Positions 1-64,000 of a stretch of 64,000 nt of DNA are shown here, one piece after another. Origin of the DNA: Mycobacterium barrassiae (GTDB lineage: Bacteria; Actinomycetota; Actinomycetes; Mycobacteriales; Mycobacteriaceae); the NCBI RefSeq assembly GCF_025822765.1, contig NZ_JACKUK010000027.1, positions 63,626-127,625 on the forward strand, given 5' to 3'. Every line of letters starts with the position of its first letter. Within the stretch, counting starts at the first letter, position 1. A model generated the notes under the pieces. It made no database searches. It saw nothing but the letters and a program-made list of their open reading frames with translations, and had not been told where the DNA came from. A program made the translations under genes and the position numbers.

Positions 1-1168
1 GCAGGACGGCCAAGGATCCGCTGGTGATCGCCAGTGCGATCGCGAACACGATGAGACCCTCGACGTGGTGCCTGGTCACGTTGGCGGTGCCGCCGATTCC
101 GAAGGTGAATCGTCGGTTGGCCGCGGTGTTGCCGATCGCGGTCAGCAGCAGTGCGATCAGGTTCGCCGCCTGCGCGCCGAGCGAGCCCTGCAGCAGCACG
201 AAGAGCACGGCGTAGGCCGCCGACGACACCACGCCGATCGTGCCGAATCGCACCACCTGACGGAACAGCGATCCCGGGGCGGCCGACCGCTGTGATGAAC
301 CCAGCTGTGCGGCAATGGTGTTCACCGGAATCGAGCCGTTGGCGAAGCTGCGCAGCAGCCGGCCGATACCCCTGAGATCAGCCGCCGCGGTCGCGACGAT
401 GTCCACCCGGCTGTCCGGATCGTCCACCCAGTCCACCGGGATCTCGTGGATGCGCAGACCGCTGCGTTCCGCGAGCACCAGCAGTTCGGTGTCGAAGAAC
501 CATCCGGTGTCGGCGACATGGGGCAGCAGGCGCTGGGCGACGTCGGCCCGAATCGCCTTGAACCCACACTGCGCATCCGAAAACCTCGCCGCGAGGGTGG
601 ATTTGAGGATCAGGTTGTAGCAGCGGGAGATGACCTCGCGTTTGGCGCCTCGCACCACCCGTGAGCCCCGTCCCAGCCGGGTACCGATCGCGAGGTCGGA
701 GTGTCCCGACACCAGCGGGGCCACCAACGGCGCGAGTGCGGCCAGATCGGTGGACAGATCGACGTCCATGTAGACCAGCACGGGCGCGTCGGACGTCGAC
801 CACGCGGCGTGCAGGGCCCGACCGCGTCCCTTTTCGGGCAGTCGCAGTACGCGGATACCGCTCAGCTCGGCGGCCAGTTCAGTGGCGATCTGTGTCGTGT
901 CGTCGGTGCTGGCGTTGTCGGCGATGGTGATGCGCGCTGAGAACGGAAAGTGCTCCCGCAGATGGCGGTGCAGGCGGTGCACCGAATCGGCGAGGGCGGC
1001 TTGCTCGTTGTATACCGGCACCACGACGTCGAGTACCGGAACGCCGGCCTCGCGCGCTATCTCGGTGGCATTGGGTCGGGATTCGAAACGGGTCCGAGCA
1101 GACATGCCACGTTCGAGGGCGAGATCGGTCATGGAACCCATCGTCGATCGGCCGGTTGTGTTGGCCAT
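1..1168 (-). CDS. GT2 polyprenyl-phosphate sugar transferase with C-terminal GtrA domain (3' end beyond window)
   Basis: The N-terminal half is a family 2 glycosyltransferase of the dolichol/polyprenyl-phosphate mannosyltransferase type: VVVPVYNE near the start, a metal-binding YMDVDLSTD (DxD) and a CGFKAIR segment. Such enzymes move a sugar from a nucleotide donor to a lipid phosphate at the cytoplasmic face. The C-terminal half, cut by the window edge, is hydrophobic (VVSSAAYAVLFVLLQ and the helices after it) and looks like a GtrA membrane domain. It lies 20 bases downstream of the GT39 gene on the same strand, so this enzyme plausibly makes the lipid-linked sugar that the GT39 protein uses. 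The first ATG was chosen; ATGs about 10 and 13 codons further in are also possible because no clear ribosome site is visible. Confidence 0.85.
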   Translation of the reverse strand, partial: MANTTGRSTMGSMTDLALERGMSARTRFESRPNATEIAREAGVPVLDVVVPVYNEQAALADSVHRLHRHLREHFPFSARITIADNASTDDTTQIATELAAELSGIRVLRLPEKGRGRALHAAWSTSDAPVLVYMDVDLSTDLAALAPLVAPLVSGHSDLAIGTRLGRGSRVVRGAKREVISRCYNLILKSTLAARFSDAQCGFKAIRADVAQRLLPHVADTGWFFDTELLVLAERSGLRIHEIPVDWVDDPDSRVDIVATAAADLRGIGRLLRSFANGSIPVNTIAAQLGSSQRSAAPGSLFRQVVRFGTIGVVSSAAYAVLFVLLQGSLGAQAANLIALLLTAIGNTAANRRFTFGIGGTANVTRHHVEGLIVFAIALAITSGSLAVL

Positions 1169-1188
1169 TGGGCCAAGCTGTGTGCCAG

Positions 1189-3048
1189 CTATGAGTTCAT
1201 CGGCGGCCGGCTGAGGTCGTAGATGACCGTGCGCTCGACGTCGAGCGGCGTGAAGTGCGTCTCGACCCACTCCGCGATGTCGACCGCCGCCCGGCTTCCG
1301 CCGTGCGGCGATCCCCACGACATCATCCGACCGCCGATGAAGTAGTGGATCTGCCGCGTCGCGACGAGGTGTTGAAACTCCTCGAGCGACGGTGCGGGAT
1401 CGGTGCCGTTGAAACCTCCGACCGCCATCACCGGCGCACCGCTGGCCAGCTGATAGCCCGCGGCGTTGTTGGAACCGACGACCGCCGCGGCCCAGGTGTA
1501 GTCGTCGGCGTCGCGGACCAGTGTCGCCGTCAGCGCTACCCCGGGTTTCGGTGCATCCAGCAGACCGACGGGCCCGCCGCCGAACCCGTGGCGCGATGGG
1601 CCGACGTTCGGTATCGCGCCGCCGTGCGGCGTCGCCGCCGTCACGATCGAGTATGCCGCAGGCGCAGCCAAGCACGACACGATCGCAAGTCCGGCAACAG
1701 CCCGCGCCACCGTCGGCGTCAACCGGCCGGCGACCAGCAACAGTGCCGCCGCTGCCACTCCCCCGACCGCGACCACCGCCCGCAGCCACGGCATCCACTC
1801 CGCGTGACGGGACAGCAACACCGCCGCGAGGACAGCTGTCACCAGCACTGTGCCGGACAGCGCGGTCGCAGCACGGATGTCAGATCTGTTCCGCCACAAC
1901 AGTGTTGCGCCGATGCCGACACACGCGCCGGCGGCGGGCGCCAGCGCGACCGTGTAGTACGAATGCACGATGCCGTTGGCGAAGCTGAACACCATCGCGG
2001 TGACGGCAAGCCAGCCGCCCCAGAGAATCAGGGCGGCTCTCGCCGGGTCGGTGCGGGGTGCACGGCGCGTGATGAGCAGGCCGGCAACGAGACAGATCGC
2101 CGCCGCCGGCAGCAGCCATGCGATGTCCAACCCCATCCCCGCGCCGAACAGCCGGCCCCATCCGACATCATGGTTGAGATTGCCAAGACCGCCGGTCTCA
2201 TCACCGGTCAACCGGCCTAAGCCGTTGTAGCCCAAGGTCAATTCGATGATGCTGTTGTGCTGCGACCCGCCGATGTACGGTCGTGACGACGCCGGCCAGA
2301 GCTCAACAAGAGCGAGGTACCACCCTCCCGATACGGCGACCGCTGCAGCCGCCAGGAGCAGGTCGCCGATCCGCCGTTTCAGCGGGCGGTGTCCCGCGAC
2401 GAGGTAAGCGACCGCGAATCCGGGCAGAACCAGGAACGCTTGAAGCATTTTCGCGAGGAAGCCGAATCCGACCGCAGCACCTGCAACGACCAACCACCAA
2501 CGGCCGGCGTCCTTTTCACACGCGCGCTGTACGCAGTACGCGGCAGCAACCAGCAGAAGCACCAGCAGCGCATCGGGGTTGTTGAACCGGAAGATCAACG
2601 CCGCGACCGGGGTGACGGCCAGCACCGCGCCGGCCAACAGTCCGGCGCCCGGGTCGGCGACACGGCGGACGGCCGCGTAGAGAATGCCGACGGCTGCGAC
2701 ACCTTCGAGCGCCTGGGGCACGAGCACACTCCAGGGGTTCAGCCCGAACAGCCGCACCGATACGTCGATGACCCACAGCGCCGCGGGCGTCTTGTCGACC
2801 GTGATCGCATTGGCGGGATCGCTGGAGCCGAACAGCATCGCCGTCCAGTCACTCGCGCCCGCCTGCGCCGCCGCTGCGTAGAAGGCGTTGGCCCAGCCGC
2901 TCGCCGAGAGGTTCCACACGTACAGCACCGCCGTCGCCGTCAGCAGCACGCCAAGTCCGAGTCGCGACCAGACAGAAATGTCCCGCGTCGCCCGGCGTGT
3001 CAGTGCATTTTCTGTCTGCTCGCGAGGAATGGCGAGGGTCGTGGTCAC
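1189..3048 (-). CDS. GT39 (PMT/ArnT-like) membrane glycosyltransferase
   Basis: A 619-residue polytopic protein starting at GTG. An N-terminal membrane segment (LLTATAVLYVWNLS) is followed by a large extracytoplasmic loop (FYAAAAQAGASDW...DKTPAALW) typical of lipid-phosphate-sugar-dependent transferases of the PMT/ArnT group, then roughly ten further hydrophobic helices and a soluble C-terminal domain (GGFNGTDPAPS, HYFIGG). Family knowledge: these enzymes take a sugar from polyprenyl phosphate and attach it to protein or lipid outside the membrane. The acceptor cannot be told from sequence. It follows the sensor kinase gene by 23 bases and precedes the GT2-GtrA gene, suggesting one transcript, so envelope glycosylation may be controlled by the two-component system. 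Confidence 0.85.
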   Translation of the reverse strand: MTTTLAIPREQTENALTRRATRDISVWSRLGLGVLLTATAVLYVWNLSASGWANAFYAAAAQAGASDWTAMLFGSSDPANAITVDKTPAALWVIDVSVRLFGLNPWSVLVPQALEGVAAVGILYAAVRRVADPGAGLLAGAVLAVTPVAALIFRFNNPDALLVLLLVAAAYCVQRACEKDAGRWWLVVAGAAVGFGFLAKMLQAFLVLPGFAVAYLVAGHRPLKRRIGDLLLAAAAVAVSGGWYLALVELWPASSRPYIGGSQHNSIIELTLGYNGLGRLTGDETGGLGNLNHDVGWGRLFGAGMGLDIAWLLPAAAICLVAGLLITRRAPRTDPARAALILWGGWLAVTAMVFSFANGIVHSYYTVALAPAAGACVGIGATLLWRNRSDIRAATALSGTVLVTAVLAAVLLSRHAEWMPWLRAVVAVGGVAAAALLLVAGRLTPTVARAVAGLAIVSCLAAPAAYSIVTAATPHGGAIPNVGPSRHGFGGGPVGLLDAPKPGVALTATLVRDADDYTWAAAVVGSNNAAGYQLASGAPVMAVGGFNGTDPAPSLEEFQHLVATRQIHYFIGGRMMSWGSPHGGSRAAVDIAEWVETHFTPLDVERTVIYDLSRPPMNS

Positions 3049-3071
3049 TGCGACAATGCTGTCTGTCCGGG

Positions 3072-4655
3072 CTATGCCCCCGATTGGCCCGCGCTGGGCG
3101 TTACCTGTGAATCACCGGGCAATGTCACGGTGAACACCGTCGCACCGGGCTCACTGTGCACATCGATGGCGCCGCGGTGGGCCTTGACGACGGCCGCGAC
3201 GATCGCGAGTCCCAACCCGGTGCTGCCCCCGCGCCGCGAGCGCGACGTGTCGCCGCGCGCGAATCGCTCGAAGATCTCGGGCTGCAACCACTCCGGGATG
3301 CCGGGGCCGTCGTCGGCCACCGTCAACACGGCACCTCCGCCGGCGGCACGAGACAACGAGGTGGTGACCGACGTTCCCGCCGGGGTGTGCGTGCGCGCGT
3401 TGGCCAGCAGGTTGGCCAGCACCTGATGTAGCCGGGCCTCGTCGCCGGTGACGGCGACGGGCTCGTCGGGCACGTCGAGTGACCAGTTGTGGTCGGGCCC
3501 GGCGATGTGGGCGTCACTGACGGCGTCGACGACCAACCGCGAAAGGTCCACTGGCTCTTGCTCCAACGGTCGCCCAGTGTCCAGACGGGCGAGCAGCAGC
3601 ATGTCCTCGACGAGTTGCGTCATCCTGGCGGTCTCGGACTCGACCCGACTCATCGCGTGTGCGACGTCGTCGGGTACGTCGCCGCGTTTGCGTTGCGCCA
3701 GCTCGGTATAACCGCGGATCGCGGCGAGCGGAGTGCGTAGTTCGTGACTGGCGTCGGCGACGAACTGACGCACCCGGGTCTCGCTGGCGTGGCGTGCGGA
3801 CAGTGCACCGGCGATGCGATCAAGCATCCGGTTCAATGCTGAGCCCAGCTGCCCAATCTCGGTGTGGGCGGCCGCCGGGTCGACCTCCACGATCGGCGTC
3901 GGCAACCGAACCTCGCCCCGGTCGAGTTCCAGGTCGGCCACCTGTCGTGCCGCGGCGGAAACGGTTGACAGCGGGGCGAGTTGGCGGCGAATGATCACGA
4001 TTCCCACGACCGTCCCGCCGATGAGGGCCACCGCCCCCACCACGCTGAAGATGATCGCGACGGTGAGCAGGGTGTCGTCGACCTCGGAGGTAGGCAGGCC
4101 GGTGACGATGGTCTCGCCGGGGCCGTGCGCGCGCATGGCGATCACACGGTAGCGGCCGAGCCCGTCGAGCTGCACGGTCGTCGGCGCTTCCTGTGGTTCC
4201 ACGTGAGCCAGTTGTTGTGCTGCGGCGGAACTGATCTCGCTTTGACTGCCGTCGGCGTTGATGACACCGGCGTCGACCGGGGTGCCGTGCGATATCACCG
4301 CGCCGACCGTGCGGGCGGCCTGGCCGGGCGCGTTGAGGAACGCCGGCCCGGGCCCCATGTCGTCGCGAATGATCATCCGTCGCGGAAAGCGGGGCGGGAA
4401 ACCGACGCCCGGTGGCGGCGGGGGCGGCAGGCCGAATTCGAATATGCCCGCGGAACGCTTGGCCGTCTCGGCGAGGCGGTCATCGAGCTGGTTGGTCAGA
4501 AAGTGTTGCAGCGCAAACATTGTGCCGACACCGATCCCCGCGCACACCAGGGCGAGCAGAAGTATCTGCGAGGCGAGCAACCGGGTCCGAAGCGACCACG
4601 TGCGCGGCGAACGCAGGCGGGTCAGCTTGCCCTCAGCGCGCTGGCTTGAGGACAT
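3072..4655 (-). CDS. Membrane sensor histidine kinase (TrcS-like)
   Basis: Domains in order: short cytoplasmic tail, TM1 (residues about 27-49), an extracytoplasmic sensor region of about 145 residues with a proline-rich patch (75-92), TM2 (197-222), HAMP, HisKA with phospho-acceptor His304 in DASHELRTPL, and an HATPase_c domain with N box NLLANARTH, DDGPGIP and GSTGLGLAI. All catalytic motifs are intact. The ATG used here lies inside the response regulator gene (23-base overlap); a GTG three codons upstream is an alternative. Translational coupling and shared strand make this the cognate kinase of the preceding regulator. It resembles M. tuberculosis TrcS, but the family is large and the stimulus is unknown. 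Confidence 0.9.
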   Translation of the reverse strand: MSSSQRAEGKLTRLRSPRTWSLRTRLLASQILLLALVCAGIGVGTMFALQHFLTNQLDDRLAETAKRSAGIFEFGLPPPPPPGVGFPPRFPRRMIIRDDMGPGPAFLNAPGQAARTVGAVISHGTPVDAGVINADGSQSEISSAAAQQLAHVEPQEAPTTVQLDGLGRYRVIAMRAHGPGETIVTGLPTSEVDDTLLTVAIIFSVVGAVALIGGTVVGIVIIRRQLAPLSTVSAAARQVADLELDRGEVRLPTPIVEVDPAAAHTEIGQLGSALNRMLDRIAGALSARHASETRVRQFVADASHELRTPLAAIRGYTELAQRKRGDVPDDVAHAMSRVESETARMTQLVEDMLLLARLDTGRPLEQEPVDLSRLVVDAVSDAHIAGPDHNWSLDVPDEPVAVTGDEARLHQVLANLLANARTHTPAGTSVTTSLSRAAGGGAVLTVADDGPGIPEWLQPEIFERFARGDTSRSRRGGSTGLGLAIVAAVVKAHRGAIDVHSEPGATVFTVTLPGDSQVTPSAGQSGA

Positions 4656-5388
4656 AGCCGGCACCGCGCAGAGTGTGGATCATCGGTTCGCGCCCGTTGT
4701 CGATCTTCTTCCGCAGATACGACACGTACAACTCGACGATGTTGGACCGGCCGCCGAAGTCGTAACTCCACACCCGATCGAGGATCTGCGCCTTGCTCAG
4801 CACCCGTTTGGCGTTGCGCATCATGAACCGCAGCAGCTCGAACTCGGTCGCGGTCAAGGTGATCAACTCGCCCGCCCGCGTCACCTCGTGACTGTCTTCG
4901 TCGAGCACCAGGTCACCGACGACGAGCTTGGCACCGCCCGACTCGCTGGCGACCCCGGTGCGGCGCAACAGGGCGCGCAGGCGCAGCACCACCTCTTCGA
5001 TGCTGAACGGCTTCGTCACGTAGTCATCGCCGCCCGCGGTCAGACCGGCGATCCGGTCCTCGACCGAATCCTTGGCGGTCAGCAGCAGCAGTGGCAGGCC
5101 CGGGATCTGTTCGCGCAGTCGGTGCAGGACGTCCAGCCCGCTCATGTCCGGCAGCATCACGTCGAGCACCACCACGTCGGGCGGATTCTGGCGGGCCAGG
5201 GCGATGGCGGTGGCCCCGTCGCCGGCCGTCGCGATGTCCCAGCCCTCGTACCGCAGGGCCATCGACACCAACTCGGCCAACACCGGTTCGTCGTCGACCA
5301 CCAGCACATGGATGGGGTTGCCGTCGGCCCTTCGCATCACGACACGTGCAGGCTCCGAGTCGTTGACCGTCGCACCGTTGGAACTCAC
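4633..5388 (-). CDS. OmpR/PhoB-family response regulator (TrcR-like)
   Basis: The receiver domain has acidic pocket VVDDE, phospho-acceptor Asp76 (VVVLDVMLPDM), Thr in LLLTAKD and Lys126 in YVTKPFS, followed by a winged-helix DNA-binding domain (TATEFELLRFMMRN, VELYVSYLRKKID, LRGAGYVL). Several in-frame starts exist, the longest about 25 codons upstream; the GTG chosen leaves a modest disordered leader of about 24 residues, and an ATG at 5337 is also possible. It heads the regulator-kinase-GT39-GT2 unit. Tandem 11-bp repeats at 5421-5442, between this gene and the divergent exported-protein gene, are the spacing OmpR-type dimers use, so autoregulation is likely. Confidence 0.9.
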   Translation of the reverse strand: MSSNGATVNDSEPARVVMRRADGNPIHVLVVDDEPVLAELVSMALRYEGWDIATAGDGATAIALARQNPPDVVVLDVMLPDMSGLDVLHRLREQIPGLPLLLLTAKDSVEDRIAGLTAGGDDYVTKPFSIEEVVLRLRALLRRTGVASESGGAKLVVGDLVLDEDSHEVTRAGELITLTATEFELLRFMMRNAKRVLSKAQILDRVWSYDFGGRSNIVELYVSYLRKKIDNGREPMIHTLRGAGYVLKPAR

Positions 5389-5420
5389 CACACATCCATT
5401 ATCGACAAGGCTGTAAGCGA

Positions 5421-5442
5421 TCCCTGTGCGTTCCCTATGCGC
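5421..5442. promoter_or_regulatory. Tandem 11-bp direct repeats, candidate response-regulator box
   Basis: TCCCTGTGCGT (5421-5431) is followed immediately by TCCCTATGCGC (5432-5442), matching at 9 of 11 positions. Weaker copies in the same 11-base register may flank them (5410-5420 and 5443-5453, about 5 of 11 matches each). Head-to-tail repeats with 11-base period are the usual target of OmpR/PhoB winged-helix regulators. They sit in the divergent region between the response regulator and the exported protein at 5512. Binding is inferred. Confidence 0.5.
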
Positions 5443-5511
5443 CAGCTGTGAAGGTGCCGACACATATCAGGTACACAGCCGACACACATGATGCTCGTGC
5501 AGCGTGGACGC

Positions 5512-6018
5512 ATGACGACCGATCAGATCTGGGGCACCCCACAGCCGGCTCAACGCTGGGGCGTACGGGAAAGCGTCACGGCCGTCGGCGTGGCGGCGGT
5601 CATCGCAGCGCTGGGCGGTGCCGCCATCTACGCCGCCACCGGCTCGCACGCCCAGCAATCCTTCGGACATGGACCGCCACCAGGCGGTTTCGCGTCTGCG
5701 CAGATGATGTCCGCGCTGCCCGCCCTGCATGGGGAGCTGGTCGTCGAAGACGGCAAGGGCGGTTACTCCACCCTGCTCACGCAGACCGGGACGGTGACGG
5801 CGATGTCGCCGAGCAGCGTCACGGTGCGCAGCGCGGACTCCTTCGCCCAGACGTATGACCTGCAGCCGTCGACCCGCACAACTCACCCCATCGCGGTCAA
5901 CGACGAGGTGTCGATCCAGGCCACCCGCGACGGTCAGCGGGTGATCGTCAACACCGTCGACGACAGAATCGGTCCCGGCGGCCCTGCCGGACCACCGGGA
6001 CCTACCCCCCACAACTGA
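5512..6018 (+). CDS. Membrane-anchored exported protein, DUF5666-like
   Basis: A 168-residue protein with one N-terminal membrane segment (AVGVAAVIAALGGAAIYAAT, residues about 20-40), a glycine/proline-rich linker, and a small beta-rich domain with GTVTAMSPSSVTVRS followed by DEVSIQATRDGQ, the pattern of DUF5666/OB-like repeats in exported actinobacterial proteins. The C-terminus is proline/glycine-rich. It is transcribed away from the response regulator across a shared control region holding the 11-bp repeats, so it may be a target or accessory of that system. Alternative ATGs lie 7 and 8 codons upstream. No enzymatic motif is visible. Confidence 0.7.
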   Translation: MTTDQIWGTPQPAQRWGVRESVTAVGVAAVIAALGGAAIYAATGSHAQQSFGHGPPPGGFASAQMMSALPALHGELVVEDGKGGYSTLLTQTGTVTAMSPSSVTVRSADSFAQTYDLQPSTRTTHPIAVNDEVSIQATRDGQRVIVNTVDDRIGPGGPAGPPGPTPHN

Positions 6019-6023
6019 GACAC

Positions 6024-6248
6024 CTACGGTGTCGGAGCCGGCTCGGCCGTCACCTCGGGTGAGGCGCTCGGAGTCTCGATCTCGGTCTGGCCCGTCTCCG
6101 AGGTAGTGGTTTCGCCGAGCGTGATCTCGGGCCCTTCGCCGACGGTGGCAGTGCCCTCATCGTTGGTGGTCAACGCCACGCCTAGAACACCCATCGCCAA
6201 GACTGCAGCCGTGCCAACCCCGGCGGACGCGATCTTGATTCGGTTCAT
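6024..6248 (-). CDS. Tiny exported protein, paralogue 3 of 3
   Basis: A 74-residue protein with a basic N-terminus, a hydrophobic stretch containing GTAAVLAMGVLG, and a Thr/Glu/Pro-rich tail. The stop of the preceding gene overlaps the two consecutive ATGs here (TGATGATG), and an AAGGAG ribosome site five bases before the second ATG favours it as the start; this implies translational coupling. The shared core G-x-S/A-A-V/L-L/V-A-M-G/A links it to the genes at 6251-6517 and 6638-6904. No known catalytic domain is seen; the hydrophobic part may be a signal peptide or a single anchor. Its 3' end is 5 bases from the convergent gene ending at 6018. Confidence 0.6.
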   Translation of the reverse strand: MNRIKIASAGVGTAAVLAMGVLGVALTTNDEGTATVGEGPEITLGETTTSETGQTEIETPSASPEVTAEPAPTP

Positions 6249-6250
6249 CA

Positions 6251-6517
6251 TCACTCCTTCGCCCCTGTCGCAACGGTCTCGGGTGGCGTAGTGATCGGCG
6301 GCGTCGCGGCCGAGGTTTCGGGGGCCTCGGGCGCCACGGTTTCGGTGATCGTTTCGCCGGTCGTGATCTCCGAGGTGGTGACCGGACCAGGCGGCGGCGG
6401 TTCGGGCTCGTCCTGAGCCGCGCTCACGCCGGTCGCCGATATGCCGAAGATGCCCATCGCCAGCAGAGCGCTGGTGCCCAAAGTGGCCGCGCCCAGCTTC
6501 AACTGCTTCGATTCCAC
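6251..6517 (-). CDS. Tiny exported protein, paralogue 2 of 3
   Basis: 88 residues from a GTG preceded by GGAGAGG at good spacing. Residues 5-34 form a signal-like segment (LGAATLGTSALLAMGIFG, then GVSAAQD, a plausible signal peptidase I site after SAA). The mature part is an acidic Thr/Pro-rich low-complexity tail with repeated E-x-T-x-G/A blocks. It overlaps the next gene by a stop/start junction. Function unknown; a small secreted or wall-associated protein is the most that can be said. Confidence 0.6.
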   Translation of the reverse strand: MESKQLKLGAATLGTSALLAMGIFGISATGVSAAQDEPEPPPPGPVTTSEITTGETITETVAPEAPETSAATPPITTPPETVATGAKE

Positions 6518-6637
6518 CTTGACCTCTCCATTCGGTCTTCGCGAGCCACGTCAGAACGCGACTCATCAACAGTGCCTGACGGGGTCAACACTGACCCCTA
6601 CACCGGTGGGTAACCGAAGTGGAAAGAGGTGAAACGA

Positions 6638-6904
6638 CTACTTGGCGGCCTCTTCCTCAGAAGGCAGGGGTGCGGGCCCCTTCATCAGGGGTTTGGCGAT
6701 GCCGACAGTGGGCGCATTCGGCGGCGTGGTCTGCGTGCTCGTCGAGCCGACGGTCATCGACGACGATTTCGCCACCGCGGCGCCGTCGTGCTCCTGGGCC
6801 ACCATCAGACCGATCGCTGCCATTGCGACCACCGCGCTGGCACCGATCGTGGCCAGACACATCCTGAGCTCGCCCCGGGCTTTGTTCCTGTGCTGACTAC
6901 CCAT
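6638..6904 (-). CDS. Tiny exported protein, paralogue 1 of 3
   Basis: 88 residues starting at ATG with a purine-rich GGGAACG stretch just upstream. A basic N-terminus (HRNKARGELR) precedes a hydrophobic segment CLATIGASAVVAMAAIGLMV, then a Ser/Thr/Pro-rich tail ending in PLPSEEEAAK. The ASAVVAMAAIG core matches the two genes downstream. About 120 bases separate it from the second paralogue, so it may have its own transcript or lead a three-gene unit. It diverges from oppB across about 180 bases. No enzymatic motif. Confidence 0.6.
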   Translation of the reverse strand: MGSQHRNKARGELRMCLATIGASAVVAMAAIGLMVAQEHDGAAVAKSSSMTVGSTSTQTTPPNAPTVGIAKPLMKGPAPLPSEEEAAK

Positions 6905-7084
6905 CTCACGTTCCCTTCTCGCGCGAGTGTTTCTGCAGCGGCGCAGTCATCGTTGAAATGCAGCTCAACACCACTGAACGCGCCGAATCTGGAAACGCGC
7001 CGCACGCCACCTGTGAGTTGTCCAGAGGTCAGCCGCCCGCATCTCATAACCTGTGCGCATGCAGCCCACGTGTGGACCTACCGG

Positions 7085-8059
7085 ATGACGCGCTTCCTCG
7101 CGCGCCGGCTGCTCAACTACTTGGTGCTGCTGGCACTGGCGTCGTTGTTCGTGTTCCTGCTCGCCTGGTACCAGTTCGATCCGCTGGACAGCCTGGAAAG
7201 CCGCAATCCGCGTCCCCCGCAGGCCGTCATCGACGCCAAACGCGTCGAACTCGGTCTGGACAAGCCTCCGCTGCAGGCTTATGCGCACTGGGCGGCCGGG
7301 GCGATCCGCGGCGATTTCGGCACCACCGTCGGCGGGCAGCCGGTTTCGGAGGAGCTGTGGCGGCGAGTCGGGGTCAGCCTGCGACTGCTCATCATCGGCT
7401 CGGTGGTCGGAACCATCATCGGCGTGGTCGCGGGCGCCTGGGGCGCGGTCAGGCAGTACCGCCTCAGTGACCGTGTCATCACCGTGCTCTCACTGTTGGT
7501 CATCAGCACGCCGACGTTCGTGATGGCCAACCTCCTGATTCTGTCGGCGCTCGGCGTCAACAACGTGCTTGGCGTCCAGCTCTTCGAATACACCGGTGAG
7601 ACGTCACCGGACGCGATCGGGGGTGCCTGGAACCAGTTCGTCGACCGGCTGCAGCATCTGGTGTTGCCGACCTTCACGTTGGCGTTGGGAGCGATCGCGG
7701 TGTACAGCCGCTATCAACGCAACGCGATGCTGGACGTGCTCGGTCAGGACTTCATCCGCACCGCCCGCGCCAAGGGGCTGACCAGACGGCGCGCACTGTT
7801 CAAGCACGGTCTGCGCACGGCGTTGATTCCGATGGCGACGCTGTTCGCCTACAGCGTCGCAGGCCTGGTCACCGGCGCGGTGTTCACCGAGAAGATCTTC
7901 GGCTGGCACGGTGTCGGCGAATGGGTGGTGACCGGCATCCTCACCCAGGACATCAACATCGTCGCGGCGATCACCATGCTGTCGGCCGTAATGATCCTGC
8001 TCGCGGGTCTGCTCTCCGATGTGGTGTACGCGGCGCTCGACCCGAGAGTCCGAGTCTGA
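7085..8059 (+). CDS. oppB: Oligopeptide ABC transporter permease OppB
   Basis: 324 residues with an N-terminal helix (NYLVLLALASLFVFLLAWY), an extracytoplasmic domain, and the BPD_transp_1 fold with EAA loop signature RTARAKGLTRRRALFKHGLR, the site that docks the ATPase. It forms the membrane channel with OppC for importing peptides. The start is the ATG giving MTRFLARRLL; the open frame continues upstream but without permease-like sequence. The stop overlaps the oppC start (TGATG), indicating coupled translation. Gene order B-C-D-A matches M. tuberculosis Rv1283c-Rv1280c. Confidence 0.95.
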   Translation: MTRFLARRLLNYLVLLALASLFVFLLAWYQFDPLDSLESRNPRPPQAVIDAKRVELGLDKPPLQAYAHWAAGAIRGDFGTTVGGQPVSEELWRRVGVSLRLLIIGSVVGTIIGVVAGAWGAVRQYRLSDRVITVLSLLVISTPTFVMANLLILSALGVNNVLGVQLFEYTGETSPDAIGGAWNQFVDRLQHLVLPTFTLALGAIAVYSRYQRNAMLDVLGQDFIRTARAKGLTRRRALFKHGLRTALIPMATLFAYSVAGLVTGAVFTEKIFGWHGVGEWVVTGILTQDINIVAAITMLSAVMILLAGLLSDVVYAALDPRVRV

Positions 8060-8982
8060 TGAGCGAACCGGTAACCCAAGAAACGTCGACGGTCGCGCAG
8101 TCAGGCGTCGACGTCGCAGGCTTCGCATCGCGACGCACCCTGGTGCTGCGGCGGTTCGTGCGCAACAAGCCCGCGGTGGCGTCCCTGATATTGCTGGCGC
8201 TGATGTTCGTCGCCTGCTACGCCCTGCCGCCGCTACTGCCGTACAGCTACAGCGACCTCGACTACTTCGCGCTGCAGCAGCCGCCGAACGTCGACCACTG
8301 GTTCGGCACCAACGCACTCGGGCAGGATCTGCTGGCCCAAACCCTGCGCGGTATGCAGAAATCCATGCTGATCGGTGTCTGCGTGGCGTTCATCTCGACG
8401 ATCATTGCGGCAACCGTGGGCGCGATCGCCGGCTACTTCGGCAGTTGGCGCGACCGCACCCTGATGTGGCTGGTCGATCTGATGCTGGTGGTGCCGAGCT
8501 TCCTGCTCATCTCGATTGTCGTGCAGCGCACCAAAGGTGACATCTTCTGGTTGATCGTGCTGCTGGCCGCGTTCAGCTGGATGATCAGCTCCCGGATCGT
8601 ACGGGGTATGACGATGAGCCTGCGCGATCGCGAATTCGTCGCCGCCGCACGGTATATGGGTGTCAGCAACACGCGGATCATCCTGCGGCACATCATCCCT
8701 AACGTCGCGTCGATCATCATCATCGACACCGCGCTCAACGTCGGCGTCGCCGTCCTCGCCGAGACCGGCCTGAGCTACCTGGGCTTCGGCATCCAGCCGC
8801 CGGATGTATCGCTAGGCACCCTGATCGCCGACGGTACCAAGTCAGCGACCACCTTCCCGTGGCTGTTCCTTTTCCCCGCAGGCGTTCTCGTGTTGATCAT
8901 CCTGTGCGCCAACCTCGTCGGCGACGGGTTGCGCGACGCGCTCGATCCCAGCGCCAGGCAGTTGCGGAGGCGGCGGAAGTGA
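8059..8982 (+). CDS. oppC: Oligopeptide ABC transporter permease OppC
   Basis: 307 residues. Cytoplasmic N-terminus, TM1 ([18 protein letters not shown]), the periplasmic [19 protein letters not shown] segment characteristic of DppC/OppC permeases, five more helices, and the EAA loop [20 protein letters not shown]. It pairs with OppB. It overlaps oppB by one base at the start and the oppD GTG by four bases at the end, so the four genes are very probably one transcript. Confidence 0.95.
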
Positions 8983-10814
8983 GCCTGCTGGAGGTACGTG
9001 ACCTCACCGTCGCCTTTCCGACCGACGCCGATCCGGTGAATGCGGTGCGCGGCATGAACTTTGACGTCAACCCGCGCGAGGTCGTCGCCCTGGTCGGCGA
9101 ATCGGGTGCCGGCAAGTCGGCCAGCGCGATGGCCGTCGTCGGCCTACTACCCGAGTACGCGACGGTGGCCGGCTCCATCAAACTGCACGGCGACGAGCTC
9201 ATCGGGTTGTCGGATCGACGGATGTCGGAGATCCGCGGCAAGAAGATCGGCACCGTCTTCCAGGATCCGATGTCGGCGCTCACCCCCGTCTACACCGTCG
9301 GCGATCAGATCGCCGAGGCGATCGAGGTCCATCAGCGCGACGTCACCCGACGGGCGGCCAAGGCCCGGGCCGTCGAACTGCTCGAACTCGTCGGGATCGC
9401 CCAGCCGGAGCGCCGGGCGCGGTCGTTTCCGCACGAGCTGTCCGGCGGCGAGCGGCAGCGGGTGGTCATCGCGATGGCCATCGCCAATGACCCCGATCTG
9501 CTGATCTGCGACGAGCCGACCACCGCGCTGGACGTCACCGTGCAGGCGCAGGTCCTCGACGTCCTGAAGACCGCGCGCGACGTCACGGGTGCCGGCGTGC
9601 TGATCATCACCCACGATCTCGGGGTGGTCGCCGAGTTCGCCGACCGCGCGCTGGTGATGTACGCCGGACGCCCCGTCGAGATCGCCACCGTCGAAGAGCT
9701 GTACCGCGACCGCCGGATGCCCTACACCGCCGGGCTTCTCGGCTCGGTACCCCGGCTCGACACCCCGCAGGGCTCGCGACTGGTGCCCATCCCAGGCGCC
9801 CCGCCGTCGATGGCAGCGCTGCCACCGGGCTGCCCGTTCGCCCCGCGCTGCCCGCTCGCCATCGACGACTGCCGCGCCGCGGAACCGGACCTGCTCGAGA
9901 TGGGCCCGGACCACACCGCCGCATGCATTAGGACCGACCAGGTCGCCGGCCGCAGCGCCGCGCAGATCTACGGCGTGTCCACCGAACCTCCCGCCCGCAC
10001 AGAGATCTCGGACTCGTCCGTCGTGCTGCGTGTCCAAGACCTCGTCAAGACGTTCCAGCTGACCAAGGGTGTGGTGTTCCGCAGGCACGTCGGCGAGGTA
10101 CGTGCGGTCGACGGTGTCAGCTTCGAGCTGCGGCAGGGCCGCACGCTGGGCATCGTCGGTGAATCCGGCTCGGGCAAGACGACCACGTTGCACCAGGTGC
10201 TGGGGCTGACCGCGCCGCAATCGGGTTCGATCGAGGTGCTCGGCCACGATGTTGCGACGCTGGATCGGCACGCCCGCCGCGAGCTGCGCGGCGACCTGCA
10301 GGTCGTTTTTCAGGATCCGGTCGCGTCGCTGGACCCCCGTCTCCCGGTGTTCGATGTTCTCTCAGAGCCGTTGAGCGCCAACGGTTTCGACAAGAGTCAA
10401 ATCGACGACAGAGTGGCCGAACTGCTCGGCATCGTCGGACTGCGACGGGAGGATGCCACCCGCTACCCGGCGGAGTTCTCCGGCGGCCAGAAGCAGCGCA
10501 TCGGCATCGCCCGAGCGTTGGCCACCCAGCCCAAGATCCTCGCGCTCGACGAGCCTGTGTCCGCGCTCGACGTGTCGATCCAGGCGGGCATCATCAACCT
10601 CCTGCTCGACCTGCAGCAGCGGTTCGACCTGTCCTACCTGTTCGTCTCCCACGACCTGTCGGTCGTCAAACATCTCGCCCACCGGGTGGCGGTGATGTAC
10701 AAGGGTTCGATCGTCGAGCAAGGCGACGGTGACCAGGTGTTCAACCGCCCGCAACACGACTACACCCGCCGACTGCTTGCTGCGGTTCCGCAACCGGAGG
10801 TCAAACGCAGCTAG
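8979..10814 (+). CDS. oppD: Fused double-ATPase OppD (OppD-OppF type)
   Basis: 611 residues carrying two complete ABC ATPase domains in one chain, as in M. tuberculosis Rv1281c. Domain 1: Walker A GESGAGKS, signature LSGGERQRV, Walker [10 protein letters not shown] connecting oligo_HPY region has clustered cysteines (CPFAPRC, then DDC and AACI), the segment reported to hold an iron-sulfur cluster in the tuberculosis protein. Domain 2: Walker A GESGSGKT, signature FSGGQKQRI, Walker [10 protein letters not shown]-loop VSHDLS. It powers peptide import through OppBC. The start is the GTG overlapping the oppC stop (GTGA). Confidence 0.95.
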
Positions 10815-10825
10815 AGTCTGTGCGC

Positions 10826-12505
10826 ATGAGGATCCGACGCTTCGCTCAGACCTTGGGACTAGCAGCTGTGATCGCCGCCCTCACCCTGTCCGCCTGCTCC
10901 GGCAGCAACCAGGAGGCGCCGTCGGCGGGTGGATCCGCGGAAGTCGGCACCACCAACGACATCAACCCGCAGGACGTCGCCAACCTGCGGGAGGGCGGCA
11001 ACCTCCGGCTGGCGCTCAACGACTTCCCGCCGAACTTCAACTCGCTGCACATCGACGGCAACACCGGCGACGTCGGCTCGCTCATGCGCTCCACGATGCC
11101 GCGCGCGTTCCGAATCGCCGCCGACGGGTCGGCCACGGTCAACACCGACTACTTCACCAGCGTGGAGCTGACGAGCACCGACCCCCAGGTCGTGACCTAC
11201 ACGATCAACCCCAAGGCGGTGTGGAGCGACGGCACCCCCATCACGTGGGAGGACATCCAGTCGCAGGTCAATGCCATGAGCGGTAAGGACAAGAACTTCG
11301 CGATCGCGGCCACCAACGGCAGCGACCGGGTCGAGAAGGTCGAGCGCGGAGTGGACGACCGGCAGGCTGTCGTCACCTTCGCCAAGCCGTGGGCCGACTG
11401 GAAAGGCATGTTCGCCGGCAGCACCGTGCTGTTGCCGAAGACGTCGACGGCCACCCCGGAGGCCTTCAATCGGGCGCAACTCAATGGGCCGGGCCCGTCA
11501 GCCGGACCGTTCATCATCTCCAACCTCGACCGTGGGGCGAAGCGGATCACGTTGACGCGCAACCCCAAATGGTGGGGTGAGAAACCACTGCTGGACAGCA
11601 TCACCTACCTGGTTCTCGACGACGCGGCACGGATTCCCGCATTGCAGAACAACACCATCGACGCCACCGGCCTCGCCACCCTCGACGAGATGGAGATCGC
11701 GCGACGCACCAAGGGGATCGCCATCCGCCGCGCCCCCGGGCTCGGTTGGTATCACTTCACGTTCAACGGGGCCCCCGGCAGAATCCTCGCCGACCCCGCA
11801 CTGCGACGGGCGGTCGCCATGGGCATCGACCGCAACACCATCGCCGCAGTCACCCAGCGTGGGCTCGCCGACAACCCTGTCCCGCTGAACAACCACATCT
11901 TCGTCGCAGGCCAGGAGGGCTACCAGGACAACAGCGGTGTCGTCGCCTACGACCCCGAGAACGCCAAGAAGGTGCTCGACGGGCTCGGCTGGCGGATGAA
12001 CGGCCAGTTCCGCGAGAAGGACGGTAAGCAACTGGTCATCCGCGACGTGCTCTTCGACTCACTCGGGACGCGACAGTACGGCCAGATCGCACAGAACAAT
12101 CTCGCGCAGATCGGCGTCAAACTCGAACTCGACATCAGGCCGGCCGCCGGCTTCTTCACCGACTACGTCACGGTGGGCAACTTCGATATCGCCCAATTCG
12201 CCTGGAGCGGTGACGCATTCCCGTTGGCGAGCCTGACCCAGATCTATCGCACCGACGCGGAGAGCAACTTCGGCAAGATCAGCAGCCCGCAGATCGACGC
12301 CAAGATCGAGGAGACGGTCGGCGAACTGGATCCGGCGAAGGCGCGGATGCTGGCCAACGAACTCGACAAGATGCTGTTCGAAGAGGTGTTCAGTCTCCCG
12401 CTGACGCAGTCGACCGGAAACATCGCGGTACGAAGCAATTTGGCGAACTTCGGGGCGTTCGGGTTGGCCGACCCGGACTACACGAAGATCGGCTTCATGA
12501 AGTAG
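10826..12505 (+). CDS. oppA: Oligopeptide-binding lipoprotein OppA
   Basis: A 559-residue type 5 solute-binding protein anchored as a lipoprotein: signal helix, lipobox LSAC with lipidated Cys24, then the SBP_bac_5 body (LRLALNDFPPNFNSLH, WSDGTPITWEDI, LNGPGPSAGPF, LRRAVAMGIDRN). It captures peptides outside the membrane and delivers them to OppBC. A GTG two codons upstream is an alternative start. The last 11 bases overlap the convergent hydrolase gene. The 11-base gap from oppD supports one operon. Confidence 0.95.
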   Translation: MRIRRFAQTLGLAAVIAALTLSACSGSNQEAPSAGGSAEVGTTNDINPQDVANLREGGNLRLALNDFPPNFNSLHIDGNTGDVGSLMRSTMPRAFRIAADGSATVNTDYFTSVELTSTDPQVVTYTINPKAVWSDGTPITWEDIQSQVNAMSGKDKNFAIAATNGSDRVEKVERGVDDRQAVVTFAKPWADWKGMFAGSTVLLPKTSTATPEAFNRAQLNGPGPSAGPFIISNLDRGAKRITLTRNPKWWGEKPLLDSITYLVLDDAARIPALQNNTIDATGLATLDEMEIARRTKGIAIRRAPGLGWYHFTFNGAPGRILADPALRRAVAMGIDRNTIAAVTQRGLADNPVPLNNHIFVAGQEGYQDNSGVVAYDPENAKKVLDGLGWRMNGQFREKDGKQLVIRDVLFDSLGTRQYGQIAQNNLAQIGVKLELDIRPAAGFFTDYVTVGNFDIAQFAWSGDAFPLASLTQIYRTDAESNFGKISSPQIDAKIEETVGELDPAKARMLANELDKMLFEEVFSLPLTQSTGNIAVRSNLANFGAFGLADPDYTKIGFMK

Positions 12506-13766
12506 CGCGCCGCACAGTTCGCGGAACCACCGCGGGCACCGCCGCTTCCAGGGCAGCCGCCGCTTCGATCCCCCAGATCAACGCGCGAACCGCCAACCCG
12601 GGCGGCTTCGAATCCAGCGCGGACTCGCGTTCCGGCAGCTGCTCGATCGCACCGTCGTAGATCGACTTGACGATGTCCAGGGCGGCTCGTTCGCGAAAAT
12701 CGACGATGCTGTGTCCGGCGGTCGCCAGGTTGACCAGGACCGCATTCGGGATCAGCGACGCGACTCGGCGGGCCACCGTCGGCGGGGTGATCAGGTCGCG
12801 ACCCCCGGAGAGCACCACCGTCGGCCAGGTGAAGTTCGGCATCTCGGCGACCAGATCGAAGGGTTCGGCATCGAATTCCGTTGTGTCTGGGGCTGCTTCG
12901 CGATACGCCACCGCGGGATCGAACGGTTCGCCATCAGGTGTCGCCCCATAGTTGAGTTCGCGGTATCCGATGCGGCCGACGAGATCGGGTTCGTGCCGAT
13001 ACGGCGCCTTGCGCTCGAACATCAGACTCGTGGCGTGGGCCATCCCTGACCACAACCAGCGCCGCCCGGTGAGCAGCAGGTCCAGTTGGCGCTGCAGCAG
13101 CGTCGGCCCGGCGAAGCCGTAGACGGCCATGGCCAGTTGCGTGGCCGCCGGCGTCAACTGGTCTTCGTGGACCAGGCGTCGCACCTTGGGTGCCAGGTCG
13201 GCGGTCTCGGGGTCGTCGCCGTTCCACAGCAGTCGGCGTGCCGCCTCGCGGACGGCGTCGATGTCCTGCGCGGAGAGCACCGGCGAGTCCAGCACCATCG
13301 CGTGCACTCGATTCGGATGGCGGACCCCGAACCCCGCAGCGAGATAGGTGCCGTAGGACGTGCCGTAGATGACCGCCTTGTCGACACCCGCGTCATCGAG
13401 TACGGCGACAACGTCGTCGACGGCCTGGGCGATCGTCAGCGCCTCCGGCGGCAGATCGGCGCCGCGGTCGTCATGGCGTGACATGCCTACTCCGCGGTGC
13501 TCGATCATGATCACATCGAGGCCCTCGGCTACCGCACGGCGCCGAAACCCCCTGTACAACGCGATCGACGCGGCGCCCGGACCGCCGGGGATCACGACCA
13601 GCGGATGTGCGGACTTGCGGCCGGTCCGGACGTAGTAGAGGTCGAACTCCTCATCGGTGCCGTCCTGGCCGGCCCGCACCGGCCGCCGGACGGCCCGAAC
13701 ACCTGGCAGCGCCGCGAGTTTGTCGTGCGCCCGCCGACGCTTGGCGTTCATGGTCATCACGTCCAT
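12495..13766 (-). CDS. Alpha/beta-hydrolase (proline iminopeptidase/TAP-like)
   Basis: 423 residues. The oxyanion region is VVIPGGPGAAS, the nucleophile elbow is GTSYGTYLAAG (Ser), then VLDSPV, a lid insertion, and C-terminal VLSGGRDLITPP and ATAGHSIVDF supplying the likely acid and histidine. This is the arrangement of S33 prolyl aminopeptidases and related tripeptidyl aminopeptidases. The ATG chosen has GAGGG a few bases upstream; three in-frame ATGs within 16 bases make the exact start uncertain. It converges on oppA, and a peptide-cleaving role beside a peptide importer is attractive but inferred. Confidence 0.8.
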   Translation of the reverse strand: MDVMTMNAKRRRAHDKLAALPGVRAVRRPVRAGQDGTDEEFDLYYVRTGRKSAHPLVVIPGGPGAASIALYRGFRRRAVAEGLDVIMIEHRGVGMSRHDDRGADLPPEALTIAQAVDDVVAVLDDAGVDKAVIYGTSYGTYLAAGFGVRHPNRVHAMVLDSPVLSAQDIDAVREAARRLLWNGDDPETADLAPKVRRLVHEDQLTPAATQLAMAVYGFAGPTLLQRQLDLLLTGRRWLWSGMAHATSLMFERKAPYRHEPDLVGRIGYRELNYGATPDGEPFDPAVAYREAAPDTTEFDAEPFDLVAEMPNFTWPTVVLSGGRDLITPPTVARRVASLIPNAVLVNLATAGHSIVDFRERAALDIVKSIYDGAIEQLPERESALDSKPPGLAVRALIWGIEAAAALEAAVPAVVPRTVRRATS

Positions 13767-13808
13767 TGTGCCCTCAGCGCGCCGAGGTTCTATAGAGTCG
13801 CGGAACGA

Positions 13809-14246
13809 ATGGATCACACCCACGGAACCGAGGCAGGCGTGCGAACTGGAGAGTTCTTCGAGGGAGCCACGAAGGCGTTCGAGGTGCTGGGCGTCTTGTC
13901 GATGATCATCGGCTTCCTGTTCGCCTTCGCGCTGTCGGTGGTGACCTGGGCGCGCACAAAGAGCGGCGGCCGCGCGTTCAAGACGTTGCGGGAATCACTG
14001 GGAGGAGCAATCCTTCTCGGCCTCGAACTGCTTGTCGCAGCGGACATCGTCAAGACCGTCACGTCGACGCCGTCGCTGACCGACGCCGCCGTGCTCGGGC
14101 TGATCGTCCTCATCCGGACGGTGCTCAGCTTCACGATCCAGATCGAGATCGACGGTGTCGCACCGTGGCGCAAGGCGCTGAGAACCGGACCGGAGGTGCT
14201 GGCCAGCGCGGCTCGCAAGGCCATGCAACCGGAGCCCGGCGCCTAG
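13809..14246 (+). CDS. DUF1622 family small membrane protein
   Basis: 145 residues with a charged N-terminus, TM1 (VLGVLSMIIGFLFAFALSVV), a cytoplasmic TLRESLGGAILLGLELLVAADIVKT segment overlapping TM2, and TM3 (AAVLGLIVLIRTVLSFTI). The R-ESLG-ILLGLE-L-A-DI-KT pattern is characteristic of DUF1622. The family has no firm function. A TAGAGT element 10 bases before the ATG suggests a very short leader. It is divergent from the hydrolase and its stop is one base from the convergent GMC oxidoreductase. Confidence 0.75.
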   Translation: MDHTHGTEAGVRTGEFFEGATKAFEVLGVLSMIIGFLFAFALSVVTWARTKSGGRAFKTLRESLGGAILLGLELLVAADIVKTVTSTPSLTDAAVLGLIVLIRTVLSFTIQIEIDGVAPWRKALRTGPEVLASAARKAMQPEPGA

Positions 14247-14247
14247 G

Positions 14248-15792
14248 TCATTGGCCTGCGGCCCTGATGATGTCCGCCGCCTTCTCGCCGATCAGCACGC
14301 TGGGCGCGTGGGTGTGCCCGCGGATGATCGTCGGCATCACCGATGCGTCGGCGACGCGCAACCCGTCGACGCCGCGGACCCGCAACTCGGGGTCGACGAC
14401 GCTGGCATCGTCGCGGCCCATCCGGCAGGTACCCACCGGGTGATAGAGCGTGTGCGACAACGAGTTCAGCGCCCGCTCCATTGTTTCGTCGTCGAGGGTC
14501 GTGGCGTTGAGCGGCCTTGCGATCGCGCCGATGATGCCGTTGAGCGCAGGCGATTTCGCGATGGTGGCGCACATCCGCAGACCGGCCATCAACGCCTCGC
14601 GGTCTGCTCCCGCGGGGTCGGTGAGATAACGCGGGTCGATGATCGGCTTGTCCTTGGGATTTGCGGTCCGCAACGTGATGGTGCCGCTGCTGCGCGGCTT
14701 CAGCAGGATCGGCCCCATCACGACCGCATGGCCTGGATACGGGTCGCCGATCCCCTCCTCGAAGTACGGTGCAGGAGCGAAGATCAGCTCCAGGTCCGGC
14801 AATTCGAGATCCGCGCGGCTCTTCACGAACCCGTACGCCTCGCCGACGTTGGAGGTCAGCATGCCCCGTCTGCGGATGAGATAGTTCAACAGTTCGAGTG
14901 GCTTCTCGGCCGCGAAGAGCGAGTCGTTCGGCACGTCGAATCCCAGTGGCACGACAAGATGATCGAGTAGATTGGCGCCGACTTCCGGTGACGGGGCAAC
15001 CACTTCGATGCCGTGCTCCTCGAGCTGGTCACGGTCACCGATACCGGAGAGCATCAACAGCTGCGGGCTGTTGATCGCGCCACCGCAGAGGATCACCTCA
15101 CGGTGTGCGCGCACCACCTGCCTGGTGCTGCCCTTGTCGAACTCGACGCCGACGGCGCGACGCCCGTCGAACAGCACCTTGGTCGCGGTCGCCTCGGTCA
15201 GCAGTGTCAGGTTCGGCCGTTTGAGCGCGGGCCGCAGGTAGGCATCGGCGGTGCTCCACCGCGCGCCGCGGCGTTGCGTGACGCGGGTTTCGCAGAAGCC
15301 CTCCGGCTCAGCCTGATTAGGTTCTTCGATGCGGTAGCCGCATTCCTCGACGGCCTTCAGCCACGCTGCGGTGGACGTGCGGGGGCTTCGTTGACGCGCG
15401 ATCGACAGCGGGCCGCTCTCGATGCGGGTCAGATACGGTTCGAGATGGGCGTAGTCCCACTGTTCGCCGGCGACCGCACCCCACTCGTCGTAGTCCGCGG
15501 CGAAGCCGCGCACCCACATCATCGCGTTCATCGACGAGGAGCCACCGAGCATTTTGCCTCGCGGCCAATAGATCTCGCGCCCGTCGAGTTCCTTCTGCGG
15601 TTCCGTCAGATAGTCCCAGTCCATCGGAGTGCGCATCAGCTTGGCGAAACCCGCGGGGATGTGGATGAATTTATCCTTGTCCTTCGGCCCGGCTTCGAGC
15701 ACCACGATTTGGGAGGAGGTGTCGGCGCTGAGGCGATTGGCCACTACCGATCCAGCAGAACCAGTTCCCACAACGACATAGTCGGCGTCCAC
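14248..15792 (-). CDS. GMC-family FAD oxidoreductase (choline dehydrogenase-like)
   Basis: 514 residues. N-terminal FAD Rossmann motif VGTGSAGSVVANRLS, GMC signature 1 around PRGKMLGGSSSMNAMMWVRG, signature 2 GAINSPQLLMLSGIG, and C-terminal active-site region HTLYHPVGTCRMG (His) with the final ADASVMPTIIRGHTHAPS. Members oxidise primary alcohols with flavin. It corresponds to Rv1279 by synteny. The substrate is unknown. The GTG giving VDADYVVVGTG was chosen because the open frame upstream is non-conserved looking and runs toward the repeat at 15864. Confidence 0.9.
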   Translation of the reverse strand: MDADYVVVGTGSAGSVVANRLSADTSSQIVVLEAGPKDKDKFIHIPAGFAKLMRTPMDWDYLTEPQKELDGREIYWPRGKMLGGSSSMNAMMWVRGFAADYDEWGAVAGEQWDYAHLEPYLTRIESGPLSIARQRSPRTSTAAWLKAVEECGYRIEEPNQAEPEGFCETRVTQRRGARWSTADAYLRPALKRPNLTLLTEATATKVLFDGRRAVGVEFDKGSTRQVVRAHREVILCGGAINSPQLLMLSGIGDRDQLEEHGIEVVAPSPEVGANLLDHLVVPLGFDVPNDSLFAAEKPLELLNYLIRRRGMLTSNVGEAYGFVKSRADLELPDLELIFAPAPYFEEGIGDPYPGHAVVMGPILLKPRSSGTITLRTANPKDKPIIDPRYLTDPAGADREALMAGLRMCATIAKSPALNGIIGAIARPLNATTLDDETMERALNSLSHTLYHPVGTCRMGRDDASVVDPELRVRGVDGLRVADASVMPTIIRGHTHAPSVLIGEKAADIIRAAGQ

Positions 15793-15863
15793 GCGCCGGA
15801 GTCTATGAGTCCGGTGGGTATCGATGGGGCCGCTTGGCGTGGATGCGCCGCCCCGAATCGCGC

Positions 15864-15922
15864 GAGCAGACGCAAAATGGCCCGACACGCCGGGAGAAGT
15901 GTGCACTCTGCGTCTGCTCGCC
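15864..15922. repeat. 59-bp inverted-repeat element A, copy 1
   Basis: The ends are GAGCAGACGCA and TGCGTCTGCTC in inverted orientation (arms extend to 13 bases from 15862 to 15921), with an internal CCGACACGCCGG. A second 59-base copy in the same orientation lies at 16901-16959 with about 12 differences, mostly in one 15-base stretch. It sits between the GMC gene start and the 3' end of the AbiEi/DUF559-like gene. It resembles a small palindromic intergenic repeat rather than an IS end. Confidence 0.75.
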
Positions 15923-15937
15923 AGGGGACTCGGTGGG

Positions 15938-16819
15938 TCAGCTAGCAATTTCGGCGCGGTCGAGGTGGTAGAAAAGTCGGCCGACGAGGTCAAAGGGTCG
16001 ACGGCGGACATCGTCGACGACGATCGGCACGATGGTGTAGCCACACTCCTGGAGCCGCGCCGTCTTGGTCCGGTCGTGCCGCAGCGCAGCAGCAGTGGCA
16101 TGCCATTCCATACTTTCGTATTCGGCGATGACCATCGCCTCCGGCCACGCGAAGTCAACTCGCCACAGTTCGCCACAGCGATCCACGATCTCGTACTGAA
16201 GCACCGGCATCGGCAAGCCCCCGTCGATGAAGACCAATCGTGCTTCGCTCTCCATCGGCGACTCTGCACGACCGTCTGCATACGACGCCAGCTCTCGGAC
16301 TTTCACGATTCCACGCCTACCTTTCTGCTCGGCTATCGCCGCGTGGAGTTCCACCGGGCTGCAAGCCCCGCTGTGGAGCACGGCGTCGAGTGTCGCCAGC
16401 GCCCGGGAACGTCGGAGATCGCGCGCGATTTCTACCGCCGTCCACGCAGGTGCCGTCGCAAGCCGCCCGTCTATTCGCCGTAGCGGCGCTCCAGCCCGTT
16501 GATGCACCATCAGATTTGGTGCCGGCCGTAAGCGGACGCCAGGGTCAAGCACGTGGATCCGGGTCGATTGCTCCGTATCGAAGCCGTACAACTGGGCCGC
16601 CGTCGACATACACGCGACGATTGTCTTACCGGTCATCAGGTCGAGCCCAGATAGTCGAGCCTTGATGTCGGGTTGGCCCAACGTATATACGCCGTGCCAC
16701 ACGCGAACGATGGCGCCGGCTTTCACGTAGTCGGAAAGGGTTCTGTGGGACAGCACGGATAGCAACTGTTTTCGGGTGGCAAGACCACCGCCGGAAGCGA
16801 ATACCTCTTCGATGAACAC
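15938..16819 (-). CDS. AbiEi-type winged-helix / DUF559 (restriction-endonuclease-like) protein
   Basis: About 293 residues from a GTG. The N-terminus (GLATRKQLLSVLSHRTLSDY, then VWHGVYTLG) is the small winged-helix domain seen in AbiEi antitoxin-like proteins. The C-terminus contains MESEARLVFIDGGLP, RVDFAWPEAMVIAEYES and a final YTIVPIV segment, matching the E...D...E-x-E layout of DUF559/very-short-patch-repair-like nuclease folds. Such two-domain genes are common, multicopy and patchy in mycobacteria; no partner toxin is adjacent. The gene lies between two copies of element A and appears less GC-rich than its neighbours by eye. Function unproven: orphan antitoxin-like, nuclease, or selfish gene. 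Confidence 0.65.
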   Translation of the reverse strand: MFIEEVFASGGGLATRKQLLSVLSHRTLSDYVKAGAIVRVWHGVYTLGQPDIKARLSGLDLMTGKTIVACMSTAAQLYGFDTEQSTRIHVLDPGVRLRPAPNLMVHQRAGAPLRRIDGRLATAPAWTAVEIARDLRRSRALATLDAVLHSGACSPVELHAAIAEQKGRRGIVKVRELASYADGRAESPMESEARLVFIDGGLPMPVLQYEIVDRCGELWRVDFAWPEAMVIAEYESMEWHATAAALRHDRTKTARLQECGYTIVPIVVDDVRRRPFDLVGRLFYHLDRAEIAS

Positions 16820-16900
16820 CGCTCGACACTGAAAGATCTGGCGACGATCGAACAGGGCCCCCCAACCGATCTGGGGACAAACTCGAAGTTGTGGATGGCC

Positions 16901-16959
16901 GAGCAGACACAAAATGACCCGACACGCCGGGGAAGTCGGAACCTTTGCGTCTGCTCGCC
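16901..16959. repeat. 59-bp inverted-repeat element A, copy 2
   Basis: Same length and orientation as the copy at 15864. The arms are GAGCAGACACAAA and TTTGCGTCTGCTC (one mismatch when paired). It begins 81 bases upstream of the proposed AbiEi-like start and ends 5 bases before the stop of the SMC-like gene, so it could also act as an RNA hairpin at the end of that transcript; there is no T-run typical of an intrinsic terminator. Confidence 0.75.
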
Positions 16960-16964
16960 GGTAG

Positions 16965-19613
16965 TTAGGCGGACAGCGCGATGTGGTGCGCCCCCTCGAC
17001 GGCGGCGTACCGCTGCGGGCTGCACGTCAGCACGATCACCTGCCCGTCACCGCCGACGGCGTTGAACACCGCACCCATCTTGACCAGTCGGTCGGCGTCG
17101 GTGAATCCCAGGGCGTCGTCGATCACCACCGGAACGGTGTCCTCCTTGGCGACCAGCGCAGCGCCGGCCAACCGCGCGACGATGCCCAGCTGCTCCTTGG
17201 CGCCGCCGGACAGCGACTCGTAGGGAACCGTGCGACCAGACAGCGTCCGGCTGCAGATCTTCAGATCGCTGTCGATCTCCACTTCGAAACTGTCACCGAA
17301 GACGAGGCGACCGAGCCGCTCCACCTCGGTCCGGAACGGGTCGACGTAACGCAGCCGTGTGGCATCACGGTGCCGAATGATCACCGACCGCAGCAGTTCC
17401 GCGGCCCGGGCCCGCCGCTGCACCCGCAGGTATTCCGCCTCGGCGTGTTCGCGTTCGGTCTCCGCCGCGTCTAGTTGCCCCTTGCGACCTTCGGTGCCGT
17501 ACACCTTCAGCTGAGTCTTGACCTCGCGGAGCGCCTCGGCCACCTCGTCATGCTCGCGGCCCACCTCCTCGGCCCGACGGGTGGCGTCGTTGAGCGCGGC
17601 GGCGACAGCGTCCGGAGCCGCTTTGGCCAGCTCGGCGCTGAGCTCGGCGACGAGGGTGTTCGCGCGTCGCGCCTCCTGCTCACATGTTTCCGCCTTGGCG
17701 GTCAACTCCTCGTCTGCGGTGGTCCCACGCTGCCGCGCCAGCTGGTCACGCGCGAGGGTGAGCTGGCCCTGCTCGGTGGTGAGCTTCTCCCGCATCAGCG
17801 CGACCCGAGTCTCGCGCTCCCCCAACTGCTTTGCCGCGGCCTCGGCAACCTTGCGATGCTTCTCGCAGTCCGCGATGGCCTGCGCCGCGGCGGTGGTGGC
17901 CGCCTGGAGTTCGGCTCGTGCGGCGTCCGCGTCGGCTTCGAACAGGTCGGCGGCGACGGGCTGGCGCGCAGTCAGCTCGGCCAACCGGGTCTGCAGCTGG
18001 TCGACCGACGCGTCGCCGGTCAACGCCTCGATTCGTGCGACCAGCCGATCCCGGGTGGTCACCAGTTGCAGCCGGCGCTGGTCGAGGGCGCGCGCCGCGG
18101 CGACATCGGCGACACCGGCCTTCGCCAACTCGGAGGCCAAAAGCTGCTGGGCCGCTTCGAGTTTGGCATGCGTCTCCGACGCCGGCGTGCTCGGCGCCAG
18201 GCGCGCAGTCAGCACCCCCGGCACTTCGATCTCGGTCTGCGAGCTCACTCCGGTCGACCAGGACTGGCCCGCCTCGAGTGCACGTACTTCACCGCCCACG
18301 CGCACCTCGACGTCGGCGATCGCCACCAGCTCGAGGTGCGCCGACATCAGTTCGACCTGTGCCATCGCGACGTCGACCGCCGAGTTCGCCGCCTCGATGG
18401 CGCGCATGCCCTCGCCGGTCAGCGCGATGCTCGCCAGCTCCGCCTCGGTGCTGTCCAGATCGCGTTGTGCCCCAGCGATCTTGGCCAGCATCCCCGCCAG
18501 CCGATCGGCCTCCTCGCGCGCGACCAGCTGGTCCACGGTCCGGCGGGCTGCATCGGCGCGGCCCTGCGCGGCCGTCATCGCCGTCCGCGCCTCCTCGGCG
18601 ACCACGTCGGCGGCCTGCTTCACCTCGGCGGCGGTGGCCAGCGCCTCGGCCGCCTCGGCGGCCGAGGCTTCGAGCTCGACGATGGCTTCGGCCCGTCCGT
18701 CGATCGCGTCCCGCAACGCGCGCCGATCGTTGACCGCCGTTGCCGCCGCGGTGCGGCCGGCCTCCGCCGCGGCAGCGACCAGCTCGGCCTGTTTGAGCTC
18801 GCCTGCCAGCGCGGCAACCGCTTCGGCAGCAGCCTGGGCCGCCGTCAGTTGCTTTGAGGCGTCGGTGCGGGCCGCGGTCAGCCGGGCCAGCTCCTCGGTG
18901 AGTTCGGCATGCCTGCGTACCGCGTCGTCGACCTCTGCGATGGCGGCCGCGCACCGGGCCAGCTCCTGGTCGGCGGCCTGGAGCCGTTTCTGGGCGGCAG
19001 CCCACTCCCCGGTGGGGCGGCCGGTGCGGGTGAAGTAGTTGAGGTACTCGGTCTCGATGCGGTCGACCAGCAGCGTGTCGGTTCCGTTGGCGGCCGACGG
19101 CACCGAAGCATCGGTCGGGGCGACCGCGGCGCCGGCAGCGACGTCGAGCGCGCGCGACAGCGCATCACACCCCGACAGGTCCACGGCTTCGGTGGCTGTC
19201 GACTGCAACACCCGCTGGGCCTGCCACAGGCAGGTGTCGACGGTCTCCTCCAGCATGGCCCTGACCCGGTCGTGCGCCTCGTCTCCGGTGAGCTGTTCAC
19301 GCCGCGGCGCCAGCACCGTCAATTCGGTCTCGGCCCGCTTGTGAAAACGCTTGCGGTAGACGAATCGATAAGGGCCGGTGGAGATGTCCGCGGTGATCTC
19401 GGCGCCGACGTCGGCATGCGTCGGCTTGACCTGCTTGACCTCTTTTTTGGATGAGCGGTCCTTGGCCTCCAGAAGCAGGTCCAGCGCCTCGATCATCGAC
19501 GACTTGCCGATCTCGTTGGCGCCGCTCACCACCACGACACCGCGGTCGGGGAACTCGATTTCGCGGTGCACGATGCCGCGGTAGTTGGTCAACACCAAGC
19601 GGTGCAGTTTCAC
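16965..19613 (-). CDS. SMC/Rad50-like coiled-coil ATPase (Rv1278-like)
   Basis: 882 residues: N-terminal ATPase lobe with Walker A GANEIGKSSM (Lys37), a long Ala/Glu/Arg-rich coiled coil from about residue 180 to 750, and a C-terminal lobe with signature SLSGGAKEQLG and Walker B VPVVIDDALGF. It overlaps the phosphoesterase gene by four bases (GTGA), the arrangement of SbcCD/Mre11-Rad50 pairs, which open DNA ends or hairpins. Unlike typical Rad50/SbcC no CxxC zinc hook is visible in the coiled coil, and the protein is shorter. It is therefore better called Rad50-like than SbcC. Corresponds by synteny to Rv1278. Confidence 0.8.
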   Translation of the reverse strand: MKLHRLVLTNYRGIVHREIEFPDRGVVVVSGANEIGKSSMIEALDLLLEAKDRSSKKEVKQVKPTHADVGAEITADISTGPYRFVYRKRFHKRAETELTVLAPRREQLTGDEAHDRVRAMLEETVDTCLWQAQRVLQSTATEAVDLSGCDALSRALDVAAGAAVAPTDASVPSAANGTDTLLVDRIETEYLNYFTRTGRPTGEWAAAQKRLQAADQELARCAAAIAEVDDAVRRHAELTEELARLTAARTDASKQLTAAQAAAEAVAALAGELKQAELVAAAAEAGRTAAATAVNDRRALRDAIDGRAEAIVELEASAAEAAEALATAAEVKQAADVVAEEARTAMTAAQGRADAARRTVDQLVAREEADRLAGMLAKIAGAQRDLDSTEAELASIALTGEGMRAIEAANSAVDVAMAQVELMSAHLELVAIADVEVRVGGEVRALEAGQSWSTGVSSQTEIEVPGVLTARLAPSTPASETHAKLEAAQQLLASELAKAGVADVAAARALDQRRLQLVTTRDRLVARIEALTGDASVDQLQTRLAELTARQPVAADLFEADADAARAELQAATTAAAQAIADCEKHRKVAEAAAKQLGERETRVALMREKLTTEQGQLTLARDQLARQRGTTADEELTAKAETCEQEARRANTLVAELSAELAKAAPDAVAAALNDATRRAEEVGREHDEVAEALREVKTQLKVYGTEGRKGQLDAAETEREHAEAEYLRVQRRARAAELLRSVIIRHRDATRLRYVDPFRTEVERLGRLVFGDSFEVEIDSDLKICSRTLSGRTVPYESLSGGAKEQLGIVARLAGAALVAKEDTVPVVIDDALGFTDADRLVKMGAVFNAVGGDGQVIVLTCSPQRYAAVEGAHHIALSA

Positions 19614-20758
19614 GCCACACCCCTGTCGGCCAGACGCAGCAGCAGCGCCAACGCCGCCCGCGCGTCGTCGGCGTCGGCGCCATCGGAGCGCGCCGTGGCC
19701 ACCAACTCGTCGACCGCGGCCGCTGCGAAGCCGCCGATCCCGAGGTCGTCGAACTCACCGTCGGCGGGTGTCACCGCGATTTCGGATTGCTTGTCCCACA
19801 CGGTGAGTGCGGCGAACAGGCGCGCGTACTTGTCCAGGCACGCATCGAGGGTGGCCTTGTCGGTGACCGTCAGCGAACCGGTCAGACCGACGCGCACGAC
19901 GGTGCGCTCCTTGTCGGGCATCAGGTCCAGATTGAGATCCAGATCGGCGATGTCACGACTGCTGTCGACCGAACGGCGCAGCGTCACGAACCGCCACCGA
20001 CCCACCTTGCGGGGTTCGACCCGCACCGGCACCGAAGGATCTGCCTCGTCGAGGTTTACCACCAGCACATGACCGGGATCTGTCTCGATGTCGTCGTAGT
20101 TGGTGACCTCTGGCGAACCGGAGTACCAGATACGGCCGGTGGAACCGACCTGCATGCGAGAGTGCTTGTCGCCCAAAGCCACATAGTGCACCGCCCCGCG
20201 CGCGATGGCGGCCTCCAGCGCCGCCAAGCGAATCAACGACGGCCGATCCTTGTCGGGAACGAAGATGTCGACCCCGCCGTGGCCGACGACGATGCGGGCG
20301 ACGCCGTCGGCGGGCAGGTCATCGAGCACGGAGGCGACAGGATCTGCGACCGGGGCCTTGGAGGTCCACGGCGCAGCGACCAGTTGCAGGCCCGGCCGCA
20401 CCTCATACACACCAGGTCGATCGAGGACCGTCACGTTCTCCGGGCACTCGGACCGAAACAGCGGGCTGGTGTAGACCGACGATGCATCCAGCGGATCGTG
20501 ATTGCCGGGCAGCAGGTACACCGGGACGCCGATGGCGCGCATCGCCTCCAACGACTGGCTGACGTCCCGGGGCGCGAGTTGGTTGTGCTCGAAGACGTCG
20601 CCGGCGACGACCACGAACTCGGCTCCGGTGTCGGCGGCGAGCTCACCGATACCGGCCACGACATCGCGCCGCGCGGCCGAATAGCGGGGCTGCGCCTCAC
20701 CGTTGAGGAAGTAGCGGGTCATGCCGAGCTGCCAGTCGGCGGTGTGAACAAATCGCAT
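19610..20758 (-). CDS. Mre11/SbcD-like metallophosphoesterase (Rv1277-like)
   Basis: 382 residues. Metal-binding motifs occur in order: HTADWQLG, AGDVFEHN, LPGNHDP, VGHGGVD and GDKHSR, the calcineurin-like/Mre11 nuclease set. The C-terminal third is a separate alpha/beta region expected to cap the nuclease and contact the ATPase partner. GGAAGGGGA stands before the ATG, a strong ribosome site that fixes the start. It precedes and overlaps the Rad50-like gene, so the two are very probably one complex for DNA end processing. Confidence 0.85.
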   Translation of the reverse strand: MRFVHTADWQLGMTRYFLNGEAQPRYSAARRDVVAGIGELAADTGAEFVVVAGDVFEHNQLAPRDVSQSLEAMRAIGVPVYLLPGNHDPLDASSVYTSPLFRSECPENVTVLDRPGVYEVRPGLQLVAAPWTSKAPVADPVASVLDDLPADGVARIVVGHGGVDIFVPDKDRPSLIRLAALEAAIARGAVHYVALGDKHSRMQVGSTGRIWYSGSPEVTNYDDIETDPGHVLVVNLDEADPSVPVRVEPRKVGRWRFVTLRRSVDSSRDIADLDLNLDLMPDKERTVVRVGLTGSLTVTDKATLDACLDKYARLFAALTVWDKQSEIAVTPADGEFDDLGIGGFAAAAVDELVATARSDGADADDARAALALLLRLADRGVA

Positions 20759-20864
20759 CTCGGCCCATCCCCTTCCACTCTCCGTGTCGGCCGGTCTCTT
20801 TGCCGGGCATGGCGAGTGTAGGTCCGGGCGCCGACAAGTCCGGTGAGGCGCGGCGGGGCTCAGA

Positions 20865-22424
20865 TCAACGCAACACGTCCACCGGAAGCTCGTCCTCACC
20901 ACTTTTCGATTGCGATGCACCACGGCGCTCGCGAGTTCGACTCCGCATGGCGAGAACAAGTTCCACCGCGAGTACGGCCAGGAGCGACACACCGAAAACC
21001 GGGAAGATGAGCGCCAGACCGACGGCGGCTCCCGAGACCGCGATCACCACGAGCCGTGGCGCGTTGGCACCAGTGCCGGCGCTAACCCGGCCTGGGACTC
21101 CGCTACGCCCGGCGGGCCGGCGCCTCCACCACATCAGAAGCCCGGTTAGCGCGCTGATGAGCACGCCGAGGCATGCCAGCGTCGCCACGACGCGGGTCAG
21201 TAATCCGAACTGGTTGCCCATATGCATCGCTATGCCGAAACTGGTCAGTTGGGAGAGCGCTCCATCCTCTGCTGCGGTGGCGTTGGCGATGGTCCGGCCG
21301 GTGAACTGGTCGAGAAAGAGCGCGCGCTGCTCCGACAGCTTCTGCGGCCATGCGTTGACCACGGTGTAGCTGCCGTACACCGTTTCCCCGTCCGCTGTCA
21401 CATCTGCCGGCGGGATGATGGCGTAGCCGGGGACCATTTTCTCGCCTTTCGCGAGCCGGTCGATGTCGGCGAACGAGAGCCGCTGCGGAACCGCGCTGTC
21501 GGTTGTTGATGCGAAGACCGGGTCATCGGTAGCGGCCCACGCGATTCGACGACCCAGCCGGTCGTAGTCGCCCATCGTCGCTGGCGTCGAAGGCGCTTCA
21601 ACCTCCGCCGAGGGCGTGACGATCGACGAAACGGCGCGCCAGTTCTCACCCCAATACCGCGACCACGTCAAACCCGACAGCACATAACAGATGAGAACGA
21701 CCGCGAGCACCACACCGGTCAGCGCGTGCATATCTCGCCACCGGATCCGACCGCCACTAACCCATCGGATCTTCAGCAACGGCTTCGCGGCCTCGATCGC
21801 TCGTGGCCACCATAGGTAGACCCCGCTGGCGATCAGCACAAGGATCCAGACCGCCGTTAGCTCCATCCAGAGGTTTCCAACCCCGACTGCAATCACGGGG
21901 TCGGGATACGACGTCGGCGCGATCAGGTGTCCGAGCGATGGCAGGTGCACGTGCGGTCCATCGTTGCCGAATAGTCGGTGCAGCTGATTCGCCCACCCGA
22001 CGAGTCCGGACAATTCACTGCGCTGTCCGAGATATCGCCCGGTGTACGGGTCGATGAAGACCTGGATGAGATTGGCTTCCCCGGCCGGAAGCGAGAGCCC
22101 GTCGGGCGGCACAAAGTCGACCCGGGTCGACCGGTTCACGGCGGCCGGCGGGGTAACGGCATCGAGGGTGTAGTCCGCGCCGACGTTCTGCTCGGCGGCG
22201 GCGATCTGGTCATCGAGCGACATCGCTTCAGGCCCCTCGGCGACCAAATACAGATCACGGTTCAGCCAGTCGTTCAGCGGTTGGGAGTAAAGGATCACGA
22301 GACCGGAACACGCCAGCAGCACAAGTGCCGGTCCCGCGAAAACACCCACCCAGAAATGCAGGCGCCAGATGCGCCTCAAGGCAGCCGCATCGCGGTGGCG
22401 CTTAATGGTGCTTGATGTGGTCAT
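20865..22424 (-). CDS. PepSY-associated transmembrane protein
   Basis: 519 residues. TM1 (FWVGVFAGPALVLLACSGLVILY) follows the IWRLHFWVG signature of PepSY_TM proteins; later come PYTGRYLGQRS, WANQLHRLF, three more helices (ELTAVWILVLIASGVYLWW, GVVLAVVLICYVLSGLTW, RVVATLACLGVLISALTGLLMWW) and a final helix with a short polar tail. Members are linked to iron or flavin-dependent reduction and to metal uptake in various bacteria, but no partner here proves it. The AGGTG just upstream supports the ATG used. No equivalent is remembered at this position in M. tuberculosis, suggesting insertion between the Mre11-like and SixA-like genes. Confidence 0.75.
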   Translation of the reverse strand: MTTSSTIKRHRDAAALRRIWRLHFWVGVFAGPALVLLACSGLVILYSQPLNDWLNRDLYLVAEGPEAMSLDDQIAAAEQNVGADYTLDAVTPPAAVNRSTRVDFVPPDGLSLPAGEANLIQVFIDPYTGRYLGQRSELSGLVGWANQLHRLFGNDGPHVHLPSLGHLIAPTSYPDPVIAVGVGNLWMELTAVWILVLIASGVYLWWPRAIEAAKPLLKIRWVSGGRIRWRDMHALTGVVLAVVLICYVLSGLTWSRYWGENWRAVSSIVTPSAEVEAPSTPATMGDYDRLGRRIAWAATDDPVFASTTDSAVPQRLSFADIDRLAKGEKMVPGYAIIPPADVTADGETVYGSYTVVNAWPQKLSEQRALFLDQFTGRTIANATAAEDGALSQLTSFGIAMHMGNQFGLLTRVVATLACLGVLISALTGLLMWWRRRPAGRSGVPGRVSAGTGANAPRLVVIAVSGAAVGLALIFPVFGVSLLAVLAVELVLAMRSRTRERRGASQSKSGEDELPVDVLR

Positions 22425-22648
22425 CGGTGGCACCTGGGTACCAACAGGGCTGTATTCAACAACTGATTTACGTCCTTCTATGAGGTAGGTAGAAAGGGAA
22501 CCCGTTGCAGCGCAGTAGATCCGAGTAACCAACCGGCATGCAACAGCGTCCGGATACGGCGATACCGAATGGGGTTCGCCACCTAGCCGCACCATGCGAC
22601 GAGCCAAAGGCTGCGTCAAGGGCGGGGTGTAGGGGTGTCAGTCGGCCG

Positions 22649-23200
22649 CTATGCGGTCGGCGCTGCGAGTTGTGGAGGCGCGCGCATACCCAGCCCGGAG
22701 CAACGCAGAACTGACTGCGCACGAACGTCGTCGCTCGCCGGCGGCAACGACCGCACTGCCGGCCGCGAGGTGGGCGCCGCGAATACTCGCAGCCAGCACA
22801 GCACCGATGCACAGACGACGTAGAGATATTCGACGGAGCTGATCGCGATGCCGAGAATCACGGCTGCCGCGAGGTGGGCGCCAGTCATTGACGGGGTGGC
22901 GCCCAGTACGCCGCCGTGGTCATGTTGATGTCCCGCCGACGCCATCAATGTCAGGTGACCGACGGACTGCGCGACGATAAGCGCACCGATCACGCCGAAT
23001 AGCCTGTCGCGTCGGACTTCGAGCGGCGCGGTGGCCAGCGCAGCTCCGACGGTCGCGCACACGATCATCGCAATCACGAGCCTGCCGCCCTGGGGAACAA
23101 GTCCCCCTGCTGCCGCGTGGGCGCCGACGGTCACCACTGCCGAGCACAACCCCACCAGTACGCCGCGCACCCAGCGCGCGCGCGACTTGGGCGTACTCAC
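22649..23200 (-). CDS. Small membrane protein with His-rich loop
   Basis: 183 residues from a GTG, with four probable helices (GVLVGLCSAVVTVGAHAAAGG, LVIAMIVCATVGAALATA, LFGVIGALIVAQSVGHLTLM, AAAVILGIAISSVEYLYVVC). Between the third and fourth is a loop with AGHQHDHGG, a plausible metal-binding cluster. The last 35 residues are hydrophilic. It lies upstream of the PepSY gene on the same strand across a 224-base gap in which I see no further gene. Function unknown; a metal-related membrane protein is the best guess. Confidence 0.6.
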   Translation of the reverse strand: MSTPKSRARWVRGVLVGLCSAVVTVGAHAAAGGLVPQGGRLVIAMIVCATVGAALATAPLEVRRDRLFGVIGALIVAQSVGHLTLMASAGHQHDHGGVLGATPSMTGAHLAAAVILGIAISSVEYLYVVCASVLCWLRVFAAPTSRPAVRSLPPASDDVRAQSVLRCSGLGMRAPPQLAAPTA

Positions 23201-23275
23201 GGTTCAGAACCTTACCGGCGCGGCCACTACATGACCTGCTGGACCCGGCACTCGCGGCACCTCTACGGTAAGACG

Positions 23276-23794
23276 GTGAGCGACTCCTTCCGGACGCTGT
23301 TGCTGCTACGCCACGCGAAGTCGGAGTACCCGACGGGAGCGTCCGACCACGAACGCCCGCTCGCACCGCGCGGAATCCGCGAGGCCGCACTGGCAGGCGA
23401 CTGGCTGAGAGCGCACGCGCCCACGGTGGATGCGGTGCTGTGTTCGACGGCCACCCGCACTCGAGAGACGCTCGAACGCACCCGGATCGACGCACCGGTG
23501 AAATTCCTCGATCGGCTCTACGAGGCCACCCCCGGTGCGGTCATCGAGGAGATCAATCAGGTGCCGAAACGATTCGACTTCGACGTGGCCACCCTGCTGG
23601 TCGTCGGTCATGAGCCGACGATGTCCGACCTTTCGCTCGGCTTGGCCACCGACGAAGGCAGTAACAACGCTGCGGCCGAACGCATCTCGATGAAGTTTCC
23701 GACCTCGGCGATCGCTGTCCTGCGCACCGGCGAGACCTGGGATCAGCTGACGCTGAACAGCGCAGCGCTGGTCACCTTTCACGTGCCGCGCTAG
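23276..23794 (+). CDS. SixA-like phosphohistidine phosphatase
   Basis: 172 residues with the histidine phosphatase core: LLLLRHAKSE (catalytic His in RHA), STATRTRETLE (Arg), and VVGHEPTMSD (second His). Length and the RHAKS variant fit the SixA branch that removes phosphate from phosphohistidine proteins; substrates in mycobacteria are not known. The GTG before SDSFRTLL is chosen because upstream codons lack conserved sequence. Corresponds to Rv1276c. It converges on the lprC-like gene with three bases between stops. Confidence 0.85.
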   Translation: MSDSFRTLLLLRHAKSEYPTGASDHERPLAPRGIREAALAGDWLRAHAPTVDAVLCSTATRTRETLERTRIDAPVKFLDRLYEATPGAVIEEINQVPKRFDFDVATLLVVGHEPTMSDLSLGLATDEGSNNAAAERISMKFPTSAIAVLRTGETWDQLTLNSAALVTFHVPR

Positions 23795-23797
23795 AAC

Positions 23798-24349
23798 TCA
23801 GGCGCGCGTGGCCAGCGTCAGCTCCATCAGCTTGAGCGCCATCGCGCATGCATCGCTGCCAGGGGTCTGCGGGTTGACCCACCATCCGACCACGCCCGCC
23901 GCATCGCTGGCGACGCCGCACGCGCCGTTGGCATCGTTCGGGCGCATCACGATGGAATCGATACCGGCCACCGTCTTGTTCTCGACCCGGTACCCGAGCT
24001 GATCAGCCACCTCGCGCTCGTTGTCCAGGCTGCCCTCTTCGAACCAGAACCGGGTGATGTCCACCAGGCCGGTCGGATTCGCCGCCTGCCAGCGGCACAC
24101 CGCACCGACGAACGTGCTCTGGATGTCCAGTGGATCGGCGTCGACCGTCTCGGCGAGGATGTCCTCCGTCAGGACGTCGCACTCCTTCTGCAGGTTCGGA
24201 TACTGCCGTTCGGAGTCGTTGTTGCGGGGCGCACTGCCGGAACCGGCCTTGATGGCGGTCCCATCGACGGTGCTTGTGCACCCGACGAGCACCGAGAGTG
24301 CGGCGCACGCCGTGACCAGAGCGCCTGCGGCGCGACGAGCAAGTCTCAT
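23798..24349 (-). CDS. lprC: DUF3558-type lipoprotein LprC
   Basis: 183 residues with a signal peptide ending in lipobox LVGC (lipidated Cys24), a short Ser/Asn linker, then a globular domain with conserved cysteines (KECDVLT, AVCRWQAAN, GACGVAS, SDACAMA) typical of DUF3558 mycobacterial lipoproteins. Its start overlaps the stop of the gene at 24346 (ATGA), so the two are translationally coupled. By synteny it matches Rv1275 (LprC). Surface-located; no catalytic motif. Confidence 0.8.
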   Translation of the reverse strand: MRLARRAAGALVTACAALSVLVGCTSTVDGTAIKAGSGSAPRNNDSERQYPNLQKECDVLTEDILAETVDADPLDIQSTFVGAVCRWQAANPTGLVDITRFWFEEGSLDNEREVADQLGYRVENKTVAGIDSIVMRPNDANGACGVASDAAGVVGWWVNPQTPGSDACAMALKLMELTLATRA

Positions 24350-24939
24350 TTGGAGTTCACAATCGACTGGCGGGTGAGTTCCTTGGCAACCTCGCACGCA
24401 TCCGGAAACGGCTTCTCGCTGTAGCTGACCGACCATTCGATGAAGTCATCGTCGAACTGGATGCCGATCTCGCACAGATTGGTGCCGAGGATCGGATCCT
24501 CACCGACCGCGATGAACCCGTCGTGCCCCTCGATGTTGATGTCCTCCACACTGGCGCGCGTCAGTTCTTCGGTCTTGCGCTCGCGCCCGATGGGGCTGCC
24601 GCGGAACCACGTGAACGAGAAGTGCGGTCCCAGGATGCTGCCGCCGGACAACCACTGGCACCCCACCGAGGTCTTCGCGGTGTTCACCAGGCCCGGTACG
24701 CGCGTCTGCGAAATGACTTCCTGGTCGCTGATGCCGCCGCATTCGGGGAAGAAGGGGCCGTGGGTGGCGCTGGCTGTCGGCGTCGAGGTCTGCGGCACCT
24801 CCGGATTGGCGGGCTCGGAATCCGAGCAGGCGGCAAACATCGGAATGATCGCCACAGCCGCCACCGCCAGCGCCTTGTTATTTCGGCGGGGGTTTCGGCT
24901 CGTCCGGGCCGGACGCGTCGTGGAAGTCACGCCATGCAC
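24346..24939 (-). CDS. lprB: DUF3558-type lipoprotein LprB
   Basis: 197 residues with an Arg-rich n-region, hydrophobic segment ALAVAAVAIIPMFAAC with lipobox FAAC (Cys38), a Thr/Pro/Ala linker, and a DUF3558 domain (PECGGISDQEV, VGCQWLSGG, NLCEIGIQF, DACEVAKEL). First gene of the lprB-lprC pair; matches Rv1274 by position. Divergent from the ABC transporter at 25054. The start may instead be an internal Met/Val nearer the hydrophobic segment, as the n-region is long. Confidence 0.8.
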   Translation of the reverse strand: MHGVTSTTRPARTSRNPRRNNKALAVAAVAIIPMFAACSDSEPANPEVPQTSTPTASATHGPFFPECGGISDQEVISQTRVPGLVNTAKTSVGCQWLSGGSILGPHFSFTWFRGSPIGRERKTEELTRASVEDINIEGHDGFIAVGEDPILGTNLCEIGIQFDDDFIEWSVSYSEKPFPDACEVAKELTRQSIVNSK

Positions 24940-25053
24940 TGTAGCGGCAGGTCAGACCCTCAACCACCGACATGCCGGTTGACCAGGGAATTTATGCAAT
25001 TCTCAGGCGAGTCTGCCAATCAAGGCGATCAACGGGTGTGCGAAAGTAGCCAG

Positions 25054-26823
25054 ATGTTGTGGGCGCTGCTGCGACAGTATGCGCGGCCGTACCGGTGGCT
25101 GCTCGCGATCGTGGCGGTGTTCCAGTTGATCAGCACCCTGGCATCGCTGTACCTGCCAACCGTCAACGCGGCGATCATCGACGACGGCGTCGCCACGGGG
25201 AATCTGCGAAAAATCGTCGAACTGGGCGGCGTGATGCTCGCGGTCACCGCGCTGCAGGTGGTCTGCGCGATCGGCGCGGTGTACTTCGGGTCTCGGGCCG
25301 GCACCGGTTTCGGACGTGACCTCAGGTCGGCGATCTTCCACCACGTCACCGGCTTCTCCGCCGAGGAGACGGCACGCTTCGGTGCATCGTCGCTGCTGAC
25401 CAGGACCACCAACGATGTGCAGCAGATTCAGCTGCTCGTGCAACTGACCTGCACCATGCTGATCACGGCGCCGCTGATGTCGATCGGCGGCATCTTCATG
25501 GCGATACATCAGGACGCCGGCCTGTCGTGGCTGCTGCTGGTCAGCGTGCCGATCCTGGCCGCAGCCAACTACTGGATCGTGTCGCACCTGCTGCCGATCT
25601 TTCGCCGCATGCAACGGCTGATCGACGGCATCAACCGGGTCATGCGGGAACAACTCGCCGGTATCCGGGTGATCCGCGCGTTCACCCGGGAAACGCACGA
25701 ACGCAACCGCTTTGAACAGGCCAACCAGGCGCTGGCGGATGCCGCACTGGAAGCAGGACGCTGGCAGGCGCTCATGCTGCCGACGACCACACTCGTCATC
25801 AACATCTCCAGCGTCGCGCTGATCTGGTTCGGCGCCCTGCGCATCGACGCCGGCCAGATGCAGGTCGGCTCGCTGATCGCGTTCCTGTCGTACTTCATGC
25901 AGATCCTCATGGCGGTCCTGCTCGCCACGTTCATCCTCGTCGTCATTCCCCGCGCATCCGTCTGCGCCGACCGCATCGGCGAGGTGATGTCCACCGAGCC
26001 GCAGATCACCAGCCCACAAAATCCCGTCCGGCCGGCCACCATCAGGGGCGAGATCCACCTGGATCACGTCACGTTCAGCTATCCCGGTGCCGAGCGCCCC
26101 GTGCTGCAAGATGTCTCGCTGATCGCACGGCCGGGGACGACGACGGCGATCGTCGGATCCACCGGCTCGGGCAAGTCGACGTTGGTGTCGTTGATCTGCC
26201 GGCTGTTCGATGTGACATCCGGAGCGGTGCGCATCGACGACATCGACGTGCGCGACCTCGATCCCGAACAGCTGTGGGCGGCGATCGGTGTGGTCCCGCA
26301 GCGGGGCTACCTCTTCTCCGGCACCGTCGCCGACAATCTGCAACTGGGTGCGGCGCCGGGACAAGTGGTGACCGAAGACGACATGTGGCGCGCGCTGGAG
26401 GTGGCCGCCGCCGATGACTTCGTGCGCGCGCACGCCGACGGGTTGGCCATGCGGGTCGCCCAGGGTGGCATCAACTTCTCCGGTGGCCAGCGCCAGCGTC
26501 TGGCGATCGCGCGTGCCGTCATCCGTCGCCCCGCGATCTACCTGTTCGACGACGCGTTCTCGGCCCTGGATGTGCACACCGACGTCCGCGTCCGCACCGC
26601 GCTTCGCGAAGTGTCCGGACAGTCGACAGTTCTGATTGTCTCCCAACGTATTTCGACGGTATCCGCCGCGGATCAGATCGTCGTCATCGACGACGGTCGC
26701 GTTCGCGGAGTGGGCACCCACGAAACACTGCTGGCCGAATGCCCCGAGTACGCCGAGTTCGCCGACTCCCAGGCGCTGGGAGCCGCAAGTGGGCCCAACG
26801 CACGTGAAGGGAGCGCCACGTGA
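25054..26823 (+). CDS. ABC half-transporter (Rv1273c-like)
   Basis: 589 residues. An ABC exporter-type six-helix domain (residues about 1-320, beginning [15 protein letters not shown]) is fused to an ATPase domain: Walker [11 protein letters not shown]-loop [13 protein letters not shown], signature [13 protein letters not shown], Walker [13 protein letters not shown]. Here the residue after Walker B is Asp-Ala rather than Glu, so this site may be catalytically degenerate, a common feature of one half of heterodimers. The start was set by resemblance to the tuberculosis protein; an in-frame ATG 20 codons upstream exists. It overlaps its partner by four bases. Confidence 0.9.
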
Positions 26824-28724
26824 GCGGGCCCATGGCACGACCCATCCGGGGTGCGGTCCAGGCTCCGACCGAACGGTCGCGCGACTTCAAGGGTTCCGCG
26901 ATCCGACTCGTCAAACAGCTGACCCCGCACCGGGGCCTGGCCGCCACGGTCGTTCTGCTCGGTGTCGGCGGGATCGCGATAGGCGTCGTCGGCCCCCGCA
27001 TCCTCGGGCATGCGACCGATCTTCTCTTCAACGGTGTAATCGGCCGACAGTTGCCGGCCGGACTGACCAAGCAACAGGCCATCGAGGCGGCCAGGGCGCG
27101 CGGCGACAACACCTTCGCCGATCTACTCTCGGGCATGAACGTGGTACCCGGACAAGGGGTGGACTTCGGCGCCGTCGCTCGCACGCTGGCCTTGGCACTG
27201 GCGCTGTATCTGGTTGCCGCGCTGATGGTCTGGCTGCAGGCCAGGCTGCTCATCGTCGCGGTGCAGCGCACGATGGTGGACCTGCGTGCCGATGTCGAAA
27301 ACAAAGTGCACCGGATGCCGTTGTCGTACTTCGACTCCCGCCAGCGTGGCGAAGTGCTGAGCCGCGTCACCAACGACGTCGACAACATCCAGACCTCGTT
27401 GTCCATGACCATCAGCCAGCTGATGACATCGGTCCTGACCGTGTTCGCGGTGCTGGTGATGATGTTGACCATCTCCCCGCTGTTGACGCTGCTCGCCGTG
27501 ATCACCGTGCCGCTGTCGCTGTGGGCGACAAGGGTTATCGCCCGCCGCTCCCAACGCCTGTTCGTCGCGCAATGGACCAATACCGGCCGCCTCAACGCGC
27601 ACATCGAGGAGACCTACAGCGGTTTCACCATCGTCAAGACGTTCGGCCATCGCGCCCAGGCACAGGATCAGTTCCGGGAGTTCAACGACGACGTGTACGG
27701 CAGCAGCTTTGGCGCGCAGTTCTTTTCGGGCCTGGTTTCGCCTGCGACGGTGTTCATCGGCAACATCAGCTACGTCGCGGTGGCGGTGGTCGGCGGCCTC
27801 CAGGTCGCAACAGGTCAGATCAGCCTCGGCAGCATCCAGGCGTTCATCCAGTATGTGCGGCAGTTCAACCAGCCGCTGACGCAGGTCGCCGGCATGTACA
27901 ACACGCTGCAGTCCGGCGTGGCCAGCGCGGAGCGGGTCTTCGACCTCCTCGACGCCGAGGAGGAGTCGCCGGAGCCGGCGCCGATGCCGCACTCGCCGGA
28001 CGGGCGCCCCGGCCGCGTCGAATTCAGGAACGTGAATTTCAGCTACCAGCCCGGCACCCCGGTCGTCAGTGACCTGTCACTGGTTGCCGAACCCGGAACC
28101 ACGGTGGCGATCGTCGGACCCACGGGCGCCGGCAAGACGACACTGGTGAACCTGCTGATGCGGTTCTACGAGGTCGACTCGGGCCAGATCCTGGTGGACG
28201 GCGTCGACATCGCCACCGTGAGCCGTCAATCGCTGCGGTCGCGTATCGGCATGGTGCTGCAGGACACCTGGCTGTTCGCCGGGACCATCTACGACAACAT
28301 TGCCTACGGCCGCCCGGACGCCAGTGAGGACGAGGTGATCGCGGCCGCCACCGCCGCGTACGTCGACCGGTTCGTCCACCAACTGCCCGACGGATACCAG
28401 ACCTGGGTCAGGGATGACGGGACGAACATCAGTGCCGGCGAAAAGCAGCTCATCACCATCGCCCGCGCGGCACTGTCCAGCCCGCACCTGTTGGTGCTCG
28501 ACGAGGCGACGAGTTCGGTCGACACCCGCACCGAGTTGCTGATCCAGCAGGCGATGGCCGAATTGCGCCGGGACCGGACGAGTTTCATCATCGCGCACCG
28601 GCTTTCGACGATCCGCGATGCCGACGTCATCGTCGTCCTCGAGGCGGGCAGGATCGTCGAAAAGGGCAGCCATGACGAGCTGATGGCTAAGCGTGGCGCT
28701 TATTGGTCTATGACACAGACCTAG
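26820..28724 (+). CDS. ABC half-transporter (Rv1272c-like)
   Basis: 634 residues, with a GTG start overlapping the preceding stop. A six-helix membrane domain with an extended first extracytoplasmic loop ([20 protein letters not shown]...) is followed by an ATPase domain: Walker [11 protein letters not shown]-loop [12 protein letters not shown], signature [13 protein letters not shown], Walker [13 protein letters not shown] with canonical Glu, H-loop IAHRLSTI. The signature deviates (SAGEK for SGGQR). It should pair with the preceding half-transporter as a heterodimer with one competent site. The tuberculosis orthologue Rv1272c has been linked to long-chain fatty acid import in a heterologous host; the direction and substrate here are inferred. 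Confidence 0.9.
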
Positions 28725-28743
28725 TCGCCGTACTCTCGAAACG

Positions 28744-30906
28744 ATGAGCTCGACGGTGTACACCTTCTGCAGATACTGCTCGGCGGCATGCGGTATCGAG
28801 GTCACGGTCGAGAACAACAGGGCGACGCGGATCTCGCCGGACAAGCAGAATCCACACAGCTGGCAGGACTTCTGCGCCAAGGGCAGAACCGCGAATCAAC
28901 TCGTCGAACATCCGCGCCGGATCATGGCACCGATGCGCCGAGTCGGCGACGCGTATGTCGAGGCCAGTTGGGACGAGGCGATCGCCGACATCGCCGCGCG
29001 GATGAACGCGCTGATCGCCGCCGACGGGCCGGACGCGATCGGCCTCTACTACGGAAACCCCACCGGCTTCTCGTCGTCGAACGTGCTGTTCATGATGGCG
29101 TGGCTCGACGCCGTCGGAACCCAGAACCGGTACGCCGTCGGCTCGGTGGACCAGAACGCCATGCACGTCGTCGCGGACGCGATGTACGGATCGATCCTGA
29201 TGGCGCCGGTTTCTGACGTCGACAACTGCGACTACTTTCTACTGGTCGGCGCGAACCCCGCAGTGAGCGCATGGAATTGGCTGGAAACGGTGCCCGGGGG
29301 CTGGAAGCGAACACTCGAACGTCAGCGGCAGGGCGCGACGCTCGTCGTTGTCGATCCGGTACGCACCGAGACCGCGGACAAGGCCGATCTCCACATCGTG
29401 GTGCGGCCGGGACAGGACTGGGCGCTGTTGCTCGGCATGGTCAAGGTCATCCTCGACGAGGGCCTCGAGCACGCCGCTGACTGCCGCGACCTGGCGACAG
29501 GAGTCGACGTACTCCGCGACCTCGTCGCAGATGCCGACCTCGACGACCTGGCCGTGCGCTGCGATGTCCCCCGCCCCGTCATCGAGCAGGCGGCACGGGA
29601 TTTCGCCGCGGCACCACGCGCCATGGTGGTCACCCGCACCGGCGTCTCGCTGCATGTCACCGGGACCATCGGCGAGTGGTTGGGCCACGTGCTCAATGTG
29701 ATCACCGGTCGCATGGACCGACCGGGCGGCCGCAGGTTCGAACCCGGCTACATCGACGCGCTGAGGTTATCCGGCCTTGCCACCCCGCCGACCCACAAGA
29801 GCCGCCTGAAGGGTCGTGACCTCGTCGCGGGTGCGCATGCGCTCGCCGAGTTGTCCGACGAGATCCTCACCCCGGGCCCCGGCCAGATTCGCGCGATGGT
29901 CATCAATTGCGGCAACCCGGTGGTGTCCGGCCCGCACGGCGCGAAACTCGACGAGGCGCTCGCCGACCTCGACCTGTTGGTGGCAATCGATTTGGTACAG
30001 CGGGAAAGTCATCGTCACGCGCACTGGCTGCTGCCTGCTGTGCACTGGCTGGAGCGCGACGACCTGATGGCATTGACCAGCAATCTGCACGATGAGCCGT
30101 ACGTACAGTACGGACAACGCGCGCTCGATCCACCACCGCAAGCACGCGAGGAGTGGCGCATCTTCGTCGACCTGGCGATCGCGATGCGCAAACCGCTCTT
30201 CGGGGTGAAGGGAATGAACGGCTTCGTCAGGGCCACGCGCACACTGGCCCGGCTCACCGGCAGATCCGCACTGGAGTTCACCCCACAGTGGCTGAACCGA
30301 CTGTTCATCGCCACCAGCCGAAAAGTCAACGGCCGCAAGCTGAGCTGGCGCGATCTGATGAACAACCCGCACGGTCTGGTACTCGGGCCAAGCGAGTTCG
30401 GCCATTTCCGCGCCGCACTACGCACCGAGGACAAGAAGGTGCATGCGGCTCCACCCGAGTTCGTGGCCCGAGCACGTGAACTGCTCGCCGAACCGCCACC
30501 TCAGGCTCCAGCCCGGTATCCGTTCCAGCTCGCGAACCGACGGAACCGACACTCGATGAACTCGTGGCTCAACGAGCTTCCCGGACTGCATCCGTCGGGT
30601 AAACGCAACGACGTGATCATCAACACCGAAGATGCCGCGGCGCTCGGAATCACGGACGGCGACACCGTGCGTGTGTTCTCCGAAGTGGCCGAGATCAACC
30701 TCGCCGCATCGCTGAGCGATCGCGCGCGCCGCGGGGTGGTGATCGTCGATCATGGTTGGGGCTCAAGGGTATTCGATCCTCGAGGGCACTGTGCGCCGGA
30801 GAAGTACGGGGTGAACCGCAATCTGCTGGTCGACAACGCCGACGTCGATCCGCTTTCGCAGACCGCACCACTGAACTCGTCGTACGTCGGTGTCGAACGC
30901 CTTTAG
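28744..30906 (+). CDS. Molybdopterin oxidoreductase with N-terminal [4Fe-4S] site
   Basis: 720 residues. Cys9, Cys12, Cys16 and Cys44 (TFCRYCSAAC... DFCAKG) give the iron-sulfur motif of the formate dehydrogenase/nitrate reductase superfamily. The body carries bis-MGD binding features (GLYYGNPTGFSS, LLVGANPAVSAW, MVINCGNPVVSGPHG) and a C-terminal molydop_binding domain (RRNRHSMNSWLNE, NTEDAAALGITDGD). No Tat signal, so cytoplasmic. At the usual metal-ligand position near residue 138 the sequence is YAVGSVDQNA, with no Cys or Sec, suggesting a serine- or aspartate-type ligand. No electron-transfer partner gene is adjacent. Substrate unknown. Confidence 0.85.
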   Translation: MSSTVYTFCRYCSAACGIEVTVENNRATRISPDKQNPHSWQDFCAKGRTANQLVEHPRRIMAPMRRVGDAYVEASWDEAIADIAARMNALIAADGPDAIGLYYGNPTGFSSSNVLFMMAWLDAVGTQNRYAVGSVDQNAMHVVADAMYGSILMAPVSDVDNCDYFLLVGANPAVSAWNWLETVPGGWKRTLERQRQGATLVVVDPVRTETADKADLHIVVRPGQDWALLLGMVKVILDEGLEHAADCRDLATGVDVLRDLVADADLDDLAVRCDVPRPVIEQAARDFAAAPRAMVVTRTGVSLHVTGTIGEWLGHVLNVITGRMDRPGGRRFEPGYIDALRLSGLATPPTHKSRLKGRDLVAGAHALAELSDEILTPGPGQIRAMVINCGNPVVSGPHGAKLDEALADLDLLVAIDLVQRESHRHAHWLLPAVHWLERDDLMALTSNLHDEPYVQYGQRALDPPPQAREEWRIFVDLAIAMRKPLFGVKGMNGFVRATRTLARLTGRSALEFTPQWLNRLFIATSRKVNGRKLSWRDLMNNPHGLVLGPSEFGHFRAALRTEDKKVHAAPPEFVARARELLAEPPPQAPARYPFQLANRRNRHSMNSWLNELPGLHPSGKRNDVIINTEDAAALGITDGDTVRVFSEVAEINLAASLSDRARRGVVIVDHGWGSRVFDPRGHCAPEKYGVNRNLLVDNADVDPLSQTAPLNSSYVGVERL

Positions 30907-31469
30907 AGCTGCGGCCCCTCGGCGCGCAGGTCGTCGACGTTGCGCATCGCGTCGCGCAGCTTGGTCAGCCATTCGTCGGCATGCTCACCCACCAGCCTGA
31001 CGCACCACGCGAGCGCATCGGAGCGCGACCGCGCCACACCGGCGTCCACCAACGTGTCGAGCACCTGGCGTTCGGGTTGCCGGAGACGTGTCATCACCGG
31101 AACGGCGATGTGGGTGAACAGGACCCGTTCGGATTCCTCGTCGCCGGTCTGGACGCCCCACGCGACCTTGCGCCCGAAGCGGGCCTCCGCTTCGTCGGCG
31201 ATGCGCATGCGCTCGGACCGGGTCTCCTCACGGAAGCGCGCGATCCTGCCGGATGCGTGCGCTTCACTCTCCTCCCCCTCGATGTCGGGGAGGCGGCCGA
31301 CGACCGTGATCTCCTCGCGGTCCACGACGACCGTCGGATCGCCGGCGAACCAGCCTTCGGGAAGCCGACCGGCGAACCAGTCGGCAGCGTCACCTGCGTC
31401 GGGCTGCTGAGCCTGTTGCCAACCGCCGGGACGGCCGGACCGCCGACCGTGGGAATGATGGGTTCTCAT
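30903..31469 (-). CDS. Conserved protein with C-terminal ribbon-helix-helix-like segment
   Basis: 188 residues. The N-terminus is disordered and Gly/Gln-rich; the middle holds ADWFAGRLPEGWFAGDPTVV and an acidic/arginine-rich helix (IARFREETRSERMRIADE), then a beta-type strand. The last 60 residues run from RLRQPERQVLDTLVDAG through VARSRSDALAWCVRLV to a helix: a strand, a helix, a turn with RSRSDAL and a second helix, the layout of MetJ/Arc (RHH) DNA-binding domains. Three 8-base tandem repeats cover its start codon, so it probably represses itself. It overlaps the convergent molybdopterin gene by four bases. No known function. Confidence 0.6.
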   Translation of the reverse strand: MRTHHSHGRRSGRPGGWQQAQQPDAGDAADWFAGRLPEGWFAGDPTVVVDREEITVVGRLPDIEGEESEAHASGRIARFREETRSERMRIADEAEARFGRKVAWGVQTGDEESERVLFTHIAVPVMTRLRQPERQVLDTLVDAGVARSRSDALAWCVRLVGEHADEWLTKLRDAMRNVDDLRAEGPQL

Positions 31470-31490
31470 GATTACATGATTACATCGTTA
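31467..31490. promoter_or_regulatory. Three tandem 8-bp repeats over the RHH gene start
   Basis: On the plus strand CATGATTA occurs twice head to tail (31467-31474, 31475-31482), followed by CATCGTTA (31483-31490, two changes). The first copy contains the initiation codon of the minus-strand gene. Ribbon-helix-helix repressors such as MetJ bind contiguous 8-bp boxes, so this looks like an autoregulatory operator that could block both transcription and ribosome entry. The AT-richness stands out in this genome. Confidence 0.6.
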
Positions 31491-31543
31491 CAACACAGAT
31501 GGGACGGCTTTCTCCCGAAGCGAACAGCGGTCAGGGGCGCGTC

Positions 31544-31747
31544 CTACTTGCGGTTCATGAGCAGTACGGCGCCACCACCCACAACGGCGCCGATGAAGAG
31601 CAGGACCGCCAGCGTCGGACTGACCAGCCACCACACCAGAGCCAACCCGATGATCACCGGGGAGGCGACGAACAGCACCATGCCCGGGTGCTGCTTGATG
31701 ACCGCGAGAGCGCTCTGCGCACGCACCCGGTCAATTTCTTTTGCCAT
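31544..31747 (-). CDS. Small two-helix membrane protein
   Basis: 67 residues: a charged N-terminus (MAKEIDRVRAQSALAVIKQH), two adjacent hydrophobic helices (MVLFVASPVIIGLALVWWLV and LAVLLFIGAVVGGGAVLL) and a short basic tail MNRK. Coding is supported by the sharp polar/hydrophobic layout and by the ATG lying in the short divergent region with the AIM24 gene. No family recognised. Confidence 0.55.
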   Translation of the reverse strand: MAKEIDRVRAQSALAVIKQHPGMVLFVASPVIIGLALVWWLVSPTLAVLLFIGAVVGGGAVLLMNRK

Positions 31748-31785
31748 GCCCCAAGGATGCCAGTCGTCGGACTACTTTGGTCGCC

Positions 31786-32673
31786 ATGACGGGACCAAAC
31801 AGCGGAAGCTGGCGGCCGGACCCCGAAGGTCGCTACGAGCACCGATGGTGGGACGGCCAACGGTGGACAGATCAGGTTTCCCACCAAGGGCAGATGCTCC
31901 GAGCGCCGCTGGGCGGCGCACCTCCGCCAGGGCCTCATCCACCACCACAACCCGGGCCGCCCCAGGCGATGGCCATGGGCGGTCAGCCGCCCGGTGACGG
32001 CTTCGCGGGCATCACAGGCGATCTGGTCGACGGGCGCTTCAGCGAAAAGGAAGCCAAGGCGATCGCCAACCAGAACTCGAAGCTGCTGCGCGTGCGCCTG
32101 GGCGAACCCTTCATGGCCCGTCAGGGTTCGATGGTGGCCTACCAGGGCAACGTGGACTTCGCCTTCGAGGGTGGCGGTGCGTCGAAGTTCATCAAGAAAG
32201 CGCTCACCGGCGAGGGGCTTCCGCTGATGAGGTGCCAGGGTCAGGGCGACGTGTTCCTAGCCGAGCGGGCGTACGACGTGCACCTGCTGAACCTGACGAA
32301 CTCCGGGTTGTCGATCAGCGGTAAGAACGTGCTGGCCTTCTCGTCGAGCCTCGACTGGAACATCGAGCGCGTCAGGGGCGGCAGCATGGTGGCCGGCGGG
32401 CTCTTCAACACCACCCTGCGCGGTACGGGTTGGGTGGCGCTCACCACCGACGGGCCGCCCGTGGTGCTCAATGCGGCTGAGGCGCCGACGTTCGCCGACA
32501 CCAACGCGGTGGTGGCGTGGTCGGCCAATCTGCAGACCCAACTGAAGACGAGCTTCAAGGCGGGCGCACTGATCGGGCGCGGCTCTGGCGAGGCGATTCA
32601 GGTGTCGTTCTACGGGCAGGGCTTCGTGATCGTGCAACCGTCGGAGGGTGTCCCACCTGTCGCCTCTGCCTGA
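31786..32673 (+). CDS. AIM24 family protein with N-terminal DUF2510 motif
   Basis: 295 residues. Residues 1-30 contain WRPDPEGRYEHRWWDGQRWTD, the DUF2510 motif that usually precedes other domains in actinobacteria; next comes a Pro/Gly/Gln-rich linker; from about residue 90 the AIM24 beta-barrel-like domain begins (LLRVRLGEPFMARQGSMVAY, GGGASKFIKKALTGEG, FVIVQPSEG). AIM24 is named after a yeast mitochondrial protein; its bacterial role is unsettled. The ATG is 38 bases from the divergent membrane protein start. Its 3' end is 28 bases from the convergent dtd. Confidence 0.85.
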   Translation: MTGPNSGSWRPDPEGRYEHRWWDGQRWTDQVSHQGQMLRAPLGGAPPPGPHPPPQPGPPQAMAMGGQPPGDGFAGITGDLVDGRFSEKEAKAIANQNSKLLRVRLGEPFMARQGSMVAYQGNVDFAFEGGGASKFIKKALTGEGLPLMRCQGQGDVFLAERAYDVHLLNLTNSGLSISGKNVLAFSSSLDWNIERVRGGSMVAGGLFNTTLRGTGWVALTTDGPPVVLNAAEAPTFADTNAVVAWSANLQTQLKTSFKAGALIGRGSGEAIQVSFYGQGFVIVQPSEGVPPVASA

Positions 32674-32701
32674 ACACCCTGGCCTGAAAACCCTGGCCTG
32701 A

Positions 32702-33133
32702 TCACAACTCCAGCAGCACCGTCACCGGGCCGTCGTTGACGAGCTCGACCTGCATATCCGCACCGAACACGCCGGTTTCGACGTGTGCGCCGAGCCCGCG
32801 CAGCGCGTCGGCGAACGCGGTCACCAGCGGTTCGGCGACGGCACGCGGGGCGGCAGCGTTCCATGCCGGCCTACGGCCCTTGGCGGTGTTGGCATAGAGC
32901 GTGAACTGGCTGACAACGAGGACCGAGGCGCCGACGTCGCTCGCCGATTTCTCGTCGTCGAGAATGCGTAACTGCCAGAGCTTTTCGGCCATGCGCCGTG
33001 CCGTCGACGCGTCGTCGTCGTGGGTGACGCCCACCAGTGCGACGAGCCCCTGACCCTCGGGGCGCACCGCACCGACGACCTCGCCGTCGACCCGTACCGC
33101 CGCCGACGTCACCCGTTGCACGAGAACACGCAT
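32702..33133 (-). CDS. dtd: D-aminoacyl-tRNA deacylase
   Basis: 143 residues, the normal length of Dtd. Starts [17 protein letters not shown] and contains the hallmark [15 protein letters not shown], which includes the catalytic Thr loop, and the GPVT motif ([11 protein letters not shown]) at the C-terminus. It removes D-amino acids wrongly loaded on tRNA, protecting translation. Cytoplasmic homodimer. It reads away from the copper operon, with the copper-type palindrome between them. Confidence 0.95.
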
Positions 33134-33206
33134 GGCAGCCGATGCTGCCATGTACGCGACGACATGCGACGAGGTAGCCCTGTTGGAGCGCCACGCGGGC
33201 CCTTTG

Positions 33207-33227
33207 TCATACCCCGTGGGGGTATGA
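33207..33227. promoter_or_regulatory. Perfect copper-type palindrome overlapping a -10 element
   Basis: TCATACCCC (33207-33215), spacer GTG, GGGGTATGA (33219-33227): nine-base perfect arms. C/G-run palindromes with outer TA are the usual operator of CsoR/RicR-type copper sensors. TATGAT at 33223-33228 is a good -10 box for the chaperone gene at 33241, giving a leader of only about six bases; repressor binding would cover it directly. No csoR/ricR gene is present in the window, so the regulator acts from elsewhere. Confidence 0.65.
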
Positions 33228-33240
33228 TACTGATGTAGTC

Positions 33241-33450
33241 ATGAGCACGACGACAACTGTCACGGTCACCGGGATGAGCTGCGGACATTGTGCCGCGTCA
33301 GTGCGTGAGGAGATCACGGAGATCCCGGGCGTTCGCGCGGTCGAGGTGGACCTGACCAGCGGCACGGTCACCATCGACAGCGACAGCGTGGTCGAGTCCT
33401 CGGCGATCAGGTCTGCGGTCGAGGACGCCGGCTACCAGCTGGCGAGCTGA
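33241..33450 (+). CDS. CopZ-like heavy-metal chaperone
   Basis: 69 residues making a single HMA domain: TVTGMSCGHCAASV with the metal-binding CGHC pair, then a ferredoxin-like fold (VRAVEVDLTSGTVTID) ending GYQLAS. Carries Cu(I) in the cytoplasm and hands it to P1B ATPases. First gene of a three-gene copper operon; its TGA overlaps the ATG of the next gene. Expression is probably nearly leaderless from the promoter at 33223. Confidence 0.9.
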   Translation: MSTTTTVTVTGMSCGHCAASVREEITEIPGVRAVEVDLTSGTVTIDSDSVVESSAIRSAVEDAGYQLAS

Positions 33451-34334
33451 TGAAGACTGGACAGAAGGTCACCGCGTTCGTCGCCGCCCTTGCGGCGGTG
33501 TTCGCCGTCGCCGTGTGGATCGGCAACGCCGTCAGCCGGGACGAATCGACTGTCGCGGCCGCCGAGGAACTGCCGGGCGGCCTGCAGTCAACGCAGGACG
33601 GGTACACGCTCGCATTGAATGATTCGATCGCGACGGCAGCACCCAACGCGGAGTTGAGCTTTCGCATCCTGAGTCCCAGCGGCGCACCGGTGCAGCGGTA
33701 TGTCGAGACCCACGAGAGGCCGTTGCATCTGATCGTCGTCCGCAACGACCTCGCCGTGTTCCAGCACGTCCACCCGACCCTGGACGGACAGGGCACATGG
33801 AGTGTGCCGCTGAACCTCTCCCGCGCGGGCGACTACCGCGTCTACGCGGATTTCATGCCCTCCGGCGGGCCGGCCTTGACGCTGGGAGCCAACCTGCACG
33901 TCGCAGGCAAGTACGACCCGCAACCGCTTCCCCCGGCGTCGACGACAGCGGAGGTCGACGGCTTCACGGTGACACTCAGCGGCACCCCGAAGGCCAATGA
34001 GGCGTCGATGCTGACCCTGTCGGTCAGCCGTGACGGCGAGCCCGTTCGCGACCTCCAGCCCTATCTCGGTGCCTACGGACACCTCGTCGCGGTACGCGCA
34101 TCCGATCTGGCCTACCTGCATGTGCATCCAATGGGTCAGGTGGGAGACGGCACCACCACGCCAGGCCCGGACATCGTGTTCCACACGACGTTTCCCAGTG
34201 CGGGTGCCTACCGGCTGTTCCTCGACTTCCAGCACGGCGGCGTCGTCCGCACCGCCGCGTTCACCGTGAACATCAGCGAGACCGCGCAGCAGGATGCGGC
34301 GCCATCCGGCGGTGGTGGCGGGCATCAGCACTGA
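33450..34334 (+). CDS. Exported His-rich protein of the copper operon
   Basis: 294 residues with one N-terminal membrane or signal segment ([19 protein letters not shown], residues 7-25) and an extracytoplasmic body. Two 17-residue modules share the pattern H-L-x-x-V-R...H-V-H-P at residues 93-109 and 211-227, and the tail is GGGGGHQH. There are no cysteines, so metal binding, if any, is by histidine. Each module lies in an immunoglobulin-like beta region. Sandwiched between the chaperone and the copper ATPase with overlapping or 1-base junctions, it is probably a periplasmic copper-binding or delivery protein. No named family recognised. Confidence 0.75.
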
Positions 34335-34335
34335 C

Positions 34336-36531
34336 ATGTCAGTCGTGGAACTCTCGGTCGACGGCATGACATGTGCGTCGTGTGCCAGCCGAATCGAGAA
34401 GAAGCTCAACAAGATCGGCGGCGTCACCGCGACGGTCAACTTCGCTACCGAGAAGGCCCGCGTCGAGTTCGGTGACGACATCACCGCCGATCTGCTCGTG
34501 AAGACGGTCGAGGAGGCCGGTTATCAGGCTCATCTGCCGACGTCGGAAACGACTGAGGCGGAAGCGGATCCGACGGCTGCGCTTCGCACGCGGCTGCTGA
34601 TCTGTCTGGCCATGACGGTGCCGGTCGTCGCGACGGCGATGGTGCCCGCACTGCAGTTCATGTACTGGCAGTGGGTGTCGCTGGCGCTGGCGACCCCCGT
34701 TGTGCTGTGGGGCGCATGGCCGTTCCACCGGGCGGCGTGGGCGAATCTGCGGCACGGCACCGCCACCATGGACACGTTGATCTCCATGGGGACCCTGGCC
34801 GCCCTGGGGTGGTCGGTGTACGCCTTGTTCTGGGGTGCGGCCGGCACGCCGGGTATGACGCACGCGTTCGAGCTGACGATCGGCCGCACCGACGGCAGCG
34901 GCAACATCTATCTCGAGGCCGCGGCGGGAGTCACCACCCTCATTCTCGCCGGGCGCTATTTCGAGGCCAAATCCAAGCGCCGCGCGGGCGCGGCATTGCG
35001 CGCGATGCTGGAACTCGGGGCCAAAGACGTGACGGTGCGGAGAAACGGTGCCGAGCAACGCATCCCGATCGAAGCGCTGAAGGTCGGCGACGAATTCGTG
35101 GTGCGCCCCGGCGAGAAGATCGCCACCGACGGCGTCGTCGTGGAGGGACGTTCCGCAGTCGACGCGTCGCTGCTGACCGGAGAATCGGTACCCGTCGAGG
35201 TCGAGCCCGGCTCTGAGGTGGCCGGTGCCACGGTCAACGCCGACGGCACGCTGGTGGTGCGGGCAGACCGGGTAGGCGCCGACACCGCACTGGCCCAGAT
35301 AAGCCGACTGGTCGAGGAGGCCCAGAACGGTAAGGCGCAGGCCCAGCGACTGGCCGACCGGATCTCCGGCGTCTTCGTCCCGATCGTCATCGCGTTATCC
35401 GTTGCGACACTCGGATTCTGGATCGGCACAGGCGGACCGGTGGCCGCGGCGTTCACGGCGGCCGTCGCGGTGCTGATCATCGCGTGCCCATGCGCGTTGG
35501 GTCTCGCGACACCGACGGCGTTGATGGTCGGCACCGGTCGGGGAGCGCAGCTGGGCATCTTGATCAAAGGGCCCGAGGTGCTGGAGTCGACCGAGGAGGT
35601 CGACACCATCCTGCTGGACAAGACGGGCACGGTGACGACCGGCACGATGACGCTGGTCGACGTGATCACCGCCGATGGCGAGCATCCCGAACAGCTCCTT
35701 CGGCGCGCGGGTGCGCTCGAAGGGGCGTCCGAACACCCGATTGCGAAGGCCATCGCGGCCGGCGCGCAGGCCACGGTGGGAGAACTCTCCCAAGTAACGG
35801 ATTTCACCAATCTGCGGGGACTCGGCGTCCGCGGCGTCGTCGACGGCGCCGAGCTTACGGTCGGGCGACCGCGGCTGTTCACCGAGATGTCCGAGAAACT
35901 TTCGGAGGCCCTGCGAAGCGCGGAATCCGCGGGCAGGACGGCGGTCGTGGTCGGCGGGGACGGCGCCGCCCTCGGCGTGCTGGTGGTCGCCGACGCGGTG
36001 AAGCCGACGTCCGCCGATGCCGTCAAAGAGCTTCGTGCTCTTGGTCTTACGCCGATCCTGCTCACGGGCGACAACGAGGCGACGGCGCGAACCGTCGCCC
36101 AGCAGGTGGGCATCGACGAGGTGATCGCCGGAGTGCTACCGGAGGAGAAGGTCGACGTGGTCAAGCGCCTGCAGGCCGACGGGAAAACCGTCGCGATGGT
36201 CGGTGACGGCGTCAACGATGCGGCCGCTCTCGCGCAGGCCGACCTGGGACTGGCCATGGGCAGCGGCGCGGACGTGGCGATCGAGGCAAGCGATCTGACC
36301 CTCGTTCGCAACGACCTGCGCACCGTCCCGGATGCGATCCGCCTGTCGCGCCGGACGCTGGCGACGATCAAGGGCAACTTGTTCTGGGCGTTCGCCTACA
36401 ACGTCGCGGCGCTGCCGTTGGCCGCCGCCGGCTTGCTCAACCCGATGATCGCTGGCGCCGCAATGGCTTTCAGTTCCATGTTCGTCGTCAGCAACAGCCT
36501 GCGGCTGCGCCGGTTCACGCCGTCGCGCTAG
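34336..36531 (+). CDS. P1B-type copper-translocating ATPase (CtpA/CtpB/CtpV-like)
   Basis: 731 residues. One N-terminal HMA domain with GMTCASC, eight predicted helices, the metal channel motif [11 protein letters not shown], the A-domain TGES, P-domain [10 protein letters not shown] with phosphorylated Asp, nucleotide-domain SEHPIAKA and hinge [10 protein letters not shown]. Exports Cu(I) across the membrane using ATP. The ATG lies one base after the preceding stop region. Substrate inferred from CPC, the HMA cysteines and operon context; which of the mycobacterial Ctp proteins it equals cannot be decided from sequence alone. Its last 17 bases overlap the convergent epimerase gene. Confidence 0.92.
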
Positions 36532-37426
36532 TCACCAGTTCCGGGTGGAACTTGGCCGCCATGCGGCGCAGGCCGTCCTTCCAGTCGACGGTCGCGGGTC
36601 CGATGAGTTCGCGCATGCGCGTGACGTCGAGGGGGTTGCCGCGCAACGCCTGGTCACTCTCCTCGAACGACGGCTGGATCCCGATGAGGCCGCCGAGAAA
36701 CGTGCACCACTCCTGGATGCTGACGAACTGCTCGCTGGCCCAGTTCATGGTGGTGGCCGGAACCGAGGCGATCTCGAACAGCTTCGGGATGGTCGCGATG
36801 ATGTCGTCCTCGTGCATGAGGTTGTAGTGCGCCGGCCCGCCGGGCGGAACCGGGATCGGCATACCACTGAGCATCATCTCCATGTGAAAGAACGGCCACC
36901 CGCCGTTGTCGCCGTACGGGACATTGAGCCGGGCGATGGTGCTGGGAATGCCGAGCGCGCGCGCCATCGTGCGGACGACGACCTCGCCGGCGATCTTGGA
37001 GATGGAATACGTTGGCAACATTGGCTTGTGGTTGTCGCCAAGCGCGGCGCGTTCGGTACGGGGGTCGTCGCCGGGTGGGTCGTAGACGGCCCCGGACGAG
37101 CAGTGCAGGAACGCCTTCATGTCCCGACAGTGCGCCATCAGAAGTCCGACCGACTCCGCATTGGCGGCAAGGTCCTTGTCCCACCGGCCGCTCTTGGCCA
37201 CCGCCAAGTTGATGACGTAGTCGAAATCTGCCGGAATTCCGGTGAAGTCACCACTGGCCAGGTTGACCGTTTCGCAGCGCACCCCGGACTTCTCCAGCTC
37301 GTCTCGAGCCTCGGCATCGGTGAAGCGGGCGATCCCCCACACTTCGTTCTCGGCGGCCAGCGCCTTGGCGACCGGCATGGCGACCTGCCCGGTTGGGCCC
37401 GTGATGAGAATCTTCGAACCGCGCAT
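36515..37426 (-). CDS. NAD-dependent epimerase/dehydratase (extended SDR)
   Basis: 303 residues. N-terminal nucleotide-binding [11 protein letters not shown], then [10 protein letters not shown], catalytic YSISK with Ser upstream ([12 protein letters not shown]), and a C-terminal substrate domain ([20 protein letters not shown]). This is the extended SDR layout of sugar-nucleotide epimerases and related reductases. Substrate unknown. Starts at ATG giving MRGSKILIT; a longer frame upstream adds seven residues without conservation. Next gene on the same strand upstream is a secreted protein, 26 bases away. Confidence 0.85.
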
Positions 37427-37452
37427 CGGCTGATCGTAGAGCCGCACCGCGG

Positions 37453-37866
37453 TTACAGCGCCGCGTTTACCGGTCCCAGCACCAGACAGTTCGGGTCGGT
37501 CGTGAAGTCGAAGATCGCCCCGCAGCCCCTACCGGACGACTCGTAGGTCTTACCGGGCTCGTACGGCTCGTAGAACACCTGCGCCGGAGCCGCGTCGCGG
37601 GACTGCGTGCACTGATCGGACTGGCCGACCACGGACACACAGGCCACTGCGAACTTGGGCTTCCACGGCGCCAGGCAGCCCGCCGGCGTCAGCGTGGCGG
37701 TCACCTTGGCGACGCCGTCGACCTGGACCACCTGTGGTGGTGAAAGCGTGAAGTTGCAGGGCCCGGGGTTCGGCGGAGGCGGCTGCGCGTGTGCCCCACT
37801 TGCGCCCGCGAGTCCGGCCAGCACGACCGTCGACGTCAAACCGATCACCACGGCGGTCCGATTCAT
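37453..37866 (-). CDS. Small secreted protein, unknown function
   Basis: 137 residues with a clear signal peptide (VIGLTSTVVLAGLAGASGAHA, cleavage after AHA) and a mature domain rich in Pro at its N-terminus with six cysteines (GPCNFTL, GCLAPW, VACVSV, DQCTQS, GCGAIF, NCLVLG), suggesting disulfides. This is typical of small mycobacterial secreted proteins lacking an assigned role. Same strand as the epimerase downstream. Confidence 0.7.
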   Translation of the reverse strand: MNRTAVVIGLTSTVVLAGLAGASGAHAQPPPPNPGPCNFTLSPPQVVQVDGVAKVTATLTPAGCLAPWKPKFAVACVSVVGQSDQCTQSRDAAPAQVFYEPYEPGKTYESSGRGCGAIFDFTTDPNCLVLGPVNAAL

Positions 37867-37941
37867 TCCTGGATCGTATCGACCAGCCCTACCTTCGGGC
37901 GCCTCTTGGCGTAACAAACACCGTCCCATCCGTAACTGACC

Positions 37942-39060
37942 TCAGTCGGCGGATCGTCGGACGCGAAACAACTTGACGTCGGAGGAGATGCCCTTGAGGT
38001 GGCGTGCGCCGGCGAAGGACCAGGTGAATCTTTCGTCGTCGCCGACGGCGTCGTACGTGGACTCGGAGACCAGGACCGAGCCGGGGCGTGCGGCGCCGGT
38101 GACTCGGCTCGCGAGATTCACCGGACTGCCATACCAATCACCGGCCCGGCTGACCGCCTCCCCTGTCGCCATCCCCGCCCGGAGTCGCGGGAACCCGTCG
38201 TCCCGCTCCGCTTCGCCGACCAACGTCAACACGGCTTCCAGCAGCAGCACCGGATCGGGACTGACAAGCATGACTTCATCACCGATGGTCTTGACGAAGC
38301 GCACAGGCGGCACCGCGACCTCGTGGGCGAGATCTGCCAGGCGGTGCGCGAGCTTTTCCAGCTCTTCTGGCGGAACCTTCTCGCCGAGCCGGGTGAACCC
38401 GACGAGGTCGGCGAACGCGATGCTCACCAGCCTCGCACCCGGAAGCCGTTGCCCCTCCGCCATTTCCGATGCGCTGATCGCCTCGGTCTCCAACAAATGT
38501 CGCAGCTGAAGTCGCAGCATCTCCTGGATCATGGGACCCAGCATCGGCGCCGCGGCGCCGACAAGCGCCTCGGAGTTCTTCGCGATGGTCAGCTCGCTCG
38601 CCGTCGGGTCGAGGATCGACGCCAGACCGGCGTAGCGCATCACCTCGGCCGCCCGCGACAGGCCATCCGCCAGCAACCGGGTGACCTGGACGAGCTGGTC
38701 GGGGTCGATACCCAACTCGACGAACCGCTGTCCGAAGGCCGCGGCCTCGGCGTCCGCACGCAAGAGCACAGGGGCATCGGGATCGTCGATGGTCGGCAGC
38801 CCCATCGCCCGCTGGAAGCGCTGGAGAAGCTCCAGGTCGATACCGGTCTTCTCGCAGGTCTCGCGCGCGGAAACGTAGACACCCTCGTCACCCAGCACCC
38901 GGCGGGCCGCGAGCAGCATCGGCGCGTACGAAGTCCTGATCTGTTCGACGGTGAAGCCCTGGTCCAGCAGCCACTCGACGAGTTCGAGGCGTTCGGCGCG
39001 GTCCTTCCCCTCTAGCCCGTCGAGCAGCCCGGACGCCGCGATATCGGAGTCTTCCGCCAC
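37942..39060 (-). CDS. Class III adenylate cyclase, pH-sensing type (Rv1264-like)
   Basis: About 372 residues. The N-terminal alpha-helical regulatory domain ([58 protein letters not shown]) matches the autoinhibitory domain of M. tuberculosis Rv1264, whose cyclase switches on in acid. The catalytic domain has both metal aspartates ([16 protein letters not shown]), the substrate Lys before TIGD, and transition-state N-x3-R (VNLASR), so it should be active. The GTG start aligns with the tuberculosis N-terminus; an ATG at 39102 would add 14 residues and overlap the divergent glycosylase start. Confidence 0.9.
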
Positions 39061-39100
39061 CTGCTCAACGTATACCCCGCAGGCATGCGATATTCGGCCC

Positions 39101-39598
39101 ATGACGGCGCCGCTGGTACATGGCCTTCCGCCGATCGCAGGCCATGGGGCGCACACGCTGATCCTTGGCAACATGCTCAGCGTGATGTCGGTGGCGTCGG
39201 GGCAGTACTACGGCAATCCCCGCAACGCGTTCTGGCGGATCACCGGCGAGGTGTTCGGGTTCGCTCCCGACGACCCGTACGAGCACCGCACCGCTGCGCT
39301 GGTGGCGCACGGCATCGCCGTGTGGGACGTGCTGAAGTCGTGCCGGCGAGCGGGCAGTCTGGATTCTGCGGTGCAACCGGATACCATGGTGCCCAACGAC
39401 TTTGGTCAACTCTTCATCGCACAGCCGCGTATCAGGCGGGTCTTCTTCAACGGTGCCGCCGCGGAGAAGAACTTCAACCGACTCGTCCGAATCGCGCCGG
39501 ACGTGCAATATCGGCGGCTGCCGTCAACGAGCCCGGCGCAGACCATGCGCTACGAGGACAAGCTGAAGTTCTGGCGGGAGGCCCTCACTGCCGACTAG
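39101..39598 (+). CDS. Uracil-DNA glycosylase superfamily, hypoxanthine/Mug-type
   Basis: 165 residues. Motif 1 region [28 protein letters not shown] and the following [18 protein letters not shown] (both too long to be chance) are the hallmarks of DNA-deoxyinosine glycosylases in the UDG fold; [12 protein letters not shown] and [10 protein letters not shown] supply the second pocket. Removes deaminated purine (hypoxanthine) from DNA as the first step of base excision repair. Begins at the ATG sharing a CATG with the cyclase region and its stop overlaps the amidase stop by four bases. Confidence 0.8.
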
Positions 39599-40971
39599 GA
39601 CACCGGGGGGCGCCGGTCGGCCCAGGGCCGCGCCTTCTCGATCTGGGCGCTGAGCGACAGCAGCGTCGCCTCGTCGTACGGTCGGCCCACTAGTTGAATC
39701 GATGTCGGGATCCCGTTGCCGTCGAACCCCCACGGGACAACGGCAGCGGGCTGGCCGGTCGCGTTGAACATCGCCTGGAACGGCACCCTGGCCGCGACCA
39801 GCATCAGCGTCGACACCGCACCGCGCCGCTGGTAGGCGCCGATGCGCGACGGGCCCAACGCCGTGCCGGGCGTGAGGACGACGTCGACGTCGTCGTAGAT
39901 GGACATGACGCGTTCGGCGAGCGCACTCTCCCCCGCCCTGATCCGGTTCATCCGCTCATCGGAGATCAACCCGCCGATTCGCGCGAAGTTGCGAGTGCGG
40001 GGTTCCAGCCGGTCTGGTCTGGGCAGCGCCGAAACATCGTCGTACGCGCCGCGGAAGTACCGCGACAGCGCATGGGTCAGACCGGTCGCCGGATAAGCGG
40101 GATCCCGCACGACGACGCGGTGCCCGAGCTCACGCAGCAGCTCGGCCGATTCCTCCACCGCCGCGCGCTGTCGCGCACCCACCCGAGCCACCACCCCCAA
40201 CGGGACCTTCGTGCTGATCGCAATCCGAAGCGTGCCAGGGTCTTTCGCCGCTGCGGCGACGAATCCGGACTCGTCGCTCGTGACGTCGAGGAACAGTGCC
40301 GCGTCTTCGACCGTTCGCGCCATCGGTCCGTTGACGGTCAACCCGTTCCACGCGTCGTCGTGGGGCGCCATCGGCACGCGGTCGCGCTGCGGCTTGAGCC
40401 CGAACAATCCACACCACGTCGAAGGAATCCGAATCGACCCCATACCGTCGGACCCGAGCGCCATCGCCGCAAGTCCCGCGGCCACCGCAGCACCGCTTCC
40501 GGCACTGCTGCCGCCCGGGGTGTAGTCGGTGTTCCATGGGTTCCTCGTCGCACCGAACGTGAGGGTCTCGGCGAACGACCACAACGTCATCTCCGGCACG
40601 TTGGTCTTTCCGACGATGACGGCGCCGGCCTCGCGCAGCCGCCGGACCACCTCGGCGTCAGCGGTGCGGGCGGGTCCGTGGGCGGCGGATCCGATTGCCG
40701 TCACCTCCCCCGCCACGTCGACGTCGTCCTTGATGGCGATCGGCACACCGAGCAGCGGCGACCGCTCGCCTGCATCGAGGCGGGCCTGCGCGGCGGCCGC
40801 CTGCTCGCGAGCGCTGTCGGCGAGGACGACGCGATAGGCCCGCAGTTCGGGGTCGAGGCGGGCGATGCGTTCCAGATACACCTCGAGCAGCGCGGGTGCC
40901 GTGATGGTGCCGTCCGCCAGCAAGCGGGCCTGCTGCGCAGCGCCGGCGAAGGCGACTTCGCGATCGTCCAT
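39595..40971 (-). CDS. amiB2: Amidase signature enzyme (AmiB2-like)
   Basis: 458 residues. The Ser-cisSer-Lys triad is visible: Lys in VPIAIKDDVD, the glycine/serine-rich stretch TPGGSSAGSGAAVAAG with the cis-Ser and nucleophile in GSDGMGSIRIPS. Hydrolyses carbon-nitrogen amide bonds; natural substrate not evident. Length and position beside the cyclase and HIT genes match Rv1263 (amiB2). The catalytic GSDGxGSIRIPS has Met where Gly or Ala is more usual. Divergent from the HIT gene over about 75 bases. Confidence 0.88.
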   Translation of the reverse strand: MDDREVAFAGAAQQARLLADGTITAPALLEVYLERIARLDPELRAYRVVLADSAREQAAAAQARLDAGERSPLLGVPIAIKDDVDVAGEVTAIGSAAHGPARTADAEVVRRLREAGAVIVGKTNVPEMTLWSFAETLTFGATRNPWNTDYTPGGSSAGSGAAVAAGLAAMALGSDGMGSIRIPSTWCGLFGLKPQRDRVPMAPHDDAWNGLTVNGPMARTVEDAALFLDVTSDESGFVAAAAKDPGTLRIAISTKVPLGVVARVGARQRAAVEESAELLRELGHRVVVRDPAYPATGLTHALSRYFRGAYDDVSALPRPDRLEPRTRNFARIGGLISDERMNRIRAGESALAERVMSIYDDVDVVLTPGTALGPSRIGAYQRRGAVSTLMLVAARVPFQAMFNATGQPAAVVPWGFDGNGIPTSIQLVGRPYDEATLLSLSAQIEKARPWADRRPPVS

Positions 40972-41033
40972 GTGGCACCTCCGTACCCGTCGTGCGCCGA
41001 CGACTCGGCCCGTCGGCGCCACGAGTGTCTCGC

Positions 41034-41039
41034 TAACGT
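41034..41039 (+). promoter_or_regulatory. Possible leaderless -10 element for the HIT gene
   Basis: TAACGT fits TANNNT and ends six bases before the ATG at 41046, the spacing of mycobacterial leaderless promoters; no ribosome site precedes the ATG. Position-based inference only. Confidence 0.35.
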
Positions 41040-41045
41040 AGCGGA

Positions 41046-41489
41046 ATGTCCTGCGTTTTCTGTGCCATCGTAGCCTGTGAAGCTCCTGCGATAAAGATCT
41101 ACGAAGACGACGACCACCTGGCGATCCTCGACATCCGCCCGTTCACCAGGGGGCACACGCTGGTGATCCCGAAGCGTCACACCGTCGACCTGACCGATAC
41201 GCCGCCGGAAACGGTCGCCGCGATGGTGACGATCGGCCAGCGCATCGCGCGGGCGGCACGCCAGTCAGGCCTGCACGCCGACGGCAACAACGTCGTCATC
41301 AATGACGGCAAGGCCGCTTTCCAGAGCGTTTTCCACATCCATCTGCACGTTCTGCCGCGGCAGAGCGGCGACAAGCTGTCCTTCGCCAAAGGCATGCTGC
41401 TACGGCGCGACCCCGATCGGCAGGAATCTGGGCGCCTCTTGCGGGAAGCGCTCGAGAAACTCGACGCCTCCGAGGAGGAGACATCGTGA
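41046..41489 (+). CDS. HIT family nucleotide hydrolase/transferase
   Basis: 147 residues. The N-terminal CVFCAIV is the usual start of Zn-type HIT proteins, FTRGHTLVIPKRH follows, and the catalytic triad HIHLHVLPR sits near residue 100. Acts on nucleoside phosphoramidates or similar AMP conjugates. Matches Rv1262c. Overlaps the next gene (GTG within the last codons), so the two are co-translated. Confidence 0.9.
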   Translation: MSCVFCAIVACEAPAIKIYEDDDHLAILDIRPFTRGHTLVIPKRHTVDLTDTPPETVAAMVTIGQRIARAARQSGLHADGNNVVINDGKAAFQSVFHIHLHVLPRQSGDKLSFAKGMLLRRDPDRQESGRLLREALEKLDASEEETS

Positions 41490-41923
41490 CATCGCTGTTC
41501 GAGAAGGCGGCCGGCCGTCTGTTCGCACTACACAACGAGGTCTATCAGCGGACCAACGGGTGGATCGGCCACCGCGTCCTGATTCTGCCCAGCCTGCTGC
41601 TGCACACCGTTGGCGCGAAGACGGGCAAGCCGCGCACCACATCCCTGACCTACGCGCGCGACGGCCACGACTATCTGATCGTCGCCTCCAACGGCGGTTC
41701 ACCCCGGTCACCCGGCTGGTATCACAACCTGAAGGCCAACCCCGACGTCGAGATCAACGTGGGGCCAAAGAGATTGCGCGTGACAGCGCAGCCGGTGCTG
41801 CCCGGCGACCCTGACCGTGAGCGGCTGTGGCGCATCGTCACCAAGTACAACCGGGCCTATCCCGAGTATCAGAAGAGGACCAGCCGGCCCATCCCGATTG
41901 TCAGGCTGACGCCAAAAGACTGA
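41486..41923 (+). CDS. Deazaflavin (F420)-dependent nitroreductase family protein
   Basis: 145 residues from GTG with the DDN-family core: LLLHTVGAKTGKPRTTSLTY, YLIVASNGGSPRSPGWYHNL, and ANPDVEINVG. Family members bind F420 in a split beta-barrel and reduce quinones or nitro compounds. Corresponds to Rv1261c. The stop is directly adjacent to that of the convergent LLM-class gene (no spacer). Confidence 0.88.
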   Translation: MTSLFEKAAGRLFALHNEVYQRTNGWIGHRVLILPSLLLHTVGAKTGKPRTTSLTYARDGHDYLIVASNGGSPRSPGWYHNLKANPDVEINVGPKRLRVTAQPVLPGDPDRERLWRIVTKYNRAYPEYQKRTSRPIPIVRLTPKD

Positions 41924-42961
41924 CTAGAACAGCTCTTTCGCCAGCAGTTCCAGCGTCTTGTCGCGACCCGGTGCGGTCGCGGGGTCGGTGCCGCGACGTG
42001 CTGATGCGGCCGGGTTGACCATGACCTCGTCGACATCGAACTCGTCAGCCAGCGCACGAATCTGTTCGGCGGCGTCGGTCGGCGCGCCGACGACGGACCG
42101 ACGCAGGACTGCCTCGACGATGTGCTCTGCCTGCGGGCTGAGCACCGCGGCTTCGGCGTCCTCGACCAGGTCGAGCGCTCCGAGCGGCTGACCGGTTCGC
42201 AGCCGCGCCATCATTTGCAGGTTCGGCAGCGCCAGAGCCATTGCCTCGTCGCGTGTTTCGGCAACCACGGCGTTGACGGTGAGGAACGTCAGGGGTTCAG
42301 GCGCCAGGTCGCTCGGCCGGAATTCGGATCGGTACACCGCCAACGCCTCGGCGGTGCCCTGACCGGAGAAGTGGTGGGCGAACACGTACGGCAACCCCTT
42401 GGCGGCGGCGAGGTGCGCCGAATACATCGAGGAACCCAAGAGCCACAGCTTCGGCTCCGTCACCGCGGCGGGCGTCGCCTTGAGGATGTAACGCTGGTTC
42501 GGGATCGGCACCCGCACGCCCTTGGCGCTCATCAGCGCGACGACGTCGTCGAGATAGTCCGGGAACGCCTCGATGTCCCGATCGTCGCGGCCGGCGGCGC
42601 CGCGCAGCGCCATCGACGTCACCGGGTCCGAGCCGGGTGCCCGGCCGATGCCGAGGTCGATGCGGCCGGGATGCGCGGCCTCCAGCAGCGCGAACTGCTC
42701 GGCGACGGCCAGCGGCGCGTGGTTCGGCAGCATGACGCCGCCGGAGCCCAGCCGCAGCTGGGTGGTGTGCGCGGCCAGGTGGGCGATGACCACCGGCGGG
42801 CTGGTTGCCGCGACCGACGGCATGTTGTGGTGCTCGGCCACCCAGTAGCGGGTGTATCCCAGCCGGTCAGCCGTCTGCGCAAGGGCGGTCGACGCCGCCA
42901 GCGCATCCGATGTCGACTGGTCGGTGCGTACCGGCACGAGGTCTAGGACAGAAAGGCGCAT
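41924..42961 (-). CDS. LLM-class flavin/F420-dependent oxidoreductase
   Basis: 345 residues of luciferase-like TIM barrel: LSVLDLVPVR, YWVAEHHNMPSVA, LRLGSGGVMLPNHAPL, RIDLGIGRAPGSDP and PKLWLLGSSMYSA are the hallmarks of the MsnO8-type LLM subgroup. Uses FMN or F420 to oxidise/reduce an unknown substrate. Lies downstream of and same strand as udgB, 13 bases apart, though the intervening inverted repeat in udgB may limit co-transcription. Confidence 0.88.
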   Translation of the reverse strand: MRLSVLDLVPVRTDQSTSDALAASTALAQTADRLGYTRYWVAEHHNMPSVAATSPPVVIAHLAAHTTQLRLGSGGVMLPNHAPLAVAEQFALLEAAHPGRIDLGIGRAPGSDPVTSMALRGAAGRDDRDIEAFPDYLDDVVALMSAKGVRVPIPNQRYILKATPAAVTEPKLWLLGSSMYSAHLAAAKGLPYVFAHHFSGQGTAEALAVYRSEFRPSDLAPEPLTFLTVNAVVAETRDEAMALALPNLQMMARLRTGQPLGALDLVEDAEAAVLSPQAEHIVEAVLRRSVVGAPTDAAEQIRALADEFDVDEVMVNPAASARRGTDPATAPGRDKTLELLAKELF

Positions 42962-42974
42962 GGCAGCAACAACG

Positions 42975-43874
42975 CTACGACGTGGTCGGTCGTTCCCGCG
43001 ATTTGTGTGCGTTTTGCTGCGGTGAGCGCTCCTTGGCGCGCACAAATCGCTTGGCCTGGCCGAATATGTCGTCGAGCATGGCCGGAGTGAGCCGCCCGGT
43101 GAAGGTGTTCTGCTGGCTCGGGTGGTAGCACCCGATCAGCGTGACCCCGCCGACGTCGGCCGTGGCGCCGTGACCGAACCGCGGGGCGGGTAACCCGATG
43201 GCGCCACCGCCGTTGCGCACCATCTCCAGCGCGGCCCGCCACGCGAACCCGCCGAGCGCGATGATCACCCGCACCGACGACTGCGTCAGTCGCCACTCGG
43301 CGTCGAGCCACGGCGCGCATACGGCCCGCTCCTGTGGCGTCGGCGCGTTGGCAGGCGGTGCGCAACGCACGGCGGCGGCGACGCGAGTGTCGTTGAGCAC
43401 CAAGCCATCAGCGGCGTCGACACAGAGCGCCTGATTCGCCAGACCGGCGCGATACAGCGCGGCGAAGAGGAAGTCGCCGGAGCGATCGCCGGTGAAGACC
43501 CTGCCGGTTCGGTTACCGCCGTGCGCCGCAGGCGCCAGCCCGACGATCAACACCCGAGGCTGCGACGATCCCCACCCGGGGATCGGTCGTCCCCAGTACG
43601 GCTGGTCGGCGTAGGACTTGCGCTTGGCGACGGCGACGTCTTCGCGCCACTTCACCAGCCGGGGACACGCGCGGCACACCGACACCTCGGCGTCCAGCTG
43701 CTCGATCGTCGTCACCGCGCGGGCCCGCCGAACCACCTGTGCGGGCGTCGCCGCGACGACGGTTTCGGCCGAAGCCACGTCCCCGGGCCACCTGGCACCG
43801 GGGGGTACGGGCGAGTCGAACAGCTCGCCGGTACGCGGATGCGGCAGCTTCGCGTTCACAAGTCCACTGTGCAT
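42975..43874 (-). CDS. udgB: Type 5 uracil-DNA glycosylase UdgB
   Basis: 299 residues. Features of family 5: VCRACPRL (first pair of Fe-S cysteines), motif [19 protein letters not shown] with the family-5 Ala in place of Asp/Asn, [12 protein letters not shown], and [12 protein letters not shown]. Removes uracil and other damaged bases from DNA. Matches Rv1259 by position. The ATG giving [13 protein letters not shown] is preferred over one 12 codons earlier. Unusually, the last 25 or so codons are formed by a palindromic repeat (43003-43050), giving a basic tail with no conserved look. Confidence 0.9.
43003..43050. repeat. 48-bp inverted-repeat element B, copy 1 (inside udgB 3' end)
   Basis: Outer arms GCGATTTGTGTGCG (from 42998) and CGCGCACAAATCGC with one mismatch, and a central TGAGCGCTC. 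A same-length, same-orientation copy is at 53238-53285: in both, TTGTGTGC is followed by 12 bases, TGAGCGCTC, 6 bases, then GC-A/G-CACAAATCGC. Here it lies within the coding end of udgB. Confidence 0.75.
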
Positions 43875-43933
43875 GCTGGGGAAATAGGCGTGCCGGGCGG
43901 CCCTGGCCACTGCTAGATTCTGTCCCGATCCCT

Positions 43934-45172
43934 ATGACGAATAGCAAGCGCGGCCCGCTGTATCTGATCCTGTTCGCCGCGCTTATGGCCGGCGCAGGCA
44001 ACGGCATCTCGATCGTGGCGTTCCCGTGGCTTGTGTTGCAGCGCAGCGGCTCTGCCTTTGAGGCGTCGCTGGTGGCAATGGCCGGGACGCTGCCGCTGCT
44101 GGCCGCGACCCTGATCGCGGGCGCCGCGGTGGATTATCTCGGCCGCAAGCGGGTCTCGATGATCGCCGACGCGTTGTCGGCGGTGTCGGTCGCGACGGTG
44201 CCCGTGCTGACGCTGACCTTCGGGGTCGACGCCGTCAACGTGGGTGTGCTTGCGATCCTGGCGGCCCTCGGTTCCTTCTTCGATCCCGCGGGGATGACCG
44301 CCCGCGAGACGATGCTGCCGGAGGCGGCCAAACGTGCGGGCTGGACCCTGGACCATGCCAACAGCGTCTACGAGGCGATCTTCAACCTGGCCTACATCGT
44401 CGGGCCGGGCATCGGCGGTCTGCTGATCGCCACCCTCGGCGGCGTCAACACCATGTGGGCGACGGCCGCCGCGTTCCTGTTGTCGATCATCGCGATCAGC
44501 GTGCTGAAGCTGGAGGGCACAGGCAGACCCGACAAGGACGCGCTGCCGCACAACGTCTGGGCAGGCATCGTCGAGGGACTGCGATTCGTCTGGCACAACC
44601 GGGTGCTGCGCACGTTGGCCTTCATCGATCTGGCGGCCACCGGCCTGTACATGCCCATGGAGTCGGTCCTTTTCCCGAAGTACTTCACCGATCGAAACGA
44701 GCCCGCGCAACTGGGCTGGGTGCTGATGGCGCTGAGCGTCGGCGGTCTGGTCGGTGCGCTGGGCTACGCCGTGTTGTCGAAGTACATGAGCCGGCGCACG
44801 ACGATGCTGACGGCGGTCCTCACGCTCGGCGTGGCGATGACGGTGATCGCGTACCTTCCGCCGTTGCCGATGATCCTGGTGTTGTGCGCCATCGTCGGGC
44901 TGGTGTACGGGCCGATCGCGCCGATCTACAACTACGTCATGCAGACCCGGGCGCCGCAGCACCTGCGCGGGCGGGTGGTCGGGGTCATGGGATCGCTTGC
45001 CTACGCCGCTGGCCCACTCGGATTGATCGTGGCGGGTCCGCTGGCCGACGCCGCGGGTCTGCACGCGACATTCCTGGCGTTGTCACTGCCGATGCTGCTC
45101 CTCGGCATCGTGGCGGTGTTCCTACCCGCGCTGCGCGACCTCGACCGTCCGCCTGCCGAACCGCCGAGCTGA
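43934..45172 (+). CDS. tap: MFS efflux pump, Tap-like
   Basis: 412 residues with about twelve helices and the MFS motif A variant DYLGRKRVSMIAD between helices 2 and 3. It belongs to the DHA3-type group with a long hydrophobic FFDPAGMTARETMLPE stretch. Position beside udgB matches Rv1258c (Tap), an efflux protein linked to tetracycline and aminoglycoside tolerance. The ATG starting MTNSKRGPLY is preferred. Divergent from udgB. Drug substrates here are inferred from the orthologue. Confidence 0.82.
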   Translation: MTNSKRGPLYLILFAALMAGAGNGISIVAFPWLVLQRSGSAFEASLVAMAGTLPLLAATLIAGAAVDYLGRKRVSMIADALSAVSVATVPVLTLTFGVDAVNVGVLAILAALGSFFDPAGMTARETMLPEAAKRAGWTLDHANSVYEAIFNLAYIVGPGIGGLLIATLGGVNTMWATAAAFLLSIIAISVLKLEGTGRPDKDALPHNVWAGIVEGLRFVWHNRVLRTLAFIDLAATGLYMPMESVLFPKYFTDRNEPAQLGWVLMALSVGGLVGALGYAVLSKYMSRRTTMLTAVLTLGVAMTVIAYLPPLPMILVLCAIVGLVYGPIAPIYNYVMQTRAPQHLRGRVVGVMGSLAYAAGPLGLIVAGPLADAAGLHATFLALSLPMLLLGIVAVFLPALRDLDRPPAEPPS

Positions 45173-45177
45173 TCTGG

Positions 45178-45819
45178 TCAGCGCAGCACCTGCATGCTCG
45201 CCACGACGGCGTCGTTGAATTCGATGGGCCGCTGTTCGTAGATCGCGATGTCCGAATCCGGAAGCAACCAGGCCCGGTGCACCTGCGGTGTCTGCTCATC
45301 CGGGCAGACCGCCCGCCACACACGGTATTCGGCGGTGCGATCGCCCATCTTGAAAAGGCCGGTGCCATCGCCTGTTTGCGCGGTGATGTCCTCGACACGT
45401 TCGGCGGGATAGGGCGGGTCGCCGTGGTGATAGCAGCCCGTCTCGATGGGCGTCTCGAGGTCGTCGATGGTGCCTTCGAAGGCGACGTCGAACCGCAACG
45501 GCAGATCGAGATCGCCGCCGGCCGGATAACCGATCACGCCGCGCGTGGCGGGGAACTCCGAATCCTCGAGGACCGCCCAATGCGGCACCACCGCACGGAG
45601 AACCTCGACGCCACCGGTGAATTCGGGGTTCGGGATGATGACCGTCGTCGGTGGACCGCCGGGATAGTCCAAGTGGCTTGCGCTGGTCGTAGTAGATGAC
45701 GGCGCGGACGAGGGTGTGGCTGCGGGCTCGTCGGGTTCGCTTGCGCATGCCGCGCACAACAAGACGGCCGCCGCGGCGACGCAGTTGACGCATTTGTTGG
45801 TCCGGTGATCGCCAGACAT
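45178..45819 (-). CDS. Putative lipoprotein, unknown function
   Basis: 213 residues. A hydrophobic segment VAAAAVLLCAAC ends in lipobox CAAC (Cys25), then a Ser/Thr/Pro linker and a globular domain with RFDVAFEGTIDDLETPIETGC and a late VWRAVCPDEQ, giving one likely disulfide. No family recognised. Third gene of the minus-strand run regulator-FadD-lipoprotein (44 bases after FadD); converges on tap with five bases between stops. Confidence 0.7.
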   Translation of the reverse strand: MSGDHRTNKCVNCVAAAAVLLCAACASEPDEPAATPSSAPSSTTTSASHLDYPGGPPTTVIIPNPEFTGGVEVLRAVVPHWAVLEDSEFPATRGVIGYPAGGDLDLPLRFDVAFEGTIDDLETPIETGCYHHGDPPYPAERVEDITAQTGDGTGLFKMGDRTAEYRVWRAVCPDEQTPQVHRAWLLPDSDIAIYEQRPIEFNDAVVASMQVLR

Positions 45820-45863
45820 CACCACAACGTTAAGTCGGCGCTCCGCCCGCCGTCCACCGAATT

Positions 45864-47429
45864 TCAGCGGGTGACCGCTGTCTCCTGACCGCCGAAGTCC
45901 TTGCGGAGCGTCGTCTTGAGCACCTTGCCGGTGGCGTTGCGGGGCAGCTCGGAGATGTACTCGACCCGAGTTGGACACTTGAAGTGCGCCAACCGCTCGC
46001 GCGTGTACTCGATGAGCTCGTCGGCGCCCGCCTGCGCACCGTCTTCGAGCACGACCACGGCGATCGGCGTCTCTCCCCACTTGTCGTGCGGCACTCCCAC
46101 GACGGCCACCTCACGCACCGCCTCGTGACGATAGAGCACTTGCTCGACCTCGATCGGATACACGTTCTCACCGCCGGTGATGATCATGTCCTTCTTGCGG
46201 TCCACCAACGTGATGAAACCCTCGGCATCCATGCGCCCCAGATCTCCGGTGTGAAACCAACCCCCACGGAACGCCTCGGCGGTCGCCTCGGGCTTGCCCC
46301 AGTAGCCGACGAACACGTTCGGGCCACGCACGACGACCTCGCCCACGGAGTCGACGGCGACGTCGCGATCGGCTTCGTCCACGATGCGTATCTGTACGTG
46401 GAACAGCGCCCGCCCGATCGTCCCCGACTTCTCCTTGGCATGTGCAGCATCGAGAAGTGTTGCACCGGGCGCGGTCTCGGTGAGCCCGTACCCCTCCTGG
46501 AACGGAACTCCCCTGCCCTGGAAATACTCGAGCACCGGCATCGGACACGGTGCGGCACCGCTGACGGCCAGTTCGAGTGACGATAGGTCGTAGCTGCCGA
46601 AATCGGGCACTCCCATGAGGGCGGCCCACATCGCAGGAACAAGAAACTGCACGGTGACGCGCTCGCGCGCCATTGTCGCGAGCGTCTGGACGGGGTCGAA
46701 CGATGGCAGCAGCGCATTTGTGCCGCCGATGTAGATCAGCGGGAGCGTGTGCACCCCGAGACCGCCCATGTGGAAAAGCGGTGCGACGGTGACGGTCCGG
46801 TCACCCTCGCACAACCCGCGTCCGGCGCTGAGGCCGTTGATGACGTTCCACAGCAGGTTGTCGTGTGTGATCATCGCCCCCTTGGGCCGGCCGGTCGTGC
46901 CCGACGTGTAGGGCAGGCAGCAGAGGTCGGCGCCGTCCACGTCGACGCCGAGGGGGCCGGGCTCGCCACTGGCGAGCACCTGTTCGAAATCCGCTTCACC
47001 CTCTGCGGTTTCACCGCCGACCACCACGCATGAGCGCACTTGCACACCTTCGCCGACCAGCGCAGCGCGAGCCAACTCGCTCAGCTGCGCGGACCATACG
47101 AAGGCGACCGCGCCCGAATCGGCGAGCAGATAGGACACTTCGGGCGCCGAGAGTCGGAAATTGATCGGCACGAACACCGCTCCGAGTTTCGCGGCGGCGA
47201 ACATCGTCTCGAGAAACTCCGCACAGTTGAGCATCAGGACGGCGACGCGGTCACCCTGCTGCACGCCGAGTTCGCGAAACGCCCTGGCAAGCCGGTCGGT
47301 TCGGTCGTCGAACGAGGTAAACGTGACGCGTCGGTCGCCGTCGACCAGCGCCACGGTGTCACCGGAGAGGAACGCGCGCCGCGTCGCCCAGTATCCGATC
47401 CCGCCGGCGCGGCTGTGCGGTTCATCCAT
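45864..47429 (-). CDS. Acyl-CoA synthetase (FadD/AMP-dependent ligase)
   Basis: 521 residues. Adenylation motifs: YTSGTTGRPKGAMITH (P-loop), GYGLTETAPG, WFHTGDLGRMDAEGF, DRKKDMIITGGENVYPIE, and the C-terminal catalytic Lys in ATGKVLKT. Activates a carboxylic acid as acyl-AMP, then CoA thioester. Fatty-acid length unknown. A perfect AGGAGG sits just before the ATG, inside the tail of the upstream regulator gene, 11 bases away, so the two are probably co-transcribed. Confidence 0.9.
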   Translation of the reverse strand: MDEPHSRAGGIGYWATRRAFLSGDTVALVDGDRRVTFTSFDDRTDRLARAFRELGVQQGDRVAVLMLNCAEFLETMFAAAKLGAVFVPINFRLSAPEVSYLLADSGAVAFVWSAQLSELARAALVGEGVQVRSCVVVGGETAEGEADFEQVLASGEPGPLGVDVDGADLCCLPYTSGTTGRPKGAMITHDNLLWNVINGLSAGRGLCEGDRTVTVAPLFHMGGLGVHTLPLIYIGGTNALLPSFDPVQTLATMARERVTVQFLVPAMWAALMGVPDFGSYDLSSLELAVSGAAPCPMPVLEYFQGRGVPFQEGYGLTETAPGATLLDAAHAKEKSGTIGRALFHVQIRIVDEADRDVAVDSVGEVVVRGPNVFVGYWGKPEATAEAFRGGWFHTGDLGRMDAEGFITLVDRKKDMIITGGENVYPIEVEQVLYRHEAVREVAVVGVPHDKWGETPIAVVVLEDGAQAGADELIEYTRERLAHFKCPTRVEYISELPRNATGKVLKTTLRKDFGGQETAVTR

Positions 47430-47440
47430 GTGCCTACCTC

Positions 47441-50059
47441 CTAGCGTGCTGCGGCCGGACCGGCCCGGGCGATTGCGGCCAGTTCCTCACGTGAGCTCGC
47501 GCCGACGCGTTGGCACGCGCGGTACACGTGGCCCTCGACGCTGCGGACGGACATCACCAGCCGGTCGGCAATCTGGCGGTTGGTCAGACCGGCCAGCACC
47601 AGCTCGACGATCTCGCGCTGGCGACCCGTCAGCGGCTGACCCGCCGGACTGCGCAATGCCGGCGTGCACAGCCCACCGCAGGCGTCACTGAGTTCCTTCG
47701 CGACCGCGGCGGCCCACAGTCCGCGCTTGCGCTGCTGAGCCCCGGTGAACGCCACTGCCGCCTGCGCGGCGGCGTCTGCGGCCGCCGCGCGATCCCCGAT
47801 CGTCTGGTACTCATCTGACGCCGCCAGCAGACCTTCGCCGTCGTTGGCCGCCAGCGATTCCGTGTGCCGGGCAACGGCTTTGGCCAGCGGCAGGCGCAAC
47901 TCGTCGGCGAGCTCGCGGGCACGCGAAGCTCCCGATGTGGCACCCCACTGCGCGGCGACTTGCAGACACGCCAGTTCGTGGGTCGGCTGATTGCGTTCGC
48001 GCGCCACCGCCGCGGCCGACTGCACGGTGGTGACCGCCTCACTGATGCACCCGTTCGCGGCCAGTGACCACCCCGTGGCGATGCTCAGCGCGGTCTGCAT
48101 GAACAGATAGTCGGGCGGAACGCCGGCCTGCGCCTCGACGATCGCCTCCTTGGCGGCTGCCGCCTCGCCGAGTTTCGCGTGCGCCTCGGCCAGCGAGAAG
48201 CAAGTGGCAGGACGTAAACCGGTTGTGACACCGTGTCTTTCGGCACCGGCAAGTGCCTCGTGTAGGAGTTTCACCGCGGACCGGATGTCACCGCGCATCA
48301 GCGCGGAGACCCCCATCAGGGAGGCCAGGTTGGCGTAGGCCAGGCTGGGGACCTCATGTGCCGAGTCGGCGAGCCGTTCGACCATCGCCACACATTCGTC
48401 GATCCGACCTGTCAGCCTGCACGCCCTCGCGTAGACGCTGCCGAACCAGAACCGCATGTGCGACGCCTGGAATGACGTGATGGACCGGTCGAGGGCCGCT
48501 TGTGCCACGGCGGTGAGGTCGTCTCCCCGGCCCAGTGCGCCGAGCGCCATTGTCAATGCCACCGAGGCCATCATCGCGTGAAAATCCGACAACACGCCGG
48601 AATCCAGTACCGCTATGGCTTTTTCCGCCGCAGCGTCACACCGGGCGGACGCCGCGTCGACGCACGCCTCTATCACTCTCCGCGCGGCGACATCGGCGGG
48701 TGACTCCTCACCACGAGCCAGTTCCTCGAGCAGGTCCGCGGCGTCACTGCAGCGGCCGAGCATCCAGACCATGTTCGCCGCGCGCAACGTGGCCCACTGG
48801 TGCGCCCCTTCGGCGCCATCGTCACCGATCGCCCGCAGCACCTCCTCCGCCTGCGGACCGCGGCCGAGAAGCAACAGGTTCATCGCGCGCACGCCGAGGG
48901 CGTCGGGCGCGCCCGCCGACGCTGCCGCAGCGGCGAAGCGGTCGGCCAATTCGAGGTCCAGCAGCCTCATCGCGTACTGCGCCGCCGAAAGGCACAGCTG
49001 CGGATCCGCGGGTTGGTCGGACTCCAGCGCGAGCAGGGCCCGGCGCACCGTCGCCTGCGAATCGACGTCCGGATCTCTCGCCAGCCGCTGCGCCAGCCGA
49101 CCACGGATCTTCGACAGGTACATCTCGCCGACGCCCGCCCGGCGGAGTTCGCCGTACAGCGGATGCGCGAGTCGGGCCATCAGTCGACCGCCGGAGCGCT
49201 CGATGGTGATCAGGTGCATCTGCTCGGCGATCTCGAGATCGTCCCGTCCCACCAGATCGCAGAGCACATCGACCGCCAGCGGCTCGCACTGAGACAGGGT
49301 GTCGACGACGAGGGCCACCTCCGGCGTTAGTTCGTGCAGTTGCCTGCCGACCATGTCGCTGATGCTCTGCGACACCGCGACGTCGCCGTCCCACATCCAG
49401 ACGCCGGAAATCCTTCGCATCCGGCCCGCGGCCACCTGGTCGTTGACGAGCTGATGCAGGAACAGCGCATTCCCGCCGGTGAGTTTCCAGAAGCGGCGCG
49501 CGCTGCGGGCGTCGACGGCGCCACCAAGGGCGGCCTCGATCACGACGCCCGTCGCCTCGACCGTCAGCGGCTCCAGGTCGAGGCGCGTGAGCAGGCCGTC
49601 CTTCCAGAGGGCGGTGATCGCGTCGGGCGGTTCTGCACCCGCGCGCAACGTCACCACGAGGCGGGCGCCACGACTGTGCGCGAGCTGATGGACGACGTGG
49701 GCGGACAGTCCGTCGAGCAGGTGGGCGTCGTCGACCCCGATCAGGATCCGGCCCTGACGATGTTGGGCGACAAGGGAATTGATCACGTGCCGCACGTTGG
49801 GCAGGGGATCGCCCTGCGGATCGCTGATCAGCGCGGTGAACGCGCCGAGCGGAAGCGCCCGCGCGGATTCGGTGCCGACGATCCAGTTCGTACGTTCGCC
49901 GGCAGCCTCGGCGCGCGTGAGTACTTCGCGTGCGAGCCGGGTCTTCCCGACGCCCGCGGCCCCCACGATCACGACGCCGCAACCCCTACTTCCGCTGAGC
50001 GCGCGCCGAATTGTCGAGAGCTCACCGTCGCGACCCGCCAGCGGATCCCCGCTGATCAC
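47441..50059 (-). CDS. Large ATP-binding LuxR regulator (LAL family)
   Basis: 872 residues. N-terminal AAA/NACHT-like ATPase with Walker A VGAAGVGKTR (Lys39) and Walker B RILIGVDDAHLL, about 550 residues of helical repeats, then a C-terminal LuxR helix-turn-helix (LTGRQREIVELVLAGLTNRQ, IADRLVMSVRSVEGHVYRAC). LAL proteins (MalT/LuxR-like) couple ligand and ATP binding to transcription activation. It is divergent from the lactate permease and upstream of FadD; its target could be either. GTG start; 130-base divergent region with no clear operator. Confidence 0.88.
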   Translation of the reverse strand: MISGDPLAGRDGELSTIRRALSGSRGCGVVIVGAAGVGKTRLAREVLTRAEAAGERTNWIVGTESARALPLGAFTALISDPQGDPLPNVRHVINSLVAQHRQGRILIGVDDAHLLDGLSAHVVHQLAHSRGARLVVTLRAGAEPPDAITALWKDGLLTRLDLEPLTVEATGVVIEAALGGAVDARSARRFWKLTGGNALFLHQLVNDQVAAGRMRRISGVWMWDGDVAVSQSISDMVGRQLHELTPEVALVVDTLSQCEPLAVDVLCDLVGRDDLEIAEQMHLITIERSGGRLMARLAHPLYGELRRAGVGEMYLSKIRGRLAQRLARDPDVDSQATVRRALLALESDQPADPQLCLSAAQYAMRLLDLELADRFAAAAASAGAPDALGVRAMNLLLLGRGPQAEEVLRAIGDDGAEGAHQWATLRAANMVWMLGRCSDAADLLEELARGEESPADVAARRVIEACVDAASARCDAAAEKAIAVLDSGVLSDFHAMMASVALTMALGALGRGDDLTAVAQAALDRSITSFQASHMRFWFGSVYARACRLTGRIDECVAMVERLADSAHEVPSLAYANLASLMGVSALMRGDIRSAVKLLHEALAGAERHGVTTGLRPATCFSLAEAHAKLGEAAAAKEAIVEAQAGVPPDYLFMQTALSIATGWSLAANGCISEAVTTVQSAAAVARERNQPTHELACLQVAAQWGATSGASRARELADELRLPLAKAVARHTESLAANDGEGLLAASDEYQTIGDRAAAADAAAQAAVAFTGAQQRKRGLWAAAVAKELSDACGGLCTPALRSPAGQPLTGRQREIVELVLAGLTNRQIADRLVMSVRSVEGHVYRACQRVGASSREELAAIARAGPAAAR

Positions 50060-50189
50060 GGCGCGACTATAACCCCGTCTGGCCTGGTAGCGACTGCGAA
50101 TGACGGGGATTGCCGCCGCGGCGTTTCACGTGCGAGGCGTGCGGGGTAACCGGGACTGGATGTGATGCGGACCACAACGAAGGCAGGCC

Positions 50190-51845
50190 ATGTACCAGCA
50201 AGTCCTTGATCCGGTTGCCAACTCGCTCGCGTGGAGTGCCGTGGTCGCGGCGATACCGCTGCTGCTGCTGTTCGTCATGCTGGGCGCGCTGAAGGTGACC
50301 GCGTGGGTGGCGTCGCTGATTTCGCTGGCCGTCAGCATCGTGATCGCCATCGTGGTCTACGGCATGCCGGTCGGACAGACACTGCTCGCAGGCAGCGAGG
50401 GCGCCGCGTTCGGGTTCTTCCCGATTCTGTGGATCGTCATCAACGCGATCTGGGTGTACCAGATGACCGTGGAGACGGGACATTTCGACGTCTTGCGCAG
50501 ATCGTTCAGCCAAGTCAGCGACGACCAGCGGATCCAGGCCATCATCATCGCGTTCTCGTTCGGCGCCTTGATCGAGGCGCTGGCCGGGTTCGGCACACCG
50601 GTCGCGGTGACCTCGGTGATGCTGATGGCGCTCGGCTTCAAGCCGCTGAAGGCCGCCGTCATCGCGCTGGTCGCCAACACGGCGCCCGTCGCGTTCGGCG
50701 CCATGGCCACACCCATCATCACGCTGGGCAAGGTCACGGAGCTGCCCGCCGACACGCTCGGCGCGATGGTGGGGCGGCAGACGCCGATCCTGGCGCTGTT
50801 CGTCCCGCTGGCGTTGGTCGCGATCGTCGACGGCCTGCGCGGCATCCGCGAAACCTGGCCGGCGGCGGTGGTCTGCGGAGTGGTGTTCGCGCTCAGTCAG
50901 TTCGCAACGTCGAACTTCCTGTCGGTGCCGCTGGCCGATGTCGTGGCGTCGCTGCTGTCCGCGGCGGCGGTGGTGGCGCTGGTGCGATTCTGGCGACCGA
51001 GGCACGCGTACACCGAGCAGCCGGCGGCGGTTGCGGGTGGCGCGGCCAACGATGCGCCACCCGATTTCGCGCAGCGGGTCAAGAACGCCGATGCCCGCGC
51101 CGATTCGCGCGCCGACGTCATCCGGGCGTACGCGCCGTACGCGATCATCATCGCGGTTTTCGTCGTGTGTCAGATCTCGGCGGTGAAGAGTTTCCTCGAC
51201 AAGGCCACGGTCGCGTTCAACTGGCCGGGGCTCCACATCGTCGACCCGGACGGTGATCCGTTGTCGCTCACGAAGTTCAGCCTGAACCTGCTCACCACTC
51301 CGGGCACCCAGATGCTCTTCGCGGGCATCCTCACGATGGTGGCGTTGAAACTGTCGGTGCCGCGGGCGCTGAAAGCCTATGGTGCGACACTGCACCAACT
51401 CCGGTGGGCGATCGTGACCGTCATGGCGGTGCTGGCGCTGGCGTTCGTGATGAATGTGTCGGGCCAGACGATCACGCTCGGCACCTGGATGGCGGCCGCG
51501 GGAGGCGCGTTCGCGGTGCTGTCGCCCATCCTCGGCTGGCTCGGTGTCGCGGTCACCGGATCCGACACCTCATCCAACTCGCTGTTCGGCGCGTTGCAGG
51601 TGACCGCCGCCAATCAAGCCGGGCTGTCGGATGTGCTGATGGCGGCGTCGAACAGTTCGGGCGGCGTGCTCGGCAAGATGGTGTCACCGCAGAACCTGGC
51701 GATCGCGGCGGCCGCGGTCGGTCTCGACGGTAAGGAAGGCGACATCTTCCGCCGCGTCGTGCTGTGGAGCCTTGGGTTCCTGCTCCTGATGTGCATCCTC
51801 TCGGGGCTGCAGGCGTCGCCCGTACTGGACTGGATGGTGCCGTGA
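50190..51845 (+). CDS. lldP: L-lactate permease (LldP/LctP family)
   Basis: 551 residues with about 13 helices. Signature stretches: FGALIEALAGFGTPVAVT, NTAPVAFGAMATPIITLG, and GSDTSSNSLFGALQVTAA toward the C-terminus are the conserved core of LctP transporters for lactate and glycolate. The ATG follows AAGGCAGG. Twenty-two bases later comes the FAD dehydrogenase, so uptake and oxidation of lactate or glycolate are probably coupled. Confidence 0.9.
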   Translation: MYQQVLDPVANSLAWSAVVAAIPLLLLFVMLGALKVTAWVASLISLAVSIVIAIVVYGMPVGQTLLAGSEGAAFGFFPILWIVINAIWVYQMTVETGHFDVLRRSFSQVSDDQRIQAIIIAFSFGALIEALAGFGTPVAVTSVMLMALGFKPLKAAVIALVANTAPVAFGAMATPIITLGKVTELPADTLGAMVGRQTPILALFVPLALVAIVDGLRGIRETWPAAVVCGVVFALSQFATSNFLSVPLADVVASLLSAAAVVALVRFWRPRHAYTEQPAAVAGGAANDAPPDFAQRVKNADARADSRADVIRAYAPYAIIIAVFVVCQISAVKSFLDKATVAFNWPGLHIVDPDGDPLSLTKFSLNLLTTPGTQMLFAGILTMVALKLSVPRALKAYGATLHQLRWAIVTVMAVLALAFVMNVSGQTITLGTWMAAAGGAFAVLSPILGWLGVAVTGSDTSSNSLFGALQVTAANQAGLSDVLMAASNSSGGVLGKMVSPQNLAIAAAAVGLDGKEGDIFRRVVLWSLGFLLLMCILSGLQASPVLDWMVP

Positions 51846-51867
51846 TGCGGGCTTGTAGGATCAACCC

Positions 51868-53235
51868 GTGAGCGCGGATGTGCTGGACCGGTTGATCGCC
51901 GAGTTGCCTGAGGGCGCCGTCGTCACCGATCCCGACATCCTGGCGTCCTACCGGCAGGACCGCGCCTTCGATCCGAGTGCGGGCACACCGCTGGCGGTGG
52001 TGCGCCCGCGCTGCACCGCGGACGTACAGGCGACGCTGCGGTGGGCCACCGCCCACAGGATCGCGGTCGTGCCACGCGGCATGGGCACCGGGCTGTCCGG
52101 CGGCGCAACGGCTCTCAACGGCGCGATCGTGCTGACCACCGAGAAGATGCGCGACATCACCGTCGATCCCGTCACCCGCACCGCTGTCACACAGCCCGGT
52201 CTGCTCAACGCCGAGGTCAAGAAGGCCGTCGCGGAGTACGGGCTGTGGTATCCGCCGGATCCGTCGTCGTTCGAGATCTGCAGCATCGGCGGCAACATCG
52301 CCACCAACGCCGGCGGGCTGTGCTGCGTGAAGTACGGGGTCACGACGGACTACGTGCTCGGTGTCGAGGTGGTGCTCGCCGACGGCACCGCGGTCCGGCT
52401 CGGCGGGCCACGGCTCAAAGACGTCGCGGGGCTGTCGCTGACCAAGCTGTTCGTCGGCAGTGAGGGCACGCTCGGCGTCATCACCGAAGTGACACTGCGT
52501 CTGCTGCCACCGCAACAGGTCGCCAGCACGGTCGTCGCTTCCTTCGACTCGGTCGAAGCCGCGGCGCAATCCGTCGTCACGATCACCGGCAAGATGCGGC
52601 CGTCGATGTTGGAGTTCATGGATTCGGTGTCGATCAACGCCGTCGAGGACAAACTGCGGATGGGCCTTGACCGCAGCGCCGCCGCGATGATGGTGGCCGC
52701 GACGGACGATCGTGGCGTCTCGGGTATCGAGGATGCCGAGTTCATGGCCGATGTGTTCACGAAACACGGTGCGAAGGAAGTCTTTTCGACATCCGACCCG
52801 GACGAGGGTGAGTCCTTCGTCGCGGCCCGCAGGTTCTGCATCCCCGCCGTGGAGTTGAAGGGTTCGCTACTGCTGGAGGACGTCGGCGTCCCGCTTCCTG
52901 CGTTGGCCGAGCTGGTCAGCGGGGTGGCGAAGATCGCCGCCAATCACGACCTGTTGATCTCGGTGATCGCGCACGCAGGCGACGGCAATACGCATCCGCT
53001 CATCGTCTACGACCCCGCCGATGCGGCCATGACCGAACGCGCCCATCAGGCGTTCGGCGAGATCATGGATCTGGCGGTCGGACTCGGCGGAACGATCACC
53101 GGCGAGCACGGTGTCGGTCGTTTGAAACGGCCATGGCTCGAGGGGCAGATCGGCCCGGAGGCGATGGAACTCAACCGGCGAATCAAGGCGGCCCTGGACC
53201 CGGACAACATCCTCAACCCCGGCGCCGCGATCTGA
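51868..53235 (+). CDS. FAD-linked 2-hydroxyacid dehydrogenase (GlcD/D-lactate type)
   Basis: 455 residues. PCMH FAD fold: VVPRGMGTGLSGGATALNGA, GGNIATNAGGLCCVKYG, FVGSEGTLGVIT; C-terminal active-site elements HAGDGNTHPLIVYD and GGTITGEHGVGRLK. These mark glycolate oxidase GlcD/D-lactate dehydrogenases. Matches Rv1257c. GTG start. Substrate supported by the permease upstream. No GlcE/GlcF-like partner follows, so it may act alone as D-lactate dehydrogenase. Its stop lies three bases from a copy of element B. Confidence 0.9.
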   Translation: MSADVLDRLIAELPEGAVVTDPDILASYRQDRAFDPSAGTPLAVVRPRCTADVQATLRWATAHRIAVVPRGMGTGLSGGATALNGAIVLTTEKMRDITVDPVTRTAVTQPGLLNAEVKKAVAEYGLWYPPDPSSFEICSIGGNIATNAGGLCCVKYGVTTDYVLGVEVVLADGTAVRLGGPRLKDVAGLSLTKLFVGSEGTLGVITEVTLRLLPPQQVASTVVASFDSVEAAAQSVVTITGKMRPSMLEFMDSVSINAVEDKLRMGLDRSAAAMMVAATDDRGVSGIEDAEFMADVFTKHGAKEVFSTSDPDEGESFVAARRFCIPAVELKGSLLLEDVGVPLPALAELVSGVAKIAANHDLLISVIAHAGDGNTHPLIVYDPADAAMTERAHQAFGEIMDLAVGLGGTITGEHGVGRLKRPWLEGQIGPEAMELNRRIKAALDPDNILNPGAAI

Positions 53236-53237
53236 TG

Positions 53238-53285
53238 TTGTGTGCATTCGGGAGCGCTGAGCGCTCGTTTTCGCACACAAATCGC
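53238..53285. repeat. 48-bp inverted-repeat element B, copy 2
   Basis: Outer arms TTGTGTGC (53238-53245) and GCACACAA (53273-53280); inner perfect arms GAGCGC and GCGCTC around TGA (53252-53266). It aligns without gaps to the copy at 43003-43050. Positioned just after the dehydrogenase stop, a hairpin here could end transcription, though no T-run follows. Confidence 0.75.
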
Positions 53286-53292
53286 AATTCTA

Positions 53293-53328
53293 TTGACAAG
53301 ATCATATGGGCTGTCGTACCAATGAGAC
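53293..53328 (+). promoter_or_regulatory. Candidate promoter of the P450-TetR pair
   Basis: TTGACA at 53293-53298 is a consensus -35; 18 bases later TACCAA could serve as a weak -10, placing the start close to the ATG at 53329 (nearly leaderless). GACA...TGTC (53295 and about 53312) forms a short interrupted palindrome that could be the TetR operator. Low-information call. Confidence 0.35.
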
Positions 53329-54570
53329 ATGACAGCTGCTCTGTCTCAGAGCTCTCGACCCCGCTTTGAACTCGCGACCGCCGAGTCGTGGGCGAACCCC
53401 TGGGGGATGTACCGGGCGCTGCGTGACCACGATGCCGTGCACCACGTCGTGCCCCCCGACCGACCCGATCACGACTATTACGTGTTGTCGCGGCACGCCG
53501 ACATCTTCGCGGCGGCGCGCGACCACGAGACGTTCTCGTCGGCGCAGGGTCTGACGGTCAACTACGGCGAACTCGATCTCATCGGACTGGCCGACAATCC
53601 GCCGATGGTCATGCAGGATCCGCCGGTGCACACCGAGTTCCGCAGGTTGGTGTCGCGCGGCTTCACACCTCGGCAGGTCGAGGCCGTCGAACCGAAGGTG
53701 CGCGAATACGTCGTCGAGCGGATCGAGCGCATCAGGTCCAACGGCGGCGGCGACATCGTCGCCGAGTTGTTCAAGCCGCTGCCGTCGATGGTGGTCGCGC
53801 ACTATCTCGGTGTGCCCGAAGGGGATCGCGACAAGTTCGACGGGTGGACCGAGGCGATCGTCGCGGGCAACACCGTCGAGGGCGGCGTTACGGCGGCGCT
53901 GGGCGACCTCGGCGATGCGCTCGGCGAGATGATGGCCTACTTCACCGCGCTGATCGAGAAGCGCCGCGCCGAGCCCGAGGACGACACGGTCTCCCATCTG
54001 GTGGCGGCCGGGATCGGCGCCGACGGCGACATCGCCGGTGTGCTGTCGATTCTCGCTTTCACGTTCACCATGGTCACCGGAGGCAACGACACGACGACGG
54101 GCATGCTCGGCGGCTCGGTACAGCTGCTCCACCAGCGGCCCGATCAGCGAAAGCTGTTGGCCGACAACCCTGATCTGATCCCCGACGCGATCGACGAGTT
54201 GCTGCGCCTCACCTCACCGGTACAGATGCTCGGCCGGACGGTGACCCGAGATGTCGCGATCGGCGATACCACCATCCCCGAAGGCAGGCGCGCGATGCTT
54301 CTCTACGGGTCCGCCAACCACGATGAACGCCAGTACGGCGACGACGCGGGTGACCTCGATGTGATGCGCAAACCGCGCAACATTCTGACCTTCAGCCACG
54401 GCGCCCACCACTGTCTGGGCGCGGCGGCCGCGCGTATGCAGTCGCGAGTCGCGCTGACGGAGCTGTTGACACGCATTCCCGACTTCGAGGTCGACGAGGA
54501 CGGAATCGTCTGGGCCGGAGGAAGTTACGTACGCCGCCCCCTCTCGGTTCCGTTCAGGGTGGTCGCCTGA
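53329..54570 (+). CDS. cyp130: Cytochrome P450 (CYP130-like)
   Basis: 413 residues. I-helix MVTGGNDTTTG, ExxR in ELLRLTS, and heme loop FSHGAHHCLGAAAARMQ with the thiolate ligand Cys362. Soluble bacterial P450 needing ferredoxin partners, none of which is adjacent. By position between the TetR gene and the GlcD-like gene it matches Rv1256c (cyp130). Substrate unknown. The stop TGA overlaps the next ATG. Confidence 0.85.
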   Translation: MTAALSQSSRPRFELATAESWANPWGMYRALRDHDAVHHVVPPDRPDHDYYVLSRHADIFAAARDHETFSSAQGLTVNYGELDLIGLADNPPMVMQDPPVHTEFRRLVSRGFTPRQVEAVEPKVREYVVERIERIRSNGGGDIVAELFKPLPSMVVAHYLGVPEGDRDKFDGWTEAIVAGNTVEGGVTAALGDLGDALGEMMAYFTALIEKRRAEPEDDTVSHLVAAGIGADGDIAGVLSILAFTFTMVTGGNDTTTGMLGGSVQLLHQRPDQRKLLADNPDLIPDAIDELLRLTSPVQMLGRTVTRDVAIGDTTIPEGRRAMLLYGSANHDERQYGDDAGDLDVMRKPRNILTFSHGAHHCLGAAAARMQSRVALTELLTRIPDFEVDEDGIVWAGGSYVRRPLSVPFRVVA

Positions 54571-55154
54571 TGGCCGGCGACTGGTTGGCCGAGCGGCGCA
54601 CCGAGGTGGCCGCCGACCGCATCCTCGACGCGGCGGACCAACTGTTCGCCCAGAAAGAGGCCGCGACCGTCGGCATGCACGAAATCGCCTCGGCGGCAGG
54701 CTGCTCCCGTGCGACGCTGTACCGGTACTTCGAGAACCGCGAGGCGCTCTACACCGCGTACGTGCACCGTGAGTCGTACCGGCTCTACCGCGAGATGACC
54801 GATCAGCTGAACGCGCTGCACGATCCGCGCGAACGCCTGGTCGAGGGCATACTGACATCCCTGCGGAATGTCCGTGAAAGTCCCGCGCTGTCATCGTGGT
54901 TCGCGATGACGCAGCGCCCGATCGGCGGCGACATCGCTGAGCAGTCGGAGGTCATCAGGACGTTGACCGAGGCGTTCGTCATCTCCTTGGCGCCCGACGA
55001 TCCGAAGCTCGTCACGCACCGGGCCCGCTGGCTGGTACGGGTGATCACGTCGCTACTGGTCTTCCCCGGTCACGACGAGGCCGACGAGCGCGCGATGATC
55101 GAGGAGTTCGTGGTACCGATCGTGGTGCCGTCGACACAGGCCACGCCAGGCTAG
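54570..55154 (+). CDS. TetR-family repressor (Rv1255c-like)
   Basis: 194 residues with N-terminal HTH: ADRILDAADQLFAQKEAATV, HEIASAAGCSRATLYRYFENREAL, the canonical TetR_N layout, and a ligand-binding C-terminal domain. Overlaps the P450 stop (TGATG) so it is made from the same message; probably controls that promoter. Ligand unknown. Confidence 0.88.
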   Translation: MAGDWLAERRTEVAADRILDAADQLFAQKEAATVGMHEIASAAGCSRATLYRYFENREALYTAYVHRESYRLYREMTDQLNALHDPRERLVEGILTSLRNVRESPALSSWFAMTQRPIGGDIAEQSEVIRTLTEAFVISLAPDDPKLVTHRARWLVRVITSLLVFPGHDEADERAMIEEFVVPIVVPSTQATPG

Positions 55155-55158
55155 GACG

Positions 55159-55878
55159 TCAGGCCACCCAATACGCCTGAGCCTTGATGGATTTGCGCGG
55201 TATGCGGTAGTCCTCGCGCAGCACCTTGGCGACCGCGCGGGTGGTGCGGTTGTCGCACGCCACCCAGCCGAAGTGGTCGGAGGCGTCGAACACCGACGAG
55301 CTGATCACCTGGATCAGCGCCTCGCCGTTGTTCTTGCGGTCGACCCACTCGACGTCGGCGGCGCGACCACGGACCGGCAGTTGCTTGTCGTCCTCGTGAG
55401 CGGCCTCGAGAAACACCCATGACGGCGTGTCTCCGATCGCGTCGAGCAGCGAGTTGATCGCGGGTAGCGAGGCGGTGTCGCCGACGATGATGTAGCCCGC
55501 CGGCTCCGGTTGGGGCAGCGCAAAATTGCTGCCGAGCACCGTCACGTCGACGGTGTCCCCCGGCTGCGCGTTCTGCGCCCAGTTGGCCGCGACGCCGTCA
55601 TGCAGTGCGAACTCGATGGACACCGTGCCCGCCTGCGGGTCGGGGTCGACGAGCGTGTACCCGCGCTGGTGCAGCTTGTCCCCGTCGGCGAACCACATCC
55701 GGATCCACATCGTCGGGTGCAGCGCATGCGCGGCCAGGAGGCCGTCGGCGGCAAAGGTCAGTCGCAGGTAGTGCGGGCTGAGGTGGTGTCGTTCCGTGAC
55801 GGTCAGCGTGTGATCACCCGCGCCCAGCAGCTTGAGCACCGCGCCGGGCAGTCCACGCGAGAGCTTCGTTTCGGACAT
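55159..55878 (-). CDS. Siderophore-interacting FAD protein (ViuB-like)
   Basis: 239 residues. N-terminal FAD barrel with LRLTFAADGLL and QRGYTLVDPDPQAGTVSIEF, then a NAD-binding lobe (IIVGDTASLPAINSLLDA, WVACDNRTTRAV). Uses flavin to reduce ferric siderophores, freeing iron. Just upstream is a perfect 16-base palindrome whose TACCCT could be the -10 of a leaderless message, so the gene is probably metal-regulated. No siderophore synthesis genes in the window. Confidence 0.88.
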   Translation of the reverse strand: MSETKLSRGLPGAVLKLLGAGDHTLTVTERHHLSPHYLRLTFAADGLLAAHALHPTMWIRMWFADGDKLHQRGYTLVDPDPQAGTVSIEFALHDGVAANWAQNAQPGDTVDVTVLGSNFALPQPEPAGYIIVGDTASLPAINSLLDAIGDTPSWVFLEAAHEDDKQLPVRGRAADVEWVDRKNNGEALIQVISSSVFDASDHFGWVACDNRTTRAVAKVLREDYRIPRKSIKAQAYWVA

Positions 55879-55882
55879 ACAA

Positions 55883-55898
55883 GTTAGGGTACCCTAAC
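55883..55898. promoter_or_regulatory. 16-bp perfect palindrome, iron-regulator-like
   Basis: GTTAGGGT/ACCCTAAC, four bases before the ATG of the siderophore-interacting gene. The TTAGG...CCTAA half-sites recall IdeR/DtxR boxes, but the usual 19-base box has nine bases between the outer half-sites and this has four, so IdeR binding is uncertain. On the gene strand TACCCT ends seven bases before the ATG, the spacing of a leaderless -10, so a bound regulator would block transcription. Confidence 0.55.
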
Positions 55899-55905
55899 AC
55901 GAGCG

Positions 55906-57048
55906 TCAATTGGTGCGCACGCGGGTGAAGCGGTGCAACAGCCAGGCCAGCGGCACCGTCACCACGAACGTGATGATGAACAGCCACCACATCGAGCCGG
56001 TGTAGATCGGGTACCGGACGATCTCGACCATCACCAGTTCCATCGTCACCAGATGGATCAGGAAGATCTCGTAGGAGATCTCGCCGAGGAACACCATGGG
56101 GCGCGACGCCAGGAACCGCGCGTAGAGGCCGCGGTCCCCCAGCGCCAGCGGGGCCACCATCAGCGTCGCGATCACCGCGTAGAAGCCCGTCTTCACCAAT
56201 GCCTCGCGCAGTTCGGTCGGCGACGTGGTGGGCTCCCCGCCGATGGGAGTCGACACGATGAAGTAGCAGATCACCGCGAGCGGAATGCACGCGAGTCCAT
56301 ACGCCCGAACTCCCAGCGGCTGCAGCGCGGCGAGCACCATGCCGCCGATGAACCAGACGAGATAGGTCGGCAGCCAGAGTCGCGCGGCGTCGGGCAGAAA
56401 GTCGGTGGTGTGCACCAGGATCAGCCACACCGGACTGATCAACGCCAGAACGCCGAGGCCGGTCAGCAACAGGCCGGGTCGCCACCGTCGCCGGCACAGC
56501 AGCACCAGCAGCAGATACGCCAGCAGCGGCAACACGACGTAGAACGCGACCTCGACCGCCAGGCTCCACATCTGCGTAAGTCCCTGGTGCAGAAACGAAT
56601 ACAGGTAGTTGTCCGTGTAGATCTGAGTCAGCGTGAGGTTGCGGAACAGGCCTTCCCAGGTATGTCCGGGGTTCGGCCCCGCGGTGCGGAAGTGGTACAG
56701 CAGGTATGCGGCCAGCACGGTGACGACGTAGGCGGGCATGATGCGTCGCACCCGGTGCCAGGCGTAGCGGCGCACCGACGGCGGCGCACCGCCCGTCGCG
56801 GCCGCCTTGACCCACGGACCGAAGAGCAGAAACCCGGAGAGCACGAAGAACACCGGCACACCGATCTCGGCGCGTGACCAGACCAGGCCGATGTAGCCGT
56901 GCGTGTACTTGCCGGTGGTGTAGGCGGCGTGGGTCAGCATGACCAGCAGCGCCGCGACCGCGCGAACTCCGGTCAGCGAGGCGACGCGCTCAGGCTTACC
57001 GACGGACTCCAGACCGCCCTGTGCGTCAACGCTGCCGGACAGGGTCAT
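55906..57048 (-). CDS. Acyltransferase 3 family membrane protein (Rv1254-like)
   Basis: 380 residues with about ten helices. Starts RVASLTGVRAVAALLVMLTHAAY (a His in the first helix is catalytic in the family), then FFVLSGFLLFGPWV and YLVWFIGGMVLAAL. O-acyltransferases of this family modify sugars or lipids on the envelope. Begins four bases inside the deaD stop (ATGA), so it depends on deaD translation. Same position as Rv1254. Confidence 0.88.
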   Translation of the reverse strand: MTLSGSVDAQGGLESVGKPERVASLTGVRAVAALLVMLTHAAYTTGKYTHGYIGLVWSRAEIGVPVFFVLSGFLLFGPWVKAAATGGAPPSVRRYAWHRVRRIMPAYVVTVLAAYLLYHFRTAGPNPGHTWEGLFRNLTLTQIYTDNYLYSFLHQGLTQMWSLAVEVAFYVVLPLLAYLLLVLLCRRRWRPGLLLTGLGVLALISPVWLILVHTTDFLPDAARLWLPTYLVWFIGGMVLAALQPLGVRAYGLACIPLAVICYFIVSTPIGGEPTTSPTELREALVKTGFYAVIATLMVAPLALGDRGLYARFLASRPMVFLGEISYEIFLIHLVTMELVMVEIVRYPIYTGSMWWLFIITFVVTVPLAWLLHRFTRVRTN

Positions 57049-58733
57049 TTGGACTTGTGGCCGGATTTCCCGCCTTTTCGTGGCGGACGATCGGGTTGGA
57101 GATTGATCAGGATGCCCTGAATGCGGGTACGCTCCAAGGCTTTCACGGTGTCACGCGACAGTTTGGCGGGCAGTTCCACCAAGGAATGGTCGGGCCGGAT
57201 CGAGATGTGCCCGAAGTCGCTGCGGTGCAGACCGCCCTCGTTGGCGATGGCGCCGACGATCGCGCCGGGACTCACCTTGTGCCGCTTACCCACCGCGATC
57301 CGATACGTCGCGAAGCCCTGCCCCGGTTTGCGTTGCTTCGGCCCGCGCTCGCGGTCGGCGCGTTCCGGGCGGTCGCGACGCTTCTCCGGCGGCGGCTCCT
57401 TCATCAGGAACTGCTCGCCGTCGCGCGTCTGCGCCGCCAGCGCCGCGGCGATGTCGACCATCGGGACGTCGTTCTCGCGTTCGTAGTCCTCGATCATCCG
57501 CCGGAACAACTCGAAGCCCGGGGCGGTCAACGCGTCGGTGATCGAGTCGCGGAACTTCGCCACCCGCTGTGCGTTGACGTCCTCCACCGTGGGCAGTTCG
57601 GCTTCGGTGAGCTGCTGACGGGTCGCCTTCTCGATCGCCTTGAGCATGTGCCGCTCCCGCGGCGACACGAACAGCAGCGCCTGTCCCGAGCGACCCGCGC
57701 GACCGGTGCGCCCGATGCGGTGGACATAGGACTCGGTGTCGTGCGGAATGTCGTAGTTCAGCACGTGCGAGATGCGTTCGACATCCAACCCGCGGGCCGC
57801 GACGTCCGTCGCGACCAGGATGTCGATGGTGCCGTCCTTGAGCGCGGTGATCGTGCGCTCACGTTGCGCCTGCGGGATGTCACCGTTGATCGCGGCCGCC
57901 GAGAAACCGCGGGCCCGCAGTTTCTCCGCGACCTCCTCGGTGGCCTGTTTGGTGCGAACGAAGACGATCATCGCCTCGAACGGCTCCACCTCGAGGAGAC
58001 GGGTCAGGGCGTCCATCTTGCGTGGACCGGCGACCTGGATGTAGCGCTGCGTGATGTTCTCTGCGGTGGCCGTTTTCGATTTGACCGACACCTCGACGGC
58101 GTCGTGCAGATACTTCTTGGTGATCTTGCGGATGCCGGGCGGCATCGTGGCGGAGAACAACGCCACCTGCTTGTACTCGGGGGTGTCGGCGAGGATGCGT
58201 TCGACGTCCTCGGCGAAACCCATCTGCAGCATCTCGTCGGCCTCGTCGAGCACCAGATAGTCGAGGTGGGTGAGATCGAGCGTGCCCTTCTCCAGATGGT
58301 CGATCACCCGACCCGGAGTGCCGACCACCACCTGGGCGCCGCGCCGCAGACCCGCAAGCTGCGGACCGTAGGACGAGCCGCCGTAGACGGGCAGCACATT
58401 GATCTGGGGCAGATGGGCACCGTAGCGGCTGAACGCCTCGGCGACCTGCAATGCCAACTCTCGCGTCGGCGCCAGCACCAACGCCTGGGTGTCCTTCTTG
58501 CCGGGATCGATTTTCGACAGGATCGGGATGGCGAACGCCGCGGTCTTACCCGTGCCCGTCTGCGCGAGGCCGACGACATCGGAGCCGGCCATCATCGGCG
58601 GAATGGTGGCGGCCTGGATGGCCGAGGGCGATTCATATCCGACGTCGCCGATAGCCCGCAGCACCGAAGGGTGAATCTGCAGGTCGTCGAAGGTCAGATC
58701 TTCCCGGCTCGCGTCCGGGTCGGAGGACGTCAT
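57045..58733 (-). CDS. deaD: DEAD-box RNA helicase DeaD
   Basis: 562 residues. Q motif upstream of AAFAIPILSK, motif I AQTGTGKT, Ia PTRELALQV, Ib TPGRVIDHL, II DEADEML, III SAT, IV VFVRTKQ, V ATDVAARGLD, VI HRIGRTGRAGR, then a DbpA/CsdA RNA-binding region (IAVGKRHKVSPGAIVGAI) and a basic tail. Unwinds RNA, aids ribosome assembly and cold growth. Matches Rv1253. Only start with sense is the ATG giving MTSSDPDAS. Confidence 0.95.
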   Translation of the reverse strand: MTSSDPDASREDLTFDDLQIHPSVLRAIGDVGYESPSAIQAATIPPMMAGSDVVGLAQTGTGKTAAFAIPILSKIDPGKKDTQALVLAPTRELALQVAEAFSRYGAHLPQINVLPVYGGSSYGPQLAGLRRGAQVVVGTPGRVIDHLEKGTLDLTHLDYLVLDEADEMLQMGFAEDVERILADTPEYKQVALFSATMPPGIRKITKKYLHDAVEVSVKSKTATAENITQRYIQVAGPRKMDALTRLLEVEPFEAMIVFVRTKQATEEVAEKLRARGFSAAAINGDIPQAQRERTITALKDGTIDILVATDVAARGLDVERISHVLNYDIPHDTESYVHRIGRTGRAGRSGQALLFVSPRERHMLKAIEKATRQQLTEAELPTVEDVNAQRVAKFRDSITDALTAPGFELFRRMIEDYERENDVPMVDIAAALAAQTRDGEQFLMKEPPPEKRRDRPERADRERGPKQRKPGQGFATYRIAVGKRHKVSPGAIVGAIANEGGLHRSDFGHISIRPDHSLVELPAKLSRDTVKALERTRIQGILINLQPDRPPRKGGKSGHKSK

Positions 58734-58821
58734 CAGTCGTCGAGTCTAGTGCCCGTCACCTGCCCGACCCGCCGCGCGGCCTGCGAGATCACCGTGCCGG
58801 GTTTCGGTACCGTTGCGCAGC

Positions 58822-59376
58822 GTGAAGTCGGCGGTCGTGATTGGGATGTTGACAGTCGGGATCGCAACGGCGGTTAGCGGGTGCGGATCGAGCGACTCCA
58901 CCGCCTCCAAGACTCCCGGACCAACTGCGCCCCAGGTCAGCACTGCACCGCCGAGCGCGCCGATCGCGTCGGGACCGAGCCCCGCCGCGGATACCGCCGA
59001 TCCGTGCGGCGTCAACCTGGCCGCACCCGCGATCGCCGCCGCGGTGTCGGAGTTGCCGCGCGACCCACGCAGCAATCAGGGCTGGAATCCCGAGCCGCTG
59101 GCGGGCAACTACAACGAATGTGCTCAGTTGTCCGTGGTGATCGTGAAGGCCAACACCAACGCGGAGAACCCGAACACCCGCGCCGTGATGTTCCATCTCG
59201 GCAAGTTCATTCCCACCGGCGTGCCGGACACCTACGGTTTCAACGGCATTGACAACGCCGTGAGCACCGGAGACACCGTCGCGCTGCGGTATTCGAACGG
59301 CGCTTCGGGGTTGGACAGCGTGGTGCGGTTCCGCTGGAACGGCAACGGTGTGGAGCTGATCGGCAACACGGGTTAG
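58822..59376 (+). CDS. lprE: Lipoprotein LprE
   Basis: 184 residues with a signal segment ending in lipobox AVSGC (Cys21), a Thr/Ser/Pro linker, and the LprE body (DPCGVNLAAPAIAAAVSELP, WNPEPLAGNYNECAQ, MFHLGKFIPTGVPDTYG). Matches Rv1252c. GTG and a TTG three codons earlier are both possible starts. Surface-exposed; role in mycobacterial immune interplay is reported for the tuberculosis protein but not proven here. Confidence 0.88.
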   Translation: MKSAVVIGMLTVGIATAVSGCGSSDSTASKTPGPTAPQVSTAPPSAPIASGPSPAADTADPCGVNLAAPAIAAAVSELPRDPRSNQGWNPEPLAGNYNECAQLSVVIVKANTNAENPNTRAVMFHLGKFIPTGVPDTYGFNGIDNAVSTGDTVALRYSNGASGLDSVVRFRWNGNGVELIGNTG

Positions 59377-59382
59377 CTTTCT

Positions 59383-59446
59383 CCGCCGGGACTGCTGACA
59401 GATCGCGTCTGAGCGTGTAATCGCGATCTGTCAGCAGTCTCGGCGG
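59383..59446. repeat. 25-bp-arm inverted repeat between lprE and the helicase gene
   Basis: Arms 59383-59407 and 59422-59446 pair over 25 bases with one mismatch (core CTGCTGACAGATCGCG with its complement CGCGATCTGTCAGCAG), loop 14 bases. It lies six bases after the lprE stop and 36 bases before the next GTG. A strong RNA stem; no T-run, so an attenuator or repeat element rather than a textbook terminator. Confidence 0.85.
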
Positions 59447-59482
59447 GCATGAGATGTCGCCGCGCTCACCTACAGTGGCAGC

Positions 59483-62400
59483 GTGTTCGTCTCCGGCGAC
59501 AGCGTCATCTACAGCGCCTCGGACCTCGCAGCGGCAGCCCGCTGTGAGTACGCCCTGCTGCGTGCATTCGACGCCAAACTGGGCCGGGGGCCCGCCGTCA
59601 CCGTCGAAGACGAATTGCTCGCCCGCACCGCCGAGCTCGGCGACCAACACGAGCAGCGCCACCTCGACGAGCTCCGTGAGTTGAACCGGGAGAACGTCGC
59701 GATCATCGGTCGGCCGCCCTACACCGTCGACGGATTGACCGCGGCGGCCGAGGCCACCATGCGTGCCGTCGAACGCCGGGCGCCGGTGATCTACCAGGCC
59801 TCGATGTTCGACGGCCGGTTCGCCGGCTTCGCCGACTTCCTGGTGCTCGACTCCGACGAGTACCGGTTGCGCGACACCAAGCTCGCGCGTTCGGTCAAGG
59901 TGGAGGCGCTCCTGCAGCTCGCCGCGTACGCCGACGCCCTGATCCGCGCAGGCGTCCCGGTGGCGTCCGAGGTCGAGTTGGTGCTCGGCGACGGCGCCAC
60001 CGCCACATATCGCGTCGACGAGATTCTTCCGGTGTACCTGGCCAGGCGCACCGCTCTGCAGAAGCTGCTCGACGACCATCTCGCCTCCGGTACCGCGGTG
60101 GCGTGGGAGGACGAGGAGGTGCGGGCGTGCTTCCGCTGCCCGGAGTGCGAGATTCAGGCCCGCGCCAACGACGACCTGCTGCTCGTCGCCGGAATGCGGG
60201 TGAGCCAGCGGGCACGTCTCATCGACGCGGGCATCACCACGGTCGCCGACCTCGCCGCGCATACCGGCCCCGTGCCCGAACTGTCGGCGCGCACCGTGGC
60301 GGCGTTGACGGAGCAGGCACGGCTGCAGATCGCACCGCGGGTCGACGGTAAGCCGCCGTATCAGGTCGTCGACGCGCAGCCGTTGATGGTGCTGCCGGAC
60401 GCGAACAAGGGTGACCTGTTCTTCGACTTCGAAGGTGACCCCCTGTGGACCGTCGACGGCCGCGATTGGGGCCTGGAGTACCTGTGGGGTGTGCTCACCG
60501 TCAACGACGAGTTCCATCCGTTCTGGGCACACGACCGCGCCAGTGAACGCCAGGCGCTGATCGACTTCCTCGCGATGGTGCGCAAACGGCTCAAGCGCTA
60601 CCCCGACATGCACATCTACCACTACGCGGCGTACGAGAAGAGCACGTTGCTCCGGCTGGCGGGCCGTTACGGCGTCGGTGAGAACGACGTCGACGATCTG
60701 CTGCGCAACGGCATCTTGGTGGACCTGTACCCGTTGGTGCGCAAGAGCATTCGGGTCGGCACCGAGAACTACAGCATCAAATCACTCGAACCGCTGTACA
60801 TGGGCAACGAGCTGCGCAGCGGCGAGGTGACCACGGCCGCCGATTCCATCACCCAGTACGCGCGCTACTGCGCGCTGCGCGATGAGGGACGGGCCGAGGA
60901 GGCCGCGGGAGTGCTCAAGAAGATCGAGGACTACAACGTCTACGACTGCCGATCGACGCGCCGCCTGCGCGACTGGTTGATGGCGCGCGCCATCGAATCC
61001 GGTGTCCCACCGCGCGGTCCGCAGCCGGTGCGCGACGAGGAAGTCATCGAACTGGGCGACGATCTCGACCGCAAGCTACTGAAGTTCGCGGGTGACGGCG
61101 TCGCGCCGCGCACCGCCGAGCAGACCGCCGTGGCAATGGTGGCCGCCGCCAGGGGTTTTCACCGTCGGGAGGACAAGCCGTTCTGGTGGAGCCACTTCGA
61201 CCGCGTCAACAACCCTGTCGACGAGTGGGCGGACAACAGCGACGTGTTCATCGCCGACGACGCGGTCATCGTCAACGACTGGCACCAGCCACCGAAAGCG
61301 CGTAAGCCGCAACGGCACGTCCGACTGATCGGCGGCATCGCGAACGGCGAACTGTGCCAGGAGATGTACGCGTTGTACGACCCGCCCGCACCCACCGGCC
61401 TGTCCGACGACCCCGACCGGCGCGGCTTCGGAACGGTGACAGTCGTCGGATGCGACAACCCCGAGGCGCCCACCGAGGCGCTGATCATCGAGAAACAACC
61501 CAAGGGCGGCGATGTCTTCGACCAGCTGCCGTTCGCGCTGACACCGGGTCCACCGTTCAACACCAAACCGCTGCGGGAATCGATCGAGGAGACTGCGTCA
61601 GCAGTGGCGGTGGGCCTGCCGAACCTGCCCTGCGACGCCGTCACCGACATCCTGCTGCGGCGCCCCCCGCGCACGAAGAGCGGCGGCGGCCTGCCCCGCA
61701 GCGGCGTGATCATCGACGACATGACCGCCGCGCTTCGAGATCTCGATTCGTCCTATCTCGCGGTGCACGGGCCGCCGGGCACCGGAAAGACGTACACCTC
61801 GGCGAGGGTGCTCGCGCGTCTGGTCAACGAGCACGCGTGGCGTATCGGCGTGGTCGCGCAGTCGCATGCGGTGGTGGAGAACCTGTTCCGCGACGTGCTG
61901 GACGCCGGGGTCGACGGGAACCAGGTCGCCAAGAAGCTCAACACCGTGAACTCGGGCTGGACCGATCTGGAAAATCCCGAGTTCGCCGGCTACATCGCCG
62001 ACCACGCCGATCGGAAAATCGGCTGTGTCGTCGGGGGTACGGCGTGGGACTTCGCCAACGCCAACAAGATTCCGCGACGGTCGCTCGATCTGCTGGTGGT
62101 CGAGGAGGCGGGTCAGTACAACCTCGCCAACACCATCGCGGTCGCGCCGTCGGCTCACAATCTGCTGTTGCTCGGCGACCCGCAGCAGCTGCCGCAGGTC
62201 AGCCAGGGCACCCACCCGGAACCCGTCGACACCTCCGCGCTGGGCTGGCTCATCGACGGAAGGCACACGCTGCCAGCCGAATTCGGCTACTTCCTCGATC
62301 GGTCGTATCGCATGCACCCGGCGGTCTGCGCGGCGGTCTCACGGCTGGCCTACGACGGCCGCCTGCAGTCGTACGACGAGGTCACCACGGCGCGCTGCCT

Positions 62401-62905
62401 CGCCGGACAGCCGCCAGGGGTGCGCGTGCTGACCGTCGAGCACACCGGCAACTCCACCGAAAGTCCCGAGGAAGCCGATGCGATCGTCGCCGAGATCGGC
62501 GGTCTGCTCGGCACCGACTGGACCGACAAGAACGACACGGTGCCCCTGGCACAGGAACACGTGCTGGTCGTCACGCCCTACAACGCACAGGTTGTAACGC
62601 TGCGCAGGCGGCTCGACAGCGCGGGGCTGACCAACGTCGAGGTGGGCACCGTCGACAAGTTCCAGGGCCGGCAGGCGCCGGTGGTGTTCATTTCGATGAC
62701 GGCCTCGTCAGCCGACGACGTCCCGCGCGGAATCGCATTCCTGCTCAACCGGAATCGACTCAATGTCGCGGTGAGCCGCGCCAAGTACCTCGGTGTCATC
62801 GTGCAGTCGCCGCTGCTGACCGAATACCTGCCCGGCTCCCCCGACCGCCTCGTCGAGCTGGGCGCGTACCTGTCGCTTTCGCCGTGTGATAAACCCACGG
62901 GGTGA
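59483..62905 (+). CDS. RecB-like nuclease / SF1 helicase fusion (Rv1251c-like)
   Basis: 1140 residues. The N-terminal half is a TM0106/RecB-family nuclease region (SASDLAAAARCEYALLRAFD, later FDFEGDPLWTVDG and YHYAAYEKSTLL resembling RNase H-fold acidic motifs). Cys21 together with Cys216, Cys219 and Cys222 could hold a [4Fe-4S] staple. The C-terminal half is an SF1 helicase: Walker A GPPGTGKT (about residue 765), VVEEAGQYN, GDPQQLPQV, and a final VGTVDKFQGRQAPVVFISM and NVAVSRAK. Probably a DNA end-processing enzyme. GTG start; overlaps the next gene by GTGA. Confidence 0.88.
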   Translation: MFVSGDSVIYSASDLAAAARCEYALLRAFDAKLGRGPAVTVEDELLARTAELGDQHEQRHLDELRELNRENVAIIGRPPYTVDGLTAAAEATMRAVERRAPVIYQASMFDGRFAGFADFLVLDSDEYRLRDTKLARSVKVEALLQLAAYADALIRAGVPVASEVELVLGDGATATYRVDEILPVYLARRTALQKLLDDHLASGTAVAWEDEEVRACFRCPECEIQARANDDLLLVAGMRVSQRARLIDAGITTVADLAAHTGPVPELSARTVAALTEQARLQIAPRVDGKPPYQVVDAQPLMVLPDANKGDLFFDFEGDPLWTVDGRDWGLEYLWGVLTVNDEFHPFWAHDRASERQALIDFLAMVRKRLKRYPDMHIYHYAAYEKSTLLRLAGRYGVGENDVDDLLRNGILVDLYPLVRKSIRVGTENYSIKSLEPLYMGNELRSGEVTTAADSITQYARYCALRDEGRAEEAAGVLKKIEDYNVYDCRSTRRLRDWLMARAIESGVPPRGPQPVRDEEVIELGDDLDRKLLKFAGDGVAPRTAEQTAVAMVAAARGFHRREDKPFWWSHFDRVNNPVDEWADNSDVFIADDAVIVNDWHQPPKARKPQRHVRLIGGIANGELCQEMYALYDPPAPTGLSDDPDRRGFGTVTVVGCDNPEAPTEALIIEKQPKGGDVFDQLPFALTPGPPFNTKPLRESIEETASAVAVGLPNLPCDAVTDILLRRPPRTKSGGGLPRSGVIIDDMTAALRDLDSSYLAVHGPPGTGKTYTSARVLARLVNEHAWRIGVVAQSHAVVENLFRDVLDAGVDGNQVAKKLNTVNSGWTDLENPEFAGYIADHADRKIGCVVGGTAWDFANANKIPRRSLDLLVVEEAGQYNLANTIAVAPSAHNLLLLGDPQQLPQVSQGTHPEPVDTSALGWLIDGRHTLPAEFGYFLDRSYRMHPAVCAAVSRLAYDGRLQSYDEVTTARCLAGQPPGVRVLTVEHTGNSTESPEEADAIVAEIGGLLGTDWTDKNDTVPLAQEHVLVVTPYNAQVVTLRRRLDSAGLTNVEVGTVDKFQGRQAPVVFISMTASSADDVPRGIAFLLNRNRLNVAVSRAKYLGVIVQSPLLTEYLPGSPDRLVELGAYLSLSPCDKPTG

Positions 62906-64000
62906 GCTTGACCGAGCGGCTGGCCGAGATCGTCGGACCCGGCTATGTCAGCGCCGACGCCGACGTGCTCGCCAGCCGCAGCGTGGACCACACCGGGCGC
63001 TACCGCGGGCGGGCCGCTCTGCTCGTGCGGCCGGGCTCCGCCGACGAGGTCGCCGCGGTGTTGCGCGAATGCCGCGATGCGGGCGTGTATGTCACCGTCC
63101 AGGGCGGCCGCACCTCACTGGTGGCCGGGACGGTCCCCGAACACGACGACGTGTTGTTGTCGACCGAGCGACTGCGTGACATCGGCGACGTCGACGCGGT
63201 GGAACGGCGAATCCGGGTCGGCGCCGGCGTCACGCTCGCCGAAGTGCAGCGGGCGGCGTCGACGGCTGGGCTGGTGTTCGGTGTCGATCTGGCGGCCCGC
63301 GACTCGGCGACCGTCGGCGGGATGGCGTCGACGAACGCCGGCGGGCTGCGCACGGTCCGGTACGGCAACATGGGTGAACAGGTCATCGGACTGGACGTGG
63401 CACTGCCGGACGGCAGCGTCGTGCGCCGCCACAGTCAGGTCCGCATGGACAACACCGGCTACGACCTGGCCTCGCTGTTCATCGGCGCCGAAGGCACGCT
63501 CGGCGTCATCACCAGTCTTGACCTGAGGCTGCATCCCGCGCCGAAGAGCCGGGTCACGGCGATCTGCGGGTTCGCCGATCTTGACTCGCTCATCGAGACG
63601 GGTCGCGTCTTCCGTGAGATGGACGGCATCGCGGCGTTGGAGTTGATCGACGCCCGCGCCAGCACCCTGACCGCCGAACACGCGGGAGTGTCGGCGCCCG
63701 TCGACGGCGCGTGGCAGCTGCTGATCGAACTCGTCGGCGACACCGACCAGACCGAACGGCTCGCCGAGGCGCTCGAGGAAGCTCAGCTGGTCGGCGAGCC
63801 TGCAGTCGGTGTCGACGCCGCCGCTCAGCAGCGGCTCTGGCAGGTACGCGAGGCCATCGCCGAGGTGCTAGGTGTGTACGGCCCGCCGCTGAAATTCGAT
63901 GTCTCGCTGCCCCTTTCGGCCATCGCGGCGTTTGCCGGCCAAGCCGTCGAGCTGGTCGCCGAGCAGGCCCCGAATGCCATCCCGGTGTTGTTCGGACATA
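62902..64000 (+). CDS. FAD-binding oxidase (GlcD-like), 3' end beyond window
   Basis: At least 366 residues visible. The PCMH fold has VYVTVQGGRTSLVAGT, ASTNAGGLRTVRYGNMG, and FIGAEGTLGVIT; the C-terminal part is cut by the window edge. It is a paralogue of the enzyme at 51868 but lacks the GGATA variant. Overlaps the helicase stop (GTGA) so it is translationally coupled to a DNA-processing enzyme, an odd pairing. Substrate: a 2-hydroxy acid, identity unknown. Confidence 0.85.
   Translation, partial: MSLTERLAEIVGPGYVSADADVLASRSVDHTGRYRGRAALLVRPGSADEVAAVLRECRDAGVYVTVQGGRTSLVAGTVPEHDDVLLSTERLRDIGDVDAVERRIRVGAGVTLAEVQRAASTAGLVFGVDLAARDSATVGGMASTNAGGLRTVRYGNMGEQVIGLDVALPDGSVVRRHSQVRMDNTGYDLASLFIGAEGTLGVITSLDLRLHPAPKSRVTAICGFADLDSLIETGRVFREMDGIAALELIDARASTLTAEHAGVSAPVDGAWQLLIELVGDTDQTERLAEALEEAQLVGEPAVGVDAAAQQRLWQVREAIAEVLGVYGPPLKFDVSLPLSAIAAFAGQAVELVAEQAPNAIPVLFGH

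Follow-up and report, generated by a model that had tools for sequence, protein, structure and literature searches.

Operators made of short, closely packed repeats are exemplified by two systems. The met boxes of MetJ are palindromic, contiguous 8-bp sequences that serve a regulon, and MetJ also regulates itself. The heptads of the plasmid omega repressor are short non-palindromic repeats, direct or inverted, which are packed over the promoter at a 7-bp pitch.

The abmR locus of Mycobacterium barrassiae carries three octamers packed end to end over the start of the gene. As in the MetJ system, the boxes are contiguous and 8 bp long, the gene would be autoregulated and each box is probably taken by one protein unit; the tandem arrangement at the gene start was found in 124 of 124 loci of the genus, and 8-bp spacing in 82 of 96 loci outside it. 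Unlike met boxes, the abmR boxes are non-palindromic (TGTAAYNN is not self-complementary, as a MetJ-type palindromic box would be), flippable and found at one gene, and the likeness is one of arrangement. With the omega heptads they share the short non-palindromic repeat, usable in either orientation and tightly packed over a promoter; they differ in pitch (8 bp vs. 7 bp), and the two are likened by operator layout alone.

The AbmR protein is already known, as is, reportedly, its self-regulation: in work attributed to Girardin in 2018, knockout of abmR is said to have increased abmR promoter activity, AbmR was reportedly termed auto-inhibitory, and its DNA binding is said to require C-terminal arginines. 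Rv1265 (AbmR of M. tuberculosis) is described as an ATP and DNA binder and an inducer of Mcr11, a small RNA that runs the opposite way from the gap before rv1265 (PMC8628891); a review has AbmR slow RNA polymerase by binding both the polymerase and DNA (PMC12101431); and AbmR is reported at the cell envelope, and Rv1265 was strongly labelled near the metal efflux-platform protein PacL1 (PMC13043812). The excerpts of the AbmR literature outside the primary papers of 2018 and 2020, which may describe part of what follows, contain no mention of an octamer operator, its pitch, its flippability or its range across the phylum.

The window analyzed here is a stretch of 64,000 nucleotides (contig NZ_JACKUK010000027.1, positions 63,626 to 127,625), in which a minus-strand ATG at 31469-31467 opens a 188-codon gene (30903-31469). 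Its product had been taken in a preliminary description of this DNA for an uncharacterised protein; it is a member of the AbmR family (Rv1265 in M. tuberculosis), matching the NCBIfam model NF058631, "ATP-binding transcription factor AbmR," over its full length and above the curated cut-off (E 1.2e-81; 272.2 bits against a cut-off of 160; protein residues 25-188, model positions 2-167 of 167). A Pfam scan of the same protein returned a single match, at E 0.27. The gene order rv1264-abmR-pknH, seen in locus L179 of the genus, differs from that in the window. The features of the locus are as follows.

30903..31469, minus strand: abmR, encoding 188 aa; M. tuberculosis orthologue Rv1265; NCBIfam NF058631.
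31469..31476, minus strand: box 3, TGTAATCA, continuing directly into the ATG start (31469-31467).
31477..31484, minus strand: box 2, TGTAATCA (column counts over 124 upstream regions).
31485..31492, minus strand: box 1, TGTAACGA (TGTAACGG in the genus consensus), which varies most of the three (column counts over 124 upstream regions).
31509..31525, minus strand: imperfect palindrome GTTCGC-TTCGG-GAGAAA, genus consensus GTTCGCC-N3-GGNGAAC.

The plus strand at 31467-31490 reads CATGATTA CATGATTA CATCGTTA, and the gene's strand TGTAACGA TGTAATCA TGTAATCATG, the final three bases being the start codon; the preliminary description, which had reported three head-to-tail 8-bp boxes containing the start codon, was correct in letters and coordinates. 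Because the TG preceding each TAAY is also conserved, the units are better read as TGTAACGA / TGTAATCA / TGTAATCA(TG). With up to three mismatches, the pair TAATCATGTAATCATG has three matches in the window, two of which are the array, against a mean of 0.02 in shuffles.

A match to abmR is present in 128 of 148 genomes of the genus, and a profile built from 37 genus sequences found AbmR in 143 of the 200 order genomes and in 48 of the 246 phylum genomes searched, the genus being included in each set. NF058631 was matched by all 102 actinobacterial homologues sampled at E up to 10 (best, 1.7e-85); a scan of viral contigs for phage-borne AbmR relatives found none. From the genus, 125 loci were taken (30 + 95), leaving out three short or broken matches (G075, G088, G114), and since one of them (L210) comes without upstream DNA, 124 upstream regions were compared. 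In all 124, three TGTAAY-NN boxes with a pitch of 8 bp adjoin the start codon, and their arrays match 17-22 of the 22 consensus letters. The GTAA of box 2 hardly varies: its G, T and first A are invariant (124/124) and its last A is kept in 123. Information content ranges from 0.9 to 2.0 bits over the boxes and reaches at most 0.26 at −60 to −34; a single further conserved element lies between these regions. The last TAAT is followed by an ATG in frame after 1 nt in 109 loci and after 2 nt in 13 (122/124); the other two, L161 and L167, were mis-anchored in this count and have the ATG in frame in an alternative register. Conservation of the octamers at 8-base spacing, which had been proposed as a check, thus holds throughout the genus, and with the 82 of 96 loci outside it supports the earlier idea of a one-gene operator of contiguous 8-bp boxes.

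Outside the genus, 96 loci were collected, 36 returned by the order and phylum searches and 60 from the remaining matches; L238 and L314 have almost no upstream DNA, so 94 were scored, and L225, which is of the same genus, was left out. Paired boxes lie within 300 bp upstream of the gene in 86 of the 94, 74 of these having a direct pair on the strand of the gene; equal-length stretches downstream contain paired boxes in 0 of 96 (a control total that may include L225). When the 74 loci are aligned on their last box, a weaker third box appears 16 bp upstream, like that of the mycobacteria. Spacing between same-strand boxes across the 96 loci is 8 bp in 82, 17 bp in 13, 25 bp in 10, 16 bp in 9 and 9 bp in 3. 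Downstream of a direct box, inverted boxes occur at +9 (12 loci) and +17 (11 loci), the positions of flipped octamers on an 8-bp lattice; those upstream, at −8 (5 loci) and −16 (7 loci), are one base off it. Orthologues lacking the octamers, which had been named beforehand as evidence against the proposed autoregulated switch, do not occur in the genus; outside it, 8 of 94 loci have no box pair within 300 bp upstream. A GTAA box is absent within this distance from L315-L317 and L325, and also from L279, L298 and L318, where the true gene start may lie further upstream; in L268 a single box stands next to a degenerate one. In many loci of other families a purine-rich ribosome-binding stretch follows the array.

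Ten of the non-genus loci, all of family f29, place the boxes relative to a likely promoter. TTGAC begins exactly 21 bp before their last box, so that the last box would fall on the −10 element; TAATNT was found by eye at this box in 7 of the 10. By its own spacing, and by analogy with that one family, box 2 of the mycobacterial array (TAATCA) would sit at about −10 for a transcript starting at the ATG, although it is not of the form TANNNT. Such a placement is consistent with a leaderless abmR transcript in mycobacteria; one third of the transcript starts mapped in M. avium are leaderless (PMC3774663).

The second conserved element, the palindrome, shows maxima of information between −33 and −17 relative to box 1, and its best match begins at −35 to −32 in 119 of 124 loci. 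After re-anchoring, five of its seven pairs vary one-sidedly or hardly at all, and two-sided changes are few: T-A replaces G-C at the outer pair in 10 of 124 loci, and T-A replaces C-G at the inner pair in 8. One pair occurs as G-T (48), G-C (45) or G-A (20), variation only partly compatible with a hairpin in the sense RNA. We read the palindrome as a putative DNA element rather than an RNA hairpin. No Rfam family matched between 26000 and 37000 at E up to 1.

In M. tuberculosis the gene start faces Mcr11, which raises the question of whose promoter is conserved. The −35 element of this antisense sRNA has been located at the Rv1265 start (PMC3207917), and M. avium has an sRNA homologue at the same place (PMC3774663). 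L179, flanked upstream by an Rv1264-like adenylate cyclase and downstream by a PknH-like kinase (translations read by eye), has the same array, and its opposite strand shows, by eye, TACACT, formed partly from box 1, as a candidate Mcr11 −10 element. In the M. tuberculosis-like branch, then, the array may coincide with the Mcr11 promoter and serve both directions. That the conservation is due to this antisense promoter, and to no control of abmR, is nevertheless highly improbable, even with Mcr11 opposing abmR and its −35 element at the abmR start (PMC8628891, PMC3207917): the A that completes an antisense TANNNT is found in only 11 of 124 genus loci (including the mis-anchored L161) and is lacking in the window, whereas the boxes are present in 124 of 124. 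Because so few loci carry the needed base, Mcr11 does not explain the conservation; other genera, moreover, keep the boxes at other distances from abmR, and the empty Rfam search points the same way. The boxes of L179 would span the −10 as well as the −35 element of Mcr11, a poor fit with AbmR as an activator of Mcr11; the activation reported for it would then call for a different account, and this was counted against the simple model.

Searches for the array elsewhere show how closely it is tied to abmR. With up to one mismatch, TAATCATGTAATCATG has 104 matches in 99 of the 148 genus genomes and the pattern TGTAAYNN-TGTAAYNN-TGTAAY has 141 in 113; reversed-pattern controls have zero matches in the same 148 genomes. 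Recounted on loci, 103 of the 104 two-box matches and 140 of the 141 three-box matches coincide with the start of abmR; each search leaves a single match, located in G138 next to a further abmR fragment at the end of a contig. No array match was found in the 20 genus genomes without an abmR match, some of which are incomplete. Across the 200 genomes of the order, GTAATNATGTAATC occurs exactly 49 times, in 47 genomes; 48 of these sites lie at the abmR start or within 500 bp upstream of it, 47 on the gene's strand, and the frames flanking the lone site away from abmR (in G163) show no obvious link. In the genome of M. barrassiae itself, five matches with up to two mismatches were found, two of them the array and the other three weak and not above the control (2). 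The preliminary description had expected the octamer to expose a regulon; the array is instead confined to abmR in the 148 genus genomes at up to one mismatch, save for the lone site in the order and the three weak matches in the own genome, and no second site recurred at the stringencies searched. One candidate, the window's third match (TACTGATGTAGTCATG at 33228-33243), overlies the start codon of a gene for a heavy-metal-associated protein. It was rejected as a second target, having been kept only in the closest (L387) of 15 other orthologues inspected, in a comparison of 16 loci, including the window's own, from the best of 56 matching genomes.

This distribution bears on whether the boxes are the site of some other regulator or promoter class, such as Cmr, CRP or a sigma factor, and not of AbmR. 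Gel shifts show Cmr bound to the promoter region of rv1265 (PMC5499769), expression of the antisense sRNA drops in a CRP knockout (PMC3207917), and the AT-rich boxes look like −10 elements. A global regulator or a sigma factor should have many sites, however, which does not agree with an array found only at abmR and absent from the abmR-less genomes of the genus, and the described CRP site is elsewhere, 107 bp from the sRNA start (PMC3207917). We regard this attribution as improbable.

The fold of AbmR was approached indirectly. The preliminary description had seen in it a ribbon-helix-helix protein of the MetJ/Arc type, an assignment that profile comparison does not support and that was abandoned. 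The window protein has zero matches to ribbon-helix-helix Pfam families at E up to 1, and RHH_1 finds nothing in its genome at E 0.001. Across the 102 AbmR members, Pfam and NCBIfam gave weak matches only, to CcdA in 3 (best E 0.14), ParD in 2 (0.038) and CdrS in 3 (0.041); all three are ribbon-helix-helix proteins, ParD being so named in its family title. The unrelated DUF3742 matched more members (30/102, best 0.0081). When the 102 sequences were compared by hhalign with 20 RHH_1 sequences, 4 of 100 column shuffles reached the real score, and with 30 RHH_1 and Arc sequences, 12 of 60 did, the comparison sequences coming from other genomes; by hmmsearch, 0 of 102 members scored above the best control frame with the 20-sequence model and 10 of 102 with the 30-sequence model. 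The alignments cover chiefly the RSRSDAL helix. Against PDB sequences at E up to 10, the genus profile had no match and the wide profile one irrelevant match (E 0.7). Because these tests are unsupportive, the operator is likened here to those of MetJ and omega while AbmR is not called a ribbon-helix-helix protein.

The S4 domain (PF01479), added as a control to these comparisons, scored better. The C-terminal stretch DTLVDAGVARSRSDALAWC aligns with the helix-turn segment of S4 at an hhalign probability of 57, over 19 columns only, and 0 of 60 shuffles reach the score; the strands that follow in S4 lie outside the alignment. By hmmsearch, AbmR members have a median of 9.0 bits, and 85 of 102 exceed the best unrelated control frame (7.4 bits), a control at 9.5 bits having been set aside as abmR's own frame. 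Pfam gives no S4 match for the window protein. SYY_C-terminal, an S4-like family, has weak Pfam matches in 23 of 102 members (best E 0.0051).

S4 binds RNA, whereas the reported function of AbmR is DNA binding, and the likeness is of interest chiefly for a reading at the level of RNA: the leader would be bound by AbmR or some other factor, or start-stop mini-ORFs at the ATG-TAA junctions would sequester ribosomes at the abmR start. Column counts give ATGTAA or GTGTAA at the box junctions of most genus loci, which would suit such mini-ORFs, though the first junction is AGTAA or ACGTAA in some members (L006, L009, L023). Inverted boxes outside the genus, many of them on the 8-bp lattice, suit double-stranded DNA instead, as does the last box of family f29 in overlapping a likely −10 element, and a leaderless mycobacterial transcript would not contain boxes 1 and 2. 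Action at the RNA level is judged unlikely.

The reading we favor, as the probable one on sequence evidence, is that AbmR uses the three octamers as an operator to control its own gene, binding them cooperatively and side by side in negative feedback. We infer that AbmR is the binder, and an autoregulatory operator is indicated because one protein family is tied to one cis element over the whole phylum. The fixed 8-bp pitch implies contacts between neighboring protein units, and because the boxes flip and yet often stay on the lattice, the unit is expected to be two-fold symmetric, probably a dimer. AbmR units would accordingly occupy one box each, adjacent and cooperative; bound in this way they would cover the abmR promoter, the transcription start and the start codon. 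Since the array lies over the promoter and start region, bound protein should repress, so that abmR would shut off its own transcription as a dedicated negative-feedback switch.

Several observations count against the operator as described: the non-genus loci without a pair (8/94) and the off-lattice inverted boxes at −8 and −16; the model in which AbmR slows RNA polymerase, which need not involve the octamer boxes (PMC12101431); and the reported position of AbmR at the cell envelope near PacL1 (PMC13043812). The broadest form of the proposal is put forward tentatively and may well prove too wide. In it, AbmR would be a self-dedicated regulator found across the phylum, acting through an orientation-flexible 8-bp lattice with a DNA-binding fold other than a recognised ribbon-helix-helix or a standard helix-turn-helix, and in mycobacteria the lattice would lie on a leaderless start codon and could also serve an antisense sRNA promoter.

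Work on AbmR in the tuberculosis bacillus has treated it as a regulator that binds ATP and acts on an abundant small RNA. If the operator is as proposed, it would give the place where AbmR binds, hint at how the protein assembles and imply a very small set of direct targets. The occurrence of AbmR across the phylum also shows the family to be much older than the pathogens from which it was described.

Six features of the abmR region, the orthologue of M. tuberculosis Rv1265, are described here, of which three have the following coordinates in the window:

31509-31525: second conserved element upstream of abmR, consensus GTTCGCC-N3-GGNGAAC, found in the same place in loci of the genus
33209-33225: ATACCCCGTGGGGGTAT, upstream of the heavy-metal-associated protein gene
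33241-36531: heavy-metal-associated protein gene and adjoining P-type ATPase gene, with identities read from their translations

The second element starts 32-35 bp before box 1, the farthest from the ATG of three tandem TGTAAY-NN octamers, in 119 of the 124 same-genus abmR loci with upstream DNA. The ClgR motif is GTTCGC-N5-GCGAAC, and the abmR element is similar to it. Some members of the genus (e.g., at loci L126, L028, and L139) also carry an inverted box, CCATTACA, immediately 5' of box 1, which adds a fourth octamer to the abmR array.

ATACCCCGTGGGGGTAT is a putative operator that we take to be of the CsoR-like copper type; palindromes like it, recognized by eye, precede 15 other orthologues of the heavy-metal-associated protein gene, drawn from the best of 56 matching genomes. 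In the window, 1.8 kb separate this gene from abmR. Among the matches listed for 60 genus genomes, at least 18 genomes have a match to its product no more than about 8.2 kb away from abmR, by distances worked out by hand. An independent study (PMC13043812) reports Rv1265 to be close to PacL1, a protein of metal efflux.

By profile comparison, the C-terminal stretch of AbmR, DTLVDAGVARSRSDALAWC, seems closer to the helix-turn segment of the S4 fold than to ribbon-helix-helix profiles.

Each junction between the octamers (31467-31490), just 5' of the abmR start, reads ATGTAA, a start codon followed immediately by a stop; if boxes 1 and 2 are transcribed, these junctions could affect translation.
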